Part shown: positions 1 through 27,483 of the stretch, one piece after another
Layout of the letters: each line of letters begins with the position of its first letter
How positions within the stretch are numbered: position 1 is the first letter of the stretch
Origin: a virus
Direction: 5' to 3' (one strand)
Virus record (IMG/VR): IMGVR_UViG_3300032242_001999
Location: 1 to 27,483 of that record
DNA length: 27,483 nucleotides
Translations under genes and position numbers: made by a program
Notes under the pieces: model-generated
Databases searched by the model: none
The model's input: only the letters and a program-made list of their open reading frames with translations
Told to the model about the DNA's origin: nothing

Positions 1-1
1 G

Positions 2-118
2 TATAAAATGGATGATACAATAGAGGCATATAGAAACTTTTATATTAAAGATAAAATAGGAATTAAAAATTTAGGATATAACAAATTAAACAATACACCA
101 GAATGGATAAAAAAATAA
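2..118 (+). CDS. small hypothetical protein, 3' end or complete short gene
   Basis: An open frame runs in from the left edge and stops at TAA 116-118. An ATG at 8 would give a 36-residue protein (MDDTIEAYRNFY... ending NTPEWIKK), but the frame is also open upstream of it, so this may be the C-terminus of a gene that begins before the window. It overlaps the start of the FAD gene by 16 bases in another frame, as expected for packed phage genes. I recognise no domain. It is rich in Lys, Asn and Ile and has no membrane segment. The reading as a real gene rests on its close packing with the next one. Confidence 0.4.
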   Translation, partial: YKMDDTIEAYRNFYIKDKIGIKNLGYNKLNNTPEWIKK

Positions 119-1413
119 TCATTGTAGGAGCAGGCGTTGCAGGCATTAATGCTGCAACTAAATTAGTAGATAACGGATACCCAGGAGAATTAATTACAAT
201 CATTGATAAAGGAAATGATCCGTATAATCGTCTACCAGAGGAAGTTATGTGTGGTTTCGCGGGAGCAGGCGCGTGGAGTGATGGCAAGCTAGTAGTATCA
301 ACAGTACAAGGTGGACAGTTGTCTAAGTATTGTGGTGAAGAAAAAGCTATGGAATTAATGAATGAAGTAGTAGCTAATTTTACTCGTTTTCATCCTAAAC
401 CAGAAGATATTTCATGTTCCGATCCTAAGGAAGAACCTGAATTTATTAAACCGTATTTCGACTTACGTATGTCACTTGTATGGCATATTGGTTCAAACTA
501 TTTACACGAGATTGCTAAAAATTGGTATCAATATTTGTTAAATAAAGGTATTACATTTATATGGAATACTGAAGTAACTTCTATTGATTTTAATCAAAAT
601 ACTATAACAGGAAAAGGAAAATTTGTAAGTCAACTTCCATTTACTTTTGAAGATACATACAATAAATTAATATTTGCAGTAGGTAAATCAGGTATTGATT
701 TCGCTCAAGAATTATCAGACGGATATAAATTACCAACTGAAGCTAAAGCAGTACAAATTGGTGTTCGATTTGAAGCTCCACAAAAATACTTCCAGAAATT
801 AATTGATGTATCTTATGATTTTAAGTTATATCAAAAACATGATAATATATCTATTCGCTCATTCTGTACTAACAATAATGCGGCTTATGTAGCGGTAGAG
901 GAAACATATGGTGACATTAGTTATAATGGTCACGCTAAGAAAGGTGAGGAATTTAGAAATGATATGACTAATTTTGGTATTTTAATGGAAATTAAGGGTA
1001 TTGAAGATCCATTTAAATGGAGTAGGGATGTAGTACAAAAATTACAATTTAATGGTACTGGTTTATACTATTCAACTAAACGTGTTAATTCTAAAACATC
1101 TGAAGGTGAGATTGTAAATGCATACCAAATTCATGAATTAAATGTATTTAAAGAGGCGTTAGGTGAATATGCTGATTATGTTTTAAACTTTATTGATGAC
1201 ATGAATAAAGTATTTGAATTTGGGAATGATTTTGGCATATACATACCCGAAGTTAAATATGCCGCTCCAGAACCTCTTACAAATCATAATGATATATCTT
1301 TAATAGAATACCCAAACGTACATTTTGCCGGAGATGCCCTCTCAGCACGAGGTATAACAGTAGCTGGAAGCCATGGAATATATATTGCTGAAAGTATTTT
1401 AAAGAAAATGTAA
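103..1413 (+). CDS. FAD-dependent dehydrogenase, COG2509-like
   Basis: A 436-residue protein starting with a dinucleotide-binding Rossmann motif, GAGVAG at residues 9-14 after a hydrophobic beta strand, as in FAD-binding oxidoreductases. A Cys-Gly-Phe-Ala-Gly-Ala-Gly-Ala-Trp-Ser-Asp-Gly-Lys stretch (residues 50-62) matches the glycine-rich signature of the poorly characterised COG2509 FAD-dependent dehydrogenases. The C-terminal GDALSARGITVAGSHGIY resembles the second FAD-contacting segment of that family. Substrate unknown; probably a cytoplasmic redox enzyme and an unusual auxiliary gene for a phage. The start at 103 places the nucleotide-binding motif at the usual distance from the N-terminus. 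There is no Shine-Dalgarno sequence. A diverged second copy of its last codons lies at 2179-2280, beyond the homing endonuclease, so its own 3' end may have been brought in with that element. Confidence 0.8.
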   Translation: MDKKIIIVGAGVAGINAATKLVDNGYPGELITIIDKGNDPYNRLPEEVMCGFAGAGAWSDGKLVVSTVQGGQLSKYCGEEKAMELMNEVVANFTRFHPKPEDISCSDPKEEPEFIKPYFDLRMSLVWHIGSNYLHEIAKNWYQYLLNKGITFIWNTEVTSIDFNQNTITGKGKFVSQLPFTFEDTYNKLIFAVGKSGIDFAQELSDGYKLPTEAKAVQIGVRFEAPQKYFQKLIDVSYDFKLYQKHDNISIRSFCTNNNAAYVAVEETYGDISYNGHAKKGEEFRNDMTNFGILMEIKGIEDPFKWSRDVVQKLQFNGTGLYYSTKRVNSKTSEGEIVNAYQIHELNVFKEALGEYADYVLNFIDDMNKVFEFGNDFGIYIPEVKYAAPEPLTNHNDISLIEYPNVHFAGDALSARGITVAGSHGIYIAESILKKM

Positions 1414-1423
1414 TTTTAATGTC

Positions 1424-1464
1424 AGGGACGTATATTTATACCAAATAACATAATATGCGTCCCT
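1424..1464 (+). promoter_or_regulatory. hairpin enclosing promoter motif and endonuclease start codon
   Basis: AGGGACG (1424-1430) is the exact reverse complement of CGTCCCT (1458-1464). The second arm covers codons 2-4 of the homing endonuclease, whose ATG is at 1455, and the loop contains the ATATTTATA motif (1432-1440). After one mismatch, three more pairs (ATA/TAT) can extend the stem. In a read-through transcript from upstream the stem would bury the start codon. A transcript begun downstream of the motif would lack the first arm and leave the start open. T4 I-TevI is known to be controlled by this kind of late-promoter-in-hairpin arrangement. Confidence 0.6.
1432..1440 (+). promoter_or_regulatory. 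ATATTTATA motif, candidate late promoter
   Basis: Exact copy of the repeated intergenic motif, 14 bases before the homing endonuclease ATG. It lies in the loop of the 1424-1464 hairpin. Promoter function is inferred from recurrence and position across the window. Confidence 0.5.
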
Positions 1465-2099
1465 ATATTTATTTGGTTAAAAACAAACAAGAAAAAGTAG
1501 TTTACATAGGGCAACAAATAGGGACTAAACTTATAAAAGAATATAAGGGTTCTGGTTTATTACTAAATAGAGCTTATGTGAAATACGGTGATGATTATTT
1601 TAAAAGAGAAATAATTGAATATTGTGATATAGATGAATTAAACAATAAAGAAAAATCATATATTAAAAAATATAACACTAAGTTTCCACATGGTTATAAT
1701 TTAACCGATGGTGGAGATGGGAATAAAGGATATCAATATAGTAACGATCAAAAACAAAATATATCTAATGCTAAAATGGGACAAAAATATCCAAAAGAAC
1801 ATGGTGAAAAAATAAGACAATCTAAATTAGGTAAAAAACGAGATCAAAATACAATAAATAAAATAATTCAAACAAAAGCCTCAAAACATAATATACAACC
1901 TGACTTAAATTTAAAAGGACAACACAGAAGTAATTCACAAAAAATAATCCTTCAATATGATCTTCAAGACAATCTACTAAACGAATACCAATCAGCACAA
2001 GAAGCAGGCCGATGTTTTAAAAAATCAGGAAATAGTATAGCAGATTGTGCTGCAGGTAAACAAAAAACAGCATATGGATTTAAATGGAAATATAAATAA
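1455..2099 (+). CDS. GIY-YIG homing endonuclease with NUMOD DNA-binding modules
   Basis: A 214-residue free-standing homing endonuclease. The N-terminal nuclease domain (about residues 1-90) shows the degenerate GIY motif (YIYLV) and a clear YIG (VVYIGQQ). It continues with YKGSG...LNRAYVKYG, a catalytic-type Glu in the NNKEKSYIKKYN helix, and GYNLTDGGDG, all typical of phage GIY-YIG enzymes. Residues about 95-140 carry two NUMOD3-like segments (NISNAKMGQKYP and KIRQSKLGKKRD). The C-terminus (about 160-214) resembles a NUMOD1/IENR1 repeat ending in AYGFKWKYK. It would cut a specific DNA site and spread by double-strand-break repair. It sits just after the FAD gene and is flanked by a duplicated 3' end of that gene, direct evidence of its mobility. 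Expression is probably limited by the hairpin at its start. Confidence 0.9.
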   Translation: MRPYIYLVKNKQEKVVYIGQQIGTKLIKEYKGSGLLLNRAYVKYGDDYFKREIIEYCDIDELNNKEKSYIKKYNTKFPHGYNLTDGGDGNKGYQYSNDQKQNISNAKMGQKYPKEHGEKIRQSKLGKKRDQNTINKIIQTKASKHNIQPDLNLKGQHRSNSQKIILQYDLQDNLLNEYQSAQEAGRCFKKSGNSIADCAAGKQKTAYGFKWKYK

Positions 2100-2116
2100 A
2101 AACTTAATAAAATAAA

Positions 2117-2178
2117 ATGTCAGAAACGAAAAAACTAAAAACAGCAGATGGAACAATAGCATACTATTGGGAAAACAA
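2117..2178 (+). pseudogene. orphan 5' fragment of a homologue of the 2306 gene
   Basis: The ATG at 2117 opens a frame reading MSETKKLKTADGTIAYYWEN and then Lys. It aligns with the start of the intact gene at 2306 (KRMKTIDGKIVYHLDGK), with about 8 identities in 20 and several conservative changes. The similarity ends near 2178, where sequence matching the 3' end of the FAD gene begins; the frame itself runs only to a stop at 2194. A truncated copy of a neighbour gene, probably carried in with the endonuclease and cut off at a non-homologous junction. Confidence 0.65.
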
Positions 2179-2280
2179 AATGTACACTTCGTAGGAGACG
2201 CTTTAAGTGCTCGTGGTATTACAGTATCAGGTGCGCACGGTATTTATGTAGCTGAAAGCTTAATTAACCCAAGTAAATAA
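2179..2280 (+). pseudogene. orphan 3' end of an FAD dehydrogenase gene
   Basis: Read from 2179, this encodes NVHFVGDALSARGITVSGAH and then GIYVAESLINPSK with a stop at 2278-2280. It matches the C-terminus of the 103-1413 protein (codons from 1315) at 23 of 29 aligned residues. Many codons differ at synonymous positions, so this is not a recent copy but comes from a related lineage. It has no start codon of its own. It is most simply the original 3' end of the recipient's FAD gene, displaced when the endonuclease and a donor 3' end were inserted upstream. Confidence 0.8.
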
Positions 2281-2305
2281 ATTATATTTAATTAAATAAA
2301 ATAAT

Positions 2306-2536
2306 ATGGCTAAAGATACAGGAGTAAAACGAATGAAAACAATTGATGGTAAAATTGTTTACCATTTAGACGGTAAACTACATAATTGGGAGGAACCAGC
2401 AGTGATTCATCCAGATGGAAAAAAAGAATATTGGTTATTTGGTTATCAATATACTAAAGATGAATTTATGGATCGTAAACGTGATTCAAATGGTATTCCA
2501 CCAGCAAAAGATCCAAAATACGATACACGTCTCTAA
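2306..2536 (+). CDS. small protein with phage NGKxHxxxxPAVI-type repeat
   Basis: A 76-residue protein. Its middle (DGKLHNWEEPAVIHPDGKKE, then YWLFGYQYTKDEF) fits the short beta-repeat seen in many phage and bacterial proteins of the 'NGKLHREDGPAV' type, related to YwqK/MORN-variant repeats. The function of these in phages is not known. The leader is AT-rich with no Shine-Dalgarno and contains only a near-match to the window motif (TATATTTAAT, 2283-2292). The orphan fragment at 2117 is a diverged relative of its N-terminus, so this gene and the FAD gene were probably neighbours before the endonuclease arrived. Confidence 0.7.
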   Translation: MAKDTGVKRMKTIDGKIVYHLDGKLHNWEEPAVIHPDGKKEYWLFGYQYTKDEFMDRKRDSNGIPPAKDPKYDTRL

Positions 2537-2539
2537 TTA

Positions 2540-2548
2540 ATATTTATA
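2540..2548 (+). promoter_or_regulatory. ATATTTATA motif, candidate promoter
   Basis: Exact copy of the motif, ending only 3 bases before the ATG at 2552. If it is a promoter, the transcript would have to be leaderless or nearly so. This and the 10604 copy are the two positions that argue against a simple -10 reading. Confidence 0.4.
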
Positions 2549-2551
2549 TAC

Positions 2552-3073
2552 ATGAAAATAGGATTATGCGGAACAATGTCAGTTGGTAAAACAACGTTAG
2601 TTAAAGCGTTGGCTAAGACTGGTGAGTTCAAAAAATATAAAACTGCTACTGAACGTAGTAAATACTTACGTGATTTAGGTATTCCATTAAATACTGATTC
2701 ATCAATAAATGGTCAATTTGTATTTTTAGCTGAACGTGCTAGTGAATTATTGCATGAAAATATATTAACAGATAGAACAATATGGGATGTATGTTCATTT
2801 ACAATGTTAGCTAAATCTATTGGCACACATGATAAATCTCAGTTTGTAAATGCAGCGATGACATTAAGAGAACAATATGATATTGTATTCTATATTGAAC
2901 CTGTTGGTGTAGAAATGGAAGATAATGGTGTAAGAGAGACAAATCTTGAATATAGAGCTGACATTAATCAAGAAATATTACGTTTATTAACATTATTTCC
3001 ACCTAAAAAATTAGTAATATTACATGGTTCAACTAAAGATCGTGTAAAAAATGTATTAGACGCTTTAAAATAA
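2552..3073 (+). CDS. P-loop NTPase, NadR/AAA_28-like kinase
   Basis: A 173-residue protein opening with a Walker A loop, GTMSVGKT at residues 7-14. It continues with ERSKYLRDLGIPLNTDSSIN and a LTDRTIWD segment in the position of the catalytic Asp-Arg of small nucleoside/nucleotide kinases, then a YDIVFYIEP strand. This arrangement fits the AAA_28 / NadR-C-like family, known in T4-like phages and thought to phosphorylate nucleosides or nicotinamide riboside. The substrate cannot be read from the sequence. The start at 2552 is required to keep the whole P-loop; the next Met (codon 9) lies inside it. No Shine-Dalgarno is present. Confidence 0.75.
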   Translation: MKIGLCGTMSVGKTTLVKALAKTGEFKKYKTATERSKYLRDLGIPLNTDSSINGQFVFLAERASELLHENILTDRTIWDVCSFTMLAKSIGTHDKSQFVNAAMTLREQYDIVFYIEPVGVEMEDNGVRETNLEYRADINQEILRLLTLFPPKKLVILHGSTKDRVKNVLDALK

Positions 3074-3074
3074 A

Positions 3075-3083
3075 ATATTTATT
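3075..3083 (+). promoter_or_regulatory. ATATTTATT motif variant, candidate promoter
   Basis: One-base variant of the recurrent motif, 19 bases before the ATG at 3103, in the short gap after the P-loop gene. Confidence 0.45.
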
Positions 3084-3102
3084 AACATAACAACAACAAA
3101 TC

Positions 3103-4062
3103 ATGGCAGATTTCGATTTTAAAAAGTTTATAACTGAAGCAAAACTTAACGTTAAAGTACCTGTGAAGGAAATGGCTCGTATTGCTAAAGAAAAATATAA
3201 ATTAAACCCTGACTTCCCAGAAATTAAAGATAGAATTAAAAATCCATCTAATTTTAAGACAGATAGAAAACAACAAGTAATTAATTATTTTATATCTCAA
3301 GCTAAAGAGCAAGGTATTAAACCATTTAATGTTGAATTATTAAAAAGTGATATTGAAAAAAATGCCGCACCAGGCGTTAATTGGTCTTTTACTCCTGATA
3401 TTCGTACTCAACTTTTACAAACAACAACAGTAAAACCAGAAACAGCTCCTGATGATGAAGAAGGTAATTATTTTAGTACACCAAGTGATGCTGAAGATTT
3501 GTTTATAGGTAAATCAAAACTTAGAGGCACAAAAGCATTAGGTAAAGGTGACGATGAAGGTCCATCAGAAAAAGATTTAGCTAAACTTAATTTATCAAAA
3601 TCATCACCTTTAAATTCTAAAGTAGGAGATTTCTTTAATAAAAATACAGAATTGATTGATAGAATTATTAGAAAATATTCTACATCAACTATGAAAACAG
3701 GTCGTGTAGTTAAAGAAGCTGAAGACGGAGGAATGTCAAGTGCTGATTTAAAAGCAGCTAATGTTAAATCAAAAACAGCAGCTAAAGAAGCATTACCTGA
3801 ATTAATTCAGCAACTTATAGATGAACTTAAAAAATTAAAAGCAGAAGATCATAACGCATATGTTAGAGTATTAAATGATCTTGACAAATACAAATTCACA
3901 CCTACAAATACTAAAGGTGTTTTAAAACAACTTCTTAAAGCGTTAGATGAACCAACAATGCCTACAGTAGCAGGTAAAAAGAAGAAAAGTGATGATGATG
4001 AATTAAAAGCTTTAGGAATTGATGATGAACCAATCGAATTAGACGGCGAAGACGAAATTTAA
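3103..4062 (+). CDS. hypothetical head-associated protein with T4 internal-protein-like N-terminus
   Basis: A 319-residue, lysine- and acid-rich protein without membrane segments, otherwise unrecognised. The N-terminus MADFDFKKFITEAKL resembles the capsid-targeting sequence of T4 internal proteins (MKTYQEFIAE, then A), including the (I/L)-x-E site cut by the gp21-type prohead protease (here I-T-E before Ala). The 9878 gene has a matching start. The middle is helical and charged, and the C-terminus is very acidic (DDDELKALGIDDEPIELDG). I infer a protein packed into the prohead and trimmed during maturation, but a core or virion protein of another kind is possible. It has its own motif upstream, and the next gene starts 5 bases after its stop. 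Confidence 0.55.
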   Translation: MADFDFKKFITEAKLNVKVPVKEMARIAKEKYKLNPDFPEIKDRIKNPSNFKTDRKQQVINYFISQAKEQGIKPFNVELLKSDIEKNAAPGVNWSFTPDIRTQLLQTTTVKPETAPDDEEGNYFSTPSDAEDLFIGKSKLRGTKALGKGDDEGPSEKDLAKLNLSKSSPLNSKVGDFFNKNTELIDRIIRKYSTSTMKTGRVVKEAEDGGMSSADLKAANVKSKTAAKEALPELIQQLIDELKKLKAEDHNAYVRVLNDLDKYKFTPTNTKGVLKQLLKALDEPTMPTVAGKKKKSDDDELKALGIDDEPIELDGEDEI

Positions 4063-4067
4063 ATTTT

Positions 4068-4742
4068 ATGAAAAAATACATCCTACCAGTAATTTTACTT
4101 TTAATCGTGTTATGGTTTGCTTTTGATAAAGTAACTAACATTGGATTAACAAAAGAATTCAAAGCAAAACAAGACAGTTTAGTTAAAGCTGTTGATTCAA
4201 TGCAGTTAGTAATAGTTAAAGAAGATAAAGCTATTGACTCATTAAATCAAGTTGATAGTGATTTACAATATAAAGTAGATCATCAAAAAGCAAAAGTTAT
4301 TACAATAGAAAAAGCAGTTTTATTTGATCAAGCTAAAATTGATACTTATGATGAACATCAATTAGTGAGTTCATTTAATCAACGCTATCCAAAAGACACA
4401 ATGTTTAATCCATTGCCTGTAGCACAACCAGTATTAGTAAGTGCGGCTAAGGATTTAGTAGAATTAGATGGCGCTAAACAAATTTTAGTATTAAAAGATA
4501 GTTCAATTGCTACTTTAGAAACAAGAGTATCACTTAAAGATAGTGTTATTAATAAGTACGTTTCTAAGGAAAATACTTATAAAAATATTGTTAATAACCA
4601 AAATACACAAATTAAAGATTGGAAATTTCAATATAATAGTTTACAATTAGAAAACGCTAAGTTAAAAACTAAAAATAAATTTACTAAAATCGGAGCTGGA
4701 TTAATAGCTGGTGGTTTAGTTTATTTAATGATATCAAAATAA
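4068..4742 (+). CDS. coiled-coil protein with a membrane segment at each end, possible spanin
   Basis: A 224-residue protein with a hydrophobic N-terminal segment (YILPVILLLIVLWFAF, about residues 4-19). A long Lys/Asp/Gln-rich, probably coiled-coil body (about 25-200) follows, interrupted by an FNQRYPKDTMFNPLPVAQP segment. A second hydrophobic stretch lies at the C-terminus (KIGAGLIAGGLVYLMI, about 206-221). There is no cysteine, so no lipobox. N-anchored coiled-coil proteins are typical of inner-membrane spanins (Rz-like). The extra C-terminal segment is reminiscent of unimolecular spanins, which however carry an N-terminal lipid anchor. It lies just before a terminator, apart from the head genes. 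Function is inferred only from topology; a tail or membrane protein of another type is possible. Confidence 0.5.
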   Translation: MKKYILPVILLLIVLWFAFDKVTNIGLTKEFKAKQDSLVKAVDSMQLVIVKEDKAIDSLNQVDSDLQYKVDHQKAKVITIEKAVLFDQAKIDTYDEHQLVSSFNQRYPKDTMFNPLPVAQPVLVSAAKDLVELDGAKQILVLKDSSIATLETRVSLKDSVINKYVSKENTYKNIVNNQNTQIKDWKFQYNSLQLENAKLKTKNKFTKIGAGLIAGGLVYLMISK

Positions 4743-4792
4743 TAGTACTTAACCGCATACCGTAAGATCTGCCTTAAGTCAATTACCCTGAT

Positions 4793-4823
4793 AGAGTCTA
4801 ACCGGTAAGGTTAGGCTCTTCTT
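4793..4823 (+). terminator. intrinsic terminator before the large terminase gene
   Basis: AGAGTCTAACC (4793-4803) pairs with GGTTAGGCTCT (4809-4819) through one G-U wobble, with a GGTAA loop and a TTCTTA tail. Upstream in the same gap, ACTTAA (4747-4752) and TTAAGT (4774-4779) form a further possible hairpin. The ATATTTATA motif follows within 7 bases of the stem. Confidence 0.75.
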
Positions 4824-4825
4824 AT

Positions 4826-4834
4826 ATATTTATA
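4826..4834 (+). promoter_or_regulatory. ATATTTATA motif, candidate late promoter
   Basis: Exact motif copy directly after a terminator and 13 bases before the terminase ATG at 4848. The terminator-motif-gene order is the best positional evidence that the motif starts transcription. Confidence 0.55.
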
Positions 4835-4847
4835 TACAACAAATTAT

Positions 4848-6437
4848 ATGAGTGATCAACAAAATATAAAAGAAATAATTAAACAGGAATATGTTAAGTG
4901 CGCTACCGATCCTGTTTATTTTATGAAAAAGTATTATTGGATACAACACCCACAACGTGGCCGTATTCAATTTAATTTATACCCATTTCAAGAAGGTGTA
5001 TTACACCAGTTTAAAAAGAACAAATACAGTATTGTAAATAAGTCAAGACAATTAGGTATATCTACCTTATCTTCCGCTTATTCACTTTGGTTAATGTTAT
5101 TTAGTAAAGATAAAAATATACTTTGTATTGCTACTAAGCAGGAAACTGCTAAAAACATGGTTACTAAAGTAAAATTTGCTTATGATAATCTACCAAGTTG
5201 GTTACAATTAAAAGCAATAGAAAATAATAAATTAAGTCTAAAATTAAGTAACGGATCTCAAATTAAAGCAATTGGTGCTACAGGCGACGCGGGTAGATCT
5301 GAAGCCGTGTCATTACTGTTACTAGATGAGGCTGCCTTTATTGAAGGTATAGATGAGATTTTTGCTTCTGCTCAACAAACCTTAGCTACTGGGGGACAAT
5401 GTATAGCTATATCAACTCCATTTGGTACAGGTAATTGGTTCCATAGAACATTTATTGGAGGAGAAGAAAATAAAAATGGATTTGTATCTATAAAATTACC
5501 TTGGACAGTACACCCAGAAAGAAGTCAAAAATGGAGAGATGAACAAGATGCTATTTTAGGAATTAGGAATGCCGCTCAAGAATGTGATTGTGACTTCACC
5601 ACTTCGGGTGATACTGTTGTTGAACCAGATATTTTAAATTGGTATATTCAAACATATCAAGCTGATCCAATAGCTAAAGGAGGATTTGACGGTAACTTAT
5701 GGCGTTGGGAATATCCTGACTATTCTAAAAATTATATTGTAGTAGCTGACGTTGCCCGTGGTGATGGAAAAGACTATTCAGCATGTCATGTTATTGATAT
5801 TGAAAATGCTAGACAAGTAGAAGAATATAAAGGACAACTTGGCACTAGAGACTACGGTCATCTATTAGTATCTATAGCTACCGAATGGAATAACGCCTTA
5901 TTAGTAATAGAAAACGCTAATATAGGTTGGGACACAATACAAACTGTAATAGATAGAGGATATCAAAACTTATACTACTCATCTAAATCAGATACTGCTA
6001 ATATTACAATGGATAATTTCTTAAGTCGAAATGATAATAATTTAATACCTGGATTTACTAACTCAATTAAAACTAGACCACTTGTTGTTTCAAAATTAGA
6101 GGCATACATGCGTGAAAGAGCTTGTGTTATTCAATCACGCCGTACATTAGAAGAATTAAGAACATTTGTTTGGAAAAACGGTAAAGCTCAAGCTAATGAT
6201 GGGTATAATGACGACCTTGTAATGGCTTTTGGTATTGGTATGTTTTTACGTGATACAGCTTTAAAATTTTCTCAAGCAGGTATGGATTTAACTCGCGCTT
6301 CACTTGGAGGTATAGGAAGAATTTCGTATAATATCGGATCAAGTAATGCTTACGCTCCACACAGTCCTCAAAATACTAATCCATGGCATATGGATACTGG
6401 AACAGGACAAACAGAAGACATTAGCTGGTTGATATAA
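4848..6437 (+). CDS. terL: terminase large subunit, gp17-like
   Basis: A 529-residue packaging motor with ATPase and nuclease halves. The ATPase half has KSRQLGIST (residues 65-73) as a deviant Walker A, the Walker B LLLLDE (Asp160, Glu161) and a coupling STP at 189-191. The RNase H-like nuclease half shows Asp301 in IVVADVARGDG, Glu355 in LLVIENAN and Asp455/456 in YNDDLVMAF, which would be the metal ligands. It would dock on the portal, pump DNA into the prohead and cut the concatemer. The canonical P-loop lysine is replaced by Ile; the Lys at the start of the loop may substitute, as in some other phage terminases. Portal follows directly, without the sheath and tube genes found between them in T4. 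Confidence 0.95.
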   Translation: MSDQQNIKEIIKQEYVKCATDPVYFMKKYYWIQHPQRGRIQFNLYPFQEGVLHQFKKNKYSIVNKSRQLGISTLSSAYSLWLMLFSKDKNILCIATKQETAKNMVTKVKFAYDNLPSWLQLKAIENNKLSLKLSNGSQIKAIGATGDAGRSEAVSLLLLDEAAFIEGIDEIFASAQQTLATGGQCIAISTPFGTGNWFHRTFIGGEENKNGFVSIKLPWTVHPERSQKWRDEQDAILGIRNAAQECDCDFTTSGDTVVEPDILNWYIQTYQADPIAKGGFDGNLWRWEYPDYSKNYIVVADVARGDGKDYSACHVIDIENARQVEEYKGQLGTRDYGHLLVSIATEWNNALLVIENANIGWDTIQTVIDRGYQNLYYSSKSDTANITMDNFLSRNDNNLIPGFTNSIKTRPLVVSKLEAYMRERACVIQSRRTLEELRTFVWKNGKAQANDGYNDDLVMAFGIGMFLRDTALKFSQAGMDLTRASLGGIGRISYNIGSSNAYAPHSPQNTNPWHMDTGTGQTEDISWLI

Positions 6438-6441
6438 ACAA

Positions 6442-6450
6442 ATATTTATA
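6442..6450 (+). promoter_or_regulatory. ATATTTATA motif, candidate promoter
   Basis: Exact motif copy in the 30-base gap between terminase and portal genes, 17 bases before the portal ATG. Confidence 0.5.
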
Positions 6451-6467
6451 ACATATACTAAATAACT

Positions 6468-8357
6468 ATGGGATTATTTGACAATCTTAAACGATTATTC
6501 TCCTCAGATGTCGTTATACGCAATGTAGGAGGTGATGAATTAAGAGTAATAGACACAGATCGTATACAATCGTTAGGTACTTTACAGACTAACGCATTAG
6601 TAGATAGATTTACTAAAATCTACACTACATCTGGTGCTGGAATTTATAACGTTAACAACGTTTACAACTACCAAACATTAAGAGTACAACTTTATACTGA
6701 CTATGAATCAATGGATACAGATGCTATTGTAGCATCCGCTTTAGATATTATAGCAGATGAATGTACTTTAAAAAACGAACATGGTGAATCAATTCATATT
6801 CGCTCAGCTGACGAAAACATTCAAAAAATACTTCATAATTTATTTTATGATGTGTTAAATATTGAATTTAACTTATGGAGTTGGGCTCGTAACATGTGTA
6901 AGTATGGAGATTTTTATTTAAAATTAGAAATTGCTGAGAAATTTGGTGTATATAATGTTATACCATTCTCAGCTTATTCAATTATACGTGAAGAAGGTAC
7001 TAATCCTAAAAATCCTACTTATGTAAGATTTAAATACGATCCAACAAGTGTATCTGGTATAACAGCTCAACAACCGCAATACGCTTTAGGCACAGCTACA
7101 TCAGATATTTACTTTGAAAACTATGAAATGGCTCACTTTAGATTAATAAGTGATGTTAACTATTTACCTTATGGTAGAAGTTATCTAGAACCAGGCCGTA
7201 AAATATTTAAACAAATGGTGTTGATGGAAGATGCGATGTTAATTCATAGAATTGTTCGCGCTCCTGAAAAACGTATTTTCTATATGAACGTAGGTGCTAT
7301 TCCTCCAAACGAGGTGGAAGCATTTATGCAAAAAACAGTACAAAAACTTAAAAAAGTACCTTATGTTGATCCACAAACAGGACAATATAACTTAAAGTAC
7401 AATATGATGAACATGATGGAAGACTTTTACATTCCTGTAAGAGGTAACGACCAATCAACTCGTATTGATACAGCAAAAGGTATGGATTATAGTGGTATTG
7501 AAGACGTTGCTTACTTAAGAGACAAATTATTTGCAGCTCTTAAAATACCTAAAGCATTTATGGGTTATGAAAAAGATTTAACTGGTAAAGCTACATTAGC
7601 TGCTGAAGATATTAGATTTGCTCGTACAATAGAACGTATCCAACGTATATTATTATCAGAATTAACTAAGATAGCATTAGTACACTTATATAGTCAAGGA
7701 TATGATGGTGAAGCATTAACAAACTTTGATTTATCATTAACAACACCTTCTATCATTTATGATCAAGAACGTGTTAACTTAATGAAAGAAAAAGTTGACT
7801 TAGCCGCTCAAATTATGGAAAACAATTTATTACCAACTGATTGGATTTACGATAACTTATTCCACTTTAGTGAAGATCAATATGATGAATACCGTGATTT
7901 AATTGCTGAAGATAAGAAACGTGCTTTCAGAATGAATCAAATTCAAGAAGAAGGTAACGATCCAAATGAATCTGGCCAAGTGTACGGCACACCATCACAA
8001 TTAGCTACCGCTTATGGTAAAGGTAGAGGTGATCAAGATGTACCAACTGGATATAATGAGAAAAATCCAACTGAACCTGTTCATTTAGTAGGTCGTCCAA
8101 AATCATCCACATCAAATATTAACCGTCAAGACAATCCATTTGGTAAAGATCGTATAGGTGCTAAAACATATAGCGCAGCTGGTGAAGATGAAGAAGATAC
8201 TTTAGCGAAAACACAATGGAAAGGTGGTTCACCATTAGCATTAGAAACATATCTTAAGAATAAAAACATGTTCGCTAATATCCCAGTAAATCGTAAAACA
8301 ACATTATTCGAAAACGGTATGTTAGATGAGAATAATATCCGTGAAGAAATTAAATAA
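6468..8357 (+). CDS. portal protein, gp20-like
   Basis: A 629-residue portal protein that would form the dodecameric ring at one capsid vertex and receive the terminase and neck. T4 gp20-type features run in order: DTDAIVASALDIIADEC near residue 90, LWSWARNMCKYGDFYLKLEI, YGRSYLEPGRKIFKQMVLME, RIVRAPEKRIFYMNVGAIPP, and MDYSGIEDVAYLRDKLFAAL followed by KIPKAFMGYE. The last 110 or so residues (after EEGNDP) are a polar, glycine-rich tail that makes the protein longer than T4 gp20 (524 residues). The tail may be a family-specific extension or a protease-trimmed end. It follows the terminase with its own promoter-like motif and probably leads the head-assembly transcription unit. Confidence 0.93.
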   Translation: MGLFDNLKRLFSSDVVIRNVGGDELRVIDTDRIQSLGTLQTNALVDRFTKIYTTSGAGIYNVNNVYNYQTLRVQLYTDYESMDTDAIVASALDIIADECTLKNEHGESIHIRSADENIQKILHNLFYDVLNIEFNLWSWARNMCKYGDFYLKLEIAEKFGVYNVIPFSAYSIIREEGTNPKNPTYVRFKYDPTSVSGITAQQPQYALGTATSDIYFENYEMAHFRLISDVNYLPYGRSYLEPGRKIFKQMVLMEDAMLIHRIVRAPEKRIFYMNVGAIPPNEVEAFMQKTVQKLKKVPYVDPQTGQYNLKYNMMNMMEDFYIPVRGNDQSTRIDTAKGMDYSGIEDVAYLRDKLFAALKIPKAFMGYEKDLTGKATLAAEDIRFARTIERIQRILLSELTKIALVHLYSQGYDGEALTNFDLSLTTPSIIYDQERVNLMKEKVDLAAQIMENNLLPTDWIYDNLFHFSEDQYDEYRDLIAEDKKRAFRMNQIQEEGNDPNESGQVYGTPSQLATAYGKGRGDQDVPTGYNEKNPTEPVHLVGRPKSSTSNINRQDNPFGKDRIGAKTYSAAGEDEEDTLAKTQWKGGSPLALETYLKNKNMFANIPVNRKTTLFENGMLDENNIREEIK

Positions 8358-8362
8358 ACTAC

Positions 8363-8371
8363 ATATTTATA
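8363..8371 (+). promoter_or_regulatory. ATATTTATA motif, candidate promoter
   Basis: Exact motif copy 22 bases before the ATG at 8394. It is framed by a 5-bp inverted repeat, ACTAC (8358-8362) and GTAGT (8373-8377), that could be chance. Confidence 0.5.
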
Positions 8372-8393
8372 AGTAGTATCATTATACTAGACT

Positions 8394-9248
8394 ATGCGTA
8401 TTAAACATAACAAATTTCGTAACACAGGTGTATTATTTGAGCTATTAGTGCGTCAAATCGCATCTGATACGTTAGCTAACGCCGATTCTAAAGCGGTAAA
8501 GATTGTAAAAAAATTCTTTCACAATAGTGAAATCGCAAAAGAACATAAACTTTACCATACTATACTTACAGCACCACGCTTAAGTGAGGGTAAAGCTGAG
8601 GCTTTAATTAATACTACTATTGATTTAGCTAAAAAATTAAACAAAGAGACATTACTTAAAGAAAAATACAACTTAATTAAAGAAGTAAAAAAACATTACA
8701 ATCTTGAAAGTTTCTTTAAGGCTAACGTTAATAACTACAAAACATTAGCGGCTGCTTATACATTATTTGAAACAGCTATGGAGAATAAGTTTGTTGAACC
8801 AAAACAAGTGGTTCTTAACAAGCTTACCCTAATGGAACATATTACTAAGAAAACATTAACTGAAGCACCTGAAACAGATGTTGCCCAAGAATTATCTAAA
8901 GAAGATAAAAATGTTCGTATCTTAGCGTATAGAATGTTAATTGAGAAATTTAATTCTAAATACTCTAATTTAAGTAACCGTCAAAAATCAGTATTAAAAG
9001 AATTTATTAACAATATCTCTAATCCTGAACATCTTAAAATTTACATCAACGAAAACCTTAATAAAGTTAAAACTGAACTAACTACTTTAGTTAAACAAGT
9101 TGATGATAAAACAATTCAAATTAAATTAAACGAAGTTATAAGTTTAATTAAACCGATTTCTAACAAGTCATCCGTAAAAGATGATCATTTAGTTACATTA
9201 TTACAATATCAACAATTAGCTGAAGAAATCAAGAACGTAAATGGATAA
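8394..9248 (+). CDS. hypothetical head-assembly protein
   Basis: A 284-residue, mostly helical, lysine-rich protein that I do not recognise beyond resemblance to unnamed proteins of aquatic T4-like phages. It starts MRIKHNKFRNTGVLFELLVR and ends QYQQLAEEIKNVNG; no membrane segment, cysteine or enzymatic motif is visible. It lies between portal and prohead protease, where T4 carries the small core genes 67 and 68, and overlaps the next gene by 8 bases, suggesting coupled translation. A role in the prohead core or as a virion protein is inferred from this position only. Confidence 0.6.
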   Translation: MRIKHNKFRNTGVLFELLVRQIASDTLANADSKAVKIVKKFFHNSEIAKEHKLYHTILTAPRLSEGKAEALINTTIDLAKKLNKETLLKEKYNLIKEVKKHYNLESFFKANVNNYKTLAAAYTLFETAMENKFVEPKQVVLNKLTLMEHITKKTLTEAPETDVAQELSKEDKNVRILAYRMLIEKFNSKYSNLSNRQKSVLKEFINNISNPEHLKIYINENLNKVKTELTTLVKQVDDKTIQIKLNEVISLIKPISNKSSVKDDHLVTLLQYQQLAEEIKNVNG

Positions 9249-9876
9249 GAAAACATTAAAAGAAAAATTAATTGCTAAACTTAAGCAAGAAATGTCCACA
9301 ACAGGTACAGGTGCTTCTGTAACTCCAGGAGTTGGTGCTGGTGTAGCTACAAAATATGCTTTTGCTCCAAAAAAAGACGGCAACAAAATAGCTAAAGATT
9401 ATATTAAGACATTTGGTGGTACTTTAGCTCCAAAAATTCCTAATCGTCCATCTAAAGCTATGGATTATAAAGAATTATGGGAAGCAGGTGAATATGAATC
9501 TTTAGCTGGTATCTTAAAACAATTAGGCGCTGAAGAAGACGCTGTTAATGTACTTATAAAAGCGGTTGAAATGGGCGCTCTTAAACCAACTGACGCTATT
9601 GAGATTGTTAAAAAAACAGTTAAATTAAACGAAGGATATTCTCAATTTAGAAACGAAACTAAAATGCGTTCTAAACCTGATCAATTCCATCAAGCAGTTA
9701 AACAAGTAAAAAAGAAAGTAAACGAAATTAATCGTTTATTTGAATATATGGATCGTCTAAAAACTGAATTAAGCGAAGGTGAAGCATTAAAAAATAAAAA
9801 ATACACTGATAACGCTATACATCAGATTAAAGAAGAAACCAAAAAATTATTCTTTAAAGCAATAAAATTAAAATAA
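9241..9876 (+). CDS. hypothetical head-assembly protein with Gly/Thr-rich segment
   Basis: A 211-residue basic protein. After an N-terminal helix (MDKKTLKEKLIAKLKQEM) comes a low-complexity segment, TGTGASVTPGVGAGVATKYA, similar in spacing to TGTGGTFAPGTGEQWAG in the major capsid protein. The rest is helical, with MDYKELWEAGEYESLAGILK near the middle and a charged coiled C-terminus. It overlaps the previous gene and ends one base before the next start, so it belongs to the portal-to-protease cluster. It may be a core or decoration protein; no specific function can be assigned. Confidence 0.6.
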   Translation: MDKKTLKEKLIAKLKQEMSTTGTGASVTPGVGAGVATKYAFAPKKDGNKIAKDYIKTFGGTLAPKIPNRPSKAMDYKELWEAGEYESLAGILKQLGAEEDAVNVLIKAVEMGALKPTDAIEIVKKTVKLNEGYSQFRNETKMRSKPDQFHQAVKQVKKKVNEINRLFEYMDRLKTELSEGEALKNKKYTDNAIHQIKEETKKLFFKAIKLK

Positions 9877-9877
9877 A

Positions 9878-10465
9878 ATGGCAGATAATTTTGACATGAA
9901 AAAATTCCTAGTTGAAAATAAATTAGGATCATACTCTAGATTAAAAACACTAAGCGAAGATTTTGCTGATGGTGATGATAGTAAGCATGGTAAACATCCA
10001 GAGGAAAAAGTAGAAGAAAGTCATCCTTCTACTGAGCAATGGTTAGAAGCATTTCATGATGCTTTAGGTATGGATCCTATGATTAGTACTTCTTATATTA
10101 TAGACAAATACGGTCATATGAAACCAGAAGATGCTGCAAAGAAGTTTATGGATGATGCGACTGCAACACAAATGGCAAAAGATAAAGAAAAATTTTCAAG
10201 AGAGACTGGATTAGAGGAAAACCATAAAAGTGAAGTTGAAGAAACTAAAGAAGAAGAACAATTTAGTGGTATTAACGAAAAAGAAGAAGTTAAAGAAGCT
10301 TTAACTCCAGAAATGTTTGAACGTATGGATGCTTTAACAAGTATTCGCGCTAAAATCGCAATGATTAAAGCAGCTGAAATTATGATGACTGAATTAACTG
10401 AAGAAGGATTTGATGTATTAGATATTAGAGAATATTTTACACAATTAATCGCAAACGATATTTAG
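9878..10465 (+). CDS. putative prohead core/internal protein with cleavable N-terminus
   Basis: A 195-residue acidic protein. The N-terminus MADNFDMKKFLVENKLG closely parallels the 3103 protein (MADFDFKKFITEAKLN) and contains an L-V-E site like those cut by gp21-type prohead proteases. The middle is very rich in Glu, Lys and Asp. The C-terminus (MFERMDALTSIRAKIAMIKA and on to EYFTQLIAND) is predicted helical. It is tightly packed between the 9241 gene and a small basic gene, in the place of T4 gp67/gp68, core proteins cleaved by the protease. I infer a core protein or packaged internal protein; the family is not identified. Confidence 0.6.
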   Translation: MADNFDMKKFLVENKLGSYSRLKTLSEDFADGDDSKHGKHPEEKVEESHPSTEQWLEAFHDALGMDPMISTSYIIDKYGHMKPEDAAKKFMDDATATQMAKDKEKFSRETGLEENHKSEVEETKEEEQFSGINEKEEVKEALTPEMFERMDALTSIRAKIAMIKAAEIMMTELTEEGFDVLDIREYFTQLIANDI

Positions 10466-10466
10466 T

Positions 10467-10604
10467 ATGGCAAAGGCAAAGTCAACAGGTAGCAGCCAAA
10501 AACAAGTATTTGGTAAACGCAAAACAGGACCAGGTTCTGGACAAAAATCATTTAACAAACATACTCCTAAACCTAAAACATATCGTGGACAAGGTAGAAG
10601 TTAA
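10467..10604 (+). CDS. 45-residue basic protein with PKxYRGQGR tail
   Basis: A short open frame begins one base after the previous stop: MAKAKSTGSSQKQVFGKRKT, then GPGSGQKSFNKHTPKPKTYR and GQGRS. It is strongly basic, rich in Gly, Lys, Gln and Ser, with no hydrophobic core, so probably disordered and possibly binding DNA or acidic core proteins. Small basic proteins ending in a YRGQGR-type tail occur in related phages, to my recollection without assigned function. The tight packing, the absence of stops and the biased composition support it as real. Its stop codon shares its last base with the ATATTTATA motif of the next gene. Confidence 0.7.
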   Translation: MAKAKSTGSSQKQVFGKRKTGPGSGQKSFNKHTPKPKTYRGQGRS

Positions 10605-10612
10605 TATTTATA
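10604..10612 (+). promoter_or_regulatory. ATATTTATA motif, candidate promoter
   Basis: Exact motif copy ending 3 bases before the ATG at 10616, the same short spacing as at 2540. A transcript from it would have to be leaderless. Confidence 0.4.
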
Positions 10613-10615
10613 TAT

Positions 10616-11545
10616 ATGAAAAAACCAATTAACGAATTAGAAAGACTTAAACTTATAGCGGGTTTAATTAATGAAGTTGAATATAATGAAGCCGCTCATG
10701 GTGTTGTTAAAAAAACATCATTAACTGAAGCTAAAGAAACTAAAGAAGTAACTTTAGATACTGTTAACCCATACGAATATCGTCATGGTTTAAGTCATGA
10801 ACTAGAACAATTAGATGATTATAGTAATGAGGGTTTAGCTAAAGCTAAAGCAATTGTATTAAAAAATTTAAGTAAAGATATTAATTATTACACTACATTA
10901 CTAAATCAAGATCAATCACCATACGAGTTTAAAGCACCTGAAACTGATGCTCCTGGAATGCAAGCTAACGCTGATGGTACTTTGAAAAAAGGTGCTGGTA
11001 AGTTAGAAAAAGCAAACGTTAAAGATAACTTAGGTAAGAAAGAAGAAGGAGATAAAAAACCAAAAGGCGTTAAAGAAATGCCTGATAAAGGTGTTGAAGG
11101 TAAAGAAAAAACCATTAAAGAAGGAATTGAATCAGATCCAGTAAATGGAGATTCAAGTGCTGAAGGTCAATTTAACCAATTAATGTCTAAATATGATTGG
11201 TACCATGAAATGAGTGACGATCCTAGAAAATGGGATATGGGTACTTCAGTTGACCAAAAATTAAAATCATTAGCTAAAACAATCGGTATTGATAAAGCAG
11301 TTGAATTATTTAATGCTAAAGCTCCATCAGATAGAAAAGTAACATCTAACTGGTTTATGGAAGGTAAAGAAGACAAACATTCTAAATTAAAAGAAATGTT
11401 AAAAAAAGGTTTAAAAGAATTAATGCAAGCATCTGATATTCAAGCTGCAAAAATGAGTGGTAAACCAGTTAATGTTTCTAAATCAAACTCTCAAGATATA
11501 AAAGCTTTGCAAACTGCTAAAGTTAACTACACAACTTATGAGTAA
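10616..11545 (+). CDS. hypothetical prohead core protein
   Basis: A 309-residue lysine- and glutamate-rich protein directly upstream of the protease, overlapping it by 8 bases. The N-terminus MKKPINELERLKLIAGLINE contains an I-N-E site of the gp21 cleavage type, and its ERLKLIAGLI segment resembles the RRMQQLAGII at the very C-terminus of the scaffold protein. The middle (about residues 95-170) is low-complexity, charged and glycine-rich. The C-terminal half has a folded-looking region with WYHEMSDDPRKWDMGTSVDQ. I recognise no family. Position and composition suggest a scaffold/core component processed by the neighbouring protease. Confidence 0.6.
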   Translation: MKKPINELERLKLIAGLINEVEYNEAAHGVVKKTSLTEAKETKEVTLDTVNPYEYRHGLSHELEQLDDYSNEGLAKAKAIVLKNLSKDINYYTTLLNQDQSPYEFKAPETDAPGMQANADGTLKKGAGKLEKANVKDNLGKKEEGDKKPKGVKEMPDKGVEGKEKTIKEGIESDPVNGDSSAEGQFNQLMSKYDWYHEMSDDPRKWDMGTSVDQKLKSLAKTIGIDKAVELFNAKAPSDRKVTSNWFMEGKEDKHSKLKEMLKKGLKELMQASDIQAAKMSGKPVNVSKSNSQDIKALQTAKVNYTTYE

Positions 11546-12167
11546 ACAAGTATTAATAGAATATTTTGCATTTAAACCATCGTCTCGTTCTATAAACGAG
11601 GCTAAGTTGTCTACATCTAAAAACTTAATTGTTTCTGGAGTAGTACAACGTGCTGATGCAAAAAATCAAAACGGACGTGTATATCCTAAAGAAACATTAG
11701 AACGTGAAGTTGAAAAATACATCTCAGGTCCTATCTCTGAAAACAGAGCGTTAGGTGAACTAGATCATCCAGATTCTTCTATTATTAACTTAAAGAATGT
11801 ATGTCATAATATTAAAAATTTATGGTGGGATGGTGATGATTTAATGGGTGATATTGAAATATTACCTACACCAAGTGGTAACATACTAAAAGAATTATTT
11901 ATCAATAATATTACTGTAGGTATTTCATCTCGTGGTATGGGCTCAGTCCGCCCATTAGGTGAAGGTACAGTTGAAGTACAAGATGACTTTGAATTATTAT
12001 GTTGGGATTTCGTATCTACACCATCAACACAAGGTGCATTTATGAGACCAGTTGGGTTAAATGAAAATTTCACTCCAGGAATGTTCAAAGGAACAAAATA
12101 CACTAAAGTAAATAACTTAATTTCAGAAATTATATGCAGCCAAACAGGAGTTTGCTGTATTAAATAA
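11538..12167 (+). CDS. prohead core protease, gp21-like
   Basis: A 209-residue serine protease of the T4 gp21 / herpesvirus-assemblin-like fold. Visible features are NGRVYPKETLEREVEKYI, the catalytic His in GELDHPDSS (His77), and the serine in VGISSRGMGSVRPLG (Ser130 or 131), followed by a DFELLCWDFVSTPST segment. It would be built into the prohead, cut scaffold, core and capsid precursors after (I/L)-x-E sites, and then destroy itself. An I-N-E site near its own N-terminus (residues 19-21) could be a self-cleavage site. The start overlaps the upstream gene, and a strong terminator follows, so the protease closes the portal-protease unit while the scaffold has its own leader. Confidence 0.92.
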   Translation: MSKQVLIEYFAFKPSSRSINEAKLSTSKNLIVSGVVQRADAKNQNGRVYPKETLEREVEKYISGPISENRALGELDHPDSSIINLKNVCHNIKNLWWDGDDLMGDIEILPTPSGNILKELFINNITVGISSRGMGSVRPLGEGTVEVQDDFELLCWDFVSTPSTQGAFMRPVGLNENFTPGMFKGTKYTKVNNLISEIICSQTGVCCIK

Positions 12168-12208
12168 AGTTCGCTTAGGACCCCTCCATCGATAGTATCG
12201 TTGGACCG

Positions 12209-12239
12209 ACCCAGCCCCGTAAGGCTGGGTTTCTTTTTT
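12209..12239 (+). terminator. intrinsic terminator after the prohead protease
   Basis: ACCCAGCC (12209-12216) pairs perfectly with GGCTGGGT (12223-12230) around a CCGTAA loop, followed by TTCTTTTTT. Just upstream, CCATCGAT and ATCGTTGG (12186-12204) could form a further hairpin with one mismatch. Confidence 0.9.
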
Positions 12240-12260
12240 GTCGCTTTGATAATTTGTCAT

Positions 12261-12269
12261 ATATTTATA
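12261..12269 (+). promoter_or_regulatory. ATATTTATA motif, candidate late promoter of the scaffold gene
   Basis: Exact motif copy 22 bases after the terminator's T-run and 100 bases before the scaffold ATG. It gives this gene the longest leader in the window. Confidence 0.5.
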
Positions 12270-12281
12270 CACATCCCATAT

Positions 12282-12369
12282 ATGAGATCTCCAATATCTC
12301 ATTAATTTAACATTTATAATCTTATATTGCTTCCCATTTTAATAAGCAATCGAAAGGAGAAATTTCAAG
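12282..12369 (+). promoter_or_regulatory. structured 5' leader with two hairpins and a Shine-Dalgarno
   Basis: Two perfect 7-bp hairpins lie in the leader: ATGAGAT/ATCTCAT (12282-12288 and 12296-12302, 7-base loop) and ATTGCTT/AAGCAAT (12326-12332 and 12344-12350, 11-base loop). AGGAG follows at 12355-12359, 10 bases before the ATG. TCTCC at 12288-12292 is complementary to GGAGA at 12356-12360, so an alternative pairing could mask the ribosome site. It is the only strong Shine-Dalgarno I see in the window. Confidence 0.6.
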
Positions 12370-13566
12370 ATGACAAATCAAGAATTGTTCAAACAAGCGA
12401 TTGCCGACGCTAAATCTGTTCGCGACGCTGCAGTAGCGAACGCTAAAGCTGCTCTTGAAGAAACTTTTACTCCAAAAATCATGTCTATGTTGAATTCTAA
12501 ATTAAATGAGTTAGAAGAAGATATGGAAGAAGAAGGAAAAAAAGTTGAAGAAGAAGGCTACGGCACAGAAGAAGAAGGGATGGAAACCTCTCAAAATTAT
12601 GAGGCAGGTAAACAATACCCTGAAGAAGAAAGTTACGGTTTAGAAGAAACTGATCTTGACGAAATTTTAGCCCAACTTGAAGCTGAAGAAAAAGGCAAAA
12701 AAGAAGAAGGCAAAAAAGTAGAAGAGGAAGGTAAAAAAGTAGAAGAATCTAAAGCAAAAGCTGAAGAAGGCAAAAAAGTTGAAGAAAATTTAACTAATGA
12801 AGCTGAAGCTGATGCTGATACTGTTGATGCTGATGATTCAGCTGAAGACAAAGATTCAGAAGCTGCAGGTGATGATGAAATCACCGAATTAACTGTTGAC
12901 GAATTAAAAGACATTGTCCGCGACGTATTAAAAGACGTTTTAGCTAGTGAAGAACCAAGTGAAGAATCTGGTGAAGAATTAGATTTAGGAACTGATGATG
13001 AAACTAGTAAAAAAGATGATGAAAAAGGAACTGAAGATGATTCTATTTCTTTAGAAGAACTATTAGCTGAACTTGATAAAGAAGAGGAAAGCAAGAAAAT
13101 GGAAGAAACTAAAGAAGACATGGAAGAAGGTAAGAAAAAAGACATGGAAGAAGGTAAGAAAGAAGTTGAAGAAGCTAAAAAAGAAGAAGGTAAGAAAATG
13201 GAAGAAGCTAAGAAAGACTTAGAAGAAGCTATTAAAACTATCAAAACTTTACAAGCTGAATTAAACGAAGTAAACTTACTTAACGCTAAATTACTTTACA
13301 CTAACAAAATCTTCAAATCTAAATCTTTAAATGAAGCTCAAAAAGTTAAAGTATTAAAATCTCTTGATAGAGCAGTTAATGTTAAAGAAGCTAAAGCTAT
13401 TTTTGAAACTTTAAGCGAAACTTTAAACAGTAAAACAGCTAAATCAAGTATTAGAGAATCAGTTGGATTTGCTTCTAAAGCAGTAGGAATTGCACCTACA
13501 CAACCGATTGTAGAAGGCGACTCTGCTATTCGTCGTATGCAACAATTAGCAGGAATTATTAAATAA
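12370..13566 (+). CDS. prohead scaffold protein, gp22-like
   Basis: A 398-residue, extremely charged protein between protease and major capsid genes, the position of T4 gp22. The middle is made of Glu/Lys-rich repeats of the EEGKKVEE type (about residues 50-145 and 235-295) and acidic runs. The C-terminal quarter (LNEAQKVKVLKSLDRAVNVK and on) is a more normal helical domain like that of T4 scaffolds, ending with SAIRRMQQLAGIIK. It would form the inner core around which the capsid shell assembles and then be degraded by the protease. It has its own promoter-like motif, a structured leader and the window's only clear Shine-Dalgarno, which suits a protein needed in large amounts. Repeats make its exact length likely to vary between relatives. 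Confidence 0.85.
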   Translation: MTNQELFKQAIADAKSVRDAAVANAKAALEETFTPKIMSMLNSKLNELEEDMEEEGKKVEEEGYGTEEEGMETSQNYEAGKQYPEEESYGLEETDLDEILAQLEAEEKGKKEEGKKVEEEGKKVEESKAKAEEGKKVEENLTNEAEADADTVDADDSAEDKDSEAAGDDEITELTVDELKDIVRDVLKDVLASEEPSEESGEELDLGTDDETSKKDDEKGTEDDSISLEELLAELDKEEESKKMEETKEDMEEGKKKDMEEGKKEVEEAKKEEGKKMEEAKKDLEEAIKTIKTLQAELNEVNLLNAKLLYTNKIFKSKSLNEAQKVKVLKSLDRAVNVKEAKAIFETLSETLNSKTAKSSIRESVGFASKAVGIAPTQPIVEGDSAIRRMQQLAGIIK

Positions 13567-13592
13567 ACAAAAAATTAAATTAACTTATTAAA

Positions 13593-15275
13593 ATGAGTGC
13601 AGTTCAATCATTAATCGAATCTGCTAACCCATGGCAGTCACAGCAATCAGACGCAGTACGTCTTGCTAAAAAATGGGAAAAATCAGGTTTGTTAGAAGGT
13701 CTTTCTGACTATAACAAATCTAACATGGCTATGATGTTAGAAAATCAAGCTAAACAATTAGTAGTAGAAAGTTCTCAAACAGGTACTGGCGGTACATTCG
13801 CTCCAGGTACAGGTGAGCAATGGGCAGGCGTAGCTTTACCATTAGTTCGTAAAGTGTTTGGTCAAATCGCTTCTAAAGAATTCGTTTCAGTTCAACCAAT
13901 GAGCTTACCAGCAGGTTTAGTATTCTTCTTAGATTTCCAATATGGTACTAACAAGAGTCCTTTCGCTACAGGTAACTCTTTATATGGTACAGCAACTCAA
14001 GTTGGTGATTCAGGATTTGGTAACGCAGCAGCTGGTGGTCTTTATGGCACTGGTCGTTATGGTTACTCAATCAACGAATTTTCTGCTTCATTAACTTTCG
14101 CTACATCTTCTGCTGGATCTTTACCTTACATCGCTTCTGGTTCAGCTGATGCTGTTTGGGCTTTGTGTGGTTTTGATACCGCAATTTCAGCTTCTGTTGT
14201 TGCTCAAGAAGTTAAAATAGCTTACGTTCCAACTTCTAGCTTAACTAGCTTAGATACTAACTCTGTTCGTTCTGCTTTCTTCTCATCAAGTGCTGCTACA
14301 ACATCCCCTGCTGAAGTATTAAACCAATACACTCAAATTATTGGTGGAAACGTAGCGATATTCTTCTCTGCTTCTTCAGCAGAAGTAACTCCATCTACTA
14401 CTTTCGCTGGTACTGTTTTCTATAACAAGAAAACTGCTGACAACGCTCGTGGTGATTTTGAAGATGGTACAACTCAAGGTACAGCTAATGCTGTTGGTGC
14501 TACTGGTACTTCAATTTCTATCCCTGAAATTAACGTACAATTACGTTCTGAAACTATTGCTGCTAAAACTCGTAAGTTGAAAGCACAATGGACACCAGAA
14601 TTTGCTCAAGATTTGAACGCTTACCAAAACTTAGATGCTGAAGCTGAATTAACTTCTATGTTATCTGAGTACATTTCTTTAGAAATCGACTTAGAAATCT
14701 TAGATATGTTAATTGAGAACGCTCCAATTACTGAGTATTGGTCAGCAAAAGTTGGTAACCAAATCAACGCTACAGCTACAGCTTTCACAAATAATGTAAA
14801 TGGTGTTTACTATACTCAAATGACATGGTTCCAAACTATTGGTATCAAGTTACAAAAAGTATCTAACACTATCCACCAAAGAACTTTACGTGGTGGTGCT
14901 AACTTCATGGTAGTTTCTCCAGCAGTAGCTACAATCTTGGAATCAATCCCAGGATTCGCAGCTGATACTGACGGTGCAGCAGATACAATGAAGTATGCTT
15001 TCGGTGTACAAAAGATCGGTGCTTTAAATAGCCGTTACAAAGTATACAAGAATCCATACATGTTAGAAAATGTAATCTTAATGGGCTTCCGTGGTACTCA
15101 GTTCTTAGAAACTGGTGCTGTTTATGCTCCTTATGTTCCATTGATCATGACTCCATTAGTGTACGATCCAGCTACCTTCACTCCAAGAAAAGGTATCATG
15201 ACTCGTTACGCTAAGAAAATGGTACGTCCTGAATTCTATGGTAAAGTATTTGTTTCTGACTTAAACGTGGTGTAA
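13593..15275 (+). CDS. major capsid protein, gp23-like
   Basis: A 560-residue precursor of the capsid shell. It aligns with T4 gp23 at VSVQPMSLPAG near residue 105, at RSETIAAKTRKLKAQWTPEF then AQDLNAYQNLDAEAEL, and at the C-terminus (GGANFMVVSP, SRYKVYKNPYMLENVILMGF, GAVYAPYVPLIMTPLV, and TRYAKKMVRPEFYGKVFV). A delta-like N-terminal region of roughly 55-65 residues probably precedes the mature shell protein; likely protease sites are MMLE or QLVVE, neither a perfect (I/L)-x-E. A Ser/Thr/Gly-rich region (about 110-310) corresponds to the variable insertion domain. It follows the scaffold by 26 bases without its own motif or Shine-Dalgarno, so it is probably co-transcribed with the scaffold. 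A terminator follows. Confidence 0.95.
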   Translation: MSAVQSLIESANPWQSQQSDAVRLAKKWEKSGLLEGLSDYNKSNMAMMLENQAKQLVVESSQTGTGGTFAPGTGEQWAGVALPLVRKVFGQIASKEFVSVQPMSLPAGLVFFLDFQYGTNKSPFATGNSLYGTATQVGDSGFGNAAAGGLYGTGRYGYSINEFSASLTFATSSAGSLPYIASGSADAVWALCGFDTAISASVVAQEVKIAYVPTSSLTSLDTNSVRSAFFSSSAATTSPAEVLNQYTQIIGGNVAIFFSASSAEVTPSTTFAGTVFYNKKTADNARGDFEDGTTQGTANAVGATGTSISIPEINVQLRSETIAAKTRKLKAQWTPEFAQDLNAYQNLDAEAELTSMLSEYISLEIDLEILDMLIENAPITEYWSAKVGNQINATATAFTNNVNGVYYTQMTWFQTIGIKLQKVSNTIHQRTLRGGANFMVVSPAVATILESIPGFAADTDGAADTMKYAFGVQKIGALNSRYKVYKNPYMLENVILMGFRGTQFLETGAVYAPYVPLIMTPLVYDPATFTPRKGIMTRYAKKMVRPEFYGKVFVSDLNVV

Positions 15276-15308
15276 CTTTTACTTGACTAAAGAGTCAATA
15301 AATAAAAG

Positions 15309-15335
15309 GTCCGAGCGCAAGCTCGGACTTTTTTT
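15309..15335 (+). terminator. intrinsic terminator after the major capsid gene
   Basis: GTCCGAGC (15309-15316) pairs perfectly with GCTCGGAC (15321-15328) around a GCAA tetraloop and is followed by seven T. It ends the scaffold-capsid unit. A longer open frame from 15283 reads through it, which argues against that upstream start for PhoH. Confidence 0.95.
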
Positions 15336-15338
15336 ATC

Positions 15339-15347
15339 ATATTTATA
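15339..15347 (+). promoter_or_regulatory. ATATTTATA motif, candidate promoter of phoH
   Basis: Exact motif copy 4 bases after the terminator's T-run and 13 bases before the ATG at 15361. Confidence 0.55.
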
Positions 15348-15360
15348 TCAAACATTGTTT

Positions 15361-16029
15361 ATGAAGGAACCTAACCGTGAGCGTAAAACAGAAATTAAGT
15401 CTATAAGTGCTGTTCAATTAAATGAAGAGCAAAAAGAAGCAAAAAGATTAATAGTTGAAAATCAAATAGTGGTAATTACAGGTAGAGCAGGTAGTGGTAA
15501 ATCATTAGTATGTGCTCAAGCTGCATTAGATTTTTTAAAAAAGAAACAAATTAATTGTATATATAATACAAGAGCAGCGATTGAAGTTGGTAAAAGTTTA
15601 GGCTATTTACCAGGTGCTTTAAATGAGAAATTTGATCCATATATGGAAGCACTACTTGAAAATTTAGCTAAATGCTGCGCTGATAAAAACGAAGTACCTA
15701 AATTAGTACAGGACGAAAAAATTAAAGCATTACCTGTACAATTTATTAGAGGTAAAACTATAGACGACATACTAATTGTAGAAGAGGCTCAAAATTTAAC
15801 TAAAGGTGAAATGTTAGCTATATTAACTCGTTTAGGTAAAACCGGGAAAATCGTTATTAATGGCGACAATGAGCAAACAGATATCAAAAATCCAACAGGA
15901 GAAATAAATGGTTTAACGTACGCTATTGAATTGTCTAAGAAAATTAACGAAATTAAATGGATTAAATTAGCTACTAACCATCGCTCAGATTTAGTTGGTA
16001 AAATATTAGATTTTGAATATGGGAAATAA
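15361..16029 (+). CDS. phoH: PhoH-like ATPase
   Basis: A 222-residue P-loop ATPase of the PhoH family, related to the ATPase part of superfamily 1 helicases and common in aquatic phages. Features: LNEEQKEAKRLI, Walker A GRAGSGKS at residues 41-48, PVQFIRGKTIDDILIVEEAQ (Walker B plus sensor), and GKIVINGDNEQTD. The role in phages is unsettled; RNA metabolism and phosphate stress have been proposed. The open frame extends to an ATG at 15283, but that part is the terminator and promoter-like motif and translates to non-conserved sequence, so I place the start at 15361. It sits alone between capsid and neck genes with its own motif upstream and another after it. Confidence 0.92.
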   Translation: MKEPNRERKTEIKSISAVQLNEEQKEAKRLIVENQIVVITGRAGSGKSLVCAQAALDFLKKKQINCIYNTRAAIEVGKSLGYLPGALNEKFDPYMEALLENLAKCCADKNEVPKLVQDEKIKALPVQFIRGKTIDDILIVEEAQNLTKGEMLAILTRLGKTGKIVINGDNEQTDIKNPTGEINGLTYAIELSKKINEIKWIKLATNHRSDLVGKILDFEYGK

Positions 16030-16038
16030 ACATTAGTA

Positions 16039-16047
16039 ATATTTATA
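16039..16047 (+). promoter_or_regulatory. ATATTTATA motif, candidate promoter of the neck gene cluster
   Basis: Exact motif copy 23 bases before the ATG at 16071. It overlaps the first arm of a 9-bp inverted repeat. Confidence 0.5.
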
Positions 16048-16069
16048 CTGGAATAATACTAGTATAAAT
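16041..16069 (+). promoter_or_regulatory. inverted repeat joining promoter motif and start region
   Basis: ATTTATACT (16041-16049) is the exact reverse complement of AGTATAAAT (16061-16069); the second arm ends one base before the ATG. A read-through transcript could hide the start, while a transcript begun after the motif would lack the first arm. Confidence 0.45.
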
Positions 16070-16070
16070 T

Positions 16071-18104
16071 ATGGCTAATCAATTATCATCGAATACATTA
16101 TTTGGATCAGGATACGCTAACCGCAAAAACTTAGAAAAAGTTAAAAATAATACACCTTTTGGTTATTATGATAATGATTCTGAATTTATTAAAGATGCTC
16201 AAAAAGCAGCAGCCTTTGTTGCTCAAAGATTAGGTGTTGGTGGTACAAGTAATGCTACAACTTATATAACTGAATTAACAGTTTACGCCGCAATAGAAGA
16301 AGCTGTTACTACTTATGGTAACATGGTTTACCAATATAAAATTAGAGATAATTATCTTGGTTTAGAAGGTTCTCCAACACTTCCATTTAGTCAAACAGAA
16401 ACATCTGATAAAATTGTATTAAGTGAAGATCCATCTATTGGATCCCCAGTACATTGGTCTGATGGTAGGGTAGCTACATGGGCTGAAATAGGAAATGATT
16501 TACCAAACTCATCATCTGCTGCTCAAGGAGAAATTTATGTATCTTCAGCTTCAATGAATGACTTTTTATCTCCTGACATAAATAAAATTAATAACTGGAC
16601 ATTTTATTACTACCAAACTCCAGCTATACAAGGATATGAAACTTATGATTTTAGTCAAACAACATACCCTCAATTTAATAAAGTAGCAGGCCCAACAATT
16701 GCGACAACACATTATTCTGAATCATATACTACTTTTGATACAACTGATTTAGCTATATATTCGTCTACTCCAGGTAGTAGTTCATTTTCAATTACAGGAA
16801 GTAATGGAAATCAATTCTTATTTGTAGTAACTGCTTCAACAACTCCTTCTGATACATCAAATACATTTTATATTGCTACAGGTAGTACAGCTAACGAAAC
16901 AGCAAATAATATAGCTAATAAAATAAATAATGTTAACCCTAATTATGGTTTAGTAGTAACCGCTAAAACAGGTTCAACACCTGTTATATTAGAATTAACT
17001 TCATCTTTCGGTTCAACAATAAACCCAACAGTTGGATTTGAAATAGATTGGATTAATCTTGCAAATACACCTCAACAAGTAGTATTCACTACAGTTCCAA
17101 ATACTTGGGACACATATGAAATTACTAGTGGAACATCTTGGGTTTATTTCTTTACAACATATCCAATCCAATCTCTTTTCTATGGTGGTGCTACTTTAAA
17201 TACTTCTTATTACCAAGATACTTTAAAAGGAAGAGGATTAAATGGCAAATTAATAGGAAATAATTTCCAAACACAAATTAAAATAGCTGAATCATATGCT
17301 CAAGAAGCAGGTGTGGGAGGTTATGTGACTGAATATACAGGTTCAGTTCCTTTAGTTCCAAATAAACAAAATTATGATTTAAATGCTTGGGCTGCTGCCT
17401 CTGCCTCATTAGAAACAGGAGACAGAATAGAAATTAGACAAGTATTCTATCAAGAACCTCCAGCAATTGTAAGATATTTCGATCCATATGCTGGTACAGG
17501 TACAGGTGTTCAAGGTTTACTTGAAACATTTGGATTTGGTTCTTATTCACCAGGTGTTAACTTTATGTTAATGCCTGTGTATTGGGATATTCAAAAGATT
17601 CAAGCTATTGAATTTAATGACCAAGTAAGAAAATCAGCATTTAGCTTTGACTTAGTAAATAATCAATTAAGAGTATTTCCTATTCCAACAAATGAAGGTA
17701 CTTTATTATTCAAATACATGAAACAAAGTGAGAAAAACTTACCTGTAGTTGATAATAGGCCAAATATTGTAGCTGATGTAATGGGTGTGCCTTATAGAAA
17801 TCCAATTTACACTAACATAAACCAAGTTGGTAGAAGTTGGATATTTAGATTTACTTTAGCATTATGTAAAGAAATTGAAGGTCAAATTAGAGCTACTTTC
17901 CAAGGTTCAAACTTTGGTGGTTTAGTAGTTAATGGTTCTGAATTATTAACTGACTCTAGAACAGAAAAAGAAAGTTTAATGACTGAATTAAAAGAATATT
18001 TAGATCAAACAACACGTAGATCTCAATTAGAGAGAAAACAAGCTGAGTCTGATTTTAGTCGTCAAACAATGAATCAAATTCCTTTATTAATATACGCTTT
18101 TTAA
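16071..18104 (+). CDS. neck protein, gp13-like, with large insertion
   Basis: A 677-residue protein, about twice the length of T4 gp13 (309 residues), the head-completion protein that closes the portal and joins the tail. The N-terminal part (EFIKDAQKAAAFVAQRLGVG, AAIEEAVTTYGNMVYQYKIR) and the C-terminal half (YWDIQKIQAIEFNDQVRKSA, VGRSWIFRFTLALCKEIEGQ, and ELKEYLDQTTRRSQLERKQ) look like gp13. Between them, about residues 225-345, lies a Ser/Thr/Gly-rich beta-type region (GSSSFSITGSNGNQFLFVV and on) that looks like an added surface domain. It leads the gp13-gp14-gp15 run, which keeps T4 order. The assignment rests on family resemblance plus order; the insertion is unexplained. Confidence 0.75.
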   Translation: MANQLSSNTLFGSGYANRKNLEKVKNNTPFGYYDNDSEFIKDAQKAAAFVAQRLGVGGTSNATTYITELTVYAAIEEAVTTYGNMVYQYKIRDNYLGLEGSPTLPFSQTETSDKIVLSEDPSIGSPVHWSDGRVATWAEIGNDLPNSSSAAQGEIYVSSASMNDFLSPDINKINNWTFYYYQTPAIQGYETYDFSQTTYPQFNKVAGPTIATTHYSESYTTFDTTDLAIYSSTPGSSSFSITGSNGNQFLFVVTASTTPSDTSNTFYIATGSTANETANNIANKINNVNPNYGLVVTAKTGSTPVILELTSSFGSTINPTVGFEIDWINLANTPQQVVFTTVPNTWDTYEITSGTSWVYFFTTYPIQSLFYGGATLNTSYYQDTLKGRGLNGKLIGNNFQTQIKIAESYAQEAGVGGYVTEYTGSVPLVPNKQNYDLNAWAAASASLETGDRIEIRQVFYQEPPAIVRYFDPYAGTGTGVQGLLETFGFGSYSPGVNFMLMPVYWDIQKIQAIEFNDQVRKSAFSFDLVNNQLRVFPIPTNEGTLLFKYMKQSEKNLPVVDNRPNIVADVMGVPYRNPIYTNINQVGRSWIFRFTLALCKEIEGQIRATFQGSNFGGLVVNGSELLTDSRTEKESLMTELKEYLDQTTRRSQLERKQAESDFSRQTMNQIPLLIYAF

Positions 18105-18116
18105 TAAATAAGTTTC

Positions 18117-18887
18117 ATGCCAGGAATACCAACATTACCAAGTCCACCACCAACACCTAGCCATACGCCTAGTATATCAGTAACACCTACTCATACTCCT
18201 AGTGTATCGCCGACACCTACTGTAACACCTACAGTTAGTATAACACCTAGTCCTTCTAGATCGTTAGGAACTTCTCCATCTCCTACGCCAACTGTAACAC
18301 CATCAGTATCTGTAACTCCATCTATATCAATTTCAGTAACACCAACTGTTACTCCAACAATTAGTTTGACACCAACTCCATCTCCAGATTGTACTCAATC
18401 AGGTATATTTGCTCAAATGCAACAAGCTGCTTTACAATTTATGAAAACAGATGTTGCTTACTATAAAATAAATTTATACCAAACTAAGAGAAATATATAT
18501 GGTGAATCATTAGAAAAATGGTATTATCAACCTTTTTTAATCAAAACAACTATTGATAGAAGTGATGATGTTGTAACAAATGAAATGTTTGGACCTGATA
18601 TTGATAAAGCAATTAAATGTACTATTCCAAAGGTAGCTTGGCAACAAGGAAACTCTGGACTAATTGAAGGTAAAAATATGTTACCTGAAATTGGTGATAT
18701 AATTTATGACCGTTCAACTGAAAGATATTATGAAGTAAATAATATAGTTAGTTCTTACACTCCAATTAATTCTAATATTGGTGTAGGACAATCAAGTTGT
18801 CCTCAAGCTGAGTTAGTAACATATATTATATCTTGTCACCAAACAAGAGTTTCAAAACTTAATTTATTACCTTATAAATTATTATAA
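18117..18887 (+). CDS. neck protein, gp14-like, with Pro/Thr/Ser-rich N-terminus
   Basis: A 256-residue protein in two parts. Residues 1-92 are almost entirely Pro, Thr, Ser and Val in TPTVTPSVS-type repeats, a flexible or extended linker unlike anything in T4 gp14. From about residue 95 the sequence resembles gp14, the head-completion protein: YYKINLYQTKRNIYGESLEK, then WYYQPFLIKTTIDRSDD, EMFGPDIDKAIKC, and LPEIGDIIYDRSTERYYEVN. It follows the gp13-like gene by 12 bases and its stop overlaps the next start as TAATG. The N-terminal stretch could project from the neck as a tether or fibre root; that is inference. Confidence 0.75.
   Translation: MPGIPTLPSPPPTPSHTPSISVTPTHTPSVSPTPTVTPTVSITPSPSRSLGTSPSPTPTVTPSVSVTPSISISVTPTVTPTISLTPTPSPDCTQSGIFAQMQQAALQFMKTDVAYYKINLYQTKRNIYGESLEKWYYQPFLIKTTIDRSDDVVTNEMFGPDIDKAIKCTIPKVAWQQGNSGLIEGKNMLPEIGDIIYDRSTERYYEVNNIVSSYTPINSNIGVGQSSCPQAELVTYIISCHQTRVSKLNLLPYKLL
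18130..18395 (+). repeat. Pro/Thr/Ser low-complexity coding repeat
   Basis: Degenerate repeats of ACACCTAGT, CCAACTGTAACA and similar words encode the TPTVTPSVS-like stretch of the gp14-like protein. Codon choice varies between units, so the repeat is old at DNA level although regular in protein. Confidence 0.85.
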
Positions 18888-20134
18888 TGCCTAGAACAAT
18901 AAAACCAAGACCAAAGAATGTAAATGAGGTACTAGATGAACAGTTAGGTACAAATAATACAGACCCAACAAGTCCAAGACCTATATATCATGGACATAAT
19001 AGAGGTAATGATGTTTCTACTAAAGGAGATAGAGCAAAAGATATATCTATTGGTATAATGGATATTGATTCCGCTATTATCAAATATATTGAAGATAAAA
19101 TTAGACCATCAGCTATACAAGATGGAAATAGAATTCAAGTACCTGTGTTATATGGCTTCCCAGAACGTTGGGCATCAATTCAAGAAAAAGGATATTTAAG
19201 AGAATATTCAGGTAGATTTATTGCTCCTGCTATTATTATTAAACGTGATAGTATGGAAGCAAATAGAACATTAGGTACTAAAATAGATGCTAATAATCCT
19301 AAAAACTTATTTGCATTTGAAACAACTTATACAAAGAAAAATCAATATGATAATTTTTCTGCTTTAACAAATAGAGATCCTATTAAAGAATATAAATTAG
19401 TAGTAATGCCTGAGTATGTTACTTTAACATATAGTGGTGTTATATTTACTAATCACTTAGAACAAAATAATAAAATAATTGAAGCATTTAAATATGCTGA
19501 AAACACATATTGGGGAGAATCAGGTAGATTCCAATTTAAAGCTAGAATTGATAACTTTACTACTTCAACAGAATATGCTGCTGGAGAAGATAGAACTACA
19601 AGAACTAACTTTACAGTTATTTTAAATGGATATATACTCCCAGATACAATAAATAAAGAAGCATCTTATCCTAAAAAATTTTTATCAAAAGCACAAATTG
19701 TTTTTGGTATAGAAACTGATGAGGTAGAATTATTTACAATCGCGACTAATGCTAGTGGTAATAAGTATAAACCTAAAGGCGTCACTTTCCCTACAGCACC
19801 TCAAACTATATCTCTTACAAATACAACTAATGACGTAGTTCGCTATTTAAATACAATAATAACTAAAACAGGTCCTGCTGATTTATCTGTTCCTAACTCT
19901 AGTACAATACGAGTATTAAATAGTAATATAGCAACAGCACCTAGTCCTCTTCCTGCTACAGATAAGAGTCAATTTAATGTTATTGTAAATACAACTTTTA
20001 TACCAAATAATCTTATAACGTCAGTTACACAAAATGGGATAAATGTAGACATAGTTATCGATATAGCATCTTTATATCCTTTAACAGATATACAAGACTT
20101 ATATAGCATTTCAGTAATTGGTAAATTTGCATAA
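18887..20134 (+). CDS. tail-completion/sheath-stabiliser protein, gp15-like, with C-terminal extension
   Basis: A 415-residue protein whose first 290 residues resemble T4 gp15, the hexameric protein that caps the tail and stabilises the sheath. Matching elements are DGNRIQVPVLYGFPERWASI, YKLVVMPEYVTLTYSGVIFT, NNKIIEAFKYAENTYWGESG and RTTRTNFTVILNGYILPD, in the order seen in gp15. T4 gp15 is 272 residues; here about 125 extra C-terminal residues (from YKPKGVTFPTAPQ) are Thr/Asn/Ile-rich and probably beta-structured. The gene starts in a TAATG overlap with the gp14-like gene. It shows that the phage has a contractile tail even though no sheath gene is in the window. Confidence 0.75.
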   Translation: MPRTIKPRPKNVNEVLDEQLGTNNTDPTSPRPIYHGHNRGNDVSTKGDRAKDISIGIMDIDSAIIKYIEDKIRPSAIQDGNRIQVPVLYGFPERWASIQEKGYLREYSGRFIAPAIIIKRDSMEANRTLGTKIDANNPKNLFAFETTYTKKNQYDNFSALTNRDPIKEYKLVVMPEYVTLTYSGVIFTNHLEQNNKIIEAFKYAENTYWGESGRFQFKARIDNFTTSTEYAAGEDRTTRTNFTVILNGYILPDTINKEASYPKKFLSKAQIVFGIETDEVELFTIATNASGNKYKPKGVTFPTAPQTISLTNTTNDVVRYLNTIITKTGPADLSVPNSSTIRVLNSNIATAPSPLPATDKSQFNVIVNTTFIPNNLITSVTQNGINVDIVIDIASLYPLTDIQDLYSISVIGKFA

Positions 20135-20136
20135 TA

Positions 20137-20406
20137 ATGAATTTAATAAAAGGATATCAAGTAGCTATACCGTTTGAATTAAGTGGAAGTAATGGTACAT
20201 TTCTATTTAGTGGAAGTTATATTGAATTAAATTCAAATAGTTCAAGCACTGACTTTTTTATTATTAAAAATAATAATGAACAAATTTTTAAAGTGAACCA
20301 AGAAGGAGTTGTTGAACATAAAATGTTAATGAATACACCAACTTTTGTTACTGGAGGTTTATTCTACAGCGGCTCAGATGATTGGTACTTATATTATAAT
20401 AAATAA
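20137..20406 (+). CDS. small tail-associated protein, paralogue of next gene
   Basis: An 89-residue protein without a recognised family, beginning MNLIKGYQVAIPFELSGSNG. Its second half (FIIKNNNEQIFKVNQEGVVE, then TPTFVTGGLFYSGSDDWYLY) parallels the C-terminal half of the 20406 protein (FLIQDATGSAFAINGQGV and TPITGGIYFTPYDMYIG), so the two are likely paralogues. Short segments of the 'F.I...G...F.I...G' kind also occur in phage tail fibre shafts. It lies two bases after the gp15-like gene and its stop overlaps the next start (TAATG). Probably a fibre or baseplate accessory, by context only. Confidence 0.55.
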   Translation: MNLIKGYQVAIPFELSGSNGTFLFSGSYIELNSNSSSTDFFIIKNNNEQIFKVNQEGVVEHKMLMNTPTFVTGGLFYSGSDDWYLYYNK

Positions 20407-20822
20407 TGGGTACGTATTTAAAACTAGCATCACAAAATGCTGATGTAGCATTCTCAACAATTAGCTCATCCGCTATTTTCGTAACTGAACTTTCAGTTGG
20501 GAATGCTTATTTTGACCATGCTTCTGGATCTTTTAGTGGTACTTTTAGTGGTGCAATTAGCGGCAGTATTAGCACAATAACTCCATTAATTATTTCCGCT
20601 TCTAAAGGTTATTTATCATATGTTGATAGTTCTGTATTAACAGTAGTATCAACTGGTTCTGTAGATAACATCTTTTTAATACAAGACGCTACAGGTAGTG
20701 CTTTTGCTATTAATGGACAAGGTGTAACTGTGATAAAAACATTCACCGGTTCTGCTCCAACCCCTATTACAGGCGGTATTTATTTTACCCCTTACGATAT
20801 GTATATTGGAACGGAATCATAA
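20406..20822 (+). CDS. small tail-fibre-like protein
   Basis: A 138-residue Ser/Gly/Ile-rich protein, MGTYLKLASQNADVAFSTIS onwards, with a SGSFSGTFSGAISGSIS repeat like the GSFSG motifs of the larger fibre proteins here. The C-terminal half is related to that of the upstream 89-residue protein. No membrane segment is seen. Translation is probably coupled to the upstream gene by the TAATG overlap. Likely a small fibre or fibre-attachment subunit; function not established. Confidence 0.55.
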   Translation: MGTYLKLASQNADVAFSTISSSAIFVTELSVGNAYFDHASGSFSGTFSGAISGSISTITPLIISASKGYLSYVDSSVLTVVSTGSVDNIFLIQDATGSAFAINGQGVTVIKTFTGSAPTPITGGIYFTPYDMYIGTES

Positions 20823-20836
20823 AATAATAAACAAAC

Positions 20837-22120
20837 ATGGCAAATTGGAGGAAAGTTATCGTATCGGGTAGTGATGCTCAATTAAATCAATTAAATGTTG
20901 ATACAAGCGTAACTGTTACTGGATCATTAACCGCTTCAAGTAGTGTATTATTTCCAGCTTTAACCAACTCATTAGAACCTAATATAGTAGGTGTTGATAT
21001 TACAACAGGCCAACTTTATTATCAAGGTACTGGTTCACTTACTGTAACTTCAGCATCTTATGCTATTAGTGCTTCAATCGCTGATAGCTCTTTAACAGCA
21101 TCTTATGTAAATACTTTAAACCAAGCTGTAATCATTAGTGGTTCTTTAGCAGTTAATACACCTACAGGCAACGCTTTTGATATTAACGCTGATACATTTA
21201 TATTTACAGGTTCTTTAAGTACAACAGGTTCAGTTCAATTAGCATCAGACGTCGCGATCACAGGCAAATTAAATGTTGGTAGTGATGTAACGTCTTCAGG
21301 ATATCAATTATATGTAACTACTTCTATTAGTGATGGTTCAGTAGGTATTGATTCTTCAGCTAATATTAACGCTATTTATTTATTAAAAGGTGGTAATAAA
21401 AAATTTGAAATTAGTAATGATCAAAGTGGAGCAAATCCAATATTTAGATTATTACCTTATACAACAGGTGGATTTATACAAATAGGTAACCCATCAAACG
21501 CTGGTAATAGCAATACTGATTATGTTTTCATTTCTGAAGCTAATTATGGTAATGTATTATTAGGACCGGGTTTAGGCAATGGAACAGCAGGTTTACCAGG
21601 TTCTGTAGCCGCAACTCATAAAGTACAAATTAAAGGACCTTTATACATTAGTGGTTCTACTTTAGCGAATGGTAATATTAATATTTCAACAGGTGGTATC
21701 ACAGTTTCAGGTAGTTCAAATTTCCATGATACTTTAACAGTACAAGGTGACTTAATAGTAAATGGTACCGCATCATTTATTAACACTCAAGAATTATTAG
21801 TTAAAGATAAATTTACATTATTTAATAGTGGTTCTACATCATTAACTGATACTGGTTTTGTATTCCAATATACATCTAGTGCTGGTAATGCTTCAGGTAG
21901 TGCTTTCTATTTAGATTCCGCTAATGGTACTTATGGTAGATTTGCGGTTCAATATGGTGTACCATATGATATAGCTTCTATAACAGCAGACGAATGGGTA
22001 GTGACAGCTAAATTATCAACTAGTGACCCATCAACAGCTCCAGTATGGGGTGGCTCAGGTGGAGGTTATGGTAATATATGGGTTAATACTAATACGGATG
22101 ATGTATTTATATGGGCTTAA
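20837..22120 (+). CDS. tail fibre protein with conserved NWxKVIVSGS N-terminus
   Basis: A 427-residue structural protein. The first residues MANWRKVIVSGSDAQLNQLN match the start of the 1256-residue fibre (MPNWKKVIVSGSNASLTSLN), suggesting a shared anchoring segment. The rest is Ser/Thr/Gly-rich with ITVSGSSNFHDTLTVQGDLI and VNGTASFINTQELLVKDKFT, a segment common before the tips of phage fibres. A compact C-terminal domain ends WGGSGGGYGNIWVNTNTDDV and FIWA. There is one short SASYAISASIA unit but no long SSSYAL tract. Probably a trimeric fibre or fibre joint on the tail; no receptor can be inferred. Confidence 0.75.
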   Translation: MANWRKVIVSGSDAQLNQLNVDTSVTVTGSLTASSSVLFPALTNSLEPNIVGVDITTGQLYYQGTGSLTVTSASYAISASIADSSLTASYVNTLNQAVIISGSLAVNTPTGNAFDINADTFIFTGSLSTTGSVQLASDVAITGKLNVGSDVTSSGYQLYVTTSISDGSVGIDSSANINAIYLLKGGNKKFEISNDQSGANPIFRLLPYTTGGFIQIGNPSNAGNSNTDYVFISEANYGNVLLGPGLGNGTAGLPGSVAATHKVQIKGPLYISGSTLANGNINISTGGITVSGSSNFHDTLTVQGDLIVNGTASFINTQELLVKDKFTLFNSGSTSLTDTGFVFQYTSSAGNASGSAFYLDSANGTYGRFAVQYGVPYDIASITADEWVVTAKLSTSDPSTAPVWGGSGGGYGNIWVNTNTDDVFIWA

Positions 22121-22350
22121 AAAATATTATAAAAAAATTAGTTATGGCGTTTATTGCGAAAAATGTTGAAATAAATAACAAAAGAGTAGAGAATCCTTTA
22201 GACACTCCTCCAAATTCTTTGGATTTAAATAAAAGTGAAGTTGAAACATTATTATTAATGATTAAGGAAGCTCAATTTAAAGGAGAACATGTACAAAAAG
22301 TATATGAGCTTGTTTTAAAACTTCAAAATTACTATTCTCAATTACCCTAA
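22111..22350 (+). CDS. small conserved hypothetical protein in fibre cluster
   Basis: A 79-residue protein overlapping the previous gene's end by 10 bases. After a hydrophobic/basic start (MGLKNIIKKLVMAFIAKN) it has a helical C-terminus, LNKSEVETLLLMIKEAQFKG then EHVQKVYELVLKLQNYYSQL. Small proteins of this kind are frequent beside phage fibre genes, with no assigned role to my knowledge. A second Met at 22144 is an alternative start. It could be a fibre-assembly helper, but nothing in the sequence proves it. Confidence 0.65.
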   Translation: MGLKNIIKKLVMAFIAKNVEINNKRVENPLDTPPNSLDLNKSEVETLLLMIKEAQFKGEHVQKVYELVLKLQNYYSQLP

Positions 22351-22355
22351 TTTAC

Positions 22356-22364
22356 ATATTTATT
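22356..22364 (+). promoter_or_regulatory. ATATTTATT motif variant, candidate promoter of the large fibre gene
   Basis: One-base variant of the motif at the start of a 99-base gap, 85 bases before the ATG at 22450. Confidence 0.45.
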
Positions 22365-22370
22365 ATAAAC

Positions 22371-22434
22371 ACACTGTTGGCCCTTTGGGAGTAGGCTTAT
22401 ACACGGCATAAGTGTATGTATCTAACCACAGTGT
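22371..22434 (+). promoter_or_regulatory. branched RNA structure in the fibre leader
   Basis: ACACTGT (22371-22377) with GG (22379-22380) pairs with CC (22426-22427) and ACAGTGT (22428-22434), with one bulged T. Inside it are CCC-TTT-GGG (22381-22389) and ATACAC/GTGTAT (22399-22404 and 22412-22417, 7-base loop). Together these make a three-way-junction-like fold in the leader of the 1256-residue fibre gene. I do not recognise it as a known riboswitch or tRNA. Confidence 0.5.
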
Positions 22435-22449
22435 ACAAATTAAATAAGT

Positions 22450-25400
22450 ATGCCAAATTGGAAAAAAGTCATTGTATCTGGCTCGAATGCTAGTCTAACT
22501 TCCCTTAACGTTACAAACAATGTAACTGCTCAATCATTTACAGGATCGTTTAGTGGTTCATTATATAATTTACAAAATAGTATTGTAAATCATATTCCAT
22601 TCTTTAGTTCTTCTCAAATATTGGCTGATAGCGCAATGTTTCAAGTACGTAATGGAGATGGAAGTGATAGTATCGCAATTAATGAAAACGGTGTTGATAC
22701 AAACGCGCCTGAGGCATTATATGTTTACCAATCAAATACTTCTTCTTATAACGCGATTTCAGGTAAAGGTAATTTAAATAGCTTTTTACAATTAAACATA
22801 CAAAACTTAAATGCAGGAACTACAGCATCTTCAGATATAGTAGCTACAGCAAATAATGGTGATAATAATAATAACTATGTTGATTTAGGTATTAATGGTG
22901 GTAGCTACATTAAAAATCCTACATGGTGGGTTGGTCAAGCAAATGATACTTATTTAGTATCTTCAGGTAATAACCACTATATGGGTAGTGCTTGGGGAGG
23001 AAATGTTATTTTATTCACTACAGGAAGTAATGGTAGTGGTTCTTATGATGCTGATGCTAGTGCTAAATTAATATTAAAAGCAAATAATCAGCATATAATG
23101 TCTGGTTCTTTGAGTATTAGTGGAAGTATAAATCTTCAAAACAATATTATTGTTACAGGTTCTATTTCAGCTTTAGGAGGAATAACAAGTTCTTTACTTG
23201 GTACTGCTTCTTATGCACTTCAATCTTTAAGTTCATCTTATTCATTAGCAGCGACAAGCGCATCGTATGCTTTAAGTAGTTCTTACACGTTAAGTAGTTC
23301 TTACGCTTTAAGCGCTTCATATGCGACAACATCATCTTATGTTTTAAATGCTATAAGTTCATCTTACGCTTCAAATTCATTAAGTGCGTCGTATGCTACA
23401 ACAGCATCTTATATAAAAACAGCGCAAACAGCTAGTTACACGCTAAATGCTCAAACAGCATCATATGTTTTAAATGCTATATCTGCTTCTTATGTACTTA
23501 GCGCATCATACTCTACAAACGCTTTATTATTTAATAATACATCATCATCTGTATTCGCAACTACAGGTTCAAATACATTTAATGGCAATCAAACAGTAAC
23601 TGGAAGTTTATTTACTAGTGGTTCTAATACATTAGTGGGTACTACAACATTATCAGGAAGCATAAATGTAAGTGGATCTCAATTATTTACAGGTATCGCA
23701 ACTCAAGTAGGAACTTCCTACTTTACAGGTTCATTAAACATTACAGGTTCCACAACACAAACGGGCAATAATACTTTAATTGGTAATACTACATTATCAG
23801 GAAGCATTATAATTTCAGGATCAAGTACTCCAGGTAACCCAACAGCATCTGTACAAATATATGGTAATGTAGGCACAGATGGATATATAAGATTTAACCC
23901 AGTTAGTACAAATATAGATACATCTATTTCAGCGTCTTATATTTACGTATCAGGTTCAACTCAAGATTTATACTTCTCACAAAATGGTAGTGGCCATACT
24001 AACGTGACTCGCTTACGTTGGTTAGAAGGAACATTATATTCAGGCCTTTTAAACGGTGGTTTAATTACATCACAATCATCTACAACTTATCAAGTTAGTT
24101 CAGGTAGTGGTATTATAGTTAATTTAAATGGATCATTAACTGATAATCCATACCCTACTATTAAGTACTTAAATTGGAATAATTTATCAGCTAGTATAGC
24201 CCCACAAACAGGATCTTACGATCAAACCTTTGTCTCTATTGATGCTACAAATAATATATACGCTCAAGGTACTCCATTTAGTGATGGTCAATATGATACA
24301 TTAATACCAATTGGTGTTGTATTACATCAAAATAGATCAACTATTAATGGTACTAAAACACAACCTTCAGTAGCTTATGGTTGGAAACAAAGATCAAATG
24401 TGTTTGTTCAAGCGTTTGGTCCATTAAAATTATCAGGTTTTACTTTACAAGCAAGTGGTTCTTCTACAGGTAGTTTAGTAGTAGGAAGTGGTACTTCATT
24501 TGCTGATGGAGCTAATTACCAAACAGATCCAAATAATCCATCATATGTAACAGATAGTGGTACATCAGTATCAAAAATATTTAAATATAGACAATCAGGT
24601 TCATCTTGGGTATATGATACTAATGGTGGAGGTGGTTACGCGAATATTGATCCAACACAATATTCAAATAATGGTGTTTTAACTGCTGTATCAGGTAGTG
24701 GTAATAATAAAGGATGGTCAATACAAAGAGTATTTTGGTATCCAAATAGTGTTACAAAGGCGATTGTTGTTTATTACGGTAATAAACAATACGCTACTCA
24801 AATAGATGCTACAGCAAATATTCAATTTGAATCATTTGTAGAGGCTCCAAACACCGCTGCAAACGCGATTTATTTAGGGGCTTTAATTGTAAGAAACGAT
24901 GCTAACTTTACTAACGCAGCATCATACATTATCCAACCAGGTGGACTATTTAGAGCTGTAGGTGGATCAGGTGGTGGTGGATCAACAGTCACAACAACAT
25001 TATCAGGTTTATCTGATGTAACAATAACTGGACAAACAAATGATCAACCATTAGTTTGGTCTTCAACAGCTAATAAATGGATTAATAGCTCATCTTTAAC
25101 AGCAAGTTTATCAGGTAATGCTTCAACTGCTACAACAGCATCTTTTGTAACAGGATCTATTTTTACAAATGCTAATAGTGCGGCTAGTGCTTCTTATTCT
25201 GTTAGTTCATCTTATGCTTCAACCACAAATAGCGCATCTTATACTTTAAGTAGTAGCTACGCGTTAAGTTCATCTTATGCGTTAAGTTCATCTTACGCTT
25301 TAAGTAGTTCATATGCTTTAACTTCAACAAGCGCTTCATACGCGTTAAGCTCATCTTATGCTTTAAGTTCATCTTATGCTGTTAACGCTACTTCAGCTAT

Positions 25401-26220
25401 AACAGCTTCATATGCTACTAATTTTACTGCTTCAAATTTACTTGTAAGTAATACTATTACTGCTCAAACATTAGTAATACAAACAATTACTGCTTCTCAA
25501 GAATATAGTAGTGGTTCTAATGTGTTTGGTAATCAATTAACCAACACTCAGCAACTAACAGGTAGTGTGACAATAACTGGTTCTTTATCAGTTAATAACT
25601 CTCCAGTAATATTAACTAATCAGACATCTTCAATGTCTGTATCTAGTGCTTCATACGCTACTTCAGGATCATATACTTTATCAGCAACATCAGCATCTTA
25701 CGCTCTAAGCTCATCTTACGCTTTAAGTGGTTCTTATTCATTAAGTTCATCTTATGCCTTAAGTAGTTCATACGCTTTAAGTAGTTCATACGCTTTAAGT
25801 AGTTCATACGCTTTAAGTAGTAGTTACGCCTTAAGTTCATCTTATGCAGTATTATCTGCTACAGCTTCATATGCTAACGCTAGTTCAGCGGTAGGATTTG
25901 GAATAGGTAATAGTTCAATTTACTATTCATCTGTGAGTTCATCTATTGTAGGTTCAAATAATTTATTTTCTCTACCAACTGGTTCAAATACAGCTGGATT
26001 CTTTAAATATACTGCTTATAGTGGTTCAAATTCAAGATCAGGAGAAGTATTTGCTTCATGGAATGGTGGAACAGCTCAATATACAGATTTTTCAACACCA
26101 GATAATGGAACAACAGCAGCAGTGACAATGTCTGCGACTATAATATTATCACAAATACAATTTAACGTACAAACAAATACAAGCAGTTGGACAGTTAAAT
26201 CACAAGCAACTTTACTATAA
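22450..26220 (+). CDS. large tail fibre protein with three SSSYAL-repeat tracts
   Basis: A 1256-residue fibre protein. It begins MPNWKKVIVSGSNASLTSLN, shared with the 20837 protein. Three serine/tyrosine hexad tracts (about residues 250-357, 913-990 and 1065-1143) hold roughly 14, 11 and 12 Ser-Tyr units, probably thin repetitive shaft. Between the first two lies a globular-looking region of about 480-860 (IKYLNWNNLSASIAPQTGSY, WKQRSNVFVQAFGPLKLSGF, WSIQRVFWYPNSVTKAIVVY) ending GGSGGGGSTVTTTL and a GLSDVTITGQTNDQPLVWSS adapter. The C-terminal 110 residues form a beta-rich end. Such proteins form trimeric fibres for host attachment. The stop overlaps the next start as TAATG, so the LamG-like protein is translated with it. 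Confidence 0.8.
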   Translation: MPNWKKVIVSGSNASLTSLNVTNNVTAQSFTGSFSGSLYNLQNSIVNHIPFFSSSQILADSAMFQVRNGDGSDSIAINENGVDTNAPEALYVYQSNTSSYNAISGKGNLNSFLQLNIQNLNAGTTASSDIVATANNGDNNNNYVDLGINGGSYIKNPTWWVGQANDTYLVSSGNNHYMGSAWGGNVILFTTGSNGSGSYDADASAKLILKANNQHIMSGSLSISGSINLQNNIIVTGSISALGGITSSLLGTASYALQSLSSSYSLAATSASYALSSSYTLSSSYALSASYATTSSYVLNAISSSYASNSLSASYATTASYIKTAQTASYTLNAQTASYVLNAISASYVLSASYSTNALLFNNTSSSVFATTGSNTFNGNQTVTGSLFTSGSNTLVGTTTLSGSINVSGSQLFTGIATQVGTSYFTGSLNITGSTTQTGNNTLIGNTTLSGSIIISGSSTPGNPTASVQIYGNVGTDGYIRFNPVSTNIDTSISASYIYVSGSTQDLYFSQNGSGHTNVTRLRWLEGTLYSGLLNGGLITSQSSTTYQVSSGSGIIVNLNGSLTDNPYPTIKYLNWNNLSASIAPQTGSYDQTFVSIDATNNIYAQGTPFSDGQYDTLIPIGVVLHQNRSTINGTKTQPSVAYGWKQRSNVFVQAFGPLKLSGFTLQASGSSTGSLVVGSGTSFADGANYQTDPNNPSYVTDSGTSVSKIFKYRQSGSSWVYDTNGGGGYANIDPTQYSNNGVLTAVSGSGNNKGWSIQRVFWYPNSVTKAIVVYYGNKQYATQIDATANIQFESFVEAPNTAANAIYLGALIVRNDANFTNAASYIIQPGGLFRAVGGSGGGGSTVTTTLSGLSDVTITGQTNDQPLVWSSTANKWINSSSLTASLSGNASTATTASFVTGSIFTNANSAASASYSVSSSYASTTNSASYTLSSSYALSSSYALSSSYALSSSYALTSTSASYALSSSYALSSSYAVNATSAITASYATNFTASNLLVSNTITAQTLVIQTITASQEYSSGSNVFGNQLTNTQQLTGSVTITGSLSVNNSPVILTNQTSSMSVSSASYATSGSYTLSATSASYALSSSYALSGSYSLSSSYALSSSYALSSSYALSSSYALSSSYALSSSYAVLSATASYANASSAVGFGIGNSSIYYSSVSSSIVGSNNLFSLPTGSNTAGFFKYTAYSGSNSRSGEVFASWNGGTAQYTDFSTPDNGTTAAVTMSATIILSQIQFNVQTNTSSWTVKSQATLL
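23200..23520 (+). repeat. Ser-Tyr hexad repeat tract 1
   Basis: About 14 degenerate 18-base units, of the SSSYAL, SASYAT and TASYVL kinds. Codons vary heavily (TCA/TCT/AGT, TAT/TAC, GCT/GCG), and many units differ in the last two residues. Confidence 0.9.
25186..25422 (+). repeat. Ser-Tyr hexad repeat tract 2
   Basis: About 11 units, mostly SSSYAL, with synonymous codon changes between neighbours. Confidence 0.9.
25643..25878 (+). repeat. Ser-Tyr hexad repeat tract 3
   Basis: About 12 units. Three consecutive identical 18-base copies (TTAAGTAGTTCATACGCT) around 25760-25813 look like a recent expansion inside an otherwise diverged array. Confidence 0.9.
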
Positions 26221-26957
26221 TGGGAATAACATTAATAAATAACGGAGGACCAGGTGGTCTAAAATTAAATAATACTTCAAATTCAGGTAATTTATCTCTT
26301 TTAAAACTTCCTAAATTAGTGTTAAGTCTAGATGCTGGTAACTCATTAAGTTATCCAGGTACTGGTAGTGTATGGACTGATACAGCGGGAGGAAAAGTAT
26401 TTGATTTAATTAATGGACCAGGTTATGATCCTAGTAATGGAGGTAAGTTTTATTTTTATACACCTAGCAGTCAATATGCTGTTTGTTCTACAAGTTTACC
26501 TTCACTTCCAACATTTACAACATCTATTTGGCATAATTGGGATGGTAATAACACAGGAGGATTACCTTGTATATTAACTGAAATTTATGCTGGGGGCGGG
26601 ATAAACTATTTTGTAGGTAGTGTTCAAGGAGTAGTTGCTCAAGGAGGATATTTTAATGGTAATTTCCAAATTTCACCTCAATTTACTTTAACACCTAACA
26701 CTTGGTATCAAATTGTTATTACTTGTGATACCAATCAAATAGTTAATGCGTATCTTAATGGTGCGTTAATTAGTTCAACACAAACTAATGGAGGTAAACC
26801 ATATACAAGTGGTGCAGGAATAAACTTAATGAGAAGATGGGATAATGCTGAGTTCTGGGGAGGTTATTTAGCAACTGTTGATATATATGATGGTGCTCTT
26901 AGTTTATCTAAAATATCATCAATATATAATAATACTAAATCAAGATTCGGACTATAA
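26220..26957 (+). CDS. LamG/concanavalin-like domain protein of the tail fibre
   Basis: A 245-residue protein with an N-terminal linker (MGITLINNGGPGGLKLNNTS) and a jelly-roll domain of the LamG/concanavalin A type. Features: LVLSLDAGNSLSYPGTGSVW, FTTSIWHNWDGN, TPNTWYQIVITCDTNQIVNA, YLNGALISSTQTNGG, and WGGYLATVDIYDGALS before SKISSIYNNTKSRFG. Such domains often bind sugars and serve as fibre tips or depolymerase-like adhesins. The start overlaps the fibre gene's stop (TAATG), so it is probably a partner at the distal end of that fibre. Sugar specificity cannot be read from sequence. Confidence 0.8.
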   Translation: MGITLINNGGPGGLKLNNTSNSGNLSLLKLPKLVLSLDAGNSLSYPGTGSVWTDTAGGKVFDLINGPGYDPSNGGKFYFYTPSSQYAVCSTSLPSLPTFTTSIWHNWDGNNTGGLPCILTEIYAGGGINYFVGSVQGVVAQGGYFNGNFQISPQFTLTPNTWYQIVITCDTNQIVNAYLNGALISSTQTNGGKPYTSGAGINLMRRWDNAEFWGGYLATVDIYDGALSLSKISSIYNNTKSRFGL

Positions 26958-26968
26958 AATAAAATGTT

Positions 26969-27145
26969 ATGTTTCAAGTACAAATGCAATATATTCCAGG
27001 TAATGATATAATTTGGGTAGCACAACTAACCCAAGAAGATCCAATATATAATTATAATACTGAGACTGAAGCTCAAACTCAAGCGAATGAACTTCAAGCA
27101 TCAGATTCTACTGGAAGACAATATAGAGTAATACAAATAATCTAA
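26969..27145 (+). CDS. 58-residue conserved small phage protein
   Basis: A short open frame after the LamG gene, MFQVQMQYIPGNDIIWVAQL, then TQEDPIYNYNTETEAQTQAN and ELQASDSTGRQYRVIQII. The pattern 'W.aqLt.edP.Y.y.tE.eA...a.eL...D.tGR.YRV' is one I associate with small conserved proteins in fibre regions of aquatic phages, function unknown. An out-of-frame ATG at 26964 gives only a 15-residue frame. The compact beta-alpha pattern and the gap that it fills support it as real. Confidence 0.7.
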   Translation: MFQVQMQYIPGNDIIWVAQLTQEDPIYNYNTETEAQTQANELQASDSTGRQYRVIQII

Positions 27146-27154
27146 TATTTTAGA

Positions 27155-27163
27155 ATATTTATA
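27155..27163 (+). promoter_or_regulatory. ATATTTATA motif, candidate promoter of the last fibre gene
   Basis: Exact motif copy 40 bases before the ATG at 27204, 9 bases after the stop of the 58-residue gene. Confidence 0.5.
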
Positions 27164-27201
27164 CCAAACCCCACTTTAGGGAAAGTGAACTAAAGTATAA
27201 A
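27158..27201 (+). promoter_or_regulatory. leader inverted repeats before the last fibre gene
   Basis: TTTATAC (27158-27164) pairs with GTATAAA (27195-27201), just before the ATG at 27204. Inside, CACTTT (27172-27177) pairs with AAAGTG (27182-27187), or ACTTTA (27173-27178) with TAAAGT (27191-27196), so two folds compete. Confidence 0.4.
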
Positions 27202-27203
27202 AT

Positions 27204-27483
27204 ATGGCAAACGAATTTATTGCTCGTAATGGCGTCATTGCGCTTAACAATTCTCAAATAACAGGTTCTTTATCTGTGACCGGTGGTATAACTGGCTCGT
27301 TTCAAGGAACCTCATCAAACGCTTTAAGTAGTTCTTACGCGTTAAGTTCATCTTACGCTTTAAGTTCATCTTACGCTTTAAACTCTACTTCAGCATCATA
27401 CGCTTTAAGTAGTTCTTATGCATTAAGTGGTTCATACGCTTTAAGTAGTTCTTACGCGTTAAGTTCATCTTACGCATTAAGTA
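27204..27483 (+). CDS. tail fibre protein, N-terminal part (runs off the window)
   Basis: The open frame from 27204 has no stop before the window end. It begins MANEFIARNGVIALNNSQIT, GSLSVTGGITGSFQGTSSNA, and then goes straight into SSSYALSSSYAL repeats. The first 35 residues differ from the NWxKVIVSGS start of the other two fibres, so it may attach at a different place. The repeats match those of the 22450 protein. Total length and tip domain lie outside the window. Confidence 0.8.
   Translation, partial: MANEFIARNGVIALNNSQITGSLSVTGGITGSFQGTSSNALSSSYALSSSYALSSSYALNSTSASYALSSSYALSGSYALSSSYALSSSYALS
27321..27483 (+). repeat. Ser-Tyr hexad repeat tract 4 (continues past window)
   Basis: At least eight 18-base SSSYAL-type units, mixing AGT-AGT-TCT and AGT-TCA-TCT serine codons. 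Confidence 0.9.

Follow-up and report, generated by a model that had tools for sequence, protein, structure and literature searches.

Layout of the locus

The locus described here raises the question of how a homing endonuclease gene (HEG) came to lie between two copies of the 3′ end of one gene, and which of the two copies belongs to that gene. The DNA analysed (the window, 27,483 nucleotides) comes from a T4-type phage of the Flavobacterium type, whose terminase is 59.5% identical to that of Flavobacterium phage immuto. All features given below are located on the plus strand. The target gene (positions 103–1413, hereafter FAD) is an intact but hybrid reading frame for a FAD-dependent oxidoreductase-like protein (phrog_12409, "dehydrogenase"), and its last 33 codons, the resident tail, read PNVHFAGDALSARGITVAGSHGIYIAESILKKM. 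A comparison with solved structures gave no match to the FAD protein, and among named phage isolates its relatives, which are found in Campylobacter phages, are only about 27% identical. FAD is followed by the HEG (1455–2099, 214 amino acids), the truncated start of a small gene (2117–2182, MSETKKLKTADGTIAYYWENKM), a second FAD 3′ end severed from the rest of the gene (2178–2280, NVHFVGDALSARGITVSGAHGIYVAESLINPSK and a stop codon; the stranded tail), and an intact small gene of 76 amino acids (2306–2536), which is the usual downstream neighbor of FAD. An earlier note on this DNA had described this series of pieces, and all of them were found where it had placed them. A kinase-like P-loop gene (AAA_28; 2552–3073), recognized by its domain match and in relatives, forms the conserved right flank. 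The FAD gene of the window and its relatives are strongly mosaic along their length; several blocks are 93–98% identical to locus L001 at the nucleotide level, others near 60–80%.

Occurrence in related viruses

The comparison set consisted of 80 FAD-gene loci, supplemented by searches with the HEG and its leader and by 78 loci retrieved with a distant second FAD query. Most FAD loci carry no HEG at this place, which is occupied in about two dozen contigs by HEGs with the same C-terminal NUMOD1 and at least five kinds of nuclease half. Long stranded FAD tails were detected behind the HEG in the window, L035, L064, L082, and L090, that is, in 5 out of 21 HEG-bearing and 0 out of 65 HEG-less loci (Fisher p 5.8e-4), frequencies that are biased because HEG-bearing loci were partly found via the HEG search and HEG-less loci via their closeness to the query. 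A second FAD tail was found in none of the HEG-less loci with at least 1.5 kb of downstream sequence (0 out of 65, then 0 out of 71 further loci). Short native FAD stubs directly follow the HEG in the window, L087, L101, L112, and L072, and an in-frame fusion to a sequence ending in VAESLLS and a stop codon was seen by eye in L107. As read from these alleles, the one locus is seen before, during, and after invasion across related viruses, and the window is one case of a recurrent event. In L035, L064, L082, and L090, an open reading frame (ORF) ends 0–9 nucleotides before the stranded tail. A selected ORF/stranded-tail junction, which these four loci had suggested, was dropped because the sample was too small.

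Origin of the two tails

The stranded tail of the window shares 23 of 29 residues (79%) with the resident tail, as the earlier note had counted. The similarity was recovered by tblastn in the local set with an E value of 8e-13, and the stranded tail is 94% identical over 103 nucleotides to the native FAD tails of the HEG-less loci L012 and L014; on both grounds, the likeness is not due to chance. In a tree of 29 tail codons, all stranded tails (7 out of 7) nested among the native tails of HEG-less loci, in different places, and their best matches to such tails reached 85–97% nucleotide identity. The resident tails beside HEGs clustered in the same tree, where the HEG state required 4 changes (shuffle mean 22, minimum 16), compared with 11 changes on the core tree (codons 1–360); columns and well-supported forks are few in the tail tree, and the result rests on the label counts and the allele pairs described below. 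The FAD core rejected the 13 HEG-bearing rows with an AGS-type tail as one clade (log-likelihood drop 917, p-AU 1.8e-39), whereas the tail accepted this clade; since the AGS group was defined from the tail, only the core rejection is independent. The HEG-bearing tails do not form one recent lineage. Those of L064/L095/L105/L107, L084, L089, L108, and L109 lie outside the main group, which indicates that the replacement tails are old and diverse. Their diversity at codons 376–405 also accounts for the weak identity contrast between HEG-bearing and HEG-less loci along FAD, which was clear only at codons 421–435; trees and allele pairs were used for this reason. Core codons 151–165 also reached p 0.001 in this contrast, without explanation.

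A change of affinity was also found within the FAD gene of the window. Codons 346–378 are nearest to the HEG-less loci L022 and L012, by a narrow margin (0.88/0.87 vs. 0.86 for the next loci), whereas codons 379–436 are nearest to the HEG-bearing L085, L091, and L064 and to L095, a relic of HEG loss. The 3′ end of cassette type thus comprises codons 377–436 approximately (1231–1413), with the left switch at about 1231–1240. This switch bears out the earlier proposal that a donor segment consisting of a FAD 3′ end, the HEG, and a small-gene start had been joined to the recipient by homologous exchange on the left. Judged by these affinities, the resident tail beside the HEG is foreign to its own gene body and the stranded tail is the native one.

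Allele pairs and the mobile unit

Loci L042 (without HEG) and L035 (with HEG) form a before/after pair. Up to codon 377 approximately, their FAD genes are 93.8% identical overall at the nucleotide level: codons 1–260 are 97–100% identical, a mosaic patch lies near codons 270–340, and the sequences are identical again to a stretch ending in GGTGATGATT at about codon 377. Beyond this point, L035 differs from L042 by a replaced tail, the HEG, and one ORF, which are followed by the stranded tail. Positions 5359–6426 of L035 correspond to positions 1901–2975 of L042 with 96% identity, a stretch made up of the stranded tail and the 1 kb that follows it. Several differences between the two lie mainly in the first 40 nucleotides or so of the stranded tail and almost none after, as if the right exchange in L035 may have taken place inside the stranded tail. 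A second pair, L082 and L074, carries one cassette in two FAD backgrounds. The sequences are (nearly) identical from about codon 379 to about 9 nucleotides past the HEG stop codon, the FAD cores before the cassette are divergent, and the sequence after it is unrelated. From the limits in both pairs, the mobile unit is read as about 58 FAD codons, a hairpin leader of 38–41 nucleotides, and the HEG.

The two related tails that flank the HEG could also be thought to stem from a plain local duplication, in which the FAD 3′ end was tandemly duplicated, the HEG slipped in between, and the tails diverged later. The foreign tail is, however, the resident and not the stranded one, the stranded tails match native tails of HEG-less loci at the identities given above, and the L042/L035 pair displays replacement and insertion with no duplication. 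The tail phylogeny and this pair led us to reject local duplication, which we regard as highly improbable.

Right junctions of the window

The earlier note had further proposed an illegitimate right junction, and the sequences on both sides agree with one of microhomology type. The small-gene fragment is 82% identical over 22 amino acids to the N-termini of the small genes directly after FAD in L046 and L015, and this donor-type similarity stops at 2182. Recipient-type similarity starts at 2178; from there onward, the window resembles L012 and L022, including the intact small gene (84–95% amino acid identity to these loci), and is collinear with L012 for 4 kb at 86%. The 5-nucleotide overlap AAATG (2178–2182) is common to the donor-type and the recipient-type sequence.

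A third FAD-tail remnant, missed by the earlier note, is located directly behind the HEG. Positions 2099–2127 match L040 and L043 in 29 out of 29 nucleotides, covering the final 17 nucleotides of their native FAD gene and the beginning of their small gene; the match scores 56 bits (99th percentile of shuffles, 31.5). The 17-nucleotide stub (2099–2115, ending in NLIK and the stop codon) corresponds to the native FAD 3′ end of an L040/L046-type phage and would mark an earlier, nested right junction. The window contains two nested right junctions (at about 2099 and at 2178–2182) and hence two nested events. In the simplest account, the donor phage would have been invaded earlier, with a right junction within the last five codons of its native FAD gene, and the second event would have carried this already invaded arrangement into an L012-type phage. 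Of the single-event account given earlier, the joining of a donor segment is retained; one event alone does not suffice, as there are two nested junctions and the type recurs.

An assembly artefact joining two phage variants at 2178 had to be considered because the window is a metagenomic contig and a junction search found the 2178 junction in no other viral contig. The same layout is nevertheless present in six other contigs (L035, L064, L082, L090, L095, and L114) with at least five further, different junctions, and the right flank of the window is the one collinear with L012 for 4 kb. Such an error is scarcely credible here.

Proposed cut site and mechanism

The earlier suggestion of a nuclease cut at the right junction, close to the NVHF codons (codon 405), is not supported by the relatives. 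The left switch is constant at codons 377–380, while the right junctions scatter over codons 391–436 (stop). With the left edge fixed and the right edge scattered, the cut is better placed at about codons 377–391, and we infer that the HEG product more likely cuts the uninvaded FAD gene within this interval. Among the positions at which HEG-less and HEG-bearing alleles can be told apart, a group is clustered at codons 379–390, which fits protection of the new host; the recoded tail probably shields it from cutting.

In the proposed mechanism, the enzyme would cut the 3′ part of an uninvaded FAD gene. Immediately to the left of the cut, the left broken end would recombine with the FAD gene of the donor, from which it would copy the replacement tail, the leader, and the HEG. 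FAD would thereby stay whole as a hybrid, which is the outcome displayed by the sequence. The right end would be resected to a variable extent and, if the donor DNA beyond the HEG lacks homology to the recipient, would be closed illegitimately at short or no homology. Part or all of the native 3′ end would be left stranded downstream; the stranded tails are observed, and the mechanism is adopted from one-sided homing in T4. There, one-sided illegitimate double-strand-break repair in intron homing yields microhomology junctions and extensive resection (PMC2988022). The combination of homology on one side with microhomology junctions and resection on the other is the one proposed here. The T4 results were obtained in laboratory crosses with an intron (PMC2988022), whereas here a cassette without an intron would have left its traces in nature. 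At a later stage, the stranded tail may act as a right-hand homology arm, and HEGs are lost by deletion, of which relics are found (see below).

The FAD genes are mosaic throughout, and ordinary phage recombination explains part of the pattern. It might be asked whether it explains all of it, the tails and the HEG having been moved by generalized recombination at conserved stretches with no cutting involved; phages recombine freely. However, the left switch lies repeatedly at codons 377–380, junctions and stubs are concentrated behind HEGs (stranded tails in 0 out of 136 HEG-less loci), and repeated illegitimate right ends at one gene are not expected from ordinary mosaicism, which we consider improbable as the sole explanation. 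By contrast, we place high confidence in the reading of a homing endonuclease cassette that brings along its own recoded version of the final 58 codons or so of the target gene and is closed on the right by one-sided illegitimate joining.

A different role of the stranded tail would be a functional one: it could be kept as a recombination arm belonging to the element, or it could provide a second C-terminus to which the gene switches. One ORF/stranded-tail junction is common to L035 and L114 (ORF 84% identical at the amino acid level), although their backgrounds differ, the differences between L035 and L042 are placed as if the right crossover lay inside the stranded tail, and L024 resembles an allele that arose when resident and stranded tails recombined. 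Stranded tails, however, can be as short as a few nucleotides or as long as about 45 codons, and a long one is missing from most HEG-bearing loci, so that a functional tail appears unlikely. Returning to the cassette, these elements could represent a class of phage mobile elements that avoid breakage of the target gene without an intron or intein. They would enter with a cut-resistant replacement 3′ end and an illegitimate right join, after which the stranded native tail would be a ready right homology arm for two-sided homing, and different GIY-YIG domains would be combined with one NUMOD1 and one target. This generalization is put forward tentatively, at somewhat less than even confidence.

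Comparison with known systems

The replacement of gene C-termini by mobile ORFs is known from fungal mitochondria, namely from atp6 of Allomyces macrogynus and from atp6, atp9, cox2, and nad3 of Glomus (PMC3630166). As in these cases, an endonuclease ORF is accompanied by a foreign C-terminal piece fused in frame to the host gene, and the native C-terminus is stranded downstream and is closer to relatives than the inserted one; both features were found at the FAD locus, with native stranded tails in 7 out of 7 cases. The fungal examples are mitochondrial and mostly of the LAGLIDADG type (GIY-YIG in atp9), whereas the present one is from phages. The fungal study compared one occupied genome with close relatives (PMC3630166), whereas the FAD locus offers a set of alleles that are empty, occupied, relic, or chimeric. 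Some of the stranded tails in the fungal systems are transcribed (PMC3630166). Tail replacement by an endonuclease ORF would thus be an already known process that becomes visible in viruses here.

The arrangement of a GIY-YIG enzyme beside its target gene without an intron resembles the "intronless homing" of the free-standing Seg and Mob endonucleases of T4 (PMC2988022). The reported free-standing enzymes cut hundreds to thousands of base pairs from the HEG (PMC2988022), whereas the presumed cut lies about 0.2 kb upstream here and native 3′ ends are stranded. As for mobA and mobE in T4 gene 60 and Aeh1 nrdA, the HEG insertion alters the structure of a phage gene; in those cases the gene is split into two working pieces (PMC2988022), whereas the 3′ end of FAD is replaced and the gene stays whole. 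A phage case with stranded native 3′ ends was not found in the open-access literature, which is weak evidence of absence. The entry of intron-less homing genes into a genome with no damage to the gene they cut, and the outcome of one-sided homology, have so far been studied in T4 crosses and inferred in a few mitochondria. The natural alleles at the FAD locus include sites that are empty, sites that are occupied (some with a stranded tail, others without), relics of HEG deletion, and chimeras that may be immune. With this series, the steps of invasion and decay, the position of the cut, and the function of the replacement tail become directly testable.

Relics, chimeric alleles, and decay

Two loci found via the leader sequence, L095 and L114, contain stranded tails and the leader but no HEG. 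In L114, the first four HEG codons are retained as well, with the join at a 9-nucleotide direct repeat. HEG-less relatives with duplicated tails were named in the earlier note as speaking against an invasion. Such relatives do exist in these two loci, but both keep the HEG leader; with the leader in both and the first HEG codons in L114, they are read as relics of HEG loss and not as a refutation. In L114 (258–310), the HEG was apparently deleted between direct repeats of AAATATTAT, one in HEG codons 2–4 and the other just past the HEG stop codon.

The HEG-less L024 contains cassette-type DNA at about codons 376–406 followed by a native tail, as either partial conversion or recombination of the resident with the stranded tail would produce. 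L123 resembles L024 in the protein sequence of the FAD 3′ end. Both combine a native tail with a block of cassette type where the cut presumably lies, and are candidate immune or excision alleles. In L085, the HEG is broken near residue 35. Homing genes pass through a cycle of gain, decay, and loss, and L095, L114, L024, L123, and L085 together resemble stages of such a cycle. Positions 4001–4849 of L085 contain this frameshifted HEG and, after it, the beginning of another HEG copy that runs into the end of the contig.

The endonuclease and its leader

The HEG product of the window matched phrog_314 ("homing endonuclease") with an E value of 2.7e-33 and NUMOD1 with 1.2e-5, above the Pfam cut-off; the Pfam GIY-YIG match (E 0.035) was below the cut-off. 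The Y-I-Y..Y-I-G motif and the conserved Glu are present, so that a nuclease domain is combined with a NUMOD domain as in GIY-YIG homing endonucleases. The catalytic Arg after the YIG motif is R27 in I-TevI. The HEG alignment contains no invariant Arg; by eye, this residue is present in the other nuclease types, and the window type has no evident counterpart. Among named phages, relatives of the HEG (30–36% identity) occur in crAss-like and Staphylococcus phages, where they adjoin other genes. FAD and the HEG are separate ORFs, and a group I intron was rejected for lack of an Rfam match in window positions 1–4500 up to E = 1. As expected of a free-standing HEG, the gene is present in some relatives and absent from others at one site, and flanking sequence is transferred along with it.

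The leader between FAD and the HEG is predicted to fold into a hairpin (1418–1469; −19.5 kcal/mol, z −3.9), whose 3′ arm contains the HEG start codon (1455–1457). The hairpin z scores of four type-1 leaders ranged from −3.9 to −5.8, and two pairs with changes on both sides were found among seven sequences. The hairpin probably masks the start codon and limits HEG translation. Start-codon hairpins regulate several T4 HEGs and have been reported for I-TevI, segB, and Aeh1 mobE (PMC2988022).

In the HEG alignment, one strongly conserved NUMOD1 C-terminus is combined with at least five different GIY-YIG halves, all at the single target gene, which suggests swapping of nuclease domains on a fixed recognition module. 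A second NUMOD1-type HEG was found directly upstream of FAD in L083 (2272–2643), L085 (2195–2623), L087 (2164–2580), L088 (2095–2505), L100 (1876–2499), and L106 (74–730), so that the FAD gene is flanked by HEGs on both sides in these loci.

Follow-up and report, generated by a model that had tools for sequence, protein, structure and literature searches.

A hairpin that encloses a promoter-like motif and the start codon of a free-standing GIY-YIG homing endonuclease gene (HEG) probably serves that gene as a cis-acting promoter-in-hairpin translational switch, a reading that draws on sequence comparison and RNA folding. Read-through transcripts coming from the oxidoreductase gene upstream would hold both arms of the hairpin and form a helix of 13-18 bp, which would bury the start codon and codons 2-4 and allow little or no endonuclease to be made. 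Transcripts from the internal ATATTTATA promoter, with a predicted start at ~1444, would have no 5′ arm, and their 11-nt, A-rich, open leader would be translated. This promoter is probably of the phage late class and may be used by a gp55-like sigma factor, and endonuclease output would be limited to the phase in which it is active. We infer the promoter function, the transcription start, the repression and the timing of the switch; should long transcripts of the late phase run through the element as well, it would set start-site use and not timing.

The endonuclease gene and its hairpin

The window, meaning the whole stretch of DNA analysed here, is a 27.5-kb virus record (27,483 nt) and a fragment of a phage genome. 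Its genes include homologues of a T4-type terminase, portal, prohead protease and major head protein, in that order, and, judged by sequence, its source is a far-T4-like phage. A GenBank megablast with the window matched no close phage, the matches of its proteins to GenBank were all below 60% identity, and none of the cellular genomes searched was found to encode a close relative. The features around the HEG are as follows.

103..1413, + strand: FAD/NAD-type oxidoreductase gene (phrog_12409), upstream of the HEG, identified with Pfam Pyr_redox_2 and PHROG
1418..1422, + strand: outer stem arm AATGT, which pairs with ATATT in the RNA fold and is kept in most relatives
1424..1436, + strand: 5′ arm of the main hairpin, AGGGACGTATATT, from the fold and compensatory changes in relatives
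1432..1440, + strand: promoter-like motif ATATTTATA, from its position before gene starts
~1444, + strand: predicted transcription start (motif first base + 12)
1452..1464, + strand: 3′ arm AATATGCGTCCCT, covering the start codon, codons 2-3 and the first base of codon 4
1455..2099, + strand: HEG, free-standing GIY-YIG/NUMOD1, 214 aa, from NUMOD1, phrog_314 and GIY-YIG matches
1465..1469, + strand: outer stem arm ATATT, which pairs with AATGT, from the RNA fold and pair counts

The HEG begins 41 nt past the oxidoreductase stop codon on the same strand. Its product matches phrog_314 homing endonucleases (E 2.7e-33) and carries a C-terminal NUMOD1 with a score above the cut-off (E 1.2e-5); the GIY-YIG domain PF01541 falls below its curated cut-off (E 1e-4), and the YIYL...VYIG signature is present. 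The trace of homing is indirect, consisting of one site with present and absent alleles and a one-sided replacement. No intron is indicated around the gene, and an Rfam search of 1300-2400 at E values up to 1 matched no known RNA family.

The initial annotation had described a perfect 7-bp stem between AGGGACG (1424-1430) and CGTCCCT (1458-1464), with the motif (1432-1440) and the ATG (1455-1457) inside the hairpin. The complement and both placements are correct, but the extent was understated: the main stem AGGGACGTATATT/AATATGCGTCCCT runs to 13 bp, including one G-U, and pairs the ATG itself. Beyond a bulge, another 5 bp come from the outer AATGT/ATATT helix. The motif's first five bases sit in the 5′ arm, and the predicted transcription start lies 3′ of that arm, which ends at 1436. 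Since no Shine-Dalgarno sequence was seen before the HEG, the buried element would be the AUG itself.

The 41-nt element folds at -17.1 kcal/mol, compared to -4.4 +/- 2.1 kcal/mol for dinucleotide shuffles (z -6.15, with 0 of 200 as good). A stem this strong (12 bp or more, five or more G-C pairs, loop no longer than 40) is found at three places in the window and never in six mononucleotide shuffles. When the protein and the 5′ arm are held fixed, only 0.12% of usage-weighted synonymous choices for codons 2-5 occlude the start as well. Codon 3 is CCC, one of just two CCC among the 281 proline codons counted in the window. For a transcript from 1440, a second possible hairpin, ACCAAATAA/TTATTTGGT at 1440-1478, would also have the ATG inside it (-7 kcal/mol); this hairpin would be shortened if the transcript starts at 1444.

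The promoter-like motif and start-site occlusion

All ten copies of ATATTTATA in the window lie on the coding strand, and eight of them precede an ORF start by 12-32 nt. The relative L006 (113-kb record) has 25 of its 29 sense copies within 60 nt before a start, and L010 (163-kb record) has 29 of 36 there, compared to an expectation set by the 6-8% of the sequence that this zone occupies. Counted from the motif's first base, position +12 is an A in 85% of 138 non-identical motif genes, and position +13 is an A in 86%. In many genes the ATG follows that base by exactly 12 nt, and in none by 9-11 nt; in nine genes with the ATG at 8 nt the motif overlaps the ATG, and the start may be mis-called. 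From the conserved A and the edge in ATG spacing at 12 nt, we place the transcription start 12 nt after the motif's first base. If this prediction is right, mRNA would be leaderless for genes whose ATG lies exactly 12 nt from the motif, such as those at 2552 and 10616 of the window.

Among the large genes examined in the L010 record, the motif precedes the terminase, the portal and a tail-fibre-assembly-like gene (the terminase and portal being named by similarity to the window's genes) and is not directly upstream of the DNA polymerase, groEL or baseplate wedge genes. It stands just upstream of none of 63 oxidoreductase homologues. A candidate for a gp55-like late sigma factor is encoded at 147008-147715 of the G004 record (L028 7008-7718), and a homologue was found in all ten long relatives searched. 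Its profile match is weak but significant (phrog_234, E 3.8e-5; Sigma70_r2, E 3e-4), and direct BLASTP to gp55 is not significant (E 0.11). If this candidate is the factor, its promoter would be TATTTATA instead of the T4 late consensus TATAAATA, of which the window holds one copy, at the end of the HEG. The motif here thus differs from that of T4, as first proposed, and a literature search did not find TATTTATA as a phage late promoter. Because of its sense-strand, near-start placement, the initiating-A signature, the genes that bear it and the gp55-like sigma, we read ATATTTATA as a promoter, probably a late one, its timing being a prediction. Elsewhere in the window, a 13-bp stem lies at 15304-15333, between the major head gene and phoH, and the TTG start of ORF 15283 is doubtful because an ATG at 15361 has the motif at 15339.

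We scored start-site occlusion as a difference in opening energy: the cost of unfolding the start region in the long transcript minus the cost in a transcript begun past the motif. The region was taken as ATG -10 to +9, which understates stems that end before the ATG (L199/L200). In a first run on 108 motif-bearing genes, the short form started 15 nt from the motif's first base, and ranks 1-7 all went to the seven scored members of the window's HEG family, with differences of 12.0-18.0 kcal/mol. The window's own copy scored 14.7 kcal/mol in this run and 14.3 kcal/mol with motif + 12. Folding both transcript forms, a check suggested by the initial annotation, gave a long form that occludes the start and a short form that opens it, the cost falling from 15.5 kcal/mol to about 1 kcal/mol without the 5′ arm. 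For each of the seven HEG copies, 0 of 60 flank shuffles reached the long-transcript value. In an enlarged set of 264 genes, the HEGs had a median of 5.2 kcal/mol compared to 1.5 kcal/mol for other motif genes; without the window's HEG family the medians were 4.5 and 1.5 kcal/mol (P 1.6e-7), P values here being optimistic because related genes are treated as independent.

As a positive control we applied the metric to T4 with the T4 consensus and with the start window widened slightly. The genes segB, e, 49, I-TevII and I-TevI took ranks 1-5 of 59, and all five are reported to be under promoter-in-hairpin control (PMC2988022, PMC3014915). They span 10.3-16.0 kcal/mol, with segB at 16.0, and the value for the window's HEG falls inside this range. 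The metric missed T4 soc (rank 36 of 59) and is therefore not exhaustive; it can nonetheless be used to look for promoter-in-hairpin control in any phage genome. Taken together, the behavior of the motif, the predicted start, compensation in the stem and the T4 control make it a well-supported prediction that read-through mRNA would hide the start and mRNA begun after the motif would expose it, as had been suggested from the window's letters alone.

Conservation of the stem and alternative explanations

The same HEG occurs at the same place with the same stem in seven relatives (L002-L006, L013 and L014), its copies being mostly 76-88% identical in nucleotides. Across seven distinct leaders, 89% of cells are paired, compared to 32-60% when the partner is slid by 1-3 columns. 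One stem pair switches between A-U and G-C (four and three distinct rows), which by a parsimony count on the tree takes at least three events, and another changes from G-C to A-U in L005. The stem thus covaries at two pairs, with at least four coupled events. G-U pairs are tolerated among the relatives. A single mismatch interrupts the inner GC part of the main stem in L005 and likewise in L013, and the outer helix has a C.A mismatch in L013 and in L014. The compensatory changes that the initial annotation had advised looking for are therefore present, with modest statistical support: a shuffle control gave 14/500 for the score and 176/500 for the number of covarying pairs. Because this control is only moderately favourable, the covariation supports the stem and does not prove it.

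Other endonuclease genes have stems of their own. Another HEG type found at this site (L198/L009, L199/L008, L200 and L202) has a different stem enclosing the motif; it ends just before the ATG and has three doubly changed pairs in four sequences. L007, a GIY-YIG gene, has another promoter-enclosing stem, and an endonuclease-VII-like HNH gene in the record of L006 (G001, position 109459; L020 9459-10124) has its own different hairpin around the motif. Several other motif-bearing HEGs showed no such stem.

The inverted repeat could instead be a DNA operator, over which the endonuclease or some other protein binds at the promoter and represses it. I-TevI has an operator site that overlaps its promoter, as by similarity do I-TevII and I-TevIII (PMC2988022), and the repeat here overlaps the ATATTTATA motif. 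However, the leaders of the window's HEG family are no more like the target-like 3′ end of the neighbouring gene than shuffles are, the one borderline match, on the reverse strand, had a p of 0.046 among many tests, and tolerance of G-U pairs suits an RNA stem better than a DNA site. We consider an operator unlikely as the explanation of the repeat, although operator and RNA-switch functions are not exclusive and can coexist. Equally doubtful is the idea that the stem is a by-product, in which a constrained promoter flank chances to match a constrained coding start and is inherited by close copies. The small number of distinct sequences and the modest covariation statistics, taken alone, would allow this. 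Against it stand a codon choice in the top 0.12% of usage-weighted synonymous spellings, with its rare CCC, at least three coupled A-U/G-C exchanges among copies that are mostly 76-88% identical, the drop in paired cells from 89% to 32-60% on sliding the partner by 1-3 columns, and the different promoter-enclosing stems of the other HEG types (L009/L200/L202, L007 and the HNH gene in the L006 record).

Since the hairpin directly follows the oxidoreductase stop codon, it might also be taken for a terminator or an mRNA-stability element of that upstream gene. This seems very improbable to us: no T-run follows the stem and no terminator-like site was found, the HEG-less relatives of the oxidoreductase gene mostly do without the element, and the stem reaches into the coding part of the HEG and has a promoter-like motif inside it. 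We favor a promoter-in-hairpin switch for the HEG.

Insertion history and known parallels

Three further features lie downstream of the HEG.

2117..2178, + strand: truncated second copy of the small downstream gene, ~21 N-terminal codons long; it reads MSETKKLKTADGTIAYYWENK and resembles small-gene starts in HEG-less relatives
2179..2280, + strand: old oxidoreductase 3′ end, displaced (NVHFVGDALSARGITVSGAHGIYVAESLINPSK stop), grouping with HEG-less tails, best L039/L077/L040
2306..2536, + strand: intact small gene, 76 aa, which directly follows the oxidoreductase gene in many HEG-less relatives

The order in the window is thus new tail, HEG, 21-codon small-gene start, old tail (2179-2280) and intact small gene. 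In many HEG-less relatives a small gene of 76-84 aa begins ~1-30 nt after the oxidoreductase stop, usually without the motif. In a tree built from 32 codons of the oxidoreductase 3′ end, most HEG-linked tails cluster across HEG types (the exceptions being L007, L110, L201 and L202), the tail before the HEG in the window is of this HEG-linked type, and all five downstream remnants fall among HEG-less tails. The HEG apparently travels with a foreign oxidoreductase 3′ end, and the displaced old end survives downstream. From the gene order and the tail tree, the cassette seems to have entered through homology at its left side and through an illegitimate joint at its right, and in this way to have replaced the oxidoreductase 3′ end. 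The foreign 3′ end spans 1315-1413 in the window, with the old end at 2179-2280, and is also seen in L002, L010, L013 and L123; the truncated small-gene copy (2117-2178) marks the right-hand insertion joint.

It is possible, and we suggest it only tentatively, that a whole group of far-T4-like phages has interchangeable endonuclease cassettes at one site, several with their own promoter-in-hairpin, unlike in sequence but alike in logic, and a replacement 3′ end for the neighbouring gene. If so, a self-timing switch would have been made repeatedly, as part of the mobile unit.

An arrangement nearly the same as that of the window's HEG is already known for T4 segB, a free-standing GIY-YIG HEG with a predicted late promoter and a hairpin that sequesters the RBS (PMC2988022). 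Both are free-standing GIY-YIG genes, and in both the promoter is enclosed by a hairpin that would close off the start region when the transcript begins further upstream. The window's HEG differs from segB in its promoter sequence, in the burial of the AUG itself and in its insertion site, an oxidoreductase gene rather than a tRNA cluster. The likeness to T4 I-TevI that was drawn from the outset has a precedent, and that gene is among the top five of our T4 control: in I-TevI, I-TevII and I-TevIII, a hairpin sequesters the start in transcripts from upstream promoters, and mRNA from a nearby promoter escapes (PMC2988022, PMC3014915). Unlike the window's HEG, these three genes sit in group I introns, and control of I-TevI protects splicing. 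Aeromonas phage Aeh1 mobE is also a free-standing HEG with a hairpin-sequestered start region (PMC2988022), but it encodes an HNH enzyme at a ribonucleotide reductase gene, and there the effect of the hairpin was tested by experiment. T4 e and 49, ranks 2 and 3 in the control, follow the same promoter-in-hairpin logic (PMC3014915), although they are not mobile endonuclease genes.

The replacement of a neighbour's 3′ end has a parallel in fungal mitochondrial mobile ORFs (Allomyces atp6; Glomus atp6/atp9/cox2/nad3). In these, a new host-gene 3′ end arrives with the endonuclease and the native end is displaced downstream, as in the window's cassette (PMC3630166). Here the setting is a phage, and the passages on the fungal cases describe no promoter-in-hairpin layer (PMC3630166).

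The initial annotation had left the choice between convergent and retained control. The stems of the HEG types compared here are dissimilar in sequence, which fits a likeness to T4 by repeated origin. The T4-type trick would extend to distant uncultured phages, with a different late-type promoter and a buried start codon, and this hints that mobile endonucleases need promoter-in-hairpin control in general and that it is not a T4 peculiarity. Outside the endonucleases, the family MDNI.FSNDLFR.MVQAFKP (L085 4645, L104 2426, L113 2146 and L114 2249) has a strong promoter-in-hairpin of up to 14 kcal/mol, like T4 e.
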